Assembly: GCA_029554345.1 (NCBI GenBank)
Contig: JAKPJF010000061.1
Span: forward strand, 1-51,166
Source: Spirochaetota bacterium
GTDB taxonomy: Bacteria; Spirochaetota; UBA4802; JAFGJZ01
Direction: 5' to 3'
Length of the DNA stretch: 51,166 bases
Position 1 is the first letter of the stretch, and each line of letters begins with the position of its first letter. A program made the position numbers and the translations under genes. Below are positions 1 through 51,166 of this stretch, piece after piece. The notes under the pieces were generated by a model. The model was given only the letters and a program-made list of their open reading frames with translations, searched no databases and was not told the DNA's origin.

Positions 1-2168
1 TTGTCGGATAATACAATACTCAGTTTTTCGTCCTTGTCATTTACTCTGTTTTTATGTTTAAACGACCCCATTACCACAACAGGGAATTCAAGCCCCTTTG
101 ACTGGTGAATCGTAAGAAAAGGAATACGCCCTTTGGGGAAAGGTACTTCGTCATTTTCAAATTCACGTTCATGTCTACGGTAGAGGTTATACAAGTATGA
201 TCCGAAAAATGAATGCACAATGCGTTTCTGTTCAAGATCGTACGCGGTAATTATAGACTTAAACTCATCAAGATAAATATCTATATATTGCGCGACGAGA
301 GAGAGATTATATAACGGAGCCTCATCTTTGTCGTGAGATTCGACGATATTTCTAAAATGATCAAGTGCCATTATGCGGTAGAAAAGGTCAAGAAGGGTCC
401 AGTCAAGAGCAGTCGCGCTGTTGATTATATACTTCAGATTAAACGGATCATTTTTCAGGATACGGCGCTCAACCGATTTCTGCATTGATTTACTTATAAG
501 CGTTTTTTTGCAAATCTCCGATAAACCGTGAATTCCGCTCAACTCGGAAAGGAGTTTGTTGTCAACAGGAGTCTCCATTTCAAACTTCTTCTTTTCAGAG
601 TATTCAAGAAGTTTCGCATAATCGTTTTTGGATAGATCGATTTCTGCGTGTTTTTGCTTAATGAACAACGCGGCAAGAGGATCATTTTCAATTATATCAG
701 ATGCGATTTCAAATGATTCATCCATCAGATTCTTGAAATCATTTATCTCTCTGCCGGAATATCCCGAATTGAATTTCCCGAAAATGTGTGCGAATAACCC
801 GAAAATCAGCTTTGCTTCTTCTGTTGCAAGAAATGTTCCCGCGCGAGGAGCATAAATACGAAGGTTTCTCCGTTCAAGAGCTTCTTTGCATTCGGTAACG
901 GCTTTTCCTCCAAGGCTTGGGAAAAGAAATGCGATTTTATTAGGATTGTCCACGACGCCGTTTTTTATCAATTGTGCAACTTTGTCGGCTATTTCTTCCG
1001 CCGTATCCTCAACAGTGCTCACTGAAGTTTTAAAGACACAAGGTTCAGATGACGTATTATAAGAATTGATATTTTTTTCAACCCGGTATTTTCTGGAACT
1101 TTCGTCATCTACCCAGACATCATTTTGCATAAATCGAGTATAAGTTTCTACAATGTTTTTTTGTGAACGGTAATTCGTAACAAGGGGAATGGTTGTGGTT
1201 TCCGAAAATAAATATTTTTTGACTCTTTCTGGAAACTGAACAAAGTTTTCAACCGTAGCACCGCGAAAACGATAAAGAGCCTGATCATCATCACCCACAA
1301 CGCATATATTTTTAAAGCCTTTTGAAAGTTCAAAAACTATTTTTTCCTGTACAGTATTTGTATCCTGATACTCGTCGATAATTACATGTTTAAAAACATT
1401 TTGTGCATTATCAGACTGCTGTAAATACTTAAGTGTAGCCTGTTGAAGAAGAGAAAGATCTGTGCGAGATGGAGAATCTGATAGACTCTTTAGGTATTCT
1501 TCATAAATCTCTAGAAGATATAAAAATTCTTTATCATCTACTTTTTCAATTGTATTCTTCCATTCTGAAAGACTTGGAGCTTCTTCAGAAATACGATTGA
1601 AAAAAGATACTAGATTCGTAATGGCATTAAATTTTGATCCTGAATTTTTACCTAATAACTGATTAATTCTTTGATAAAAGAATAGCGGGGGATTTTCATT
1701 ATTATCATCAAATTGAAGCTGAACAATATCGCGAAATCCTTTTCCTTGGTATAGATAAAAAAACTGTGTTAGCTCGTCCATAATTATCGGAGGACGATGA
1801 CGTTCCCGAGTTGTGCTGATCCGTCTTTCCTGAAGTAGCTTTTGGCAGAGCGAATGAATTGTTCCGATGTACATTCTTCCGATGTCATATGAGATCCCGG
1901 ATTCTGCAGAGGCATAGCTTAATAATATATGCAACCCCTCTTTCAGCTGGGTTGCCGCTTTTCGTGTAAATGTAGAAAGAAATATCTCTTCGGGTTTAAT
2001 ATTTCTATAAACAATTAGATTGAAGGTACGCCAGAGTAACACTCTTGTTTTGCCTGAACCTGGGCCTGCTGGAAGATAAAGCGGACCCTCATCAAAAAGA
2101 ATTGCATTCTTCTGAAACTCATTTGGTGAAAATCCATGTATTTTCCAAAAATATTCTATAGATTTCAT
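1..2168 (-). CDS. UvrD/Rep-family DNA helicase, 3' end beyond the window
   Basis: Superfamily 1 3'-5' DNA helicase, an ATP-driven motor for repair or replication restart. The frame is open from an ATG at 2168 down to base 3, giving 722 visible residues, and it runs off the left edge. Motifs appear in the expected order: Q-motif region (NEFQKNAI, about 16-23), Walker A PAGPGSGKT (33-41), motif Ia FTRKAATQL, a TIHS motif, Walker B IIDEYQDT (about 264), motif III GDDDQALYRFRGA (about 288), and motif V with HQSKGLEFPVVV (about 685). Motif VI should lie just outside the window. No frame break was seen. The start has no strong Shine-Dalgarno sequence. No nuclease partner (AddB, RecC) is visible, so UvrD/PcrA/Rep or an accessory helicase are both possible. 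The family call is secure; the exact subfamily is not. Confidence 0.9.
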   Translation of the reverse strand, partial: MKSIEYFWKIHGFSPNEFQKNAILFDEGPLYLPAGPGSGKTRVLLWRTFNLIVYRNIKPEEIFLSTFTRKAATQLKEGLHILLSYASAESGISYDIGRMYIGTIHSLCQKLLQERRISTTRERHRPPIIMDELTQFFYLYQGKGFRDIVQLQFDDNNENPPLFFYQRINQLLGKNSGSKFNAITNLVSFFNRISEEAPSLSEWKNTIEKVDDKEFLYLLEIYEEYLKSLSDSPSRTDLSLLQQATLKYLQQSDNAQNVFKHVIIDEYQDTNTVQEKIVFELSKGFKNICVVGDDDQALYRFRGATVENFVQFPERVKKYLFSETTTIPLVTNYRSQKNIVETYTRFMQNDVWVDDESSRKYRVEKNINSYNTSSEPCVFKTSVSTVEDTAEEIADKVAQLIKNGVVDNPNKIAFLFPSLGGKAVTECKEALERRNLRIYAPRAGTFLATEEAKLIFGLFAHIFGKFNSGYSGREINDFKNLMDESFEIASDIIENDPLAALFIKQKHAEIDLSKNDYAKLLEYSEKKKFEMETPVDNKLLSELSGIHGLSEICKKTLISKSMQKSVERRILKNDPFNLKYIINSATALDWTLLDLFYRIMALDHFRNIVESHDKDEAPLYNLSLVAQYIDIYLDEFKSIITAYDLEQKRIVHSFFGSYLYNLYRRHEREFENDEVPFPKGRIPFLTIHQSKGLEFPVVVMGSFKHKNRVNDKDEKLSIVLSD

Positions 2169-2337
2169 TAACCTTTTACTCCATTTTCATATATTATATT
2201 TATATGATCCGCCCCTACTCAATACGTTCAATCACCGCTTTTCTTTAATGTTTCGAATAAATCCAAAAATTTATCCTCCATGCACATCTTCCGTATAATA
2301 ACATTTTCCGGCATAGTCAACAATGTTTTATTTACAT

Positions 2338-2373
2338 ACATAGAAGGAATCTTTTTCAAGATTCCTTCTATGT
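2338..2373 (-). terminator. 16-bp hairpin just after the stop of the 237-aa gene
   Basis: A perfect 16-bp stem (2338-2353 with 2358-2373) with a 4-nt loop, reading GAAA on the minus strand, begins about 7 nt past the stop codon at 2380. GNRA loops make stable RNA hairpins. There is no long U tract after it, so it may act as an mRNA 3'-end stabiliser rather than a strict intrinsic terminator. Confidence 0.55.
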
Positions 2374-2379
2374 TAAAGC

Positions 2380-3093
2380 TTAATGAATCACTGGCTTAAC
2401 AGGTACATTTATCTTTCTTGCGGCATGAAGATTATCAAACAAATGTTCAATATGCTGACCTCTGACAGTCAAAGAAGCTCTTCTTATATAAACTGACTTG
2501 TCTGAATATTCCTCCCCGCTGACGAGTTTTCCTTCAGTATCATAAACTTTCCGCTCACTCTCGCAGTCATCATAGACTTCGTGAAGAATAAAATATTTGA
2601 TCAGACCCATTGTCGGCAGAGTCCCATGAAATTCGCTTACTGCCTTGTTTATTCTTTGTCTAATTGTTATGCTCTTTTCCATTTCGCTCATCAGACTGAA
2701 ATTCTCAGGAAGAGACATACGTCTCAGTCTTTCAAGTCCCATTATCGCATAAGCAAAAATCGGACTTGGAATCTTTCTATCTGTTTTAACAAATAGATAA
2801 GGTTTGAAGTGTTCTCTTTCAATAGCTCTCTGCTTTTCAGTTTCTTCAGCAATATGTTTTTCAATATCCTTTTTTGTCTGTTTTATTAATATATCGACTT
2901 CACATTTTTCGATTCCGAGACCTTTGTGAATATTTTCTATGATATGCTTCATGCTCATATCCCCTTTCATAAATGCATCAAATCTCCTTATACCTTTTGC
3001 TATGTTTTTATAACCTAATAGCGAAAGGAACATATACTTACTCATATTTTTTTCTTTCATCATGTTCATTACATAATTCTGAATTGTGTACAT
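2380..3093 (-). CDS. Hypothetical protein, 237 aa, next to the immunity gene
   Basis: I do not recognise this family. The protein is soluble and basic at its N-terminus, with no signal peptide or membrane segment. Residues 15-50 (KNMSKYMFLSLLGYKNIAKG region) look like a short helical DNA-binding-type segment followed by a second helix pair, which is only a resemblance. A central charged helix (about 75-95, rich in E and K) is followed by an HFKPYLFVKT stretch. The start ATG at 3093 has an excellent AGGAGG four bases upstream. It begins 12 bp after the stop of the WapI-like gene, so both are probably one transcript. The operon position suggests a linked role, but none can be named. Confidence 0.6.
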   Translation of the reverse strand: MYTIQNYVMNMMKEKNMSKYMFLSLLGYKNIAKGIRRFDAFMKGDMSMKHIIENIHKGLGIEKCEVDILIKQTKKDIEKHIAEETEKQRAIEREHFKPYLFVKTDRKIPSPIFAYAIMGLERLRRMSLPENFSLMSEMEKSITIRQRINKAVSEFHGTLPTMGLIKYFILHEVYDDCESERKVYDTEGKLVSGEEYSDKSVYIRRASLTVRGQHIEHLFDNLHAARKINVPVKPVIH

Positions 3094-3105
3094 AAAGCCT
3101 CCTGT

Positions 3106-3582
3106 TTAATTATTACGGCACTGCTTCGTGCCGGCCATTTCTCCGCGCGGCGGGAACTTCAGAAATTCACATTCAAACTGTCCTGCAATATCCGCAAGTT
3201 CCGCTTTGCTTAATTCAAGTTCAACAATGTACAGACTATCGCTTTCTTTTGAAAAAGGAGATAATTCACTCGTAAATCTAACGGAAAGCAAACACATCCC
3301 TTCTCTCAATGAATACTCAAACGAAAGACACGGCTCGATAAAACTTAGAATTTGAGATACGGGATTCCTTCCATCCGACAAATCCCTGAACCAGGCAGCC
3401 GCTTTAATTAATTCAATCGTCAGAAGAGATGGATCAATTTTACTCCAGACTGTTTTGCCGTCATCAGCGTTCAGCATTATCTGAAGCCAGTTACTGTCAT
3501 AGTATCCGTTTTCATCCGCAGGAAATTGATAACCTATTATGGTAAGTTCAATATACCTGTTTCCTTTTTCAATCTTGATCAT
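3106..3582 (-). CDS. WapI-like immunity protein
   Basis: A 158-aa cytosolic protein resembling the WapI family of immunity proteins, which neutralise polymorphic or contact-dependent toxins. Visible family features are an N-terminal beta-hairpin pattern (YIELTIIGYQFP, 10-21), the YDSNWL motif (28-33), a conserved Trp in KTVWSKIDP, then a LTIELIKAAAWFRDL helix and a beta-rich C-terminal half. The frame opens at a TTG at 3597, but the ATG at 3582 has AAGGAG upstream and is preferred. It overlaps the end of a 39-codon ORF that has its own Shine-Dalgarno, so translational coupling is likely. No cognate toxin gene is in view. An orphan immunity gene, or one whose toxin lies elsewhere, would be common for this family. 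Confidence 0.6.
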   Translation of the reverse strand: MIKIEKGNRYIELTIIGYQFPADENGYYDSNWLQIMLNADDGKTVWSKIDPSLLTIELIKAAAWFRDLSDGRNPVSQILSFIEPCLSFEYSLREGMCLLSVRFTSELSPFSKESDSLYIVELELSKAELADIAGQFECEFLKFPPRGEMAGTKQCRNN

Positions 3583-3688
3583 TTCGCGCTCCTTCAATTA
3601 TATTTTTGAAAGTGAAAAACGCGCGGCGTTTTAAACGGATAAAACGTTCACTCGTCATCCGTTTAAAATAATTCTGATTAATGAACAT
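3569..3688 (-). CDS. Small basic ORF (39 aa) leading the immunity operon
   Basis: ATG at 3688 is preceded by AAAGGAGG, the strongest ribosome-binding site in this part of the window. The 39-aa product starts MFINQNYFKR, contains RFIRLKRRAFF, and has a net charge of about +5. It ends with TGA at 3569, overlapping the start of the WapI-like gene by 14 bp in another frame. It could be a real small protein, a leader peptide coupling translation, or the tail of a decayed gene. No family is recognised. Confidence 0.45.
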   Translation of the reverse strand: MFINQNYFKRMTSERFIRLKRRAFFTFKNIIEGARNDQD

Positions 3689-3849
3689 ACAACCTCCTTT
3701 ATTTAGTCACCAGAAAGGAAGTATCTGCACTATAAGATATTGTTGATCGGATTGGTACACCTCAGAGGTGGAGGTGAATGTTTTTTCAGGATTTATTAAA
3801 GATTATAAAATGAAATATTATAACAATAAGTGCATTGAATAACAGCATC

Positions 3850-4227
3850 TCAACTCAAACATTTTCCGCATTCGCCCATGAAGTACATCACTCTTTCAGA
3901 AATTTTGAAATTCAGTTTCTTTTCAATTTTCTTTTCTGCATCAGAAAATTCAAGAGCATCAACCGAAAAAAACCGGTGACACTTCCGGCAGTGAAGAAAG
4001 CATTTTTCCGAATGCTGGGGATAATAATATCTGACAAGACCGCATTCACACGAAACCGTTATAGAAGATACACAGCCTTTCTTTTCAAGATATTCGAGCC
4101 CTCTGTAAACTGTTGAAATATTTCCCATTCCGCCTGACGAATGAATTTCTTTAGCGCTTACAGGAAGAGCTTTCTTTTCAACAAATTCAAGAAGCGAATT
4201 TCTGATAGATGTATCTCTGACATTCAT
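3850..4227 (-). CDS. zur: Fur-family metalloregulator, Zur-like
   Basis: A 125-aa Fur-superfamily repressor: an N-terminal winged helix (about 1-75, with the recognition-helix motif NISTVYRGLEYLEKKG) and a C-terminal metal-binding and dimer domain. Two CxxC pairs (CRKC near 80 and CGKC near 120) are the usual structural zinc site, and CECGLVRYYYPQHSEKCFLH supplies further ligands. At 125 aa it is slightly short for the family (usually 130-150). ATG at 4227 has a GGAGG about nine bases upstream. It is divergent from znuACB, which strongly suggests zinc-responsive repression of that operon and of itself. The Zur name rests on this neighbourhood; a manganese-responsive Fur homologue is the alternative. 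Confidence 0.8.
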   Translation of the reverse strand: MNVRDTSIRNSLLEFVEKKALPVSAKEIHSSGGMGNISTVYRGLEYLEKKGCVSSITVSCECGLVRYYYPQHSEKCFLHCRKCHRFFSVDALEFSDAEKKIEKKLNFKISERVMYFMGECGKCLS

Positions 4228-4287
4228 TTTAAAGAACCTCCGGATTCAAGAATTTCATTCCATATTTGTCTTGACCTTTTTTAATAT

Positions 4288-4302
4288 TGCGAATCATTTG
4301 CA
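4288..4302. promoter_or_regulatory. Fur/Zur-type 7-1-7 operator between zur and znuA
   Basis: TGCGAAT-C-ATTTGCA is a 7-1-7 inverted repeat with 6 of 7 base pairs matching, flanked by A/T-rich sequence. Fur-family boxes of this geometry are well known. It lies in the 124-bp divergent gap between the regulator and the metal importer, where a shared operator is expected. A TTGACC (4271-4276) stands just upstream on the plus strand, but I cannot place the -10 element with confidence. Confidence 0.65.
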
Positions 4303-4351
4303 TTTAGTCTTGAATCTTTGTCAAGTATTCATTATCAGCAATGGAGACTGT

Positions 4352-5215
4352 ATGAAAAAAATAATTCTTTTACCTCTCATTTTAGCAATATGCGCATTTT
4401 CCGCATGCAGCAAAAAATCTGATGACAGCAAAGCAAAATTCACAGTCATTACGTCTTTTTATCCTGTTTATATAATCGCCAAAAATGTGGCTGCCGAAGC
4501 CGATGAAGTTAAAGTCATAAACATGACTCCTCCTATTACAGGCTGTCTTCATGATTATTCTATTACCGCAGGAGACATGAAGCTTATAGAAAAGGCCGAT
4601 CTTTTTCTAATGAACGGAGCCGGAATGGAAAGCTTTTCACATGAATTAACTTCAAGATACCCTAAGATTAATGTCAGAACACTCGACCGGAATGTTGAAA
4701 TATTTGAAGAGAATCCGCATATTTGGCTCAGTCTTGATAACATGATTAAAATGATATCAAACTGCGAAACGGTTCTTTCGGAAGCTGATGCTTCAAATTC
4801 AGCACTCTACAAAAAGAATGCAGAAAGATACATCGCGGAGATTAAATCACTTCAGAAAGAAATGCATTCAGCACTCGCAAAATACAAAGGCAGAAAAATT
4901 GTCACCTTTCATGAAGCTTTTCCATATTTTGCCAGAGAATTATCTTTTGAAATCGCCTCCGTCATAGAAAGAGAACCCGGAAGCGAACCTTCAGCGAAAG
5001 AGCTTGCCGAAACAGTTAAAATTGTAAAGCAGTCCAAAGTTAAATCAATATTCGCGGAACCTCAATATCCGAAATCAGCAGCTGAGACAATTGCAAAAGA
5101 AACAGGTGTAAATCTATTTGTTCTTGACCCCGCTGTAACAGGTCCTGATGATATTAACGCATATATCAATATTATGAAACAAAATCTTGCTGTTCTAAAA
5201 AAGGCTTTTGATTGA
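4352..5215 (+). CDS. znuA: Zinc/manganese ABC transporter substrate-binding lipoprotein
   Basis: Cluster A-I metal-binding protein of 287 aa that delivers Zn2+ (or Mn2+) to the ZnuB permease. A lipoprotein signal peptide (MKKIILLPLI region, lipobox FSAC, Cys19) anchors it to the membrane. Likely metal ligands are His67 (GCLHDYS), His123 (NPHIWL), His187 (TFHEAFPYF) and an acidic residue near LDPAVTGPDD at the C-terminus. The His/acid-rich flexible loop of many zinc-specific ZnuA proteins is missing, so manganese cannot be excluded from sequence alone. The longer frame starting at 4271 is rejected because ATG 4352 has GGAG upstream and exposes the signal peptide. It is the first gene of znuACB. 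Confidence 0.88.
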   Translation: MKKIILLPLILAICAFSACSKKSDDSKAKFTVITSFYPVYIIAKNVAAEADEVKVINMTPPITGCLHDYSITAGDMKLIEKADLFLMNGAGMESFSHELTSRYPKINVRTLDRNVEIFEENPHIWLSLDNMIKMISNCETVLSEADASNSALYKKNAERYIAEIKSLQKEMHSALAKYKGRKIVTFHEAFPYFARELSFEIASVIEREPGSEPSAKELAETVKIVKQSKVKSIFAEPQYPKSAAETIAKETGVNLFVLDPAVTGPDDINAYINIMKQNLAVLKKAFD

Positions 5216-5994
5216 ATAATCACTGCTCAACATCATGCAGCGGATGCAGCACAGTCATCCGCTCGCTTTCGGTTCAATTTTCCGGAAGAAAAGCACTTTC
5301 TGATATTGACCTGTCATTCTCATGCGGGGAACTGACTGCGATAATCGGGCCCAACGGCGGCGGAAAAACAAGCATTCTAAAATCAATTCTCGGAGAAATT
5401 CCCTATTCAGGAAAAATAGATTTCTGTATTTCTTCCGGCAAAAAAAAGCCGCGGATAGGATATCTTCCGCAGAAAATCGCCGTGCAGAAAGACTCGCCTG
5501 TAAGCGTATGTGATTTTCTTCTTCTTTCGGAAGGATATCCTTTCACATGGCTTCGCGTTTCTAAAAAGCGCAGAGAAATGAAAATCAAACAGCTCGGAAT
5601 TGTTTCAGCAGAAAATCTCATAGACCGCCGTATTGGAGAACTTTCAGGCGGTGAACTTCAAAGAGTTCTTCTTGCAGCTTCAATCAATCCTGTTCCGGAT
5701 ATTCTTTTGCTGGACGAACCAGTCACAGCGCTTGATTCGAAAGGAATTGATATTTTTTATGAACTGATTTGCTCCCTCAGAAAAAAATTTCACATGACGA
5801 TTCTCGTCGTCTCGCATGATATAGGTGCAATTTCAAAACACGCCGATAAAATGTATCTCATAAATGAAAAAGTAATAACTCACGGAACTCCTTCTGAAGT
5901 TCTTTCAAGCAGAGATTTCCGACGCGAAATGGGAGAAGTTTACTTCAGGCTTTCCGGAGCAAAATCAGATCACCATGTTTACGGCGGCTTATGA
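5212..5994 (+). CDS. znuC: Zinc/manganese ABC transporter ATPase
   Basis: A 260-aa ABC ATPase that powers metal import. Walker A GPNGGGKT (46-53), Q-loop GYLPQ (about 83-87), signature LSGGELQR (144-151), Walker B ILLLDEP (164-170) and the switch His in VVSHD are all intact. The start is a TTG overlapping the znuA stop (TTGA), with an A-rich AAGG about eight bases upstream. The N-terminus is unusual: His4, Cys5, Cys9 and Cys12 form a small Cys/His cluster ahead of the ABC fold that could sense or pass metal; this is inference. Confidence 0.9.
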   Translation: MNNHCSTSCSGCSTVIRSLSVQFSGRKALSDIDLSFSCGELTAIIGPNGGGKTSILKSILGEIPYSGKIDFCISSGKKKPRIGYLPQKIAVQKDSPVSVCDFLLLSEGYPFTWLRVSKKRREMKIKQLGIVSAENLIDRRIGELSGGELQRVLLAASINPVPDILLLDEPVTALDSKGIDIFYELICSLRKKFHMTILVVSHDIGAISKHADKMYLINEKVITHGTPSEVLSSRDFRREMGEVYFRLSGAKSDHHVYGGL

Positions 5995-6836
5995 TGCAGT
6001 TCTGGTACGCTATCATCGAAATGCTTCCTTTCGAATGGACAGAATACGGCTTCATGAAAACGGCTCTTCTTGCCGTCATGATAATTTCACCTGCAATAGC
6101 TCTCACCGGAACAATGGTTGTCGGAAACCGCATGTCATTTTTTTCTCATGTTATCGGACATTCAGCCTTAACAGGTCTTGCAGTCGGTCTTCTTTTTTCC
6201 GCAGCAGATCCGACACCTGTGATGATTCTTTTCGCAGTTATTTTAGCTGTTGCAATTAACATTTTTCTTTCTGTAACAAAAGCCGACGGCGACACTGTAA
6301 TGGGAGTTTTTGCTTCCGCGACAACCGCGCTCGGAATAGCCCTTCTCAGCAGAGGGGGTTCTTTTTCAAAATACACGGTTTACTTAATCGGTGATATACT
6401 TTCCATAAACGCTTCAGAGATTGGATATCTTGCAGTCATTCTAGCGGCAGTAATTTTATTCTGGGTTTTCCTTTCAGGAAGAATTTCCCTGATAAGCGTT
6501 GAACCTTCTCTTCTTTACGGTAAAATCATCAATCCTTTCATAGTCAAAACAGCGTTCTCAATTCTTGTCGCACTAATAGTAATTCTTTCCATAAAATGGG
6601 TCGGAATTCTTATAATCAATTCTCTCTTCATTCTTCCCGCAGCAGCGGCAAGAATTCACGCAAAAAATCTCAGGACATACTTTGTGCTTTCAGCATTCAT
6701 CGGTCTCATATCGGGCATCGCCGGACTGATGATATCATATTATACTGAAAGCTCATGCGGAGCAGCAGTAGTTCTCGTTTCCGCAGGAATATATGCCATA
6801 TCCGTACTGCTGAAACACATAAGGCGCAGTATCTGA
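5991..6836 (+). CDS. znuB: Zinc/manganese ABC transporter permease
   Basis: A 281-aa ABC-3 family integral membrane permease with about eight hydrophobic segments. It starts with ATG overlapping the znuC stop (ATGA). Typical family sequences are the GTMVVGNRMSFFSHVIGHSALTG-type coupling region (near residues 41-62) and the conserved WVGILIINSLFILPAAAAR region (about 203-221). With ZnuA and ZnuC it completes the importer. A hairpin spans its stop codon and a clear intrinsic terminator follows 40 bp later. Confidence 0.9.
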   Translation: MMQFWYAIIEMLPFEWTEYGFMKTALLAVMIISPAIALTGTMVVGNRMSFFSHVIGHSALTGLAVGLLFSAADPTPVMILFAVILAVAINIFLSVTKADGDTVMGVFASATTALGIALLSRGGSFSKYTVYLIGDILSINASEIGYLAVILAAVILFWVFLSGRISLISVEPSLLYGKIINPFIVKTAFSILVALIVILSIKWVGILIINSLFILPAAAARIHAKNLRTYFVLSAFIGLISGIAGLMISYYTESSCGAAVVLVSAGIYAISVLLKHIRRSI

Positions 6837-6849
6837 TTCTGCGCCTTAT
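6819..6849. terminator. Hairpin spanning the znuB stop codon
   Basis: An 11-bp perfect stem, ATAAGGCGCAG (6819-6829) with CTGCGCCTTAT (6839-6849), has a 9-nt loop containing the znuB stop. No T-run follows. It probably protects the 3' end or acts jointly with the next hairpin. Confidence 0.45.
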
Positions 6850-6875
6850 AATAAATCTTATTAACCGGATAATTC

Positions 6876-6919
6876 TGACAGCGCTTTTAATTGCGCTGTC
6901 ATTTCATTTTCATTTTTTC
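6876..6919 (+). terminator. Intrinsic terminator of znuACB
   Basis: A 9-bp stem TGACAGCGC (6876-6884) with GCGCTGTCA (6893-6901) and an 8-nt loop is followed by a T-rich tract (TTTCATTTTCATTTTTTC). It closes the plus-strand znu operon and overlaps the 3' end of the convergent NikMN gene. Confidence 0.75.
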
Positions 6920-7824
6920 AAAACAGCATTAGCCGTTCTCTGAAATAAAGTACCGAGAAACAAAACTGAAACCATTACGACAACAATACCAAAAGCACCC
7001 GCAAGTGAAACAGCCCAGAAATTTTCACTTCCTGACAGGGTATAATCTGAAAGAGGCGTAACAAAAAGAGGTGCACTTTCTTTCAATATTCCAAGATTCC
7101 CGGCAGCTGATTCCAAGCCGTCAGGAAACGAACTCGCGAAAGGTGCAATCACTAGAGCCATTATAAAAGCCGCAAAGACAATGAAAGACTTATTCCATGC
7201 GCGGCTGTTTGCTTGAATTTTTCTGCCGGCAAAAACTGCCGCAAAAATCATAGTTGCAGAAGCTTCGGCAAGAGCTATCAAAGAATGAGGTTTCATCATC
7301 GCACCGAAAACATCTCCCGCAGAAGCTGCGGTTGAAATTGAAAGTTCAAGCGAACAAAGTGAAGCGGCTGCGATTACTGATAAAAATGAAACGATAAAGA
7401 CTCCGCTCATCCGGCTGAAGGCGTTTTCATTTTTACTGAAAAAAGCCGCATACAGAATTCCGGGAAGACCCGCACCGACAATACTCATATTAACTATGTT
7501 AGCGCCTAAAACAGTCATTCCTCCGTCAGAAAACACAACAGCCTGAACCGTTACGATTAGCGCCATGGCTAAAATTCCGAAAGGCGTACCGAGCGCAATC
7601 GCGGCAAACGCCGCTCCGAGATAATGACCTGAAGTTCCGCCGCCGATCGGAAAGTTCAGCATCTGGGCCGCGAAAATAAAAGCCGCGACCGACGCGAAAA
7701 AAGAAAGCGACGGTTTCTTTTTTGATTTTACCGCAGCATAAGCTGCAAGTGCTAGACCTGTAACAGCGATTCCGGCCGTTACGGGACAAACTGCTCCGTT
7801 AATCATTTGTTCTGGAATGTGCAT
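6910..7824 (-). CDS. Fused nickel-transport protein NikMN/CbiMN type
   Basis: ECF-type nickel uptake component of 304 aa. The N-terminal CbiM/NikM domain (about 1-210) begins MHIPEQMI; in this family the free N-terminus and His2 coordinate the metal. Six or seven membrane segments follow. The C-terminal part (about 215-304) carries the PDGLE signature (SFPDGLESAAGNLG) of CbiN/NikN and a final membrane helix, so M and N are one chain. ATG 7824 has GGAGG upstream and follows the larC stop by one base. No NikQ/NikO (energy-coupling) genes are adjacent. Fused or minimal MN units are known to transport some metal alone, but the ATPase may be encoded elsewhere. Its role here is to feed Ni2+ to LarC. 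Confidence 0.82.
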   Translation of the reverse strand: MHIPEQMINGAVCPVTAGIAVTGLALAAYAAVKSKKKPSLSFFASVAAFIFAAQMLNFPIGGGTSGHYLGAAFAAIALGTPFGILAMALIVTVQAVVFSDGGMTVLGANIVNMSIVGAGLPGILYAAFFSKNENAFSRMSGVFIVSFLSVIAAASLCSLELSISTAASAGDVFGAMMKPHSLIALAEASATMIFAAVFAGRKIQANSRAWNKSFIVFAAFIMALVIAPFASSFPDGLESAAGNLGILKESAPLFVTPLSDYTLSGSENFWAVSLAGAFGIVVVMVSVLFLGTLFQRTANAVLKK

Positions 7825-7825
7825 A

Positions 7826-9019
7826 TCAATCCTCCGATTTCTTTAATTGCGCCGTAACGGCGTTATATACTTCACGCACGGGAACTCCGTGTCTTTGAGC
7901 TGCCTGTGCGCATTCTTCATATTCTGGCGAAAACTTCAGACATTTTCCGTTCATGTATCCTTTCTTAACAGATATTTCACCGTAAGAAGTCTTCACTTTC
8001 GAAATTGATCTTTCGAGTTCACTTCGCTCTACTTCATAACGCCTGGTACCGAAAGTTGTCGTTTCAGTAAAAATAATTTCTTCAAGCACGTCAACTTTTC
8101 CGCTTTCGCATAAAACACTGAGTACATGCCCAGGACGGCTTTTCTTCATGATTACCGGCGTAATAAAAACGTCAAGCGCTCCAGCATCTAATAACTTCGG
8201 CAATATACATGAGAATAGCTCTCCGCTCATATCATCGATATTAGTTTCAATCATCACCTTCTTTTCAGAATAATCCATTTCGCCGATAACTGCACGAAGA
8301 ACATTCGGAACTTCAAGATTACGCTTTCCGAGTCCATATCCGGTTGAATCGATCTTCATTGCCGGAAAGGAAGAAAATTCTTCAGCGATACATTTTATAA
8401 TCGCGGCACCAGTCGGTGTTGTCATTTCCTTTTTTATTCCGCTTGAATAAACGGGAATTCTTTTCAGAATTTCGGCTGTCGCCGGAGCAGGAACAGGAAA
8501 AACCCCGTGATCGCATTCGACTGTGCCTTCACCTAGATTGAGCGGAGATGATATTATTTTATCAGGCTTTATCATATTCAGGCATACAGCACTTGCGACT
8601 ATATCAACAATTGAATCAATCGCACCGACTTCATGAAAATGAATTTCATCAATGCTTTTCGCATGAATCTTTGACTCTGCAGCTGCAATCTCATGAAATA
8701 TTTTCAGACTGAGTTCTTTAACAGAAGAATCAAGCGGTGATGAATTAATAATATTAGAAATATCCGATAAATTTCTCGAATGATGGTGGTGGTGATGAGA
8801 ATGATGCGAATGATCTTCTTCGATTATCACATTGAAATCAGTTCCGCTGATTCCGTTCTTTAAAGCTTTTTTAATCTCGATACGGTATCCATGAAGATGC
8901 AGCGAGTCAAGACTCTGCAGCAATTCTTTTTCATCGGCACCCAGATCTATCAGAGCTCCGACAGTCATGTCCCCGCTGATTCCTGCAAAGCAGTCAAAAT
9001 ACAAAACTTTATTTTTCAC
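7826..9019 (-). CDS. larC: Nickel pincer cofactor nickel insertase LarC
   Basis: LarC (formerly DUF111) is a CTP-dependent cyclometallase that inserts Ni into the pyridinium-bisthiocarboxylate mononucleotide made by LarE. The 397-aa chain starts with the family signature LYFDCFAGISGDM, contains a His-rich loop (HSHHSHHHHHH, about 70-80) likely to store nickel, EIHFHEVGAIDSI, and a C-terminal domain with ETNIDDMSGE. In lactobacilli larC is split and joined by a programmed frameshift; here it is one uninterrupted frame. The start is GTG at 9019, three bases after the larB stop. Confidence 0.92.
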   Translation of the reverse strand: MKNKVLYFDCFAGISGDMTVGALIDLGADEKELLQSLDSLHLHGYRIEIKKALKNGISGTDFNVIIEEDHSHHSHHHHHHSRNLSDISNIINSSPLDSSVKELSLKIFHEIAAAESKIHAKSIDEIHFHEVGAIDSIVDIVASAVCLNMIKPDKIISSPLNLGEGTVECDHGVFPVPAPATAEILKRIPVYSSGIKKEMTTPTGAAIIKCIAEEFSSFPAMKIDSTGYGLGKRNLEVPNVLRAVIGEMDYSEKKVMIETNIDDMSGELFSCILPKLLDAGALDVFITPVIMKKSRPGHVLSVLCESGKVDVLEEIIFTETTTFGTRRYEVERSELERSISKVKTSYGEISVKKGYMNGKCLKFSPEYEECAQAAQRHGVPVREVYNAVTAQLKKSED

Positions 9020-9022
9020 GCA

Positions 9023-9778
9023 TCAATCCTTTATCTGTCTGTTTATAAGAGCCGCGGCATACCCCGCCCCGAACCCATTATCAATATTTACAACTGTGAC
9101 TCCGCTTGCACAGCTGTTAAGCATCGCAAGCAAGGCGGCGATTCCGCCAAAGCTCGCACCGTATCCCACACTTGTAGGAACTGCTATTACAGGCTTATCA
9201 GTTAGACCACCAACGACGCTCGCAAGAGCTCCCTCCATTCCCGCGACAGCAATAACAACACCGGCGGAAAGAAGTTTGTCCCGCGCTGAAAGTAGTCGGT
9301 GAATCCCGGCTACACCGGCATCATAAACCCGTTCAACCTTATTTCCGGTTTTTTCAGCAGTGACCGCAGCCTCTTCAGCCACAGGAATATCGGATGTCCC
9401 GGCTGAAACAACAAGAACAGTTTTATTGTTCATCACCGGAGTTTTGTTTTCAATATAAAAAATTCCGGCTGTTTCGAAATATTCCGCCAGAGGAAAATGC
9501 CCAAGCATAAAATCCGCAGTTTCTTTCTTCATTCTGCTTGCAAGAATATTGCTCCCGCTTTCATTCATTCTTTTCACTATTGCAAGAATCTGTTCAGACG
9601 TTTTTCCGGGACAGAAAATCACTTCAGGGAAACCCGTCCGGATTTCGCGGTGATTATCGATCTTCACAAACCCCAAATCATCAAAAGGAAGATGACGTAG
9701 TTTTTGAAGAGCTTCTTTTGTATCAAGAGTTCCATTTCTGACTTCTTCCAGCAGATTGACAAGAATATCTTCCCTCAA
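9023..9778 (-). CDS. larB: Nickel pincer cofactor carboxylase LarB
   Basis: LarB carboxylates nicotinic acid adenine dinucleotide and hydrolyses its phosphoanhydride, the first step of nickel-pincer nucleotide synthesis. The 251-aa protein has an N-terminal helical part (1-120) and a C-terminal PurE-like (AIR carboxylase) domain with VVSAGTSDIPVAEEAA, VYDAGVAGIHRL, AVAGMEGALASVVGGL and a PTSVGYGASFGG loop. The start is TTG at 9778, overlapping the larE stop (TTGA), with AAGGAG eight bases upstream. It is the second enzyme gene in the lar operon. Confidence 0.92.
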   Translation of the reverse strand: MREDILVNLLEEVRNGTLDTKEALQKLRHLPFDDLGFVKIDNHREIRTGFPEVIFCPGKTSEQILAIVKRMNESGSNILASRMKKETADFMLGHFPLAEYFETAGIFYIENKTPVMNNKTVLVVSAGTSDIPVAEEAAVTAEKTGNKVERVYDAGVAGIHRLLSARDKLLSAGVVIAVAGMEGALASVVGGLTDKPVIAVPTSVGYGASFGGIAALLAMLNSCASGVTVVNIDNGFGAGYAAALINRQIKD

Positions 9779-10584
9779 ATTTTATTCTCCTTAATTTCCC
9801 TGTTCATACTTCCGCTTGTAAAACCGTCAGCATCAACAGCAACATACACAAAGCCGAAAGACTTCAACGCGGATGATATCTTTTCAAGCATATTACTTTC
9901 AACAGCCGAAGGAAAATCTTTCTTCAAAAATTCAATTCTGGCAAGATTATCATGGCTTCTTACCCGAAAATCAGAAAAACCGAGTGATGAAATATAATTT
10001 TCAGACATATCAATACGCTTTAGTTTATCAGCATCTATTTCTTCGCCGTAAGGAATACGGCTTGCAAGACATGCCGATGATTTTTTATCTGCAGTCGGAA
10101 GTCCCAGTTTTTTAGAAATTTCACGTATGTCATTTTTTGAAACTGAACATTCGAGAAGCGGTGAAAGTATTCCAAGCTCTTTCAACGCCTTCATTCCCGG
10201 ACGAAAATCAAAAACATCGTCTGCATTGCTTCCTTCCGCGATATTTTTTATCCCGTGCTTTTCAGCCTCAGAAATTATTTCCGAAAAAATATCCTTCTTA
10301 CATAAATAACATCTATCAAAAGTATTTTTCTTAACTTTAGCAGATATGGAATTTCTTTCTATAATTATCTGCCTGATTCCGTATTCTTTACAAAATTTAA
10401 TGCTGCCGTCAATATCCCGCCTTGGCATCAACGGAGAGTAATGTGTAAATGCGGTACACCGGCCTCCAAGAACTTCATGACATATTTTTAAAAGAAGAGA
10501 GCTGTCGCAGCCTCCTGAAAAAGCAACCGCGCAGTTACCGAGTTTAGCGAAATATGACACGAGATCATCGTATTTTTCAGGCAT
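9775..10584 (-). CDS. larE: ATP-dependent sacrificial sulfur transferase LarE
   Basis: LarE adenylates the LarB product and replaces carboxyl oxygen by sulfur. The 269-aa PP-loop enzyme shows SGGCDSS (23-29), GSNADD (118-123) and the hallmark ACLASRIPYG (171-180), where Cys172 is at the position of the sulfur-donating cysteine of the family. A further RCYLC pair (Cys92, Cys95) is present. Some LarE proteins bind an iron-sulfur cluster instead of sacrificing a cysteine; I cannot tell which applies. A GTG at 10609-10611 would extend the protein, but ATG 10584 overlaps the preceding stop by 8 bp, has AAGGA (long spacing) and begins at the usual family N-terminus. Confidence 0.9.
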   Translation of the reverse strand: MPEKYDDLVSYFAKLGNCAVAFSGGCDSSLLLKICHEVLGGRCTAFTHYSPLMPRRDIDGSIKFCKEYGIRQIIIERNSISAKVKKNTFDRCYLCKKDIFSEIISEAEKHGIKNIAEGSNADDVFDFRPGMKALKELGILSPLLECSVSKNDIREISKKLGLPTADKKSSACLASRIPYGEEIDADKLKRIDMSENYISSLGFSDFRVRSHDNLARIEFLKKDFPSAVESNMLEKISSALKSFGFVYVAVDADGFTSGSMNREIKENKI

Positions 10585-10867
10585 TATTTGAACTTTTCCT
10601 TCTGACTTCACTGTAAAACAAAATTAGAATTCTCAATATACCCGAATAGGCATTTGCAAGCAGAACAAAATGAAAACCCTCAGCTAGTTTTTCAGTATTT
10701 GTAATATCCGATAGAACATTTACCAGATAAAGAAGACTTATCGAAAAAACAGCCAGAAAGGAAATTTTTACAGAACGTGCGAATGCAAAACGCGACAGCT
10801 TTCCTGCGACAATTGTCAGTCCGTAAACAGCCAGAACAAATAAAAGAGACATTGAATTAAAATACAT
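10577..10867 (-). CDS. Small membrane protein heading the lar operon
   Basis: A 96-aa protein with three predicted hydrophobic segments (about 6-22, 33-50 and 66-84) separated by short basic loops. There is no signal peptide cleavage site and no recognised family. ATG 10867 has a strong AGGAAGG upstream, and the 3' end overlaps the preferred larE start. It is the promoter-proximal gene of the nickel-cofactor operon, so it may be involved in nickel or cofactor handling; that is only guilt by association. Confidence 0.65.
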   Translation of the reverse strand: MYFNSMSLLFVLAVYGLTIVAGKLSRFAFARSVKISFLAVFSISLLYLVNVLSDITNTEKLAEGFHFVLLANAYSGILRILILFYSEVRRKSSNNA

Positions 10868-10955
10868 CTTATCACCTTCCTTTATAATATCGCATAAAAT
10901 TACTGAAGTCGTCCTTCCTTATCGGATAGAACCAATTCCTGAAACAAATTAATCG

Positions 10956-10984
10956 ATAGTAATCGCCATAATTATTCAAGTCAA
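10956..10984 (-). promoter_or_regulatory. Sigma-70 promoter of the lar operon
   Basis: On the minus strand, TTGACT (10979-10984) and TACTAT (10956-10961) are separated by exactly 17 bp. The pair lies just downstream of the rsgA terminator hairpin and about 90 bp before the 96-aa membrane protein, leaving a leader of roughly 80 nt. No NiCo riboswitch or NikR-type palindrome was recognised in that leader. Confidence 0.5.
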
Positions 10985-10995
10985 TTAATCTTTAG

Positions 10996-11023
10996 GCCGA
11001 TTGCCTTATTTCAGGCAATCGGC
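10996..11023 (-). terminator. Terminator hairpin after rsgA
   Basis: A perfect 10-bp stem GCCGATTGCC (10996-11005) with GGCAATCGGC (11014-11023) and an 8-nt loop starts 6 nt beyond the rsgA stop. The sequence after it on the minus strand is A/T-rich without a long U run, so it is a moderately convincing terminator. It separates rsgA from the lar promoter. Confidence 0.6.
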
Positions 11024-11029
11024 ATTTAA

Positions 11030-12100
11030 TTATTTTCTGTGATCCCGTGCGTACAGCTTTACTAAACGGCTCAGGTCTTTCTCTTTTTTCTTTCTTTCGA
11101 GATGACCTTTTTCACTTAACCTGCTTTCAAGATACACGAGTTCAGCCTTCATATCGAGGTAATTCATATAACGTGCTTCGCTTATGACGCCGCTTTCAAC
11201 GAGTTTAGCGACCGCACATCCCGGTTCTCCGTTATGAGTACAATCAGTAAATCTGCAGTCTGACGCAGCCTCTAATATATCCGTAAACGATGAATTAAGA
11301 CTTTCCTGACCTCCCCACAGCTGAAGTTCGCGAAGACCCGGCGTATCGATCAGCATCACTCCGTTTTTCAAAACAACGAGCTCCTTATGCGTCGTTGTAT
11401 GGCGTCCCCTGAGATCATCCTCCCTTTGAATGCCTGTTTTCATATATCCCTCACCAAGAAGAGAATTTACAAGAGCAGATTTTCCGACACCCGAAGGTCC
11501 GCTGAAAGCGATGGTGGAAAAAGGATCAAATTTATTCAGCAGTTCGTCAACTCCCTCACCGGTTAAAGCACTTACGGCAAAGACCTGAGCATCGCCCGCA
11601 ATATTCCGGGCTTCCGAAACAGCTTTCGCCCTGTCTTCTGCGATATCGCATTTATTCAGAACAATTACCGGAGACGCTCCGCCCTCTCTTGCCATTGACA
11701 AATATCTTTCGATACCCCGCAGACTGAAATTTCGACCTCCGTCAAGACCGCAGACAATGCAGAGATAATCTATATTAGCGGCAATTATCTGCTCCTCCGT
11801 AAGAACACCTGCTTCTTTTCGAGAGAAACGGCTTTTTCTCGGAAGTAGTTCTTCAATAATAAGAATTCCGCCTCCGTCACGGCACGCGACCCAGTCTCCG
11901 ATGGTCGGATAATCCGCACGTGACTCTGATTCAAAAATGAATCTTCCTGACACCTGAGCCTGCAGAGACCCGTTTCCGGCATCAGCTTCATAAAGATGAC
12001 GTGCTTCTTTGATAATTCTTGCAGGAATCAAACCCCGCTTCCTGAATTCTTCAAAATCTTTTTCATTAGCGGTTTTCCATCCCAGGGCTTCAATTTTCAT
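11030..12100 (-). CDS. rsgA: Ribosome biogenesis GTPase RsgA
   Basis: RsgA checks the 30S ribosomal subunit during late maturation. The 356-aa chain has an N-terminal OB fold (about 45-95), a circularly permuted GTPase domain with G4 NKCD (149-152) before G1 GPSGVGKS (201-208), the switch motif GRHTTTH and G3 DTPGL, then a C-terminal zinc finger (CRFTDCTHNGEPGC). The circular permutation (G4 before G1) is the family hallmark. I prefer ATG 12100, giving the typical N-terminus MKIEALGW, over an ATG at 12127 that lacks a good ribosome-binding site. A 31-codon ORF with a good Shine-Dalgarno overlaps this start. Confidence 0.92.
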   Translation of the reverse strand: MKIEALGWKTANEKDFEEFRKRGLIPARIIKEARHLYEADAGNGSLQAQVSGRFIFESESRADYPTIGDWVACRDGGGILIIEELLPRKSRFSRKEAGVLTEEQIIAANIDYLCIVCGLDGGRNFSLRGIERYLSMAREGGASPVIVLNKCDIAEDRAKAVSEARNIAGDAQVFAVSALTGEGVDELLNKFDPFSTIAFSGPSGVGKSALVNSLLGEGYMKTGIQREDDLRGRHTTTHKELVVLKNGVMLIDTPGLRELQLWGGQESLNSSFTDILEAASDCRFTDCTHNGEPGCAVAKLVESGVISEARYMNYLDMKAELVYLESRLSEKGHLERKKKEKDLSRLVKLYARDHRK

Positions 12101-12185
12101 GACCAGCCGCCTCAAGAAAATTTTCATTTCTTGTTAATAATATTCTATAACAGTTTGTGATGCGTGATTTTATAATTATGAACAT
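12090..12185 (-). CDS. Upstream ORF (31 aa) overlapping the rsgA start
   Basis: ATG 12185 has AGGAG six to seven bases upstream. The frame (MFIIIKSRIT...) ends with TGA at 12090, eleven bases inside rsgA in another frame. The better ribosome-binding site belongs to this ORF rather than to rsgA, which suggests translational coupling or control of rsgA by termination and restart. The peptide has no recognised family and may not be functional itself. Confidence 0.35.
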   Translation of the reverse strand: MFIIIKSRITNCYRILLTRNENFLEAAGHEN

Positions 12186-12216
12186 AATATTCTCCTATTG
12201 TGAATACACACGTATG

Positions 12217-12348
12217 ACGCACGGCTGGCGTGCGTAAAATAAGGACAATGCTCCTGTTCATTCAACGAGAACTATTCGTTTCGGATGTTTCCGGCGGGAT
12301 AAATCAAAGGAAAAGAATCACAAAGATTATCCCCTGAACAGGAACATC
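12217..12348 (-). ncRNA. Structured leader RNA upstream of rsgA
   Basis: The stretch 12101-12456 lacks a large gene. On the minus strand, 12335-12348 (GATGTTCCTGTTCA) can pair with 12247-12260 (TGAACAGGAGCATT) over 14 positions with two G-U wobbles; the same positions would be A-C mismatches on the plus strand, which favours a minus-strand RNA. Inside are three further stems: GGGATAA/TTATCCC, CGGA/TCCG and AACGA/TCGTT, making a four-way junction. A separate 7-bp hairpin ACGCACG/CGTGCGT lies at 12217-12235. A 12-codon ORF with GGAGG (ATG at 12365, stop 12327) overlaps the 5' arm. No known riboswitch class is recognised. Confidence 0.35.
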
Positions 12349-12456
12349 TCTACTGCAATATCCATCCAATTCCTCCATAATTAAAACAAGTGTCTGTCAA
12401 AAATATTTTCTGTCAAGATAAAATATATCCAACCGATTTAAACATCAAACTCAAAT

Positions 12457-13770
12457 TTACTTTAAAGTGATTATTTCAATATCGACTTTCTCAGGATAAA
12501 GTCTTGAAGAAAGATATTCCTTTATCTTATCCGCTTCTTTAGGATTCAATTTCGAAAGCATGACAACCTTCACTATCAATTTACTTTTTGATTTTCCGTT
12601 TTCTACAGAAGAAACTTCGCTGAACTCAAGCGACTTCATTTGCGGATAGAACAAACGCAGCTCTTTCTCTACGAAATTCAGCTTAGATGATACACTTTTC
12701 TCTGAAATAATTTCATTCTCAAGGAATTTTATTCTTTCCAATAATTCAGTTTCACGTTTAGAAATTTTTTCATCCTCGCCTCTCTGAAGACGAAACGAAT
12801 CAATTATACGAAGCTCCGCATCTTCTATTTCGTATTTTTTCATGGCATCAGAAAGATATTTCTCCATCTCTTCCGTAACAGGTTTTCCAGCCGTTGTAAG
12901 TTCTATTACATGTTTTCCGCGTTCTCTGTAAATCTTTGTTTTTAAAAGTGCTGTCTCCGGAAACAAGAATGTTTTTTCGATAAAAACATCTGTCTTTTTT
13001 CTGAATGACGATACGGAAATAACATCATACGCTATAAAAGCACTTGGGATCAGAACAATTATTGCAATGGCATATACATAGCGGTGAATTTTCTTCTCTT
13101 CAGTTTTATCAAGAAATTTTTTCTTTTTGAAATCAAGATATCTTACCATAACAAAAGTTGCGATACCAATACAGACGCTGTTAATAATATATAAATATAA
13201 AGCACCGGCGAAGTACTTCCAGTCACCGTTTGCAATTCCAAAACCGGCAGTGCAAAGCGGCGGCATCAAAGCTGTTGCAATAGCCACTCCCGAAATTGTG
13301 CTCAGAGTTCTTTCTTTTCTTGATGAGGCGATTATACCGGCAGCACCTCCGAAAAAAGCTATTAGTGCGTCATACAAAGTCGGATAAGTACGTGCGAGAA
13401 TTTCGGACTGTGCTTCTTTGAGCGGCGAAATTAGAAAATAAATTGTTGAAGCCAAAAGACTGACAACAGTCATTAATGCCAGATTTCTGAGTGATCTTTT
13501 CAGCAATGCAAAGTCATATGTTCCAATTGAAAAACCCGCACCCATTATCGGTCCCATTATCGGAGAAATAAGCATTGCGCCGATTATTACAGCCGCAGAA
13601 TTGATATTCAAGCCGACTGATGCTATCAGCATGGCAAAAATGAGCATCCACATGGTTGATCCGGCAAATTCAATATTTTTGGTTATATACTGAGGAGTAA
13701 CCTTTTTATCTGTATCTGCTTCAAGATGAAATATTTTACCAAGAAATGATCTAATTCCGTTTTTTCCCAT
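12457..13770 (-). CDS. DUF389-family membrane protein
   Basis: A 437-aa inner-membrane protein of the DUF389 (TIGR00341-like) family, whose function is not known. After a short cytoplasmic start, the membrane domain (about 30-260) contains the family motif AVIIGAMLISPIMGPIMGAG and SGVAIATALMPPLCTAGFG. The C-terminal 175 residues are charged, with a long heptad-like helix (ERIKFLENEIISEKS) and an alpha/beta tail. ATG 13770 has AAGGCG upstream. It is 357 bp ahead of rsgA on the same strand, but the leader structures suggest separate expression. The hydrophobic core looks transporter-like; no substrate can be named. Confidence 0.8.
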   Translation of the reverse strand: MGKNGIRSFLGKIFHLEADTDKKVTPQYITKNIEFAGSTMWMLIFAMLIASVGLNINSAAVIIGAMLISPIMGPIMGAGFSIGTYDFALLKRSLRNLALMTVVSLLASTIYFLISPLKEAQSEILARTYPTLYDALIAFFGGAAGIIASSRKERTLSTISGVAIATALMPPLCTAGFGIANGDWKYFAGALYLYIINSVCIGIATFVMVRYLDFKKKKFLDKTEEKKIHRYVYAIAIIVLIPSAFIAYDVISVSSFRKKTDVFIEKTFLFPETALLKTKIYRERGKHVIELTTAGKPVTEEMEKYLSDAMKKYEIEDAELRIIDSFRLQRGEDEKISKRETELLERIKFLENEIISEKSVSSKLNFVEKELRLFYPQMKSLEFSEVSSVENGKSKSKLIVKVVMLSKLNPKEADKIKEYLSSRLYPEKVDIEIITLK

Positions 13771-13860
13771 AGAAACGCCTTATTACAAAAATATCCCGTA
13801 TCGGGTATTAAAAGTATTTACTTCTTGAATTTTTTCAAGAACGAAATACAATCATGAAAT

Positions 13861-14964
13861 ATGCGCTTTATCAATCTTTTAATTATTTTCGTTTTTCTGT
13901 TTTGTTCATGCCGGGAGGAGAAAATAGCCTTTGTCGGCACTCTATCAGGCACCGGGAGTAAAACTGGATTATATGCAAAAAACGGTCTGGAAATTGCTGT
14001 CGATGAAATAAACACTTCCGGAGGAATCGGCGGCAGCAAAATCGTCCTAGATATTTTCGATGATAAAAATAATCCGTCAATCGCCGAAGGCATAGATTAC
14101 GGAATTGCGATAAAAAACTATAAAATAATAATAGGTCATAACACCAGCGAAATGTCAAAAGCGGGTCTCAAAGCAATAGGAAACAAACAAATTCTTATGA
14201 TAAGTCCATATTCGGCTTCGGACAGCCTCTCCGGGCTAAATGATAATTTTATCAGAATCATCCCGGCAAGCCGCAGTCAGGCGGAATTCACGGCAAGATT
14301 TGCCAAGCGTTCCGGTTATAATAGAATATATGTTATATATGATAAAACCAATGCCGCTTATTCTTCCACTTTTATTAAATATTTTTCTGATGAGACAGGA
14401 GCATCTTCGATCATTCATAAAACCTTTTTTGAATCTGCTGACGAAAACACTCTTACGGAGATTCTTTACCGAAGCTCAATCATTAATCCCGATTCTTTTC
14501 TTATCCTGACATCAGGACAAACTCTTGCCGTTATTTGCCAGTTGCTTAGAAAAAACGGATTTCGCCAGCAAATATTCACCTCAGGAGCAGCAGCCAACGA
14601 AGAGTTAATTGAAAACGCTGGAAAACATAGTGAGGGTATCATATTCTCACATTTTATAAACTTTAACATTGATTCACAGCAAAGCAATGTTTTCAAAGAG
14701 AAATATTTATCAAAATTCGGAGAAGAACCTTCTCTGGTCTCACTTCTTGCGTATGACTCGATAATGATTTTAAAACAAAGTATCGAGGAAAATGAACTTA
14801 GTATTGAAGATGCTTCGGTCGATGAAATAAAAGAATCAATTATCAGAAAAAAAAATTTTTCTCTTTTAACGGGATCATTTTCAATAAACTTAAACGGAGA
14901 CGCTGAAAGAAAAACTTATCTTTATAGAATCTCCAAGGGGAAATATGTTCTTATCGAGAATTAA
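13861..14964 (+). CDS. LivJ-type periplasmic binding lipoprotein (first of pair)
   Basis: A 367-aa type I periplasmic binding protein (branched-chain amino acid/amide family, Peripla_BP_6). It has a short signal peptide with a loose lipobox ending LFCSC, then the family start IAFVGTLSGTGSKTG, NGLEIAVDEINTSGGIGG, and GHNTSEMSKAGLKAI at the ligand-cleft position, with a second lobe IYVIYDKTNAAYSS. No ABC permease or ATPase gene is nearby. It overlaps a paralogue by 20 bp, which overlaps a histidine kinase by 4 bp, so it probably serves as a ligand receptor for that kinase rather than for transport (inference from context). Confidence 0.85.
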   Translation: MRFINLLIIFVFLFCSCREEKIAFVGTLSGTGSKTGLYAKNGLEIAVDEINTSGGIGGSKIVLDIFDDKNNPSIAEGIDYGIAIKNYKIIIGHNTSEMSKAGLKAIGNKQILMISPYSASDSLSGLNDNFIRIIPASRSQAEFTARFAKRSGYNRIYVIYDKTNAAYSSTFIKYFSDETGASSIIHKTFFESADENTLTEILYRSSIINPDSFLILTSGQTLAVICQLLRKNGFRQQIFTSGAAANEELIENAGKHSEGIIFSHFINFNIDSQQSNVFKEKYLSKFGEEPSLVSLLAYDSIMILKQSIEENELSIEDASVDEIKESIIRKKNFSLLTGSFSINLNGDAERKTYLYRISKGKYVLIEN

Positions 14965-16063
14965 AGCAATTAAATCTTCTGCTGTCTTTATATCTTCCGT
15001 ATGCATTTTATCATGCACCAATCATGCAATCGACATTGGAGTTGCTTCAACTCTCAGCGGAAAAAATTCCGACCTCGGCATTCACTGTAAAAACGGAATA
15101 ATTCTCGCAACAGAAGAAATCAATCAATCCGGGATTCTGGGAAAAAGAAAAATTAAACTTTATATTTCAGATGATAAAAATTCGCCGGAGGAAGCAGCTG
15201 CGATAAATTCTGATTTCATCGGAAAAGGAGTAAATCTGATTATAGGACACAGTACAAGCGAAATGTCAAAAGCAGGTCTTTCATCGATAAATGGAAAAGA
15301 TTTTCTTATGATATCACCGTCTTCAAGTTCAGATTATTTTACCGACAAGGATGATAATTTTTTAAGAGTCTGCTCCACTACCAAAAGTGAAGCTATTGCC
15401 GTAGCAGATAAAATTTCATCATTAGATCTCAAGAAGATTGTTATCATATATGATTCATTAAACAGAACCTATTGCGAATCATATATAGGCTTTTTTACAG
15501 AATACACCGGCTCAAAAAGCATAACACCTTTTCTCGTTAAAGAATATTCTTTAACTGACAACAAATCAATTGAAAATGCCGTAAATGATATAATCAGAAT
15601 CAATCCGGATACTGTTCTCGCTCTTTTTTCAGCTCATGATCTCACAAAATTTGCACAGAAAATACGAAGTAAAAAAAGCAGCATTCCCATCTTCACCGGA
15701 GGCTGGGCAATGACATCATACCTGACTTCATACGGCGGAAAATCCGTCGAAGGAATTAAAGCTGTATTATTCTACGACACAGAAAACAAACATCAATCGC
15801 TCCTAAATTTCAGAAAAAAATATAAAGAAAGATTCGGCACTGAAGCAACTTTTTCTTCTATATATGGATACGATTGTGTTTATCTTTTATTTCAGTCTTT
15901 CAGAAAAAACTATTTATCTCCTGAAGAAATAAAGAAAAATACCATCGAAACAAGAAGATTCGATTCTCCTGCAGGCGAATATCTTATAAACCGCTATGGA
16001 GATGCACAACGTTCTGCGAATCTTGTTGAAATAAAAAACGGACAGATTATTAAAAGCAAATGA
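14945..16063 (+). CDS. LivJ-type periplasmic binding lipoprotein (second of pair)
   Basis: A 372-aa paralogue of the preceding protein. It shares the order of motifs: STLSGKNSDLG, NGIILATEEINQSGILG, GHSTSEMSKAGL, DNFLRVCSTTKSEA, IVIIYDSLNRTYCES and FTGGWAMTSYL. A lipobox ILSC follows a hydrophobic signal (about 10-24). ATG 14945 has AAGGGG upstream, inside the end of the first gene. It ends in an ATGA overlap with the kinase. Sequence divergence between the two copies suggests different ligands or a heteromeric sensor. Confidence 0.85.
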   Translation: MFLSRIKAIKSSAVFISSVCILSCTNHAIDIGVASTLSGKNSDLGIHCKNGIILATEEINQSGILGKRKIKLYISDDKNSPEEAAAINSDFIGKGVNLIIGHSTSEMSKAGLSSINGKDFLMISPSSSSDYFTDKDDNFLRVCSTTKSEAIAVADKISSLDLKKIVIIYDSLNRTYCESYIGFFTEYTGSKSITPFLVKEYSLTDNKSIENAVNDIIRINPDTVLALFSAHDLTKFAQKIRSKKSSIPIFTGGWAMTSYLTSYGGKSVEGIKAVLFYDTENKHQSLLNFRKKYKERFGTEATFSSIYGYDCVYLLFQSFRKNYLSPEEIKKNTIETRRFDSPAGEYLINRYGDAQRSANLVEIKNGQIIKSK

Positions 16064-18120
16064 AAACAAAAAGCAAAAAATCAATTTATAAACTCTCCAT
16101 AGCTTTTACAATTATTATCTTTTCATTATTGTTTCTATTTCTGTTTATTTCTATAAATCATTTCTCTGACAATCTCATCAGAACAAACGACCTTAATTCC
16201 CTGACTTTAGCCGGAAACATGTCCAATGAGTACGAACGCTTTTTCAAACAAACAGTAAATCAGCTGAAAATCATCAATGATAACATATCCAGGCAAACTA
16301 TACATAACAGCAAGATAAACGACTATTTGAGAAATATTGCAGCAGTAAACAATTCTTTTGAAGAAATTTTCATACTTGATAATAATGGAACAATTATTAA
16401 TCATTCATATGATACCAATTTTTACGATTCCTTTGACTACTCATCACAGAAATATTTCATTAAAAGCAAAGAAACCGGAAAACCCTATTTTTCCGATTCT
16501 TTTGTTTCTTTCAAATCAAACAACATCTGTTTCACTATATCTGTTCCCGGAAACAATTATACAGTTTGTGCAATAATCAATATTGAAACCCTCACTTCAT
16601 CAATTGATAAAGAATTTGCAAACACCGGAATCTGGACGACAATAACAGATAGAAATGGAAACATAATCTATCATCCAATTAAGGATTATTCAGAACAAAG
16701 GCGGAATATTAAGAACGAAACACATATTTTTGAGGCTTTATCAGGAAAAATCGGAAGTTTTGATTTCTATACCGATGATAATAAAAACAGAGTAAGCGTT
16801 TATCCAGTAACTTCCCCGGAATGGACTGTTTCAATTTACAATAATTATGACAAAATCACCGCCCCCGCTAAATCGATGAAATTACTTCTTATTTTTGCAT
16901 TCTCTCTTGCTGCGCTTTTTCTTTTTCTAACAATATACTATTTCAAAATCAGATTCATTTTACCTCTAAACAGAATCGCTTTGCAGATGTCATCAATATC
17001 TGACGGAAATTACGGAATAAAGCTTCTGCATTCTGATTATTCTGAGATCAACGGATTCTATGAAATTTTCACCCAAATGGTTCTTTCTGTTTCATCAAGA
17101 GAAAATGCCATTTTAAAATCAGAGAACCTCCTTGACAAAATATTCAAAACAATGCGTGACGCAATTACAGTCTGCGATAAAAACGGAAATATAACTTTTA
17201 TGAATCCCACTGCAAAAAAATATTCAGGATTATCTGTAGGAGACAACATTTTCAAATCAAAAAATCCATCTATCATATATTCCGACTATAAGGATGAACC
17301 AATTGAAAAGAATCTTCTTCCTTTGTATGACGCTTTTAAAAGCAAAACAAACCAGACCGGAATTTACAAAATGCAGTTTGCCGACTCTGCATTCAAATGG
17401 GTTTCGGAATATGTCTATGCTTTCGAGGATGACGATCATAATTTTGACGGAATGCTTTCTTGTGCGGCAGACATTACCGAACTCAAGGTTTCGTCTCAAA
17501 AAATATCAGACACTCTAAGAGAAAAAGATATTCTTTTAAAAGAAATCCATCACAGAGTCAAAAACAATCTTCAGATCATATCATCGCTTTTATCTCTTCA
17601 GGCTAATACGATTAAAAATGCCGAGATAACTTCTATTTTATCCGAAAGCCGTAATAGAGTAAAAACCATGGCTCTTATTCATGAAAAACTGTACCAGTCA
17701 ACAGACCTGACCAGAATTGAAATCCGCTCATATCTCAAAAATCTGGTTCAGCAGATTTTTGCGGGAAGTTCTGCTGACATAAGACAAATTTCTTACGAAG
17801 TCCGCTCAGACAATGTTTTCATGTCAATCGATGACGCGGTTCCATGCGGACTTATAATAAACGAATTAGTCTCAAACTCAATTAAACACGCCTTTAACGA
17901 TGGTAGAAAGGGACGGATTATTGTAGAATTTCTACTGCTTCCTAACGGAAAAAGATCTCTTGCCGTTGCCGATGACGGCGAAGGAATTCCTCATAATTTC
18001 GATATCGATAAAACAGACAGTCTTGGAATGAAACTCGTTTCTTCTCTTTCAAAGCAAATCGGAGGAGAACCGAATATTATAAGACAGGATAACGGAACAG
18101 CAGTCATCATTATCTTTTAG
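16060..18120 (+). CDS. Cache-HAMP-PAS sensor histidine kinase (HisKA_2 type)
   Basis: A 686-aa membrane sensor kinase. Order: TM1 (about 10-30), an extracytoplasmic Cache-like domain (31-270), TM2 (about 275-297), HAMP (about 298-348), PAS (about 358-475), a HisKA_2 phosphoacceptor helix KEIHHRVKNNLQ with the probable phospho-His497, and an HATPase_c domain with N-box ELVSNSIKHAF, G1 DDGEGIP and G2 SLGMKLV. It starts in an ATGA overlap with the second binding lipoprotein, so the three genes form one unit. No response regulator follows directly; the next gene is a CBS-SpoIIE phosphatase after 132 bp. HisKA_2 kinases often act on single-domain or output regulators encoded elsewhere. Confidence 0.9.
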   Translation: MKTKSKKSIYKLSIAFTIIIFSLLFLFLFISINHFSDNLIRTNDLNSLTLAGNMSNEYERFFKQTVNQLKIINDNISRQTIHNSKINDYLRNIAAVNNSFEEIFILDNNGTIINHSYDTNFYDSFDYSSQKYFIKSKETGKPYFSDSFVSFKSNNICFTISVPGNNYTVCAIINIETLTSSIDKEFANTGIWTTITDRNGNIIYHPIKDYSEQRRNIKNETHIFEALSGKIGSFDFYTDDNKNRVSVYPVTSPEWTVSIYNNYDKITAPAKSMKLLLIFAFSLAALFLFLTIYYFKIRFILPLNRIALQMSSISDGNYGIKLLHSDYSEINGFYEIFTQMVLSVSSRENAILKSENLLDKIFKTMRDAITVCDKNGNITFMNPTAKKYSGLSVGDNIFKSKNPSIIYSDYKDEPIEKNLLPLYDAFKSKTNQTGIYKMQFADSAFKWVSEYVYAFEDDDHNFDGMLSCAADITELKVSSQKISDTLREKDILLKEIHHRVKNNLQIISSLLSLQANTIKNAEITSILSESRNRVKTMALIHEKLYQSTDLTRIEIRSYLKNLVQQIFAGSSADIRQISYEVRSDNVFMSIDDAVPCGLIINELVSNSIKHAFNDGRKGRIIVEFLLLPNGKRSLAVADDGEGIPHNFDIDKTDSLGMKLVSSLSKQIGGEPNIIRQDNGTAVIIIF

Positions 18121-18226
18121 GCTTAATATGTTATCTAAGGTATTCGTCGAACATTTCCGGCACAAAACAACTGCATAATTTATCAGAACTTTACAAAATA
18201 TTTAAATAGATTATCTATATTAATGT

Positions 18227-18253
18227 TAAACACTCCTAGCCATGGAGTGTTTA
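18227..18253 (+). promoter_or_regulatory. Hairpin sequestering the ribosome-binding site of the CBS-SpoIIE gene
   Basis: TAAACACTCC (18227-18236) and GGAGTGTTTA (18244-18253) form a perfect 10-bp stem with a 7-nt loop. The 3' arm contains the GGAG Shine-Dalgarno and the A of the start codon. The structure would hide the translation start unless melted, bound or overridden. An upstream ATG at 18223 exists but has no ribosome-binding site. Confidence 0.55.
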
Positions 18254-19473
18254 TGATGTCATTCACTGAAGAAAAAAATGAAGTGCTTTCCGGATTGAAG
18301 ACAATTATAAGGAGCTTAAAAGATAAACAACACGGAGAAATCATAGCCAAAATAGCTTCGACATATTATTATACAAAATCGGATTCAGCAGTACTTGAGA
18401 TAGCCGAAGATATGGAAAAAATCGCTGATGTTCAGGCGATAGGAATAACTGACAAATCCGGACATATAATCGGACTTATCTCGAGAAAAATACTTTTCGA
18501 TTTTCTAAGCAAGCCATTCGGCAGAGATCTTTATCACAGCAAAACTGCCGGTGAAATATGTTCAAACTGCTTTGTATATGATTATCAGAGCAACATCTAT
18601 TCTATTGCCGAAGAAATCGAAGAAAAGCATGGTCTTAAAAATGATAAATATTTTGCAATATCAAAGAAAGGCATATTTTACGGAATTTTTTCTACAAAAG
18701 ACATACTTATTTATCTTTCAGGAATTACACAGAAAGATATTCAGCTTGCGCGTAAACTTCAAAGCAACATTGTAAAAGAAGATTTGATATTCGAAAACAC
18801 ATCATTTTCAGTGTGCGCAGTTAACCGGTCTGCAAAAGGAGTCTCCGGAGATTTTTACGATGTAAGAGAATATAGAGGAGGAAGATGGCTGTTTACGCTG
18901 TGTGATGTTTCCGGAAAGGGTATTTCGGCATCCCTCGTTACTTCAGCAATCGGAGGTCTTTTCAGTGCGTATGATTTTTCATCAGGTATATGCACCTTTA
19001 TTCAAAAAATGAATTCTTTTCTTCTTTCAACTTTTGGAAACGAGAAATTTGTCACAGGAGTCTTTGCGGACCTAAATGAACAAACCGGAGAACTCACAAT
19101 CTTCGACATGGGTCATTCACTCATATATCTTTTCAGAAACGGTAGATTCTTCAGACTAACCACTTCACAAGACAACAATATTCCTTTAGGAATAGCAGAT
19201 AATGAAAACAGTATTCCTTCCGATAAAATCAAATTAGAAAAATATGATCTTTTTATGCTGGTGACAGACGGTCTTATTGAACAAGTCAATGAATCTGGAG
19301 AGCAATACGGTTCAGTAAGATTCGCGGCAAACGTCGGGAGATACGCCGAAAGAGGGATTGATACTATTAAAGATGAATTGCTCAAAGACATTTCAAGATA
19401 TAAGGGACGCCAGCCTCTTCACGATGACATGACGATGATAATTCTTTCTTTCAAAAACAATATATCCGACTGA
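18253..19473 (+). CDS. CBS-domain SpoIIE (PP2C) serine phosphatase
   Basis: A 406-aa cytosolic PP2C-type phosphatase. The N-terminal half (about 20-170) contains two CBS-like units (ADVQAIGITDKSGHIIGLIS and DKYFAISKKGIFYGIFSTKD), which in this family bind adenine nucleotides. A linker helix QLARKLQSNIV leads into a SpoIIE domain with GDFYD, DVSGKG, MGHSL, TDGLIE and HDDMT; the metal-binding Asp residues are all retained, so it should be active. ATG 18253 (or 18256) is chosen for the GGAG just upstream. The substrate is probably an anti-sigma antagonist (STAS) protein or a regulator elsewhere. Its place after the kinase unit suggests a common signalling pathway, though it seems to be a separate transcript. 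Confidence 0.88.
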   Translation: MMSFTEEKNEVLSGLKTIIRSLKDKQHGEIIAKIASTYYYTKSDSAVLEIAEDMEKIADVQAIGITDKSGHIIGLISRKILFDFLSKPFGRDLYHSKTAGEICSNCFVYDYQSNIYSIAEEIEEKHGLKNDKYFAISKKGIFYGIFSTKDILIYLSGITQKDIQLARKLQSNIVKEDLIFENTSFSVCAVNRSAKGVSGDFYDVREYRGGRWLFTLCDVSGKGISASLVTSAIGGLFSAYDFSSGICTFIQKMNSFLLSTFGNEKFVTGVFADLNEQTGELTIFDMGHSLIYLFRNGRFFRLTTSQDNNIPLGIADNENSIPSDKIKLEKYDLFMLVTDGLIEQVNESGEQYGSVRFAANVGRYAERGIDTIKDELLKDISRYKGRQPLHDDMTMIILSFKNNISD

Positions 19474-19571
19474 TAATTTCTGTTTCAATACGCCAGATCA
19501 GAACATAATTCTTTTCTATAATCTTTCAAATTATACTTGAATCATTACGCATATTCTGAAATCATAAATAC

Positions 19572-20222
19572 ATGGATCATGAACTCCTGATTTCAAAATT
19601 TAAATCAGCCAACACCGGAATTAGCGGTTCGGATGAGTATTTAAACTGCTCTGTAGTCGCACTCGTTTTAACGGACGGAACGCCTCAATTCCTTTTTGAA
19701 AAAAGAGCCGAAGGAACACGTCAAGGCGGAGAAATTTCTTTTCCCGGCGGAGTTATAGATACATCCATCGACAAATCACCTTATGATGCAGCACTTCGTG
19801 AAGTCGAAGAAGAAACTGGCATATCACCGGAAATGTTTTCTAAACTTCTGCCTCTTGATACAATCATTTCTCCGATGGGAGCTCTAGTTCATCCTTTCGC
19901 CGGATTCGTACAGGGTGTAAAAGAAAAAGATATTGTTATTGATGAACTTGAAATTTCAGAAGTATTCACAATTCCTCTTTCTTTTTTTATCGATAAGGAA
20001 CCTCAGATTTATCATGTAAAACTTACTGTCAATCCTTCAAGTGCAGATGATGACGGAAGGATTATTGAACTTCTTCCTTCAAAAAAGCTGAATCTTCCTC
20101 CAATGTATCATAAACCATGGGGAAATATGCTGCACAGGGTTTATTATTACAAAACAGATTTCGGTCCTATATGGGGATTAACTGCCAGAATAATTTTTGA
20201 TTTCATGAAACGCATAAAGTAA
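19572..20222 (+). CDS. NUDIX hydrolase, CoA pyrophosphatase-like
   Basis: A 216-aa NUDIX enzyme. RQGGEISFPGGVID followed by ALREVEEETGI matches the CoA/8-oxo-dNTP subgroup, in which the FPGG segment precedes the NUDIX box. The metal-binding REVEEE core is intact, while the first Glu of the strict GX5E pattern is not obvious. It would cleave a nucleoside diphosphate derivative such as CoA into a phosphopantetheine and a nucleotide. The ATG at 19572 lacks a Shine-Dalgarno. It is followed after 3 bp by the 305-aa unknown protein. Confidence 0.85.
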   Translation: MDHELLISKFKSANTGISGSDEYLNCSVVALVLTDGTPQFLFEKRAEGTRQGGEISFPGGVIDTSIDKSPYDAALREVEEETGISPEMFSKLLPLDTIISPMGALVHPFAGFVQGVKEKDIVIDELEISEVFTIPLSFFIDKEPQIYHVKLTVNPSSADDDGRIIELLPSKKLNLPPMYHKPWGNMLHRVYYYKTDFGPIWGLTARIIFDFMKRIK

Positions 20223-20225
20223 CCG

Positions 20226-21143
20226 ATGAAACCTTCTAAAATTCTAATATTAAGCGAAAGCACTATCTGCTTCAGCAACATATATTCTGATTATGCTGAA
20301 ATAAAAAGGCAAATTAATCCTGGTGATTCATTTCAAAATTACATTCTAACTGCTGTTGATTTTGATTCAAAAATTGCATTAAAAGAATTTCCTTTATCAA
20401 CAGTGGCTTTTTCAGAAGAATTCACTAATGAAACTGAAGCCGAAATGAAAAGCAAATCAATTCCGTTTTATCTTAATCACAACTATCTGACAAACAATCT
20501 AGAAAAAATCATAAGAATTTTCAGCAAACTCAATACAGAAAAAAAAATAGCTGTATTCTCACCTGACAAAGAACGGAATACGATCCTAAAAGCAGTTCTT
20601 CGATTATTCAATTATGATATGATCGAAATATATAACTTCAATGATCTTTTCTCTCTGAATGACTCTGAAATATCATTTATATTTGCAGACATTTCTTCAA
20701 AATCTTTTTCATCAGAACAATATGTAAAAAAAGCTCTTTTCGGTCGTTTGAAATTTATACCGTTCATTCCTTTCTACACCGAAAACGGAATAGGAATATC
20801 AGATATAGCGTGCGGCTTAAACAAGGTAGCTCGTTTCATTTTAAGCTTTGACGAAATGATGAGTTTTATTTCTCACAATTTTTCATCACACGAAATATTC
20901 AACGAAAACAGAAAATTGAATGATTTTTTTCATTCTCATAAAAATAAAACTGTGTTCAGCCTCGATCTCAAATCTGATTATCATCAAAATTATCAAAGCA
21001 TGGTTCTGACCAGCAAGGATTTTTCAGACTCAGATGAAGGTTTAATCTCTCAGATATCTAAACTTGATGAAAGCATGACAAAACGCGAATTGGTAAAATG
21101 GTTTATCATAGATGACAATTCCGCCGGAAAATCAAAAAGCTGA
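20226..21143 (+). CDS. Unknown protein with a pseudo-receiver-like segment, 305 aa
   Basis: I do not recognise a family. The chain is soluble and rich in Ser, Phe and Asn. Residues about 104-165 (KKIAVFSPDKERNTILKAV ... FIFADIS) have the alternating strand/helix look of a response-regulator receiver, but the phosphoacceptor Asp and acidic pocket are not clear, so it would be a degenerate receiver at best. The C-terminal 80 residues are polar. ATG 20226 lacks a strong ribosome-binding site and sits 3 bp after the NUDIX stop, so coupled translation is likely. Confidence 0.6.
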   Translation: MKPSKILILSESTICFSNIYSDYAEIKRQINPGDSFQNYILTAVDFDSKIALKEFPLSTVAFSEEFTNETEAEMKSKSIPFYLNHNYLTNNLEKIIRIFSKLNTEKKIAVFSPDKERNTILKAVLRLFNYDMIEIYNFNDLFSLNDSEISFIFADISSKSFSSEQYVKKALFGRLKFIPFIPFYTENGIGISDIACGLNKVARFILSFDEMMSFISHNFSSHEIFNENRKLNDFFHSHKNKTVFSLDLKSDYHQNYQSMVLTSKDFSDSDEGLISQISKLDESMTKRELVKWFIIDDNSAGKSKS

Positions 21144-21150
21144 TTTTAGC

Positions 21151-21179
21151 TTGACACTTTCATTTTTACGGATTAAAAG
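21151..21179 (+). promoter_or_regulatory. Promoter of the MshEN-domain gene
   Basis: TTGACA (21151-21156), a 17-bp spacer and TAAAAG (21174-21179) stand directly before the ATG at 21185. The predicted transcription start falls on or beside the start codon, so the mRNA may be leaderless; no convincing Shine-Dalgarno is present. Confidence 0.5.
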
Positions 21180-21184
21180 AATTT

Positions 21185-21457
21185 ATGAGTAATTTTAAAC
21201 GCGTAGGCGAATTTCTTGTTGAAAACGGAATAATTACTGAGGATCAGCTCCGTGCTTCTCTCGAACTGCAGAAAGACAATCCTCAAACTGCAATAGGTCA
21301 GGTTATGGTAACTTTGGGCTATGTCTCTAAAGAAGAACTGATCATGGCGATGGAAATGTACATGATTGCAACCGGTACTACGACTGATGTTTCCGACGAA
21401 TGGCTTGACCAGGAAGAAATAGACTCACTTCTCGATAGAATAAAGACCCAAAAATAA
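21185..21457 (+). CDS. Stand-alone MshEN (GspE N-terminal-like) domain protein
   Basis: A 90-aa protein that is almost only the domain found at the N-terminus of GspE/PilB/MshE ATPases. Two consecutive motif halves are visible: RVGEFLVENGIITEDQL and, after SLELQ, IGQVMVTLGYVSKEEL. In MshE such tandem motifs bind c-di-GMP. A short acidic tail (SDEWLDQEEIDSLLDRI) may bind a partner. No secretion or pilus ATPase is encoded nearby. It lies just ahead of the chemotaxis receptor, so a c-di-GMP-dependent adaptor in motility is possible (inference). Confidence 0.7.
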   Translation: MSNFKRVGEFLVENGIITEDQLRASLELQKDNPQTAIGQVMVTLGYVSKEELIMAMEMYMIATGTTTDVSDEWLDQEEIDSLLDRIKTQK

Positions 21458-21552
21458 ATTAATCTAAAAAGTCCCGACAACAGTAAAATACTGTTTGCTT
21501 TATCTGTGCGCAATTATACAATTGAGCTATTAAACAGAAGGACTGGCTTGCA

Positions 21553-23259
21553 ATGAAAGGGTTCAGCATATCGTTTAAAACTTCTATTTTGTTCGCTCTT
21601 AACAATCTGATACTGATAGCATTCACCAGCGGTTTTTTCTTTTATAAACTTAATTTAAGTTATAACGACAAGATTGATTCCGCTCTTTCTTCAAGCGCAA
21701 AAACCTTATCTGCAATGATTGATCCGGAAATTCACAAAGAAATAGCATCTGAAAATACAGAAAACTCACAGAAGTATTCTTATTACAGAAACAAAATGAT
21801 TCAGATTCAAAAAGATAACAATCTTACATTTATATATTCACTGATAAAAGATTCAGAAGGTAAAATACATTTTATTCTCGATACGGGAGAAAATGAAAAC
21901 CACTCTCCTATTGGAATGGAATATGAAGCTGACAGCGCTGTTTTATCCGCCTTTGAAGGAATACCCGTAATAGGATCAATTACAAATGACCAGTACGGCA
22001 TATTCAAATCGGCTTATGCTCCCATAATTGACTCGGAAGGTAAAACCAGCGCTATTATCGGAGTTGATATAGACTATGCCGAGATTGTTAAGGCTAAGCG
22101 GGAAATTCTTATTTACATCATAGCAATCGCAATAACCGGATTCATTGCAAGTATTCTTCTTATTCTTTTCATCAGAAGAATACTCATAAAACCGATAAAA
22201 TCATTTTCTTCAACCATCTCTGATGTAGCCAGATTTGACGGTAATCTCGAAATGCGGTTCCCGAAAGATAAACATGATGAGATCGGAAGTATATATAATG
22301 CAGTCAACGTTCTTTTTGAAACTCTTCATGCATTGATGAAAGAAATCAAACGAGTTACCATGGAAACATCATCTTTGGCAGATAAAACCGTCGCAACAAC
22401 TGCAAATGCTAGCCGGAAATCCGAGGAACAGACAAACCTCCATCAAGAGCTGACAGCTTTTATCATAGAAAACAGAGAAGAAATCGATCTAATCAGCTTC
22501 AACAGTGATGTTCTCTATCATTCATTTATCGCACTTAACAATAAACTTGCATCAATTTTTGCAACCATGCAGGAATTAACTGCCAGTTCTTCGAAATCCA
22601 AGGAATCTCTTGTAACCATATCAGAAAAAATCACAAGCGGACAAAACTCATTGAACATTTTGAGCAAAACCATGGGATCCATTCAGGAAAGCTCTCATGA
22701 AATGAATAATATTGTAAATGTAATCAATGACATATCTGATCAGATAAATCTGCTTTCTCTAAACGCTTCGATTGAGGCGGCTCGAGCCGGTGATGCAGGC
22801 AGAGGATTTGCCGTAGTTGCAGAAGAAATATCAAAACTTGCTGATAAGACAGCAGGAAGTACAAAAGACATTGAGAATCTTATAACCAAATCAAGTGCTG
22901 AAATTGAACAAAGTTTTACAAATGTCCAATCTGCAGTTAATTCGATTTCATCAATAGTCGGAGATACCGAAGAGATTAGAAAAATAATTAATACAATGTT
23001 TGATTTTCTGCAGCTGCAGGCGGCCGTGAGAGAAAATGCCGTAAACGAAACTAATTCGGTAAAAGCAATAGCTGAGGAAAACTCAGCCGGAATTGAAAAG
23101 TATCAGCAGTTTTCTCTTGAAGCAGAAAAAACAATGAAGGCACTCAGCGAAAATCTGTCACAAAATCATGAATCCCTTTCCATGATAGCGGAATCAATCA
23201 ACCAAATTCATTCCCTCATTTCAGAGATAAGAAAGAAAACTGACTTTTTTAAAGTTTAA
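21553..23259 (+). CDS. Methyl-accepting chemotaxis protein
   Basis: A 568-aa membrane chemoreceptor. TM1 (about 12-30), a periplasmic Cache-like sensor (31-180, with [19 protein letters not shown]), TM2 (about 183-206), HAMP (about 206-260) and a long signalling coiled coil whose hairpin tip reads [26 protein letters not shown] (residues about 397-425). It controls CheA at the receptor array. ATG 21553 has AAGGA about ten bases upstream. Its last 11 bp overlap the convergent rhomboid gene. The ligand cannot be inferred; no CheW or CheA is in the window. Confidence 0.95.
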
Positions 23260-24109
23260 TGAAATTCCGAACTTCGTTAATGAATTCTTTATCGCTTTTT
23301 ATTCCGGATTTTTCTTCTGAATCAGAAGAATCGTGAATTATATCAAGATACTTAATATACTGCCATTCATCATCAGAAAGAGATTCCTTTCCTTTTCCGG
23401 CACGGAGCTTTTCGAGAATAACATTTTTCATTATTATAGAGCTTTCATTCTTCTCAGAAGAAACTACAGAAAACTCAGACCGCTTCTTCGATGTTCTACG
23501 CTTTTTTCTCTTAGAGAATTTATGCTTCATATATTTAAAGTAAAGAAAACCTGTCAGCAATCCCCCGAGATGTCCGACATGACTGACTCCCGGCTGAGCA
23601 CCTGAAAGTTCAAAAAACAATTCAAGTCCTGCATATAGAATGACCAGATATTTCGCACGGATGGGAAGAATGAAAAACAGAAGTATTACGGCATCCGGAT
23701 TAAGCATGCTGAAAGCCAGCATTATTCCGAAAATAGCTCCGCTTGCCCCCATGGTCAGCGAATTTTCACCGCTGATTAGTGCGATCAAAAAAATAAAAAG
23801 TCCGGCTCCGGTACCGCAGAGAAAATAGTAAAAGAAAAAACGTCTTCTCCCCCATTCTGCTTCTACCTGAATACCGAACATAATAAGCATATACATGTTA
23901 AAAAATATATGAAGATATGACATGGGATCATGTATAAATAAGTAAGTAAATATTCGCCAAACTTGATACTTCGTAATAATTTCTGAAGGAATCAGTGAGA
24001 AATTTTCTTCAAAAAAAGGAAAATACATTCTCTGCGCAAAATAGATAATTGAGGTAAATGCAGTTATCATAAATGCCGCATAATTTACAATTGATCTGTT
24101 TCTTCTCAT
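23249..24109 (-). CDS. Rhomboid-family intramembrane serine protease
   Basis: A 286-aa polytopic membrane protein with about six TM segments. The catalytic dyad is visible: Ser123 in GASGAIFG and His180 in SHVGHLGG; the conserved oxyanion-region motif HIFFNMYML precedes TM2. A basic, charged C-terminal tail of about 90 residues (KFSKRKKRRTSKK onward) is cytoplasmic and specific to this protein. ATG 24109 has GGAG upstream. It lies downstream of the TerB-like gene on the same strand. Its substrates are unknown. Confidence 0.92.
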   Translation of the reverse strand: MRRNRSIVNYAAFMITAFTSIIYFAQRMYFPFFEENFSLIPSEIITKYQVWRIFTYLFIHDPMSYLHIFFNMYMLIMFGIQVEAEWGRRRFFFYYFLCGTGAGLFIFLIALISGENSLTMGASGAIFGIMLAFSMLNPDAVILLFFILPIRAKYLVILYAGLELFFELSGAQPGVSHVGHLGGLLTGFLYFKYMKHKFSKRKKRRTSKKRSEFSVVSSEKNESSIIMKNVILEKLRAGKGKESLSDDEWQYIKYLDIIHDSSDSEEKSGIKSDKEFINEVRNFIKL

Positions 24110-24217
24110 TCATATTCTCCATTGCATTTAATACTTATTACTTATCTGATTCCTGAAGAAATGGAAAAAGATATCAAATAAACAATTGATCTGTATAATT
24201 TTATTAAATATCAGAAT

Positions 24218-24556
24218 TCAGTCGAAATTCCAGATCGAATTGATTTTCATCAGCATATTTTTTTCGCCTTCAGCAATAATTCCGTCAGCTTCAATAATAT
24301 CATTTATTTTATCAAGCAGAAGGATTTTTTCATCCATCGGGATATCCTTCAGAAATACAATCGATTCATCAAATAAATTCGATATTCTGTCAGGCGTTAA
24401 ACTGCTTATCTTTTTTACAGATGCTTCGAGATTAACATCAAAATAATGCAAATTTCCGATAAAATCTTCGATTACAGCTATTTCCGAATCAGAAACATCG
24501 CCGTCAGAAACCATAACGCTGAGAAAAAGATTTACAACAGCCTCATTTTTTGTCAT
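24218..24556 (-). CDS. TerB-like helical protein
   Basis: A 112-aa acidic all-helical protein with two metal-binding-type loops, SDGDVSDSE (about 17-25) and EADGIIAEGE (about 89-98), the arrangement seen in TerB/DjlA N-terminal-like domains. Tellurite resistance genes are not present, so the label describes the fold only. It precedes the rhomboid gene by 108 bp. The regulatory role is unknown. Confidence 0.65.
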   Translation of the reverse strand: MTKNEAVVNLFLSVMVSDGDVSDSEIAVIEDFIGNLHYFDVNLEASVKKISSLTPDRISNLFDESIVFLKDIPMDEKILLLDKINDIIEADGIIAEGEKNMLMKINSIWNFD

Positions 24557-24673
24557 AAAAGCATCCGATTAAAGAATATTTTCGGGCTAAAATATTGCAA
24601 TCACTTATTTAACCCAAATACAATCCCGACCCTATCTAAAACAATTGACATATTGCATCAAAGTATGTTACAT

Positions 24674-24709
24674 ATAATTACATTTTGAGCAAAAGCAAAA
24701 TGTAATTAT
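24674..24709. promoter_or_regulatory. 14-bp palindrome overlapping a TATAAT upstream of the SuhB-type gene
   Basis: ATAATTACATTTTG (24674-24687) and CAAAATGTAATTAT (24696-24709) are perfect inverted repeats with an 8-nt spacer. The left arm begins inside a TATAAT (24673-24678). Such a 36-bp perfect palindrome over a -10 box suits an operator for a dimeric regulator; as RNA it would be a stable hairpin just before the ribosome-binding site. A TTGACA at 24645 is 22 bp from the -10, too far for a normal spacer. Confidence 0.5.
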
Positions 24710-24735
24710 TGATTCTTTCACATCAGCGGGGAAAA

Positions 24736-25500
24736 ATGACGGACATATCATCTCTTTGCTATGCTACGGCGAAAGAAGCCGGACTATTTCTAAAAAGTTC
24801 ATTTTCCAGAAAAATTTCCGGCGCGGAACTAAAAAATGACGGTTCATTTTCAACAGACACAGACAGAGAATGCGAAAAGTTGATAATATCAAAAATCAAA
24901 TCGGTTTTTCCCACTCACTCAATTATCGCTGAAGAAAGCGGAATTCTCAAATCAGGTTCTGAATATACCTGGATAATTGATCCGCTTGACGGAACACACA
25001 ATTTTATGAAAAGTTCACATAACTTCGGAGTTTCCATTGCCGTGGCAAAAAACGGTCAGCTGATAATCGGTGCAGTTTATCTTCCGCTGTTTGAGGAATT
25101 TTATTATGCCGAAATTAACGGCGGGGCGATGAAAAATGACAAAAAGTTTATTTCAAAAGAAAGCTCTTTAGAGGATTCTTTTATAGTAGTTGATGCTGAT
25201 TTCAAATCTGATATCAATAAAAACATCAACTTTATTACAAATATATCCTCAAAGTGTTTCGGCATCAGAATTATAGGTGCATCGTCACGCGAATTAACTT
25301 ATCTTGCTGAGGGAATTGTCGACGGAGTTATTCAGTTTAATGATCCGGTATGGGATTATGCCGCACCTGCGGTAATTTTGAGAGAAGCTGGAGCAAAAAT
25401 AACATCACTTACCGGAGAAGAGCTGACTTTAGAGACAAAAGGATTTATAGCATCGAATAAAAGCATACATTCGTTTCTGTTATCAGCGATTAACAATTAA
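24736..25500 (+). CDS. suhB: Inositol-monophosphatase family phosphatase
   Basis: A 254-aa Mg2+-dependent phosphatase of the IMPase/SuhB/CysQ group. Metal-site motifs are AEESG (about 68-72), IDPLDGTHNF (about 83-92) and, near the C-terminus, DPVWDYAAPAVILREAG. It hydrolyses a sugar- or inositol-type monophosphate; the exact substrate (inositol-1-phosphate, PAP or FBP) cannot be assigned from sequence. ATG 24736 has a GGGG-A ribosome-binding site, preferred over the earlier frame opening. Its 3' end overlaps the convergent unknown gene by 4 bp. The gene symbol is the family's usual one and may not reflect the true substrate. Confidence 0.85.
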   Translation: MTDISSLCYATAKEAGLFLKSSFSRKISGAELKNDGSFSTDTDRECEKLIISKIKSVFPTHSIIAEESGILKSGSEYTWIIDPLDGTHNFMKSSHNFGVSIAVAKNGQLIIGAVYLPLFEEFYYAEINGGAMKNDKKFISKESSLEDSFIVVDADFKSDINKNINFITNISSKCFGIRIIGASSRELTYLAEGIVDGVIQFNDPVWDYAAPAVILREAGAKITSLTGEELTLETKGFIASNKSIHSFLLSAINN

Positions 25501-26711
25501 AACTTAAGCGACATCCCGCCTTCAAGTGTCTCTTCATTCATAAAAAGATATGGAAGAGGCGAAGAAGTTTCTGCTCCGTTAAGTATATTGTAATCACTGC
25601 AATATGCATGAACAGCCTCGATAACGCGTACACCTGCAAGTGCAATAAATATTTTAGCTTTATCCTTTTTCTCAAAAGAATCTATAAAATAAAATCTTTC
25701 TCCCTTTACAGAACAAATCGCCGCGACTGTAAGCAGCATATCGGCATGATAATAAAAATACCCCCATGCATGATGCCCTTTAAAAAAATGTGCCGATCCG
25801 CCTCCAGTAAGCATAAAGAAAGCTTCACAGTATCGGTTTCCTATCAGCTCATCCCTAGCACCGAAATTTCTCATTCTCGGAAGCGAAGAATCCGAAGCCA
25901 GAGCAAGATAATGAGGAAGCCCGCCCAAAGCAAGATTGTAATACATAAACAATTTCTCAGAAGAAGAAGCCTTTCGGTCTCTCTTTCCAAACGGACTTAT
26001 CATTCTCCACGCAGTAACGAAAGTCGCTGCCTGGTAAGGTGCGGAATTAAGAAGATATAATGAAAGGCCACTATAATTTTTTGAAGAGGCGTATTCATAT
26101 GGAACATATATCGGAGTAAAAGCGCTTATCAAAGGTGAAAATAATATTATTCTTGAGGAGTTTGGGAAACTGCTTTCCGCCAAAACTGCTGCTTCTTTTT
26201 CGGCATAATAATCAGGCAGTTTTGAAAAATTTTTTTCTTTGGAATATTTTTCCAGAAAACGAATAACATGTTCTCTGCATATCATATTTATGCTATATGG
26301 AGAAACTCCGGTTAAATCCGCCGAAGCTTCATATTTCGCATATATTCTTCCGGAATTGTTTTCTTTTAGATCAAACGCAAAAAAACGGAAAACAACTTCA
26401 CCTTTAGTTTTTCGAATTTCTCCTGAAAAAACAGTCTCTGCTCCTGCACGGGAAAGGAGATCGATCATTTCATAATAATTAAGTTTTTTGCGTCTTGACT
26501 CGGCTATAGCTATTGAAGAATCAAATCCTTCCTTCATAACAAATTCGTTAAGGGAGCTGTAAGCCATATCTGCATATAAAGCTGATTCATTGTCTTCTGC
26601 AAGTATTTGCAATACTGCAATCTTCTTTGGTGATGCAGTCAAAATACAAGGAAATACTGTAATAACGGCAAGAAAACTAAGAACACCTGATAACCGCAAC
26701 CGTAACATCAT
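25497..26711 (-). CDS. Exported protein of unknown function, 404 aa
   Basis: The N-terminus has a signal peptide (MMLRLRLSGVLSFLAVITVF region, cleavage likely after ILTAS). Residues 29-140 (KKIAVLQILAEDNES, AGAETVFSGEIRKTKG) resemble the alpha/beta TolB-N/LpoB-like fold of periplasmic proteins; this is a weak resemblance. The C-terminal 250 residues are rich in Phe, Tyr and Ala without clear TM helices. ATG 26711 lies 35 bp inside the preceding phosphatase gene, with GGAG upstream, so the two are translationally coupled. No family name is offered. Confidence 0.6.
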   Translation of the reverse strand: MMLRLRLSGVLSFLAVITVFPCILTASPKKIAVLQILAEDNESALYADMAYSSLNEFVMKEGFDSSIAIAESRRKKLNYYEMIDLLSRAGAETVFSGEIRKTKGEVVFRFFAFDLKENNSGRIYAKYEASADLTGVSPYSINMICREHVIRFLEKYSKEKNFSKLPDYYAEKEAAVLAESSFPNSSRIILFSPLISAFTPIYVPYEYASSKNYSGLSLYLLNSAPYQAATFVTAWRMISPFGKRDRKASSSEKLFMYYNLALGGLPHYLALASDSSLPRMRNFGARDELIGNRYCEAFFMLTGGGSAHFFKGHHAWGYFYYHADMLLTVAAICSVKGERFYFIDSFEKKDKAKIFIALAGVRVIEAVHAYCSDYNILNGAETSSPLPYLFMNEETLEGGMSLKF

Positions 26712-29055
26712 CTTTTATCATCTCCGGCTCAAAAGAATCAACTGTACCGACAAAAGCGTCAAGCAGACTTTCGGTATTCTTAAATCTTTCTTTGCCCTGA
26801 AAGTAAAAAATCTGATTTCCGACAATATCTTTTCTTATTCCATCATATAGCTCAGTTAAACCATCAGTGTACAAAACTATATAATCTCCCTTTCGAAAAG
26901 CAATTGAGTTTGTGGTATATTCCGAAGTACGGTTGACACCAAGCATATTAAATCTTTCTTCGATAAATACCGGCTCATTTGTTTTTCTATAAATAACAGG
27001 TTGGCAATGCCCCGCATTAACATATTCTATCTCATTTTTCGTTTTATCGTATATTCCGGCAAACGCCGTGATAAGTTCAATTCCGGCATACCTTGAAGAT
27101 AGAAAATTATTGAGCTCACACATAACTTTGCCAAGAGAAACGTTCAACCGCATAAGAGAATTGAAAATCATTGAAGTAACAGAAACAATCATCGCTGCGG
27201 GCATTCCATGACCCGTAACGTCAGCTATTATAAAGGCCGTTTTATTTTCAGAAATTTTGAAAAAATCAAAATAATCTCCCATAAGCTTGATATAAGGTCT
27301 GGTATAATAGACTATATCAAGTCCTGAATCAGATGGAAATATTTTAGGAAAAAGTCTCATCTGAATAAACGAAGCATTATCCATATCCTGCTCAAATGAC
27401 AGCTTATCGATGTAATCAGTAAACATAATATCATTTTCAATCATCTGGTAGACAAGAAATGAAAATGAATTTATAAAACGAATATCATTTTCAGTAAATT
27501 CACTTCCGTTAATTTTTTCTCCAAGAAGTACAACCCCTAAAAATGTTTCTGAATCGGTTATCGGGCTGACCGCATGATAGTTTGATATTTCTTCCATTCC
27601 CTCTGACAATGTTTCATAAAGAGATTTCGCAAATATTGAATCTTTTTTTATTAAGCCTTTGTATTTCTTATAATGAACCGCGAGAGGTGAATCAGTATTA
27701 AAATATTTTACATAAGTCTCAAAAGGCGATTTGCTGGAATTTTTAAGTCTTTCTGATGATACGTATATTTTCATCTGATTGAGAGATAATATTCTGAAAG
27801 CTTCAATATAAATTCTAGCCAGCTTATAATTAAGCTCAGATGTTTCGGCGGCAATTACAGAGATATCTCTCAGTGATGATATATAAACGTCATGATTATA
27901 ATCATTTGATTTTATGCTGTACTTAAGCCATCTGCGCAAACTAGCCAAAATCACGATAGCAACAAAAGCCAGAGGAAAAATAGATAATACAGATACTCCG
28001 GCCGAATACAAATTGAAAACAAATACTCCGAAAAAAGCTATCAATGTGGCTGAAAAAAAATCTGCTGAAAATTCTCCAAGAAACAGTTTATCTACTTTAA
28101 ATTTAAAACTTCCATTCGCACGTATCAAGCTGTTTCCAAGAGTCAGAGGAATTATCATTGTTAATGAAGTATTCATAAAAACTGTTACTGGCATATCAAT
28201 GCTGTTAGACAAAAGGAGAATTCCGCATGGAAGGACAAATCCGGCAAAAGAAATGAATCCTATCTGAAGAATCCTGCGTAGAGAAAAACATGATTTTACA
28301 ACATAAACAATGAACAACACCAATAATGCAACAAACGCAACAAGATTGATTGCATTAATCAATACTATAGTTTGCACTACGTTACTATAAAGATAAATAA
28401 ATGATACAACGGCAAGCAGCGTAGAAAACAAAACTGACAAAACTTTCATCAATCTCATTCGTTTTGAATTAATCATATCTGAAAACAAGAACAAAAAAAG
28501 ACCGGTAAAAAAACTAGCAGATAAAATTACAATATATATTGCATGTTCATACATAAAAAGAAGTGAAAGTGCAAAAAGGACAATTCCCAGGTTTATTGAA
28601 AATAATGAATAGTAATATGAAAGTTTATACTCAAGACGGATTTTCCATACTATCAAACCCCATAATATGTGAATATTTGCTATTATAATAAAAAATACAG
28701 CAGATGAAAACATATTATAATTAAAAGATCTTTTCAAAATTATTGCATCAATAACACCGTTTTTCTTTTTAATCTGACATGTCGAAAGATATTCACTGTT
28801 GCTGCGGATAACATCTTTAGCATTATTTTCATTAATATAAATCCCGTTCATTTTTACCAGAACAGAATCATATAAATCGGATTTACCAAGAACAATAAAA
28901 CTATATTTGAATGTATTTCCGTATAAAATTCTGTCAAAAGGATATTTTGAGGAAAAATCTGCAAGCGAAGCAATAGAAAAAAAATCTACAACAAAAAGGA
29001 CAACAAAACAGATGCCGATAAAAATATTGCTTCTAAAAAAATTTTTTAAACGCAT
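26677..29055 (-). CDS. Membrane SpoIIE (PP2C) phosphatase with GAF-like domain
   Basis: A 792-aa membrane phosphatase. Order: TM1 (about 10-30), a periplasmic segment with a PDZ-like stretch (31-110), about eight TM helices (112-375), a GAF-like region (about 400-560), then a SpoIIE/PP2C domain (about 575-792). The catalytic set is intact: GDYFD, ADVTGHG, NAGH, YTDGLTELYD and KDDVTV. It dephosphorylates a Ser/Thr protein, probably an anti-sigma antagonist. It overlaps the preceding degenerate paralogue by 10 bp and the next exported protein by 35 bp, so all three are one operon with tmk and the EI24 protein upstream. Confidence 0.88.
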   Translation of the reverse strand: MRLKNFFRSNIFIGICFVVLFVVDFFSIASLADFSSKYPFDRILYGNTFKYSFIVLGKSDLYDSVLVKMNGIYINENNAKDVIRSNSEYLSTCQIKKKNGVIDAIILKRSFNYNMFSSAVFFIIIANIHILWGLIVWKIRLEYKLSYYYSLFSINLGIVLFALSLLFMYEHAIYIVILSASFFTGLFLFLFSDMINSKRMRLMKVLSVLFSTLLAVVSFIYLYSNVVQTIVLINAINLVAFVALLVLFIVYVVKSCFSLRRILQIGFISFAGFVLPCGILLLSNSIDMPVTVFMNTSLTMIIPLTLGNSLIRANGSFKFKVDKLFLGEFSADFFSATLIAFFGVFVFNLYSAGVSVLSIFPLAFVAIVILASLRRWLKYSIKSNDYNHDVYISSLRDISVIAAETSELNYKLARIYIEAFRILSLNQMKIYVSSERLKNSSKSPFETYVKYFNTDSPLAVHYKKYKGLIKKDSIFAKSLYETLSEGMEEISNYHAVSPITDSETFLGVVLLGEKINGSEFTENDIRFINSFSFLVYQMIENDIMFTDYIDKLSFEQDMDNASFIQMRLFPKIFPSDSGLDIVYYTRPYIKLMGDYFDFFKISENKTAFIIADVTGHGMPAAMIVSVTSMIFNSLMRLNVSLGKVMCELNNFLSSRYAGIELITAFAGIYDKTKNEIEYVNAGHCQPVIYRKTNEPVFIEERFNMLGVNRTSEYTTNSIAFRKGDYIVLYTDGLTELYDGIRKDIVGNQIFYFQGKERFKNTESLLDAFVGTVDSFEPEMIKDDVTVAVIRCS

Positions 29056-30389
29056 TTTACAACCGCCACCAGTTTATTCCTGGAACCATAAGGTCCGTTT
29101 GCCAATTCAAGAATATTTTCTGCAATAATATATGCTCTTCTGTCTCTGATAAATGATATTTCTGAATGCCCTTTAGCTATTTTTTCACTAATAGTATTCT
29201 TCATTTCTTTTTCAACAAAAACAACAAGATCTCCCAATTCAATCCTGATATTTACATTTACTTCTTCAATTGAATTTTGGCTGATTTTGTAGGGATTAGG
29301 CATGTTCTCAGCATAATATTCAAGAATATCTCCCGTAAGCAAACCTGCACAGATTGAAAAATTATCATCAATCAGATCTTTTGATTGGAGAATATCCTTT
29401 GCCATCAAAACAGAGTCTTTAACTTTATATCCCATACGAATGTAGGTTTGAATTAAAACTTTTACGGCAGGCATAAATATTAGAGAGTCATACGTTTCCT
29501 TACCTGTTGTGTAAAATGAAAAAAGAATGGAATCGTCTTTTTTATAAATATCATAGAACAAATCTGTAAGAAGAGAACGGGCATTAGCAAACAAGCCTAC
29601 TTCACACAATGAATTAGATGCTTCGTTTGTCGGAAAAAAAGATTTACGAACCTTAAGAGCAATTGCTTTTTCTTTTTCAAATTCACGCTTCTTTATCATC
29701 TCTTTTGTAAGAAAATTATGCGCCTTAATCGATCCGGCCTTTGATGTAAATATTTTTATTGTGGCACAGTCATCTGAGGTGACGTTGCGGGCTATTCCGC
29801 CCAGACTCACAAAACCTATAAAAATATCATGATAATAAATTGGAGCTGCGACATCAGCCCCTATTTTATCCATTTCAATTACAATGCTTTTTTCAAAAGT
29901 CAGGTTTCTCGCCATATTTCGTCTGATGATAATATCATCAGGATGATTCATTATCTTCACAAGCGGCGATTCAGAATCAAAAGCAAACACCTCTTCTTTC
30001 CTTATTTTTCCGGCAGAATATCTGAAGCATTCAAACGATTCATTTTCTTGATTAATAAAAAAAATGGCGCCGGAAGAAGAATGAGTAAGCTGCACAAGCA
30101 TCGGGAATGCTTCATGAAGAAAATCCTCAATCGTTTTAATAGACAAGAGCGAATCAACAGTTTTAATATAATACTTATAATCTATTTTCTTTTCAAACAA
30201 GGAATCAAACAAATCGCTGAAGTAATCGAAAACGGTAAAAAGAAGAATCGCTACAATGAAACATAAAGCACCGAAATGCTCTTTTTCCATTCCGGTTTTT
30301 TTTACATGATAAAGCATTACAAGAATCAACAGTGAATAAAAAGCACTGAGAGAAAATTGAATAATAAAATAAAGAGATTTGCTCTTCAC
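29046..30389 (-). CDS. GAF protein with degenerate SpoIIE-like domain
   Basis: A 447-aa membrane protein: two TM segments (about 6-28 and 40-55), a GAF domain (about 75-225, with GAIFFINQENESF and AAPIYYHDIFIGFVSLGG), a coiled linker, then a domain with the outline of SpoIIE (from about 245) but without its catalytic residues. Where active members have GGDFYD it reads LLTDLFYD; the GDVSGHG position reads YTTGKET; the NAGH position and the second Asp pair are absent. It is probably a pseudophosphatase that regulates the adjacent active enzyme. The start is GTG, in a GTGA overlap with the tmk stop. Confidence 0.7.
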   Translation of the reverse strand: MKSKSLYFIIQFSLSAFYSLLILVMLYHVKKTGMEKEHFGALCFIVAILLFTVFDYFSDLFDSLFEKKIDYKYYIKTVDSLLSIKTIEDFLHEAFPMLVQLTHSSSGAIFFINQENESFECFRYSAGKIRKEEVFAFDSESPLVKIMNHPDDIIIRRNMARNLTFEKSIVIEMDKIGADVAAPIYYHDIFIGFVSLGGIARNVTSDDCATIKIFTSKAGSIKAHNFLTKEMIKKREFEKEKAIALKVRKSFFPTNEASNSLCEVGLFANARSLLTDLFYDIYKKDDSILFSFYTTGKETYDSLIFMPAVKVLIQTYIRMGYKVKDSVLMAKDILQSKDLIDDNFSICAGLLTGDILEYYAENMPNPYKISQNSIEEVNVNIRIELGDLVVFVEKEMKNTISEKIAKGHSEISFIRDRRAYIIAENILELANGPYGSRNKLVAVVKCV

Positions 30390-30970
30390 AATATATCTCC
30401 AATTCTTTCAAGAGCCTGTTGTAAAACTTCATCAGGAGAAAGATTTCCATCCAGAAAACAGAATTTATCATCGGATATCTTTTTATAAATAGAATCAACC
30501 GCTTCAAGAAACGATAGCTTCTCATATTGCTCGGAAGAAATAGCTCGCAAGCGTATACGTTCGAGAGCCTTCTCAGCAGATATGTTAAGATATAAAACAA
30601 GGTCCGGAACTGCAAAGCCGCGGTTGATGTTTTCAGCGATTATTTTATTATGATCGAGTCCCATAGCCCCCTGATATGCGGCATTGGAATAATAATATCT
30701 ATCCATTATAACATTTTTGCCTGAATTAATTGCCGGAAAAACATGCAGTTCACAGTCTTCTTCTCTATCCAAAATAAAAAGCGAAAGCATTTCATCCGCA
30801 TCAAGAACATCTTCGGATGCAAGTTTCTTTCTAATTGTCATGCCGATTTTTCCGTTTGTCGGTTCTCTCAAAAAAACTGCATCAGGAAAATGAGTCTTAA
30901 GTTTTTCAATCAAAGTTGACTTTCCGCATCCGTCAATCCCTTCAACAACAATGAACTTTCCTTCGGTCAT
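30386..30970 (-). CDS. tmk: Thymidylate kinase
   Basis: A 194-aa P-loop kinase that phosphorylates dTMP to dTDP. Walker A EGIDGCGKST (10-19), LREPTNG (about 34-40), the DR(Y/Y)YYSN loop (MDRYYYSNAAYQG, about 88-100) and a lid region with RIRLRA are visible. The length is typical, slightly short. It overlaps the EI24 gene by 4 bp and the degenerate SpoIIE gene by 4 bp, an odd housekeeping partner for signalling proteins. Confidence 0.93.
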   Translation of the reverse strand: MTEGKFIVVEGIDGCGKSTLIEKLKTHFPDAVFLREPTNGKIGMTIRKKLASEDVLDADEMLSLFILDREEDCELHVFPAINSGKNVIMDRYYYSNAAYQGAMGLDHNKIIAENINRGFAVPDLVLYLNISAEKALERIRLRAISSEQYEKLSFLEAVDSIYKKISDDKFCFLDGNLSPDEVLQQALERIGDIL

Positions 30971-31803
30971 TTCTTTACCGGAAATATTATCTTGTTACAT
31001 CCGATTGCCGCCGCAACCGAAGAAAATGAAAAAGCAAGAAAGCCGATAACCGGAATCGATAGCATCAAATTAGAAACCATGCCGAGTCCGCAGGTAAATC
31101 CGAAATTAGAAAAAGCCAGTTTCAGCTTTTTACGGAAAGAATAACCTCTTCTCTCAAAACAAAAATCAAGAAAATTCAAACCCAGCATAAATGAAATAAA
31201 AAGAAAATTCAGAACTATATAAACGAATGTTCCGACACCGGGAATAAGATTTAGTATTATTATAAAAAGATTAAAAATTAAAAAGAAAAAAAGCATCTTT
31301 ATAGACCCGATTATTGCACGAAAAAATATTTTAAGAAGCGACATTTTTTCAACATCAGGTTTTTTTCCAAGATAAATAACTTCCGCCTCATATGAGATGA
31401 AATCAAGAAAAGGAAACATTAATGCAGAACCTATTACAGGATACGCATAATAAAAAATCAGAAGAAGCATAATGACAGTAATCATCGCTCCGGCAAATGA
31501 TATAAATTTTACAAAAGCTGAAACTATAACGTCAGCAATGGAAAACAAGACATTATGAGCGGCAGAAAAATTCACTGTTGCGGAAATGAATGAATCATAG
31601 AGACTCGTACTTGCACTATCAACAAGTCCCGACAGCAAAGGATAAAGATATACAGCAGACAAATAAATCATTGTAATAAAAATAATTATGTTCATAAGAA
31701 ACGGCAAAAACGTCAACCAGAGAAGCCTTCCGTTTGTAAAAATCATTTTTGTCGCGTAAAAATATGTTATTATAGCTTTAAAAAAATCAATTAATTGTTT
31801 CAT
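30967..31803 (-). CDS. EI24/CysZ-like membrane protein
   Basis: A 278-aa polytopic membrane protein of the EI24 domain family (includes CysZ). It shows four or more long hydrophobic segments and the family's paired motifs: LLWLTFLPFLMNIIIF near the N-terminus and a proline/glycine-rich LNLIPGVGTFVYIV near the middle. Basic RKKLKLAF follows. Function within the family is mixed (sulfate-related for CysZ). It is upstream of tmk with a 4-bp overlap. Confidence 0.75.
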   Translation of the reverse strand: MKQLIDFFKAIITYFYATKMIFTNGRLLWLTFLPFLMNIIIFITMIYLSAVYLYPLLSGLVDSASTSLYDSFISATVNFSAAHNVLFSIADVIVSAFVKFISFAGAMITVIMLLLIFYYAYPVIGSALMFPFLDFISYEAEVIYLGKKPDVEKMSLLKIFFRAIIGSIKMLFFFLIFNLFIIILNLIPGVGTFVYIVLNFLFISFMLGLNFLDFCFERRGYSFRKKLKLAFSNFGFTCGLGMVSNLMLSIPVIGFLAFSFSSVAAAIGCNKIIFPVKK

Positions 31804-31864
31804 TTGTTTCTCTTTGTGTTTTATTTTATATAATCATTATTAACAAGCTAATACTAAAACAGAA

Positions 31865-32860
31865 TCAGGCTTTTGTCAAATCTGAATTAGTTTCAAAATC
31901 GTATTTTCTTTCAGCTGACGCCTTTCTTAACCGGTTCATCACCGCAAGACCTATGCCGTCTTCCGGAATCATTTCCGCATAAATCATAGATACCGGAAGT
32001 TGGTCTATTTTATGAAGAGCCGAAAATAAATTTGCAGCTGCTTCCCTGACATCGCCGCTTCTGCTCAAGACTTCAAAGTGTTCGGCTCTTGATGCATTTT
32101 GGCCGCAAAATGAAAGAAGAGCCGCGGACGAGAAATCAGCTGCCTCTCCTTCTTCTATTAAAACAAGTTTTTTTACCGGTGCATAATGCGATTCAAGCAT
32201 TCCCGGAGCTGATTTCAAATCTCCTGAGTATATTTCGGCTTTCATCTTCAAAACATCCTGCAATTCTTCAACTCCGATTCCTCCCGGACGAAGCACGGAA
32301 AGCTTTCCGTCAAGAAAACTGACTATAGTTGATTCAACACCAACCGAACATTTTCCTCCGTCAATAATCATATCAATCCTTCCATGAAGCGAATCATAAA
32401 CATGAACTGCTTCAGTCGGACTCAGGAAACCGAAAGGATTCGCACTTGGTGCAGCAATAGGAACATCAGAATATTTTATGAGAGAAAGTGCAGTGTCATG
32501 CATCGGAATTCTAACCGCAACCGTATCCATCCCCGATGTAACAATTGACGGTATAATTTCCTTTTTTTTCATCACAACGGTTATAGGTCCGGGAGAAAAC
32601 TTATCGAAAACAGTTAAAGCCGTATCTTCTGCAAACGCTATTCTATCAATCATTTCAACAGAGGAAACATGACATATAAGAGGATCAAAAAACGGCCGTT
32701 TTTTCGCTTCAAAGATTTTTATACAGGAATCAGCTGAAAGAGCATTCGCACCTAAGCCGTAAACCGTTTCTGTAGGAAAAGCAACCAGACCGCCGCTTAA
32801 AATAATTCCGGCAGCTTTCTTAATTGATTCAGGTGTTGCTTTTTCAAGAAATGTATCCAT
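31865..32860 (-). CDS. Threonylcarbamoyl-AMP synthase, Sua5 type
   Basis: Makes L-threonylcarbamoyl-AMP from threonine, bicarbonate and ATP, for the t6A37 modification of tRNA. The YrdC domain (about 1-205) has FPTETVYGLGANA, KKRPFFDPL, VAVRIPMH, APSANPFG and LRPGG. The C-terminal Sua5 domain starts with the family motif APGMLESHYAP (about 222-232). At 331 aa it is the long Sua5 form rather than the short TsaC form. Its ATG overlaps the stop of the GGDEF-EAL gene by one base (TAATG). Confidence 0.92.
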   Translation of the reverse strand: MDTFLEKATPESIKKAAGIILSGGLVAFPTETVYGLGANALSADSCIKIFEAKKRPFFDPLICHVSSVEMIDRIAFAEDTALTVFDKFSPGPITVVMKKKEIIPSIVTSGMDTVAVRIPMHDTALSLIKYSDVPIAAPSANPFGFLSPTEAVHVYDSLHGRIDMIIDGGKCSVGVESTIVSFLDGKLSVLRPGGIGVEELQDVLKMKAEIYSGDLKSAPGMLESHYAPVKKLVLIEEGEAADFSSAALLSFCGQNASRAEHFEVLSRSGDVREAAANLFSALHKIDQLPVSMIYAEMIPEDGIGLAVMNRLRKASAERKYDFETNSDLTKA

Positions 32861-34737
32861 TAAGACTCCACATTATCCGTTGGTTTTCCAAAATAATACC
32901 CCTGCGAGTAATCGATTCCTATTTCTTTAACCACTTCAAAAACTTCTTTTGAATGAACAAATTCAGCAACAGTTTTTATTCCCATCTTCTGGCAGAATCC
33001 GACAATCGTTTCAGTTATAATTCTGCTGCTTTTATCGGAATTAATATTTTTAATCATCGAAGCATCAATTTTAATAAAATCGACATTCAATTCGCCGATA
33101 TAATTGAAATTTGAATAACCCGTACCGAAGTCATCAATGGCAATTCTGCATCCGCCGGATTTTATATTCTCTATGAATTTCTTTACTTTTGGAAAATTTT
33201 CAATTCCTTCTGATTCAACAATTTCAAATATTATTTTATTGCTGAGAGACTTCCCATGAATTGAAATCAAATCAATGATATACGCAACTGTGTCTTCATT
33301 CTGTATATCATCTACAGAAAGATTAACTGAAAATTCATAATCCTTGTCTTTGAAATATTCAAATGTTTTTTCCGACATAATTCTGGTAATCATTGAATAC
33401 ATTTTCGTTTTTTTTGCCACCGGAAGAAACATTGAAGGATTAATAATCTGACCGTCTTCCGAACGAAGCCTTACCAGAGATTCATACTTTTCTATCTTCA
33501 GATTTAAATTATTTATAATGGGCTGATAATGCGGAATAATACATCCCGCTCTTATTGATTTCTTTATCAGTTTTGTAAGTCTGATATTCTCTTCATATTC
33601 CTGCGGAATATTCATGGACTCATCATAAACCAGAAAATGCTTTTTATCGGCTTTTGCCTTCTTTAAAGCCATGTCAGCACGTGAAACCGGGCTATGCTGA
33701 CGCTTTTCTTTCTCTGATATAAATGATTCAGAAATAGCTCTTGTAATGCCGACTGTCACGGAAACATTCATATCATAGCCTTTATAGGCGAAAGAATTTT
33801 CGCTGATCACCGAAATAATTCTGCCGGCAAGAGCTGAAAGTTTTTCATCTTCGATTGAATCCTTTAAAAGAAGAGCATACTCATCCGCCTGAAGTTTATA
33901 CAACTGCATCTTAAACCCGGAAAAAGCATCTGCACAAATTCTTTCAAGACGCCTTCCCATCTCTAAAATTATAAAATCTCCAACTTCAAATCCGTATAAA
34001 TCATTATATTCCTTAAAAGAATCAATGTTAATGATAAATACTGCCGGATTTTTGCATAATTCTACATCAAGAAAAAGTTTTGTCCGGTTCGGAAGTCCGG
34101 TAAGTCTCTCGGTATAAATTCTCTCTAGTAACATTTTTTTTTCGCGTTCTTCAACATAAACCATCACAGCAAGAAAAGGAACAATCAACAGAAGAAAAAA
34201 GCCGTGCATTTTCAGACTTCGCCAGAGTTCCGCTTTCATTTGCAAGCGCAATGAGCAGTCATCGAAACCTGACGCCACAAGTGCAGTACGTTTTTCATCA
34301 ATATAGTCGTAGACGATTGTATAAGTGCACTTGTCGCTGTTTTTTAAATTCAACTGTCCGGAATATAAATATGAATCAAAAAGACGGTGCTTAAGCTGCT
34401 CCTTCAGCTCCATGCTGGAAGAAAGAAGCCCTGCCCTGTCTTTGTAAAACTCAAAGTCGTTAACTGAGTCAATTATAACAAGCAAATCTGCATCGCTTCT
34501 CTTTACGATTCTATCTGAATAAAACGAATATATTCCGCTTTTTAAAAAATCAGGATTCGCAAGAATTCCGCTCTTGCATTCACTGACCGTCAAATATGCG
34601 CTTTCAATCAATCTATTCTCATGAAGCTTTTTATTGGAAAAATAATCGCTGAGAGTATAAAATGAAAGACCGGCAAGATAGATTACAACAGCCGCTGAAA
34701 ACAGAAATCTTTTTCGGGCGATAAAACTTTTCATCAA
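32860..34737 (-). CDS. GGDEF-EAL protein, degenerate cyclase, likely c-di-GMP phosphodiesterase
   Basis: A 625-aa membrane c-di-GMP enzyme. TM1 (about 11-30), a periplasmic sensor (31-170), TM2 (about 173-190), GGDEF domain (about 200-365) and EAL domain (about 378-620). The GGDEF motif reads QADEY, which lacks the second glycine needed for catalysis, so the cyclase is probably inactive or only binds GTP. The EAL domain has the ESL variant (KYESLVRL), then SVNLSVDDI, DDFGTGYSNF, IKIDASMI, KTVAEFVHS and QGYYFGKP; the metal and catalytic residues appear preserved. The net effect is expected to be c-di-GMP degradation. Confidence 0.9.
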   Translation of the reverse strand: MMKSFIARKRFLFSAAVVIYLAGLSFYTLSDYFSNKKLHENRLIESAYLTVSECKSGILANPDFLKSGIYSFYSDRIVKRSDADLLVIIDSVNDFEFYKDRAGLLSSSMELKEQLKHRLFDSYLYSGQLNLKNSDKCTYTIVYDYIDEKRTALVASGFDDCSLRLQMKAELWRSLKMHGFFLLLIVPFLAVMVYVEEREKKMLLERIYTERLTGLPNRTKLFLDVELCKNPAVFIINIDSFKEYNDLYGFEVGDFIILEMGRRLERICADAFSGFKMQLYKLQADEYALLLKDSIEDEKLSALAGRIISVISENSFAYKGYDMNVSVTVGITRAISESFISEKEKRQHSPVSRADMALKKAKADKKHFLVYDESMNIPQEYEENIRLTKLIKKSIRAGCIIPHYQPIINNLNLKIEKYESLVRLRSEDGQIINPSMFLPVAKKTKMYSMITRIMSEKTFEYFKDKDYEFSVNLSVDDIQNEDTVAYIIDLISIHGKSLSNKIIFEIVESEGIENFPKVKKFIENIKSGGCRIAIDDFGTGYSNFNYIGELNVDFIKIDASMIKNINSDKSSRIITETIVGFCQKMGIKTVAEFVHSKEVFEVVKEIGIDYSQGYYFGKPTDNVES

Positions 34738-34825
34738 TATACAATATTCCGGAAAACATAGGATCTTTAATTTATGCTAAAAAAGCTTGAAACCAAGTCA
34801 AGAAATATACCTTTTAAGTAAAATT

Positions 34826-34854
34826 TTGTTTGAAGAAAATAGCAACTTTATAAT
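34826..34854 (+). promoter_or_regulatory. Sigma-70 promoter of metF
   Basis: TTGTTT (34826-34831), a 17-bp spacer and a perfect TATAAT (34849-34854) precede metF by 25 bp. The start of transcription would be near 34861, leaving a 20-nt leader with GGAG, so there is no room for a SAM or B12 riboswitch. Confidence 0.65.
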
Positions 34855-34879
34855 CATTACACCTTAACGTGGAGTATAT

Positions 34880-35743
34880 ATGCAGATTAGAAATGCTTTC
34901 GATAAATTTGCTGTTTCTTTCGAAGTTTTCCCCCCGAAAACCGAAACAGGAATTGACAATCTTTTTTATGAACTCTCATTACTGAAAAAGTTCAATCCGG
35001 CATATGTTTCAGTTACCTATGGAGCAGGCGGATCAACCAGAGAAAAAACCATCGACCTTTCAATGAAAATTAAAGAATCACTTTCCATAGAACCTTTGAT
35101 GCATTTTACCTGTGTCGGCAATTCTAAAAGCGAAGTTGCCGAGCATCTTGAAAAAGTAAAAACGCTAGGACTGACAAATATTCTAGCACTAAGGGGAGAT
35201 CCTCCTGCAGGTTCTGCAGATTTTATTCCTGCCGCAGACGGATTTGCTTATGCGAGCGAATTGATTAAATTCATCAAATCAAAAAACGGTTTCAGTATTG
35301 CAGCAGCAGGATATCCGGAAAAACACCCTGATGCACCGTCAATAGAAGAAGACATCCGGCATCTCAAAGAAAAAACAGACGCCGGTGCGGAAATTATCAT
35401 CACACAGCTTTTTCTTGAGAACGACAAGTTTCTCCGTTTCAGAGATCTCTGCGTCAAAGAAAAGATTTCGGTGAAAATTATTCCGGGAATTATGCCTGTT
35501 GTAACTCTTCCTCTAATTGAGCGCATGGTGAATCTTTCAGGCGTAATTCTTCCCCGCAAAATGGACGCCGACATTAAAAATGCTGACGGAGATGCTGAAA
35601 AGATTTTTCAAATCGGTGTCGATTACGCATCAACGCAGGTTGAAAATCTGATGAAAGAAGGCGTGCCGGGGTTTCATTTCTACCCTCTCAACAAAGCGCG
35701 CGCTATAAGCGAAGTTATAGAAAATTCAGGAATTTTAAAATGA
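34880..35743 (+). CDS. metF: Methylenetetrahydrofolate reductase
   Basis: A 287-aa FAD enzyme reducing 5,10-methylene-THF to 5-methyl-THF for methionine synthesis. It shows SFEVFPPKTE (about 14-23), SVTYGAGGSTR (44-54), the folate/FAD-binding HFTCVGNSK, LALRGDPP (about 105-112) and PGIMPV (near 205). ATG 34880 has GGAG seven bases upstream. It overlaps the next exported protein by 4 bp. The methionine synthase is not in the window. Confidence 0.95.
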   Translation: MQIRNAFDKFAVSFEVFPPKTETGIDNLFYELSLLKKFNPAYVSVTYGAGGSTREKTIDLSMKIKESLSIEPLMHFTCVGNSKSEVAEHLEKVKTLGLTNILALRGDPPAGSADFIPAADGFAYASELIKFIKSKNGFSIAAAGYPEKHPDAPSIEEDIRHLKEKTDAGAEIIITQLFLENDKFLRFRDLCVKEKISVKIIPGIMPVVTLPLIERMVNLSGVILPRKMDADIKNADGDAEKIFQIGVDYASTQVENLMKEGVPGFHFYPLNKARAISEVIENSGILK

Positions 35744-36186
35744 AGCCGGCAGTTCTTATTCTCTGCTGTCTGATGTTATCAACCGGGATTTCGGCTGACA
35801 AAATTGACCCCGAACCGATTATAGTCCAGCTCTCTGAAGCCGGGTACGTCTGCAGACTGGATGAAGCCAGAATCTCCGTTCAAAAAAAAGGAAATCTTAA
35901 CTTTGAAATTTATGCAGAAGATAAAGGACTTATTCTCCGCGCTCATTTTCCGCTTTCGGAAAAAATCAAAACAGAGGAAGCCAAGTTTTATAAGCTTATT
36001 AATAAAATAAATTCCGAATGTAAATGCGCGAAGTATTATTCAAAAAACGGCAAACTGTTTGTAGAAGCATTTTATCCCCTCCCGTACGTAAAAAAGACCT
36101 TTTTCTTTTTTATGTCAGCATGGGAAGAAGATTTCGCAGTCATGATGAAAAACAATTCATCAGCTCTTGCCGAATTCGCGAAATAA
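35740..36186 (+). CDS. Exported YbjN-like protein
   Basis: A 148-aa protein with a type I signal peptide (MKPAVLILCCLMLSTGISA, cleavage about residue 19). The mature part has the YbjN-like outline: an N-terminal helix LSEAGYVCRLDE, strands NLNFEIYAEDKGLILRAHF, a helix and a strand pair KLFVEAFYPLPYV. The role of such proteins is unclear, often linked to motility or stress. It starts in an ATGA overlap with metF and ends 12 bp from the convergent M20 peptidase. The family assignment is moderate. Confidence 0.5.
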   Translation: MKPAVLILCCLMLSTGISADKIDPEPIIVQLSEAGYVCRLDEARISVQKKGNLNFEIYAEDKGLILRAHFPLSEKIKTEEAKFYKLINKINSECKCAKYYSKNGKLFVEAFYPLPYVKKTFFFFMSAWEEDFAVMMKNNSSALAEFAK

Positions 36187-36198
36187 ACAGTTTGTCTT

Positions 36199-37299
36199 TC
36201 AATTAGAAAGAATTAAGGAAACTACCATCGCCGCACTTTTATGAAGATCGCTTTTCATTATAAATTCATCAGTCGTATGAACTTTTGACATGCCGACAGA
36301 CAGATTTAACGCCTTGATCTTCCTTTCATTAAGGATATTGGTGTCGCTTCCGCCGCCGCTTTTTTTGTAAGAAGGTTTTATTTTACATAACGCTGCGGCG
36401 CGCTCGAAATGAGAAATTATACTATCATTTTGGGATATTGAATATCCTGAATACTCACGGTCTGTTGAAATTACGGCTTTAATTTTACGTTTTGAACTAA
36501 CAGATTTTATTACTGAAACTATTTTAGATGTAAGGGCATCAAGTTTTTTCTTGTCGAGTGAACGGCACTCAAGTTCAAAAGTTAAATTTTCAGTCACAAT
36601 ATTATTCGCTGTTCCGCCATTAATCTTTCCGACATTCGTAGTCGTTTCAGAATCAATACGCCCTTGAGGAAGTGAATTTATAATTTCTGCCGCGGCATAT
36701 ATCGCGCTTATTCCTTTTTCCGGCTCCATTCCCGCATGAGCCGCCTTTCCCTTCAGGGATATCTGCATCACAATCTGATACGGCGCAGCTACGGTTGCAC
36801 TTCCGACTGTGCCGTCACTGTCAAAAACAAATGCTTTTTTCGCCCGAGTATTCTTGATGTCGAATCCTTTCATTCCGCAAAGTCCGACCTCTTCCGCGCA
36901 GGTAAACAAAAAATCAACGTCTCCGTGTTTTTCTCCGCTTTTATATATAACATCGATCGCTTCAAGAAAAGCAGCAACAGCCGCCTTATCGTCCCCGCCG
37001 AGAATGCTCTTTCCGTCAGTAAAGAAGCGTTTTGAATCTTCCATTACTTTTATCGAATCACATGGTGTTACCGTATCAGTATGCGCAGCAAACAAAAGAG
37101 TATCATTGCCGGAATTGCCTTTTAACGAAATCATTACATTAAATGATTTGCCGCATTGGAATTTTTTAAACGTAAGTTTCCGTTTTTTTGCAAAATTCTC
37201 AATATACGAAATCACCTTTACCTCATCCCATGACGGTGAAGAAATTGAGGCAAGTTCTTTAAAATATTTTTCAACACGTTCTTTTTTGATTTCCGGCAT
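36199..37299 (-). CDS. M20-family metallopeptidase, PepT-like
   Basis: A 366-aa dinuclear zinc peptidase of the M20 family, closest in layout to tripeptidase T/PepT-like proteins. Metal and catalytic motifs are AAHTDTV (about 71-77), GGDDKAA (99-105), CAEEVG (about 133-138), FDSDG and a final HTTDEF. A lid/dimer domain (about 178-285) starts at AAHAGMEPEKG. No signal peptide, so it works in the cytosol on small peptides. It is 21 bp downstream of lspA on the same strand. Confidence 0.88.
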   Translation of the reverse strand: MPEIKKERVEKYFKELASISSPSWDEVKVISYIENFAKKRKLTFKKFQCGKSFNVMISLKGNSGNDTLLFAAHTDTVTPCDSIKVMEDSKRFFTDGKSILGGDDKAAVAAFLEAIDVIYKSGEKHGDVDFLFTCAEEVGLCGMKGFDIKNTRAKKAFVFDSDGTVGSATVAAPYQIVMQISLKGKAAHAGMEPEKGISAIYAAAEIINSLPQGRIDSETTTNVGKINGGTANNIVTENLTFELECRSLDKKKLDALTSKIVSVIKSVSSKRKIKAVISTDREYSGYSISQNDSIISHFERAAALCKIKPSYKKSGGGSDTNILNERKIKALNLSVGMSKVHTTDEFIMKSDLHKSAAMVVSLILSN

Positions 37300-37320
37300 A
37301 ATTTCTCCAGGCAGAATATA

Positions 37321-37812
37321 TTATTCTGCCGATTTCTTTTTTCTTTCCTGGATAAAAAACACAATCATCAAAAGTACCGCACCGACCACGATGCATGAAT
37401 CCGCAACATTAAATGCCGGCCATCTGGTGTTTTCAAATCCGACGTAAACGAAATCAACAACTCCCTTTTTTCCGAGAAGTCTGTCAGAAATATTTCCGCA
37501 TGCTCCGCCGAAAATAAGACCCATAGCAACTACAAAAATCTTCGTTTTGTTCTTTTCAAAATAATAAAAAACTACAAGCGCGGCAAGCACGATAAAAGAT
37601 ACAATCAGAAAGAAATTTTTGTATCCCTGAAGAATGCCGAAAACTCCGCCTTCATTGTAGATTCTTGTAAACTGGACAAAAGAACCGATTACATCGATTC
37701 TTTCTCCCATCATTATGTGTTTTTCAACGAGTATTTTCGTAAAAACATCCACGACTAGAGCAGTGAACGCAATAACGCCCACAAGAATATGTTTTTTCAT
37801 CATCACTTTCAT
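37321..37812 (-). CDS. lspA: Lipoprotein signal peptidase
   Basis: A 163-aa inner-membrane aspartyl protease that removes signal peptides from prolipoproteins. Four TM helices and both catalytic aspartates are present: Asp110 in GNISDRL and Asp138 in FNVADSC. The short conserved FTRIYNEGGVFG loop is also visible. It starts in an ATGA overlap with ileS, the common ileS-lspA arrangement. It would process the lipoproteins seen in this window. Confidence 0.95.
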   Translation of the reverse strand: MKVMMKKHILVGVIAFTALVVDVFTKILVEKHIMMGERIDVIGSFVQFTRIYNEGGVFGILQGYKNFFLIVSFIVLAALVVFYYFEKNKTKIFVVAMGLIFGGACGNISDRLLGKKGVVDFVYVGFENTRWPAFNVADSCIVVGAVLLMIVFFIQERKKKSAE

Positions 37813-40571
37813 TTAGTCATCTCCTTGACCGCTGATGCACAGCGTTTACATAATTCAGGATGCTCGGGATCATCCCCGAGTTTTTCGAAATAATTCCAGC
37901 AGCGGACGCATTTTTTGCCGTCGGCTTTTCCGGCTTTGATAAAACAGAAATCATATTTTTCGAGACCTTCACTTTTCTCTGCGACATCGACTCTGCAAAC
38001 CTGAAAGAATCTGGTTACATCTTCGATCTTTTCTTTCATCATCGAAGAAAGAGCAGCATCTTCAACATAAATTTCAACTTTTGCTTCAATGGATTTTCCG
38101 ATCAGATTCTTCTTTCTCTGGTCTTCAAGAGCCTTCATCAGATCTTTTTTTACATTAACCAGTTTGTTGATGCGCTCTTCCACTTCAGAATTATTATAAA
38201 CGGAATTCAGCTCATAATACTTTTCAGAATGAATAGTCCCTTTATTATCTCCGAACTGCCATATCTCTTCCGCTGTAAATGCGAGAATAGGAGCCGAAAG
38301 CCTGAGAAGAGTATTGAATATCTCATAGATTACTGTCTGCTCAGCTCTGCGCTTAGGAGAATTTTTAGATTCGGTATAAAGAATATCTTTCGAGTTATCA
38401 AAATAAACCGAAGAAAGATCAACTGCACAGAAATTCAAAAGCTTTCTGTAAACTAAATGAAACTCGAATTTTTCATAAGAATCAATGCATTCTTTGTTGA
38501 GTTTATAAAGATTATTGAGAATCCATTTTGAAATTTCCGAAAGATCCTTATAATCCGCCTTATGTTTTGAAGGATCAAAATCCGAAATATTTCCGATCAG
38601 AAACTTGAAGGTATTTCTTATTTTTCTGTACGAATCGGCAATCTGCTTCATCATATCGAAACCGATTCTAAGATCGTTTCGGTAATCTTCGGAAGCCACC
38701 CATAGACGCAGAACATCCGCTCCGTACTGGCTGATAATCTTTTCAGGCGGAACAACATTGCCGATCGATTTACTCATCGCCTTACCGTTCTCATCGAGAA
38801 CAAAACCATGAGTCAGAACAGTCTTAAAAGGAGCCTTTCCTTTGAGTGCTACCGCAGGCCAAAGTGAAGACTGAAACCATCCGCGGTGCTGATCGCTTCC
38901 TTCAAGATAAAGATCTGCCGGCCATGAAAGTTTTTCTCTTTTATCAAGTACGGCAAAATGCGATACACCGGAATCAAACCATACATCAAGAATATCATAT
39001 TCTTTTTCAAAAGTATCGTTTCCGCAAGAGCATTTAAGCCCTTCAGGAATAAGATTCTTCACGTCTTCCGTATACCAGATATCAATACCTTTCTTTTCTG
39101 CAAGTTCGGCAAAATGAAAAATAGATTCGGCAGTGGTTGAATTCTTTCCGCACTTAGCACACTTGACAGAAGGAATCGGAACTCCCCATGAACGCTGGCG
39201 CGAAAGACACCAGTCAGGACGCGTTTCAACCATTCCTCTGAACCGCGACTCTCCCCATTTGGGAATCCATTTTGTTTCATCAACGGAAGCTATTCCTTTC
39301 TTTCTGAGATCATTTGCATCTATTCCGAGAAACCACTGTTCTGTTGCTCTAAAAATAAGAGGCTTCTTGCATCTCCAGCAATGCGGATATGAATGTTCTA
39401 TTTTCGCGGAGGAAATCAGCGAACCGTCGTTTCTGAGCTTTTCAACTATTTTATCATTAGCGGCAAAAACCTTTTCGCCCTGCATTTCTGAATAATCATT
39501 TGTATATCGGCCCTGATGATCGACAGGACAGAAAACATCCAGTCCGAACTGAAGACCGACGATATAGTCTTCCATACCATGACCCGGTGCGGTATGAACA
39601 ATACCTGTTCCGGCTTCAAGTGTTACGTGGCTTCCGAAAATCACTTTCGATTCGCGTTTTATGAAAGGATGATTGACCTTCAAGGCGGCGACGGTTTCTT
39701 TATCTGCTTTTACGGATTTTTCCCTTTTCAAACTGTTATCAGATTCAAATTTTTCAACAAGGCCGTCGGCAAGAAGATACCACTCGTTTCCGAATTTATA
39801 GAAGGAATAGTCAAAATCAGGATGCAGACATACGGCAAGATTCGCAGGAAGAGTCCATGGAGTAGTTGTCCATATAACGGCAAATGCCGTGGAATCAACT
39901 CCTTCAAGATTGAGAGAAGATTTCTCTATCGGAAATTTCACATAAACAGACTCTGAAGTATGATTTCCATATTCAACTTCTGCTTCAGCAAGAGCCGTTT
40001 CGCATGAAGGGCACCAGTAAATCGGTTTCTTTCCTTTATAGATATATCCCTGCTGAAAAAGTTCACCGAACTTACGCGCGATAGTCGCTTCATAATCATT
40101 CGACATTGTAAGATAAGGATTCTCGTAATCGGCAAAAACACCCAATCGTTTGAATTCTTCACGCTGGATATCAATAAACTCTTTCGCGTACTCGCGGCAC
40201 TTCGTACGGATTTCTGCCTTGCTCATAGAACGGGCTTTTTCGCCGAGCTGTTTGCCGACCTGAAGTTCAATAGGCAGACCGTGACAATCCCACCCGGGAA
40301 CGTAAGGAGAACGGAAACCCGACATAGTCTTATGCTTTATAATAATATCTTTGAGAATTTTATTAAGCGCGTGGCCGATATGGATGTGTCCATTGGCATA
40401 TGGAGGCCCGTCATGAAGAATGTATGACGGCGAATCTTTTCTTTCGTCCTGAATCTTATTGTAAGTGTCTTCTTCATTCCATCTTTTTAATATTCCCGGC
40501 TCCCGGTTGGGAAGATCCGCTTTCATAGGAAAATCTGTTTCAGGCAGATTAACGGTTTTTGAATAATCCAT
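37809..40571 (-). CDS. ileS: Isoleucyl-tRNA synthetase
   Basis: A 920-aa class I synthetase that charges tRNA-Ile. HIGH at 64-67 within PPYANGHIHIGHALNK, an editing (CP1) domain with WTTTPWTLPANLAV, the KMSKS-type loop GKAMSKSIGN (about residue 600), the anticodon domain and a C-terminal zinc finger with CVRCWNYF and CKRCAS. Extra zinc-type Cys pairs (CPSC, CAKCGKN) lie in the insertions. It is the bacterial IleS1-like type. A TTGACA at 40630-40635 (minus) may be its -35 element, but the only -10 candidate is 19 bp away. No T-box leader was seen. Confidence 0.97.
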   Translation of the reverse strand: MDYSKTVNLPETDFPMKADLPNREPGILKRWNEEDTYNKIQDERKDSPSYILHDGPPYANGHIHIGHALNKILKDIIIKHKTMSGFRSPYVPGWDCHGLPIELQVGKQLGEKARSMSKAEIRTKCREYAKEFIDIQREEFKRLGVFADYENPYLTMSNDYEATIARKFGELFQQGYIYKGKKPIYWCPSCETALAEAEVEYGNHTSESVYVKFPIEKSSLNLEGVDSTAFAVIWTTTPWTLPANLAVCLHPDFDYSFYKFGNEWYLLADGLVEKFESDNSLKREKSVKADKETVAALKVNHPFIKRESKVIFGSHVTLEAGTGIVHTAPGHGMEDYIVGLQFGLDVFCPVDHQGRYTNDYSEMQGEKVFAANDKIVEKLRNDGSLISSAKIEHSYPHCWRCKKPLIFRATEQWFLGIDANDLRKKGIASVDETKWIPKWGESRFRGMVETRPDWCLSRQRSWGVPIPSVKCAKCGKNSTTAESIFHFAELAEKKGIDIWYTEDVKNLIPEGLKCSCGNDTFEKEYDILDVWFDSGVSHFAVLDKREKLSWPADLYLEGSDQHRGWFQSSLWPAVALKGKAPFKTVLTHGFVLDENGKAMSKSIGNVVPPEKIISQYGADVLRLWVASEDYRNDLRIGFDMMKQIADSYRKIRNTFKFLIGNISDFDPSKHKADYKDLSEISKWILNNLYKLNKECIDSYEKFEFHLVYRKLLNFCAVDLSSVYFDNSKDILYTESKNSPKRRAEQTVIYEIFNTLLRLSAPILAFTAEEIWQFGDNKGTIHSEKYYELNSVYNNSEVEERINKLVNVKKDLMKALEDQRKKNLIGKSIEAKVEIYVEDAALSSMMKEKIEDVTRFFQVCRVDVAEKSEGLEKYDFCFIKAGKADGKKCVRCWNYFEKLGDDPEHPELCKRCASAVKEMTK

Positions 40572-40678
40572 AGCAGGCCCCTTCTCGATACAAAATAACT
40601 CAGCATAAGACTTTTTTTAAGAGGGCATTTGTCAATATATTTTTGGAAAGACGAGATTTCAATCTGTATGAATTTTAT

Positions 40679-40707
40679 TTGCTATCGTAAGAATTAACAG
40701 ATAGAAT
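40679..40707 (+). promoter_or_regulatory. Promoter of the hybrid kinase gene
   Basis: TTGCTA (40679-40684), a 17-bp spacer and TAGAAT (40702-40707) stand 30 bp upstream of the ATG at 40738. The -10 matches five of six consensus bases. Confidence 0.55.
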
Positions 40708-40737
40708 TAAAAGCTTTCCGAAATGATTGGAGCAGTT

Positions 40738-42657
40738 ATGCGGATTGAAAAATTACTGAAAGAAGTATCAGCTATCGAAACAAATCCTTTCACTATAACT
40801 CCCTTAAAAGCGGCAATTCTTTTTGCCGCAGCAGCTCTCTATTTTATTTCATTTATTACCAAACCGGTATCTCCGCCTTATATTGCAGGATTATTTGCTC
40901 AAGCTGAAGTTCTGATATCCGTTTATATAACAGTAAAAGTACAGCGAATTGGATATTACGTATCCTTATGTTTCAATCTTTTATCTTTCTTCGCCGCACT
41001 CAATGCCGTATTTCTTTCAAACATTCACGAAACAATTCCCGGGATAGCGGTTCCTTTATCAACAATAATCATCACATCATTGATTGCCTATAAAGCCAAG
41101 TTAATGAACCGCGCACATTTCCGTTTAATGAAACAGCATAAAGAATTAGTAACTGCTAAATCAGAAGCAGAGAAAGCAAACCGCGTAAAAAGCGACTTTC
41201 TTTCATCAATGAGCCACGAGATACGCACCCCGCTTAACAATATTCTCGGATACATCGAACTTATTTCTCTCGGCGATCTTGACGAAACCCAGAAAGAATA
41301 TCTAACAATAATTGAAACAAGCTCTAAAAATCTTGTGCGTATAATAAACGATATACTCGATTTTTCCAAAATAGAGCATAAAAAGTTCAGAATAATCTCT
41401 GAACCCTTCGATCCTGTTGAAACAATAAATCATACCATCAGACTTTTCGAACTCACCACCCTTAGAAAAAATATTCTTCTCGATTTCAAACACAATCATG
41501 TTCCTCATTGTATCGGTGATTCGCTTAGACTTCATCAGGTAATATTGAATCTCGTCGCAAATTCCGTAAAATTCACTCCAACCGGCGGATATATTAAAGT
41601 TGAACTAACAGCTGAAACTGAAAACTCTTCAGCAACTCTTAATATATCAGTGAGCGACACTGGGATGGGGATTCCTCTGGAAAAACAAAAAAATATTTTC
41701 GATCCGTTTGAACAAGTCGATCCTTCAGTTCCGCTGAATTTCGGAGGAACCGGACTCGGACTCGCCGTCAGCTGGAACATTGTAAATCTGATGGGAGGAA
41801 ATCTTTCAGTAGATAGCGAATTAGGTAAAGGAAGCCGATTCTTTTTTTCACTTAAACTTCCGGTTGCGCCGAAGGAGGAATTTATGGCTGAGACTCAAAT
41901 CCGGAGTTTCTCTGAAACAATAAGTCCAATACACGCTCTGATTGCCGAAGACACAACTGAATCGCGCGAGCTTTTGATAAAAATGCTCAGTATACTCGGA
42001 ATTACATGTGACGCCGCCTCAAACGGAAAAGAAGCTTACGAGCTATTCAAGAAGAAACACTATGACACAGTTATCCTTGACGGATATATGCCCGAAATGG
42101 ACGGAATGACCGCAGCTCAAAAAATCCGCGATCATGAAAAAGAAAATTCAAAAAAAAGAACTCCCATAATAGCTCTAAGCGCCCGAGCTCTTTCTTCCGA
42201 ACGGGATGAATTTATTAAAGCCGGAGCGGATCATTTTATCGTTAAACCAGTTTCCTTTGAAACATTGTCCGATGGACTTTCGCGTTTTGTCCGGCATGAT
42301 CTCAATTCAAAGATAATGAAACCTGATAATGGAGCTTTCTTCGCAAAACTCTCTGCATTCCTCGGTATACCCGAGACGAGCGTCACCTCTGTTTTTGATG
42401 GCTTTAAAAATTCTACTTTGCCGCAATATATCAATGAAATAAAAAATGCCCTAAATCCGCTTGAAAGAGATAAGCTTATGCGAGCGGCGCATAAACTAAA
42501 AGGTGCTTCTTCATCTCTTCTTCTTGAAAATCTGGCATCGATAAGCTCTTTGCTGGAAGAATCTTCAAAATCCGGAAATCCGGAAGAAATCAGAACTCAC
42601 GCAGAAAAATTATTTATCGAATCGGAGAATGTTTCTAAACAAAGTTTTACAAATTAA
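40738..42657 (+). CDS. Hybrid sensor histidine kinase with receiver and HPt domains
   Basis: A 639-aa kinase with an N-terminal membrane part of four to five TM helices (about 25-120), short coiled coil (KAEAEKANR-like), HisKA phosphoacceptor SMSHEIRTPLN (about 160-170), HATPase_c with NLVANSVKF, DTGMGIP and GGTGLGL, a receiver domain (about 400-520) with TVILDGYMPEMDG and a conserved Lys in FIVKPVS, and a C-terminal HPt module with AAHKLKGAS (about 580). This is a full internal phosphorelay. ATG 40738 with GGAG five bases upstream is preferred to ATG 40723, which has no ribosome-binding site. A single-domain response regulator follows. Confidence 0.92.
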   Translation: MRIEKLLKEVSAIETNPFTITPLKAAILFAAAALYFISFITKPVSPPYIAGLFAQAEVLISVYITVKVQRIGYYVSLCFNLLSFFAALNAVFLSNIHETIPGIAVPLSTIIITSLIAYKAKLMNRAHFRLMKQHKELVTAKSEAEKANRVKSDFLSSMSHEIRTPLNNILGYIELISLGDLDETQKEYLTIIETSSKNLVRIINDILDFSKIEHKKFRIISEPFDPVETINHTIRLFELTTLRKNILLDFKHNHVPHCIGDSLRLHQVILNLVANSVKFTPTGGYIKVELTAETENSSATLNISVSDTGMGIPLEKQKNIFDPFEQVDPSVPLNFGGTGLGLAVSWNIVNLMGGNLSVDSELGKGSRFFFSLKLPVAPKEEFMAETQIRSFSETISPIHALIAEDTTESRELLIKMLSILGITCDAASNGKEAYELFKKKHYDTVILDGYMPEMDGMTAAQKIRDHEKENSKKRTPIIALSARALSSERDEFIKAGADHFIVKPVSFETLSDGLSRFVRHDLNSKIMKPDNGAFFAKLSAFLGIPETSVTSVFDGFKNSTLPQYINEIKNALNPLERDKLMRAAHKLKGASSSLLLENLASISSLLEESSKSGNPEEIRTHAEKLFIESENVSKQSFTN

Positions 42658-42764
42658 CCAAGGCAAATTATTTGACTTTTATATCAAATTGAACGATCAT
42701 ATCTAATGAACAAAACAGCAGCTTGCTTAATCCGCCCAACTCATGCTTTTATTCGGGAGGAATA

Positions 42765-43160
42765 ATGAAGATTTTAATCGTAGATGACGATTTTGTCTGC
42801 CGCAATCTTCTTCTTGCTATGGTGAAAGATTACGGCGAGTGCGATGTAGCAATTAATGGAAAAGAAGCGATTTCTGCAGTCAAAAATTCAATCGAAAACA
42901 AAACACCTTACAACCTCATCTTCCTGGACATCATGCTCGAAGAGATTGACGGTCATGAAGTTTTAAAACGAATTCGCGATATCGAAAGCAATTTTAATAT
43001 AGGCGGTCTAGACGGCGCAAAAATCATCATGACTACAATTCTCGACGACTTTGCCAGCATTAAGACAGCTTTCGCCGGTCAGTGTGAAGGATATATTGTA
43101 AAACCTATAACCAAAGATAAAGTAGATAAACAGCTTAAGGATCTTAAGCTTATCAGGTAA
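42765..43160 (+). CDS. Single-domain response regulator
   Basis: A 131-aa CheY-like receiver without an output domain. Acidic pocket IVDDD (about 4-8), phosphoacceptor in LIFLDIMLEEIDG (about 56), Thr/Thr region IIMTTILDD and Lys in VKPI are present. The start ATG 42765 has a GGAGG six bases upstream; the earlier frame opening is not needed. It directly follows the hybrid kinase, whose HPt domain probably phosphorylates it. Confidence 0.9.
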   Translation: MKILIVDDDFVCRNLLLAMVKDYGECDVAINGKEAISAVKNSIENKTPYNLIFLDIMLEEIDGHEVLKRIRDIESNFNIGGLDGAKIIMTTILDDFASIKTAFAGQCEGYIVKPITKDKVDKQLKDLKLIR

Positions 43161-43203
43161 CATTTTTCTTTACAAAAATCAGGATTTATTTTTTTTTCAT
43201 AGC

Positions 43204-43920
43204 ATGAAGAAATCATCCGGAACAGCTCTTGGCTCAAGAGGATTTGACGACAGCAGCCTTATAGAAGAATATCATAAGCTTAACTTTACCATTCTCAAGG
43301 AGAAACTTGAATCCCCTTTGCCTACAGAAAGAACAGCTGCGGCAAGAGTTCTCTCAAATCATAAAACTGATGAATGCGCCCAGATGCTTGCAGAAGCTCT
43401 TATCAAAGAAACAAAACTTTATTCAAAAATAGCAATCAGTGAAAGTCTCGGAACTCTTGGAATTATATCATTAAAATATCTTTTGCCTCTTCTCGGTAAA
43501 ATCGGAACAAATCAGCATAAAACCATACCTGAAGAAAAATTCCGCAAAAAATCATTTCCTCTTCCGCGTGATATTGTTTCTCGAACTATCACAAAAATCG
43601 GAGAAGAAGCTCTTGCTCCGCTTGAAGAGTTTATCATGAGCGAAGACGAATCCGCAGTATCCGAAGCCTTAGATGCTTACGGATTTATTCATTTCTATGG
43701 GAACAACAAACGGGACTCTTCCTTTTTAATAAAAATCTACGGCAGAACACAGAACCTAATGATTAAGTGGAAAATCATAAGGGCACTGGAATCATTCGCT
43801 GACAACGAGACTGTTAATCTTCTCGAAAAGGTGCTAAAAGACAAAACATGCACAATTCTTCACAAAGAAGCAGAAAGATCTTTGACCCAGATAAAGAGAA
43901 TTAAAGAAAAAAATATTTAA
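43204..43920 (+). CDS. HEAT-repeat-like protein
   Basis: A 238-aa helical protein with repeated helix pairs of about 30-35 residues: TERTAAARVLSNHKTDECAQ, YSKIAISESLGTLGIISLKY, ISRTITKIGEEALAPLEE-like, and WKIIRALESFADNETVNLLE. These match the HEAT-like repeat pattern (conserved Ala/Leu with intervening acidic residues). No catalytic motif. It may be a scaffold in the adjacent kinase/regulator pathway. ATG 43204 lacks a Shine-Dalgarno. Confidence 0.7.
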   Translation: MKKSSGTALGSRGFDDSSLIEEYHKLNFTILKEKLESPLPTERTAAARVLSNHKTDECAQMLAEALIKETKLYSKIAISESLGTLGIISLKYLLPLLGKIGTNQHKTIPEEKFRKKSFPLPRDIVSRTITKIGEEALAPLEEFIMSEDESAVSEALDAYGFIHFYGNNKRDSSFLIKIYGRTQNLMIKWKIIRALESFADNETVNLLEKVLKDKTCTILHKEAERSLTQIKRIKEKNI

Positions 43921-43962
43921 CTAAATCCATGTTTCAGCCGACATAATCTGAAAGGGGATTTT

Positions 43963-45153
43963 ATGTTAAAAAAACCATTTTTGTTTCTTTTAATTGCCGC
44001 TTTTCCCATATTATCTTTTTCCGCTGATTTTCACTGGAACCTGAACAAAGACGACCGCCTGGAACTTGTTAAAACTGCTAAAATAAATTTTCTGATAAAC
44101 AACACCCTTCAGCGCATTTACGAAGAACGCAATATAATTGACCTGACATGTTATGACAAAAAAGAAGACGGATCTTTTGTAAAAGGAGGTTTCTCAGTTT
44201 TTACAAGAGAACATGATGAGAAAGTTTTCAGACTTACAGATAAAAAATTGTCTGATTTTGAAATTCATAAAAACGGAAAATATTCGGTTCCTGATAAATA
44301 TCTGATGCCTAATTTACGCCATATTCCGATGTTTCCCGACAAAGAAATAGCCGAAGGTGATGAATGGACTGCACCGGTCGAACTTTATCTCGACAATTTT
44401 TCCGTGGAGCTTGGTCTTCTTCTTTCTGCAAAATACCGGCTCAAAGGATTTGCAGACATGGAAGGAGTCAAGACGGCGATAATAGAATATACCTTTGTGA
44501 TAAACAAGGATCTTTCAGAGAAAAAGATTAAACATCCCGATATTCCGAACAAGATTGTCGGAGAAAATACCGGAATCATTTACTGGGACACCGCAAAAAA
44601 TCAGGTAATCGGAATGAACGACAAGTACCGGATTATTTTTGCCTTTTTAAACAGAGGTTCCGTAACTACTTATGAATTTAGAATGAATATTGACACTGAA
44701 TCGAAAGTCTATCGTCCGGTAGCCGAAAATGACAAAGACAAAGACAAGGAAGAAATAAAAAAAGAACTGCCGGAAGACAGCGGAATAACCGTTGAAAGCA
44801 ATGATACCGGAATAGTTCTCAGAATGGGAGAAGTTCTTTTTGATTTCGATTCGGCAAAGCTGAAATCTGAAACTCAGGAAACCCTGAAAAAAGTAATAGA
44901 TATTATCAAAAAGAAATATCCCGACCGTGAAATAATCGTTGAAGGCCACACGGACAGCACCGGTACACGCGGCTACAATATGAAGCTTTCTGAAAACCGC
45001 GCGAATAATGTAGCTGAATTTTTAAAAGGCGGAGTCGGTCATGATAAGCTTTCTTACAAAGGATACGGACCAGACCGGCCGATTAACGGAAATAGAACAG
45101 AAACGGAACGCAGACAAAACAGAAGAGTAGATATCACAATAAAGCTTAAGTAA
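43963..45153 (+). CDS. OmpA-family outer-membrane/peptidoglycan-binding protein
   Basis: A 396-aa exported protein with signal peptide (1-20, ending SFSA). Residues 21-255 form a beta-rich domain of unknown type, followed by an acidic/basic linker (ENDKDKDKEEIKKEL) and a C-terminal OmpA domain (about 285-396) with LFDFDSAKLKSETQETL, VEGHTDSTGTRGYN and LSENRANNVAEFL that binds peptidoglycan. ATG 43963 has AAGGGG upstream. It ends at a long hairpin shared with the convergent pyrC gene. Confidence 0.88.
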   Translation: MLKKPFLFLLIAAFPILSFSADFHWNLNKDDRLELVKTAKINFLINNTLQRIYEERNIIDLTCYDKKEDGSFVKGGFSVFTREHDEKVFRLTDKKLSDFEIHKNGKYSVPDKYLMPNLRHIPMFPDKEIAEGDEWTAPVELYLDNFSVELGLLLSAKYRLKGFADMEGVKTAIIEYTFVINKDLSEKKIKHPDIPNKIVGENTGIIYWDTAKNQVIGMNDKYRIIFAFLNRGSVTTYEFRMNIDTESKVYRPVAENDKDKDKEEIKKELPEDSGITVESNDTGIVLRMGEVLFDFDSAKLKSETQETLKKVIDIIKKKYPDREIIVEGHTDSTGTRGYNMKLSENRANNVAEFLKGGVGHDKLSYKGYGPDRPINGNRTETERRQNRRVDITIKLK

Positions 45154-45171
45154 TTAAGCTTTATATGTGAT
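45133..45171. terminator. Long hairpin at the OmpA-like/pyrC convergent junction
   Basis: ATAAAGCTTAA (45139-45149) pairs perfectly with TTAAGCTTTAT (45154-45164) across a GTAA loop, and with one bulged A the stem extends by ATCACA/TGTGAT to 45133-45171. Both genes end inside it (stops at 45151-45153 and 45154-45156). It is symmetric and would work in both directions; no U tract follows, so termination may depend on the stem alone. Confidence 0.55.
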
Positions 45172-46422
45172 GCGTCCTGAAAGAATCGTACATTCCACTG
45201 AACCGAAAAGTTCTGCTCCCATAAAAGGAGTATTTTTGCAATTTGAAGCTACAAAATCATCGTTTATAATTACTTTCTTTTCCGGATCTATAATTACGAT
45301 GTCAGCGTCATAACCGGGTTTTATTTCGCCTTTTTTGATTTTTATAATCTTCGCAGGATTGCACGTTACTTTAGCAAATACTTCATTATAAGAAAGACCA
45401 TTCTCCTTAACGAGTTTCGTTATCATCAAAGGAACTGCAGTCTCAAGACCGATTATTCCATTCGGAGCAAATTCGATTTCCTGACGCTTCTCATTCATCA
45501 GATGAGGCGCGTGATCAGTCGCAATCGCGTCAATAGTTCCGTCTTTGAGACCTTCAATAATCTTAATACGGTCATCCTCGGTTCTTAGCGGCGGATTCAT
45601 TTTAGCGAGTGCAAGCTTCTCTCTCACAACTTCATCAGTCAGCGAAAAATAATGCGGCGCCGTCTCGCATGTAACCTTTACACCGCGCTTCTTTGCGTTT
45701 CTGATTATTTCAACAGATCCGCCCGATGATATATGCTGAACATGAAGTCTTCCTTTCGATAACCCTGCAATGATAACATCACGCGCAATCATAACTTCTT
45801 CTGCGGCATTCGGAATTCCGCGCAGACCAAGCGATGCCGAAACCTTTCCCTCATTGATCACGCCTGAATCAACAAGAAGATGATCTTCTTCGTGTGCCAT
45901 AATAGGAACATCAAACATACGGGAATACTCAAGAGCTCTGCGCATAAGAATGGAACTGCTTACAGGCTTTCCGTCATCGGTAAATGCGACTGCACCGGCA
46001 GTATGCAATTCACCCATCTCGCTGATTTCCTCTCCCTTCATTCCTTTCGAAACGGCAGCAGCGGGAAAAATATTCAAAAGACCGGATTTCTCGGCTTCAT
46101 GCTTGATAAATTTTACAAGAGCCTGATTGTCAATCGGAGGATTGGTATTCGGCATTGTAACAACAGATGTATATCCTGACTTCGCCGCTATCCGGCATCC
46201 GCCCGCGATAGTTTCCTGATCTTCGCGTCCAGGTTCACGGAAATGTACATGCAGATCAATCAATCCCGGAAGAACGAGTTTTCCTGCCGCATCTATTGTT
46301 TCATCAGCAGTTTCGGCTTCACCGATGGATTTTATTATTCCGTCTTCGATATTAACGCAGGCTGTTTTATCAAGCCCGCTTGCAGGATCAAGCACACGTC
46401 CGTTTTTAATGCAAAGTTTCAT
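45154..46422 (-). CDS. pyrC: Dihydroorotase
   Basis: A 422-aa class I dihydroorotase of pyrimidine synthesis, closing carbamoyl-aspartate to dihydroorotate. Metal-binding HVHFREPG (about 59-66), MPNTNPP, GAVAFTDDG, MAHEED, HVQHISS, and catalytic DAIATDHAPH are all present. It starts in an ATGA overlap with pyrB. Its 3' end lies in the junction hairpin with the OmpA-like gene. Confidence 0.96.
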   Translation of the reverse strand: MKLCIKNGRVLDPASGLDKTACVNIEDGIIKSIGEAETADETIDAAGKLVLPGLIDLHVHFREPGREDQETIAGGCRIAAKSGYTSVVTMPNTNPPIDNQALVKFIKHEAEKSGLLNIFPAAAVSKGMKGEEISEMGELHTAGAVAFTDDGKPVSSSILMRRALEYSRMFDVPIMAHEEDHLLVDSGVINEGKVSASLGLRGIPNAAEEVMIARDVIIAGLSKGRLHVQHISSGGSVEIIRNAKKRGVKVTCETAPHYFSLTDEVVREKLALAKMNPPLRTEDDRIKIIEGLKDGTIDAIATDHAPHLMNEKRQEIEFAPNGIIGLETAVPLMITKLVKENGLSYNEVFAKVTCNPAKIIKIKKGEIKPGYDADIVIIDPEKKVIINDDFVASNCKNTPFMGAELFGSVECTILSGRITYKA

Positions 46423-47363
46423 TTTTCTTTATTTATGTCCTCAAGAGTTTTTCCGCAGAGAAGAGAAAAGACAGCCATTCTCACGGCAATCCCGTTGGTA
46501 ACCTGTTCTTCAATTATTGCATTTTCACAGTCTGCCACAAAATCATCGATTTCGATTCCCCTGTTTATCGGTCCGGGATGCATAACTATAACATCCTTTC
46601 TGCATTTTTTGAGTCTGTCTTTAGTAAGTGAAAAATATTTATTATACTCTCTTATCGAAGGAAAAAGGGAACCTTTCTGCCTTTCGAGCTGAATTCTCAG
46701 CATATTCACGACATCAAGCTTTGGAAGAATCGAATCCAAATCAAAAGTCATCTCGATTCCGTACAGTGAAAAATCATCAGGAAGAAGAGTCGGAGGTCCG
46801 CAGAGCACAACTTCCGAACCCATTTTTGTAAAAAGTTCAATTCCGGATCTCGCGACACGCGAATGCTTGATGTCTCCGACTATCGCAACTTTCAGACCTT
46901 TCAGAGAACCTGTTCTTTCATAAACGGAAAACCCGTCAAGAAGAGCCTGTGTCGGATGTGCATGATTGCCGTCACCGCCGTTTATAACATGAGCTTCACA
47001 GTTGCGCGAAAGAAAATCCGGCGCAAGAGAAACGGGATGGCGCATAACGATGAAACCGGTTTTCATCGCTTCAAGAGTCTTGACCGTATCAATCAGCGAT
47101 TCGCCCTTTACAAGGCTTGAAGTCGACGGCGCAACGCTGATAACATCGGCTGATAGTCTTTTGGCTGCAATTTCGAAACTCAGCCTTGTTCTGGTTGAAG
47201 GCTCGATAAAAAGCATGCAGACAGTACGTCCGGAGAGAAATGAAAACTTTTTATTAGTCTCCGTGAATACTTTTTTAAAAATCTTTGCCGCTTCAAAAAT
47301 ATAAATAATTTCGTCATGTGAAAGCGATGAAATATCAAGAAGATCTTTTCGTTTGAGAGTCAT
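46419..47363 (-). CDS. pyrB: Aspartate carbamoyltransferase
   Basis: A 314-aa catalytic chain. Carbamoyl-phosphate motif EPSTRTRLSFE (near residue 53), GDGNHAHPTQALLDG, aspartate-site loop and C-terminal MHPGPINRGIEI are typical. The upstream TTG frame (to 47396) is rejected; ATG 47363 is the natural start. No regulatory pyrI gene is adjacent. With pyrC it forms a two-gene pyrBC operon downstream of the aldehyde dehydrogenase gene. Confidence 0.96.
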   Translation of the reverse strand: MTLKRKDLLDISSLSHDEIIYIFEAAKIFKKVFTETNKKFSFLSGRTVCMLFIEPSTRTRLSFEIAAKRLSADVISVAPSTSSLVKGESLIDTVKTLEAMKTGFIVMRHPVSLAPDFLSRNCEAHVINGGDGNHAHPTQALLDGFSVYERTGSLKGLKVAIVGDIKHSRVARSGIELFTKMGSEVVLCGPPTLLPDDFSLYGIEMTFDLDSILPKLDVVNMLRIQLERQKGSLFPSIREYNKYFSLTKDRLKKCRKDVIVMHPGPINRGIEIDDFVADCENAIIEEQVTNGIAVRMAVFSLLCGKTLEDINKEK

Positions 47364-47436
47364 ACTTTCAAATAACACGAGTGCGTTTTTTGTCAATTAT
47401 TATGTACTGCTCAAACACGAAATTATATTCAAAAAA

Positions 47437-48897
47437 CTATCTTTCTGTTATAATAACCGTATGAAGCTTCGTAAGCTCATCTATGCTGTATCCCAAGCCT
47501 TCCCTGCCAAGTCCCGACTTTTTGTTTCCGCCGAAAGGAAAATGCCCCACGCCATGAGCCGGTGCTGAATTTACAGTTACGGAACCGTCCTGAAGCTGTT
47601 TTGCGATTCTGAGCGCTAGATTAATGTTCTCTGTAAAAATACAGCTGTCAAGACCGTACTCCGATGAGTTTGAAAGAGCCACGGCTTCTTCATGATCCGC
47701 TACCGTCATTATGGGTATTACCGGTCCGAAAATTTCTTCTTTGGCGATTCTCATGGAAGGATTTACATTATCAATAACAGTCGGTTCCATGACAAGTCCC
47801 GATGATTTTCCGCCCAATAAAATTCTACCGCCGCTTGATACGGCATCATCAACAAGTTCTTCTACATTTATAAGAGCTTTTTTATTGATAAGAGGTCCAA
47901 CCTGAGTCTTGTCGCAGAGCGGATCACCTGACGGATATTTTTCAGCCTCGGCAAGAATTTCTTCAACAAGCTTTTCTTTTATATCTTTTACGGCAATAAC
48001 CCGGCTCACCGCATCACATCGTTGTCCCGAATTTCTAAAAGACCCGCGTACTATCTGAGCCGCCGCGTTTTTCAAGTCGGCGTCCTTCAGAACTATAGCG
48101 GCAGCCTTTCCGCCAAGTTCAAGATGCAGTTTTTTTATGCCGGCAATTTTCGCGATATGTTCCCCGACGGCAGTCGAACCGGTAAATGAAATCGCAGAAA
48201 CATCCTCGCTGGAAACAAGAACATCTCCCACATCCTTTCCGCTTCCGGTAACAATATTTAAAGCTCCGGCGGGAAGACCTGCAAGTTCGAGTATCCTCGC
48301 AAAATATATCAGAGCAAGGGGAGTATCACTTGCCGGTTTTGCAACAACAGTATTTCCGGCAAGAAGCGCAGGAATTATTTTTGCAGCGGCAATATACAAA
48401 GGATAATTAAACGACGATATAGTTGCAATTACTCCAAGCGGCTTACGTAAAACAATGGCAAATTTATTAGCAGTATCTTCAATCCATTCTCCTGGAAGAT
48501 ATTCGCCGTAAAGAGCCCGCACTTCCTGAGGAGCGAGGCGCAGACGTTCAACAGTTGCCTTGACTTCTCCCCTTGAAACAGACAGGGGTTTTCCGGATTC
48601 CATGGTAATTACAGAAGCAATTTCTTCTAAATTCTCGCTCATTATCTGAGCTGTTTTTTCAATAATCTCAAGGCGTTCAACTGGCTTGAATTTCGCAAAT
48701 TCCGAATGATTTTTCGCAGAATTAACAGCGGAGGTCACGTCTTCCGCACTGCATGCCGGCACACTTGCAAAAACTTTCCAGGTATACGGATTATATACAT
48801 CAATCTTTCCGCCTGAAACTGTGCAGTTCCAGCATCCGTTAATTAGAATTTTATAATGCCTTATTCCGTCTTCTTCCGAAAAAAGATTTCTGAACAT
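47437..48897 (-). CDS. Aldehyde dehydrogenase, GAPN-like
   Basis: A 486-aa NAD(P)-dependent aldehyde dehydrogenase. Catalytic Glu in LHLELGGK (about 258-265), catalytic Cys in NSGQRCDAVSRV (about 292-303), cofactor loops SSFNYPLYIAAAKIIPALLAGN-type and FTGSTAVGEHI are intact. The GQRCDA motif is typical of the non-phosphorylating glyceraldehyde-3-phosphate dehydrogenase (GapN) branch, but lactaldehyde or succinate-semialdehyde dehydrogenases are alternatives. ATG 48897 has GGGGGA upstream. It lies 73 bp before pyrB on the same strand and may be co-transcribed. Confidence 0.8.
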   Translation of the reverse strand: MFRNLFSEEDGIRHYKILINGCWNCTVSGGKIDVYNPYTWKVFASVPACSAEDVTSAVNSAKNHSEFAKFKPVERLEIIEKTAQIMSENLEEIASVITMESGKPLSVSRGEVKATVERLRLAPQEVRALYGEYLPGEWIEDTANKFAIVLRKPLGVIATISSFNYPLYIAAAKIIPALLAGNTVVAKPASDTPLALIYFARILELAGLPAGALNIVTGSGKDVGDVLVSSEDVSAISFTGSTAVGEHIAKIAGIKKLHLELGGKAAAIVLKDADLKNAAAQIVRGSFRNSGQRCDAVSRVIAVKDIKEKLVEEILAEAEKYPSGDPLCDKTQVGPLINKKALINVEELVDDAVSSGGRILLGGKSSGLVMEPTVIDNVNPSMRIAKEEIFGPVIPIMTVADHEEAVALSNSSEYGLDSCIFTENINLALRIAKQLQDGSVTVNSAPAHGVGHFPFGGNKKSGLGREGLGYSIDELTKLHTVIITER

Positions 48898-49139
48898 AAG
48901 TCCCCCTTCTTCTTTAATTTAGACTATAGCATTTAGCGGAATTAATTCAAATTAATAACTTATCATCTTCTATTATTAATTTAGCTGATTTTAGAAACAT
49001 TATATTACTGCCGAATATCACATTATAAAAAAGTTAATTTATTACAAAAAATTACTAATGGTTTCGGCAAATCATCCGACATATTTAATGTAGAATCAAA
49101 CTCCTTTGTGTTCCTTTTTATGGAGGAACGCTTTTCCAC

Positions 49140-49170
49140 ACGGGATATGCCCATATCCCGTCTTTTTTTT
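49140..49170 (+). terminator. Intrinsic terminator without an upstream gene
   Basis: The gap 48898-49244 holds no clear gene. ACGGGATAT (49140-49148) pairs with ATATCCCGT (49153-49161) around a GCCC loop and is followed by C and eight T. A smaller stem GTTCCT/AGGAAC lies just upstream (about 49110-49129). The T-run reads on the plus strand, yet no plus-strand gene precedes it within the window, so it may end a small RNA from the A/T-rich 48900-49140 stretch or act as an upstream block for the 49245 gene. Confidence 0.75.
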
Positions 49171-49195
49171 CTCCTCACATCAATTAAAGAGTTTC

Positions 49196-49223
49196 TTGAC
49201 AATGGCAGATAAATCATTAAATT
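49196..49223 (+). promoter_or_regulatory. Promoter of the P-loop kinase gene
   Basis: TTGACA (49196-49201), a 16-bp spacer and TAAATT (49218-49223) follow the intrinsic terminator. The start of transcription would be near 49230, giving a 15-nt leader with GGAGG before ATG 49245. Confidence 0.5.
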
Positions 49224-49244
49224 AAATTTCCGGAGGATTAAAGT

Positions 49245-49757
49245 ATGAATGCTACTCTTGAAAAATTCAACAGCTTCGATATTCTCCTGATATGCGGTGT
49301 TTACGGTTCAGGTAAAAACGCCTTCGCGGAAAAGTATTTTAAAAACGGCGCGTGGAACCGTGTGAGCAGAAATGAAATCCGAAAGCTTCTTTATGAAATG
49401 ACGCGTTTCGGCGAAACATGGGAATCTGCAAAATTCAGCGAAGAAGACGACATTCTCGTAAAACACATAGAAAGAAAAATTCTCGAGCACTATCTTCACA
49501 ATAAGAGAAAAGTTCTTGTTATAAACACATTCGCCACTAAAAAATCACGTCAGCGCTTTGTTTCGCTTGCAGCAGAATACAAAAAAACCATAGGCGCGGT
49601 TTTCATGAATATGCCTCTTGAATTCTGTCTTGCAGGATATAAGAAACATAATCCGACCATGCCCGAAAATGTTCTCAGGTCGATGTTTCAGAAAATTGAG
49701 CTTCCGGAAAAACGAGAAGGATTTACCGAAATTCTTGAAGTTCACCCAAAGGAATAA
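49245..49757 (+). CDS. P-loop kinase-like protein, AAA_33/polynucleotide-kinase type
   Basis: A 170-aa small P-loop protein. Walker A GVYGSGKNAF (about 18-27), RVSRNEIRKLLYE (about 38-50) and VLVINTFATKKSRQRFV (about 88-104) follow the order of AAA_33 or T4-PNK-like kinases; the last block holds the Walker B-like strand. The C-terminal NPTMPENVLRSMFQKIELPEKREGF fits the lid and base-binding part. It probably phosphorylates a nucleic acid end or small substrate. ATG 49245 has GGAGG. It is followed by a large unknown gene on the same strand. Confidence 0.72.
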   Translation: MNATLEKFNSFDILLICGVYGSGKNAFAEKYFKNGAWNRVSRNEIRKLLYEMTRFGETWESAKFSEEDDILVKHIERKILEHYLHNKRKVLVINTFATKKSRQRFVSLAAEYKKTIGAVFMNMPLEFCLAGYKKHNPTMPENVLRSMFQKIELPEKREGFTEILEVHPKE

Positions 49758-49848
49758 AACCCGCTTTTTCAGATAATCATTCTTAAGTTAAAGCCGTAGC
49801 CTGTTCTATTAATCTTGACAGATTATTTCAATACCTGATAAATCATGT

Positions 49849-51166
49849 ATGGCAACGGCTGACTCAAAAAGACTTGAAAGACGGGCAAAATATATGCTCC
49901 TCAGCAAAGATATCCCTTCATCAAAAATGGATGTCGTAAAATCCCTTCTTTCCAATGACAAGCTTCTTCCTGAAGAAAAATACGGCGCTGTAATCGACCT
50001 GGTCAAAAACTGCCCCGACAAAAAAAATGAAGCAGAAGGAAGAAAAATCGAAACCGCACCGAAAATTATTACTAAAAAAAAATCTTCGCCGTCATTTGTA
50101 CCTGTTTTATCCGGTCAGGCGTCTTCTTCTGTTTTCATTGATGAGCTTTATACCAAGTACCATCATCTTAATATTTTCAAAAAAAAGTATCTCATGCATT
50201 CCGGAAACTGGCTCAGTCTGACTATAAAAAAAAGACTCGTGCCTTCAAAGAAATTTTTCAGGCTTCTGTCTGAAATAAATGCTCATCAGGAAAAAATTCT
50301 TCCGAGAATAATTTCAGCCTGCGATATGATTGTTGCAGATGAACAGATAACAGATCCGCTTATATTCAATTATTTAAGAAATCTATCTTTATGGCTTTCG
50401 CTTACTCCAATGAGCTCTCTTGATTATGGAAAAGCGAAATGGCATGATGCTCCGACTTTTGAAAACGAATTCAAACAATATATGATTTACGCTTTTTCTT
50501 TTGATCTTTTGTCTATTGACACAAAGGAAAAGATAATCCTGTCTTTTGAAACCAAAATCCGCGAAATGCCGGATCTGATAAAAGAAACACTGATACCTGA
50601 AGATTCCGATTCTGCACGAAGCGGAAAAGAATCAAGGAACCTCAAAAAAGAAAAACTTATTTTCGACTACATGCTTACAATCCGTTCATTTATTCCTACA
50701 GTTACCGAAGCAAAAGGATCTCTTGATAAAATTCTTGAAAACAAGTACGGATTTCAATCTCTATGCTCATTTCTTTCCATTTATTTCGAATGCCTTGTTT
50801 TCCGCAGACCTGTGACGGAAAATGAAATCATCAGCTATTATTCAATAAAGCCTCTTCAGCCGAAAATTGATTCATGGAACTGTTCAGCCGAAACGCTGAA
50901 AAAATACGGTAAAGACGAAGAATCAGTAAAACAGAAAAAGATTCAGCTGATAAAGGAAGAACTCAGGCATCTTGACGAAATAGTTGAAATGATCGGAATG
51001 AAGTTCGAAGGATCGGATATTCTTCTTTCATCTTTTGAAGAACAATGGAAAATAATTAATAAACGAAGAATTGATACCGTCGCGGTTAAAAATGATGACT
51101 ATATGACCTTTATTGATGAACTTCTTCATTATTTTGAAAAGGCTTATCTGCCCTTTCTCGACGGAA
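49849..51166 (+). CDS. Large hypothetical protein, 3' end beyond the window
   Basis: The frame is open from ATG 49849 to the right edge (439 residues seen). The visible part is a soluble protein: a helical N-terminal region with MATADSKRLE, a basic linker (ETAPKIITKKKSSP), then a long helical region with repeated hydrophobic/acidic helices. I see no signal peptide, TM helix or catalytic motif, and I do not recognise a family. There is no Shine-Dalgarno. A TTGACA at 49815-49820 with an A/T-rich -10 (ATAAAT, 49838-49843) puts the transcription start at the ATG itself, so the mRNA may be leaderless or the real start may be a later Met. Confidence 0.6.
   Translation, partial: MATADSKRLERRAKYMLLSKDIPSSKMDVVKSLLSNDKLLPEEKYGAVIDLVKNCPDKKNEAEGRKIETAPKIITKKKSSPSFVPVLSGQASSSVFIDELYTKYHHLNIFKKKYLMHSGNWLSLTIKKRLVPSKKFFRLLSEINAHQEKILPRIISACDMIVADEQITDPLIFNYLRNLSLWLSLTPMSSLDYGKAKWHDAPTFENEFKQYMIYAFSFDLLSIDTKEKIILSFETKIREMPDLIKETLIPEDSDSARSGKESRNLKKEKLIFDYMLTIRSFIPTVTEAKGSLDKILENKYGFQSLCSFLSIYFECLVFRRPVTENEIISYYSIKPLQPKIDSWNCSAETLKKYGKDEESVKQKKIQLIKEELRHLDEIVEMIGMKFEGSDILLSSFEEQWKIINKRRIDTVAVKNDDYMTFIDELLHYFEKAYLPFLDG

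Follow-up and report, generated by a model that had tools for sequence, protein, structure and literature searches.

Two binding lipoprotein genes overlapping a dCache histidine kinase gene: a probable sensing operon in a Spirochaetota genome

The analysed window, which is the whole 51,166-nucleotide contig JAKPJF010000061.1 (C68) of a Spirochaetota draft genome (GCA_029554345.1; 3.03 Mb, 214 contigs, 96% complete), carries two genes for substrate-binding proteins (SBPs), B1 and B2, that run directly into the gene of a sensor histidine kinase, K. We read B1-B2-K as an SBP-coupled histidine kinase, a dedicated sensing operon and not a transport operon, with a probability of about 80%. In this reading B1 and B2 would be exported and lipid-anchored, as their lipobox-like signals indicate, and would by their fold bind small molecules between two lobes. 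Gene order, co-variation and a natural fusion (PDB 5ERE) suggest a ligand-dependent contact between them and the dCache domain of K; this contact would alter HisKA_2 autophosphorylation, and phosphate would pass on to a response regulator encoded elsewhere. Since the pockets of B1 and B2 differ, the most likely roles on a presumably dimeric K would be those of two receptors with a different ligand each, or of a binding receptor beside a structural or modulating one.

Operon layout and neighbourhood

The genes and the domains of K are as follows.

13861..14964, + strand: B1, putative first Peripla_BP_6 (type I) binding lipoprotein, 367 aa (ORF, Pfam, lipobox LFCSC, AlphaFold)
14945..16063, + strand: B2, putative second Peripla_BP_6 binding lipoprotein, 372 aa (ORF, Pfam, lipobox-like CILSC)
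16060..18120, + strand: K, membrane sensor histidine kinase, TM-dCache_1-TM-PAS-HisKA_2-HATPase_c, 686 aa (ORF, Pfam, model)
16177..16836, + strand: extracytoplasmic dCache_1 sensor domain of K, where B1 and B2 are proposed to dock (Pfam, residues 40-259)
17542..17760, + strand: HisKA_2 phosphoacceptor domain of K, EIHHRVKNN (Pfam, motif)
17836..18111, + strand: HATPase_c catalytic domain of K (Pfam, residues 593-684)

The three reading frames described in an earlier note on this DNA were reproduced with their coordinates and both overlaps, 20 bp between B1 and B2 (14945-14964) and the 4 bp ATGA between B2 and K (16060-16063). A scan of both junctions gave no terminator-like site, and a promoter scan returned 31 matches against 18.6 expected, spread over both strands. 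There is no response regulator gene inside the operon. The genes around it encode DUF389, RsgA, SpoIIE phosphatase, NUDIX and MCP proteins (Pfam), and the claim that no Liv-type permease or ATPase is near agrees with the Pfam matches of the window's neighbouring genes. The left-hand DUF389 gene has no conserved informative neighbour.

The SpoIIE phosphatase gene (18223-19473) was considered as the output partner of K and rejected, as a gap of 102 bp separates it from K and its orthologue in G003, a family-level relative, occurs without the SBP/kinase module. No SpoIIE-like gene beside a kinase was scored among the family loci described below. The phosphatase is 91% identical in the congener G001 and 38% in G003; its N-terminal region, which has no Pfam match, we take to be CBS-like. 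The product of 20226-21143 in the window, 305 aa long, scores above cut-off for no Pfam or NCBIfam family, and in G001 an ORF of equal length comes after the SpoIIE and NUDIX genes.

Fold, lipid anchor and binding pocket of B1 and B2

B1 and B2 both match Peripla_BP_6 (Pfam; E = 1.1e-29 and 1.7e-31, respectively) and are 37% identical over an alignment length of 357 aa, in line with the paralogous pair first proposed. The AlphaFold model of B1 is intact and two-lobed with a pLDDT of 93, and its best fold matches are LivK TM1135 (3td9) and LivJ (4gnr). The claim that both are lipoproteins fits B1, whose LFCSC passes the strict lipobox pattern; the CILSC of B2 fails it by one residue. A lipobox-like motif was found in 39 of 53 family members.

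The pocket was compared with that of E. coli LivJ at positions which we take, from the LivJ structure, to be its pocket residues. S79 is kept in all 53 family members, B1 and B2 included, and the Y150 position holds Y in 36 and F in 15 of the 53. The position of Y202 is occupied by a small residue in 53/53 (S in B1 and B2), and that of E226 by G in B1 and B2 and by an acidic residue in only 15/53. With A in B1 and S in B2 for T102, S79 is the only one of the four amino-acid pocket residues S79, T102, Y202 and E226 that the two proteins retain. The glutamate of LivJ binds the amino group of the ligand. Because it is absent here, the label of branched-chain amino acid, which the earlier note had used for these lipoproteins, fits the fold alone. 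The substitutions make B1 and B2 both poor candidates for binding these amino acids, and judged from the pocket residues a ligand of another kind is probable.

By alignment, the pocket of B1 is remodelled beyond that of B2. The tryptophan adjoining the E226 site (W254, B2 numbering), which 53 of 55 family members have, is replaced by A in B1. LivJ position 100, which is T in 50/53, is Y in B1 and S in B2. It is probable from these differences that B1 and B2 sense different things.

The kinase

K matches HisKA_2 (1.6e-28), dCache_1 (3.2e-21), HATPase_c (2.6e-07) and PAS_8 (6.3e-06) in Pfam, and as a HisKA_2 kinase it scores 99 bits for HisKA_2 against a cut-off of 22.3 and 31.5 for HATPase_c against 26.4. 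The Cache, PAS and HisKA_2 parts of the architecture given in the earlier note are thereby recovered; its HAMP has no Pfam match in K, although the model shows both of the linker helices expected there. HAMP was matched by Pfam in 23 of 46 homologous partners. Among solved structures the dCache domain comes closest to sporulation kinase D and to further dCache domains.

The congener G001 retains the kinase at the same place, as 114 C-terminal codons at a contig edge, the B1/B2 region being unassembled. Over these codons identity is 90% in DNA and 100% in protein with a dN/dS of about 0.006, and the tail of K is under strong purifying selection.

Conservation of the SBP-dCache layout

B1 and B2 were aligned with three relatives linked to kinases, and 84,980 species genomes were scanned with this alignment; neighbouring genes played no part in finding the loci. 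The scan gave 51 loci in Thermodesulfobacteriota, Nitrospirota, Spirochaetota, Myxococcota, Bacillota, Pseudomonadota and Auribacterota. After addition of loci from 296 Spirochaetota genomes and from 395 genomes of the phylum of locus L065 there were 83 non-redundant SBPs of at least 300 bits. A dCache transducer lies directly 3′ of the SBP in 69 of the 74 loci with readable downstream sequence, most stop/start gaps being between -38 and +21 bp. The remaining five are L125, in which a fused double SBP precedes a HisKA_2 kinase, and L074, L083, L134 and L160, which have no dCache partner. The search for the same gene order in related genomes, which the earlier note had proposed, has in this way strongly favoured its idea of a dedicated sensing module without a transporter. 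An SBP gene adjoining or overlapping a membrane sensor kinase gene and conserved across genomes is one mark of an SBP-activated three-component system, and that arrangement is found here.

In nine genomes inspected closely a clean gap separates family members (>420 bits) from other SBPs (<221 bits), and the Spirochaetota scores grade more smoothly. In the tree the B1/B2 clade stands apart from transporter SBPs. No homologue of B2 is detectable in the family-level relatives G002 and G003, so the module is patchy at the level of the taxonomic family. Pfam on 46 partners gave dCache_1 in 45, HATPase in 40, HisKA in 33, HisKA_2 in 3, REC in 26, GGDEF in 4 and HD in 3; the Clostridium locus L070 has EAL with GGDEF by motif annotation. 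The sensor dCache is constant and the output domains are swapped. No description of the SBP-dCache family or of separate paired receptors was found in the open-access papers searched, and the family is apparently both widespread and undescribed.

A second, separate SBP clade with the motif SHxS[TNS]CA lies directly 5′ of sensor kinases at L056, L057, L059, L060, L061 and L063, loci from the same taxonomic order as the window. It is a distinct sensory family that shares this layout.

Two receptors for one kinase

Paired SBPs precede one transducer in 5 of the 69 loci: the window, L073 and L082 (two Desulfobacterium MAGs of one lineage), L095 of a Halobacteroidaceae MAG, where the pair precedes a GGDEF-HD protein, and L146 (G319). 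At L125:3625-7313 (- strand) of the spirochaete G093, two SBP domains are contained in one 749-aa chain directly 5′ of the HisKA_2 kinase. Paired receptors are present in at least three phyla, and another genome of the Desulfosediminicola phylum is among those that have them. The layout, called unusual in the earlier note, is rare and recurrent and not unique, as shown by pairs in unrelated lineages together with the fused double, and on this distribution it appears as a minority state that has evolved repeatedly. B1 and B2 group together in the tree at 95 SH-aLRT, both on long branches, and when either is left out the remaining one is still nearest L070 and L065. This placement fits an old duplication, and the pair is probably the product of a duplication inside the sensory family.

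Within the sensing reading, B2 alone may work, with B1 a decaying or purely structural paralogue. This is possible but less likely than not; the two non-equivalent flytrap domains of BvgS would be comparable. The loss of W254 and the Y at position 100 in B1 point to it, as does the minority of loci with two SBPs per kinase. B1 nevertheless retains S79, Y150, the invariant N173, the GHxTSxMS signature, an intact frame, its lipobox and a confident two-lobed model, and the recurrence of pairs, both across unrelated lineages and in covalently joined form, speaks against it too.

If both receptors do act in the sensing operon, it is possible that they integrate two ligands, as first suggested. In a more specific proposal, B1 and B2 would assemble into a heteromeric two-ligand receptor on a single dimeric dCache kinase, a bacterial AND or ratio sensor made from separate lipoproteins; this is tentative and on balance doubtful. 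If true, such a sensor would be the dissociable counterpart to tandem-flytrap kinases and class C GPCR heterodimers, and would have evolved several times in a large SBP-dCache sensory family. The paired and fused versions allow one to ask how two receptors share one kinase.

Outside the family, at L126:4420-8550 (+ strand) of G070, two SBPs are followed by a three-TM membrane SpoIIE-type phosphatase, a gene order which suggests SBP control of a PP2C output.

Co-variation of SBP and dCache and a natural fusion

Pairwise distances of SBP and dCache correlate over 41 pairs with r = 0.62 (Mantel p = 0.0005), as against r = 0.18 for dCache and the HATPase of the same chain. When the third party is controlled for, the partial correlations are 0.61 for SBP-dCache and 0.01 for dCache-HATPase. 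The contrast is still seen when close pairs are removed, when only one kinase family is used, under a jackknife and at equal column numbers. Plain identities give about 0.7 for SBP-dCache and about 0.4 for dCache and the kinase domain. We read this as SBP and dCache being an evolving unit, with part of the correlation accounted for by shared operon inheritance, which the HATPase control removes in part only.

PDB 5ERE (Dret_0059 of Desulfohalobium retbaense) surfaced in the fold search of K. Profiles place an SBP at residues 32-320 (E 6e-15) and a dCache at 328-497 (E 2e-7) in its single chain. The SBP is of the same type and the order of domains is the order of genes here; the differences are the covalent fusion, the single SBP domain and a more distant SBP (58 bits).

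The co-variation of SBP and dCache despite swapped outputs speaks against a stand-alone K, whose dCache binds its own ligand while B1 and B2 scavenge or deliver a compound, or serve a distant transporter, without touching K. We consider this unlikely. The R-x-R-P-W-Y of the PctA amino-acid region is replaced by S-x-Q-x-F-F in the family dCache consensus (alignment), and no Liv-type ABC system was detected in the genome. Direct ligand binding is, on the other side, usual for dCache domains. Residues 322-562 of 5ERE are listed as a dCache with cytosine (PMC8694187), and direct sensing by the dCache is therefore possible. Of 11 characterised SBP-kinase couples, 10 are encoded side by side, and some neighbouring SBP and kinase genes do not interact (PMC11113362), for which reason adjacency alone can mislead.

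No Liv-type importer detected in the genome or beside the genes in relatives

B1 and B2 are the only proteins above the Peripla_BP_6 cut-off in the 96%-complete genome. A third, weak match is a Peripla_BP_4 sugar-type protein inside an ABC operon, and the only Liv-type permease domains of the genome (BPD_transp_2) are confined to this operon and to another on contig C44, both with a Peripla_BP_4 SBP. Ordinary Liv operons of relatives (L048, L050, L051, L053 and L058) have SBPs outside the B1/B2 clade. The Liv permeases beside these genes in relatives, which the earlier note had set against its own reading, were looked for and not found; a permease-like gene lies within 6 kb in only 1 of the 83 family members (L071), which is also directly 5′ of a dCache protein. 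As for HAAT/Liv importer SBPs, the Peripla_BP_6 fold is there and LivHM/LivGF partners are not, neither here nor in the family. A further explanation, that B1 and B2 serve an ABC importer and that the assembly lacks its remaining genes, would be allowed by a draft of this fragmentation and completeness. It is highly improbable and was rejected given the ties of the permeases to Peripla_BP_4 SBPs, the more than 80 homologues elsewhere that are likewise outside transporter operons, and a family without the LivJ pattern of E226 and Y202.

On contig C44 of the same genome, G000 (L145:2145-8304, - strand), the genes of a Peripla_BP_4 SBP, an ABC ATPase and a permease come before that of a dCache chemoreceptor, all in one orientation.

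Comparison with known systems

Kinases driven by SBPs are well established as a kind, although only about ten have been characterised (PMC9602780), and paired separate receptors are a rare version of it. The nearest worked-out analogue of B1-B2-K is CuaD-CuaS-CuaR of Ruminiclostridium cellulolyticum, in which the SBP binds the kinase and raises its sensitivity, and is separate from the transporter's own SBP (PMC10384115). This lipid-anchored SBP is encoded directly 5′ of a membrane histidine kinase, as the putative lipoprotein B2 is of K. CuaDSR differs in having a sugar SBP, one receptor, a response regulator in the operon and a matching ABC importer nearby.

In LuxP-LuxQ of Vibrio a type I binding protein, the sugar-type SBP LuxP, acts on the two-PAS/Cache periplasmic domain of the kinase. 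B1 and B2 are instead Peripla_BP_6 proteins and two for one kinase where LuxQ has a single receptor; the sensor of K is nearest sporulation kinase D and dCache structures, with LuxQ absent among its best 50 fold matches. LuxP-LuxQ is among the systems cited in PMC11113362. The BvgS family has tandem Venus flytraps on one kinase (PMC4352136), in which two binding modules feed one kinase, as is proposed for K. Both flytraps are however part of the kinase chain, whereas B1, B2 and K are separate ORFs and B1 and B2 are proposed to act through the dCache. With LivJ and LivK, B1 and B2 share the Peripla_BP_6 fold and differ in lacking LivHMGF. Proteins of the B1/B2 type are mislabelled when they are annotated as 'branched-chain amino acid ABC transporter substrate-binding protein'. 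Telling the orphan SBPs that signal from those that transport is an annotation problem, for which the family gives a set recognisable by sequence across several phyla.

Peripla_BP_6 domains were also encountered in proteins of ~1,140 aa in the spirochaetes G116 (L139:3534-6980, - strand) and G072 (L140:3312-6722, - strand), together with an MscS channel and a cyclic-nucleotide-binding domain, a composition that looks like a small-molecule-gated MscS channel.
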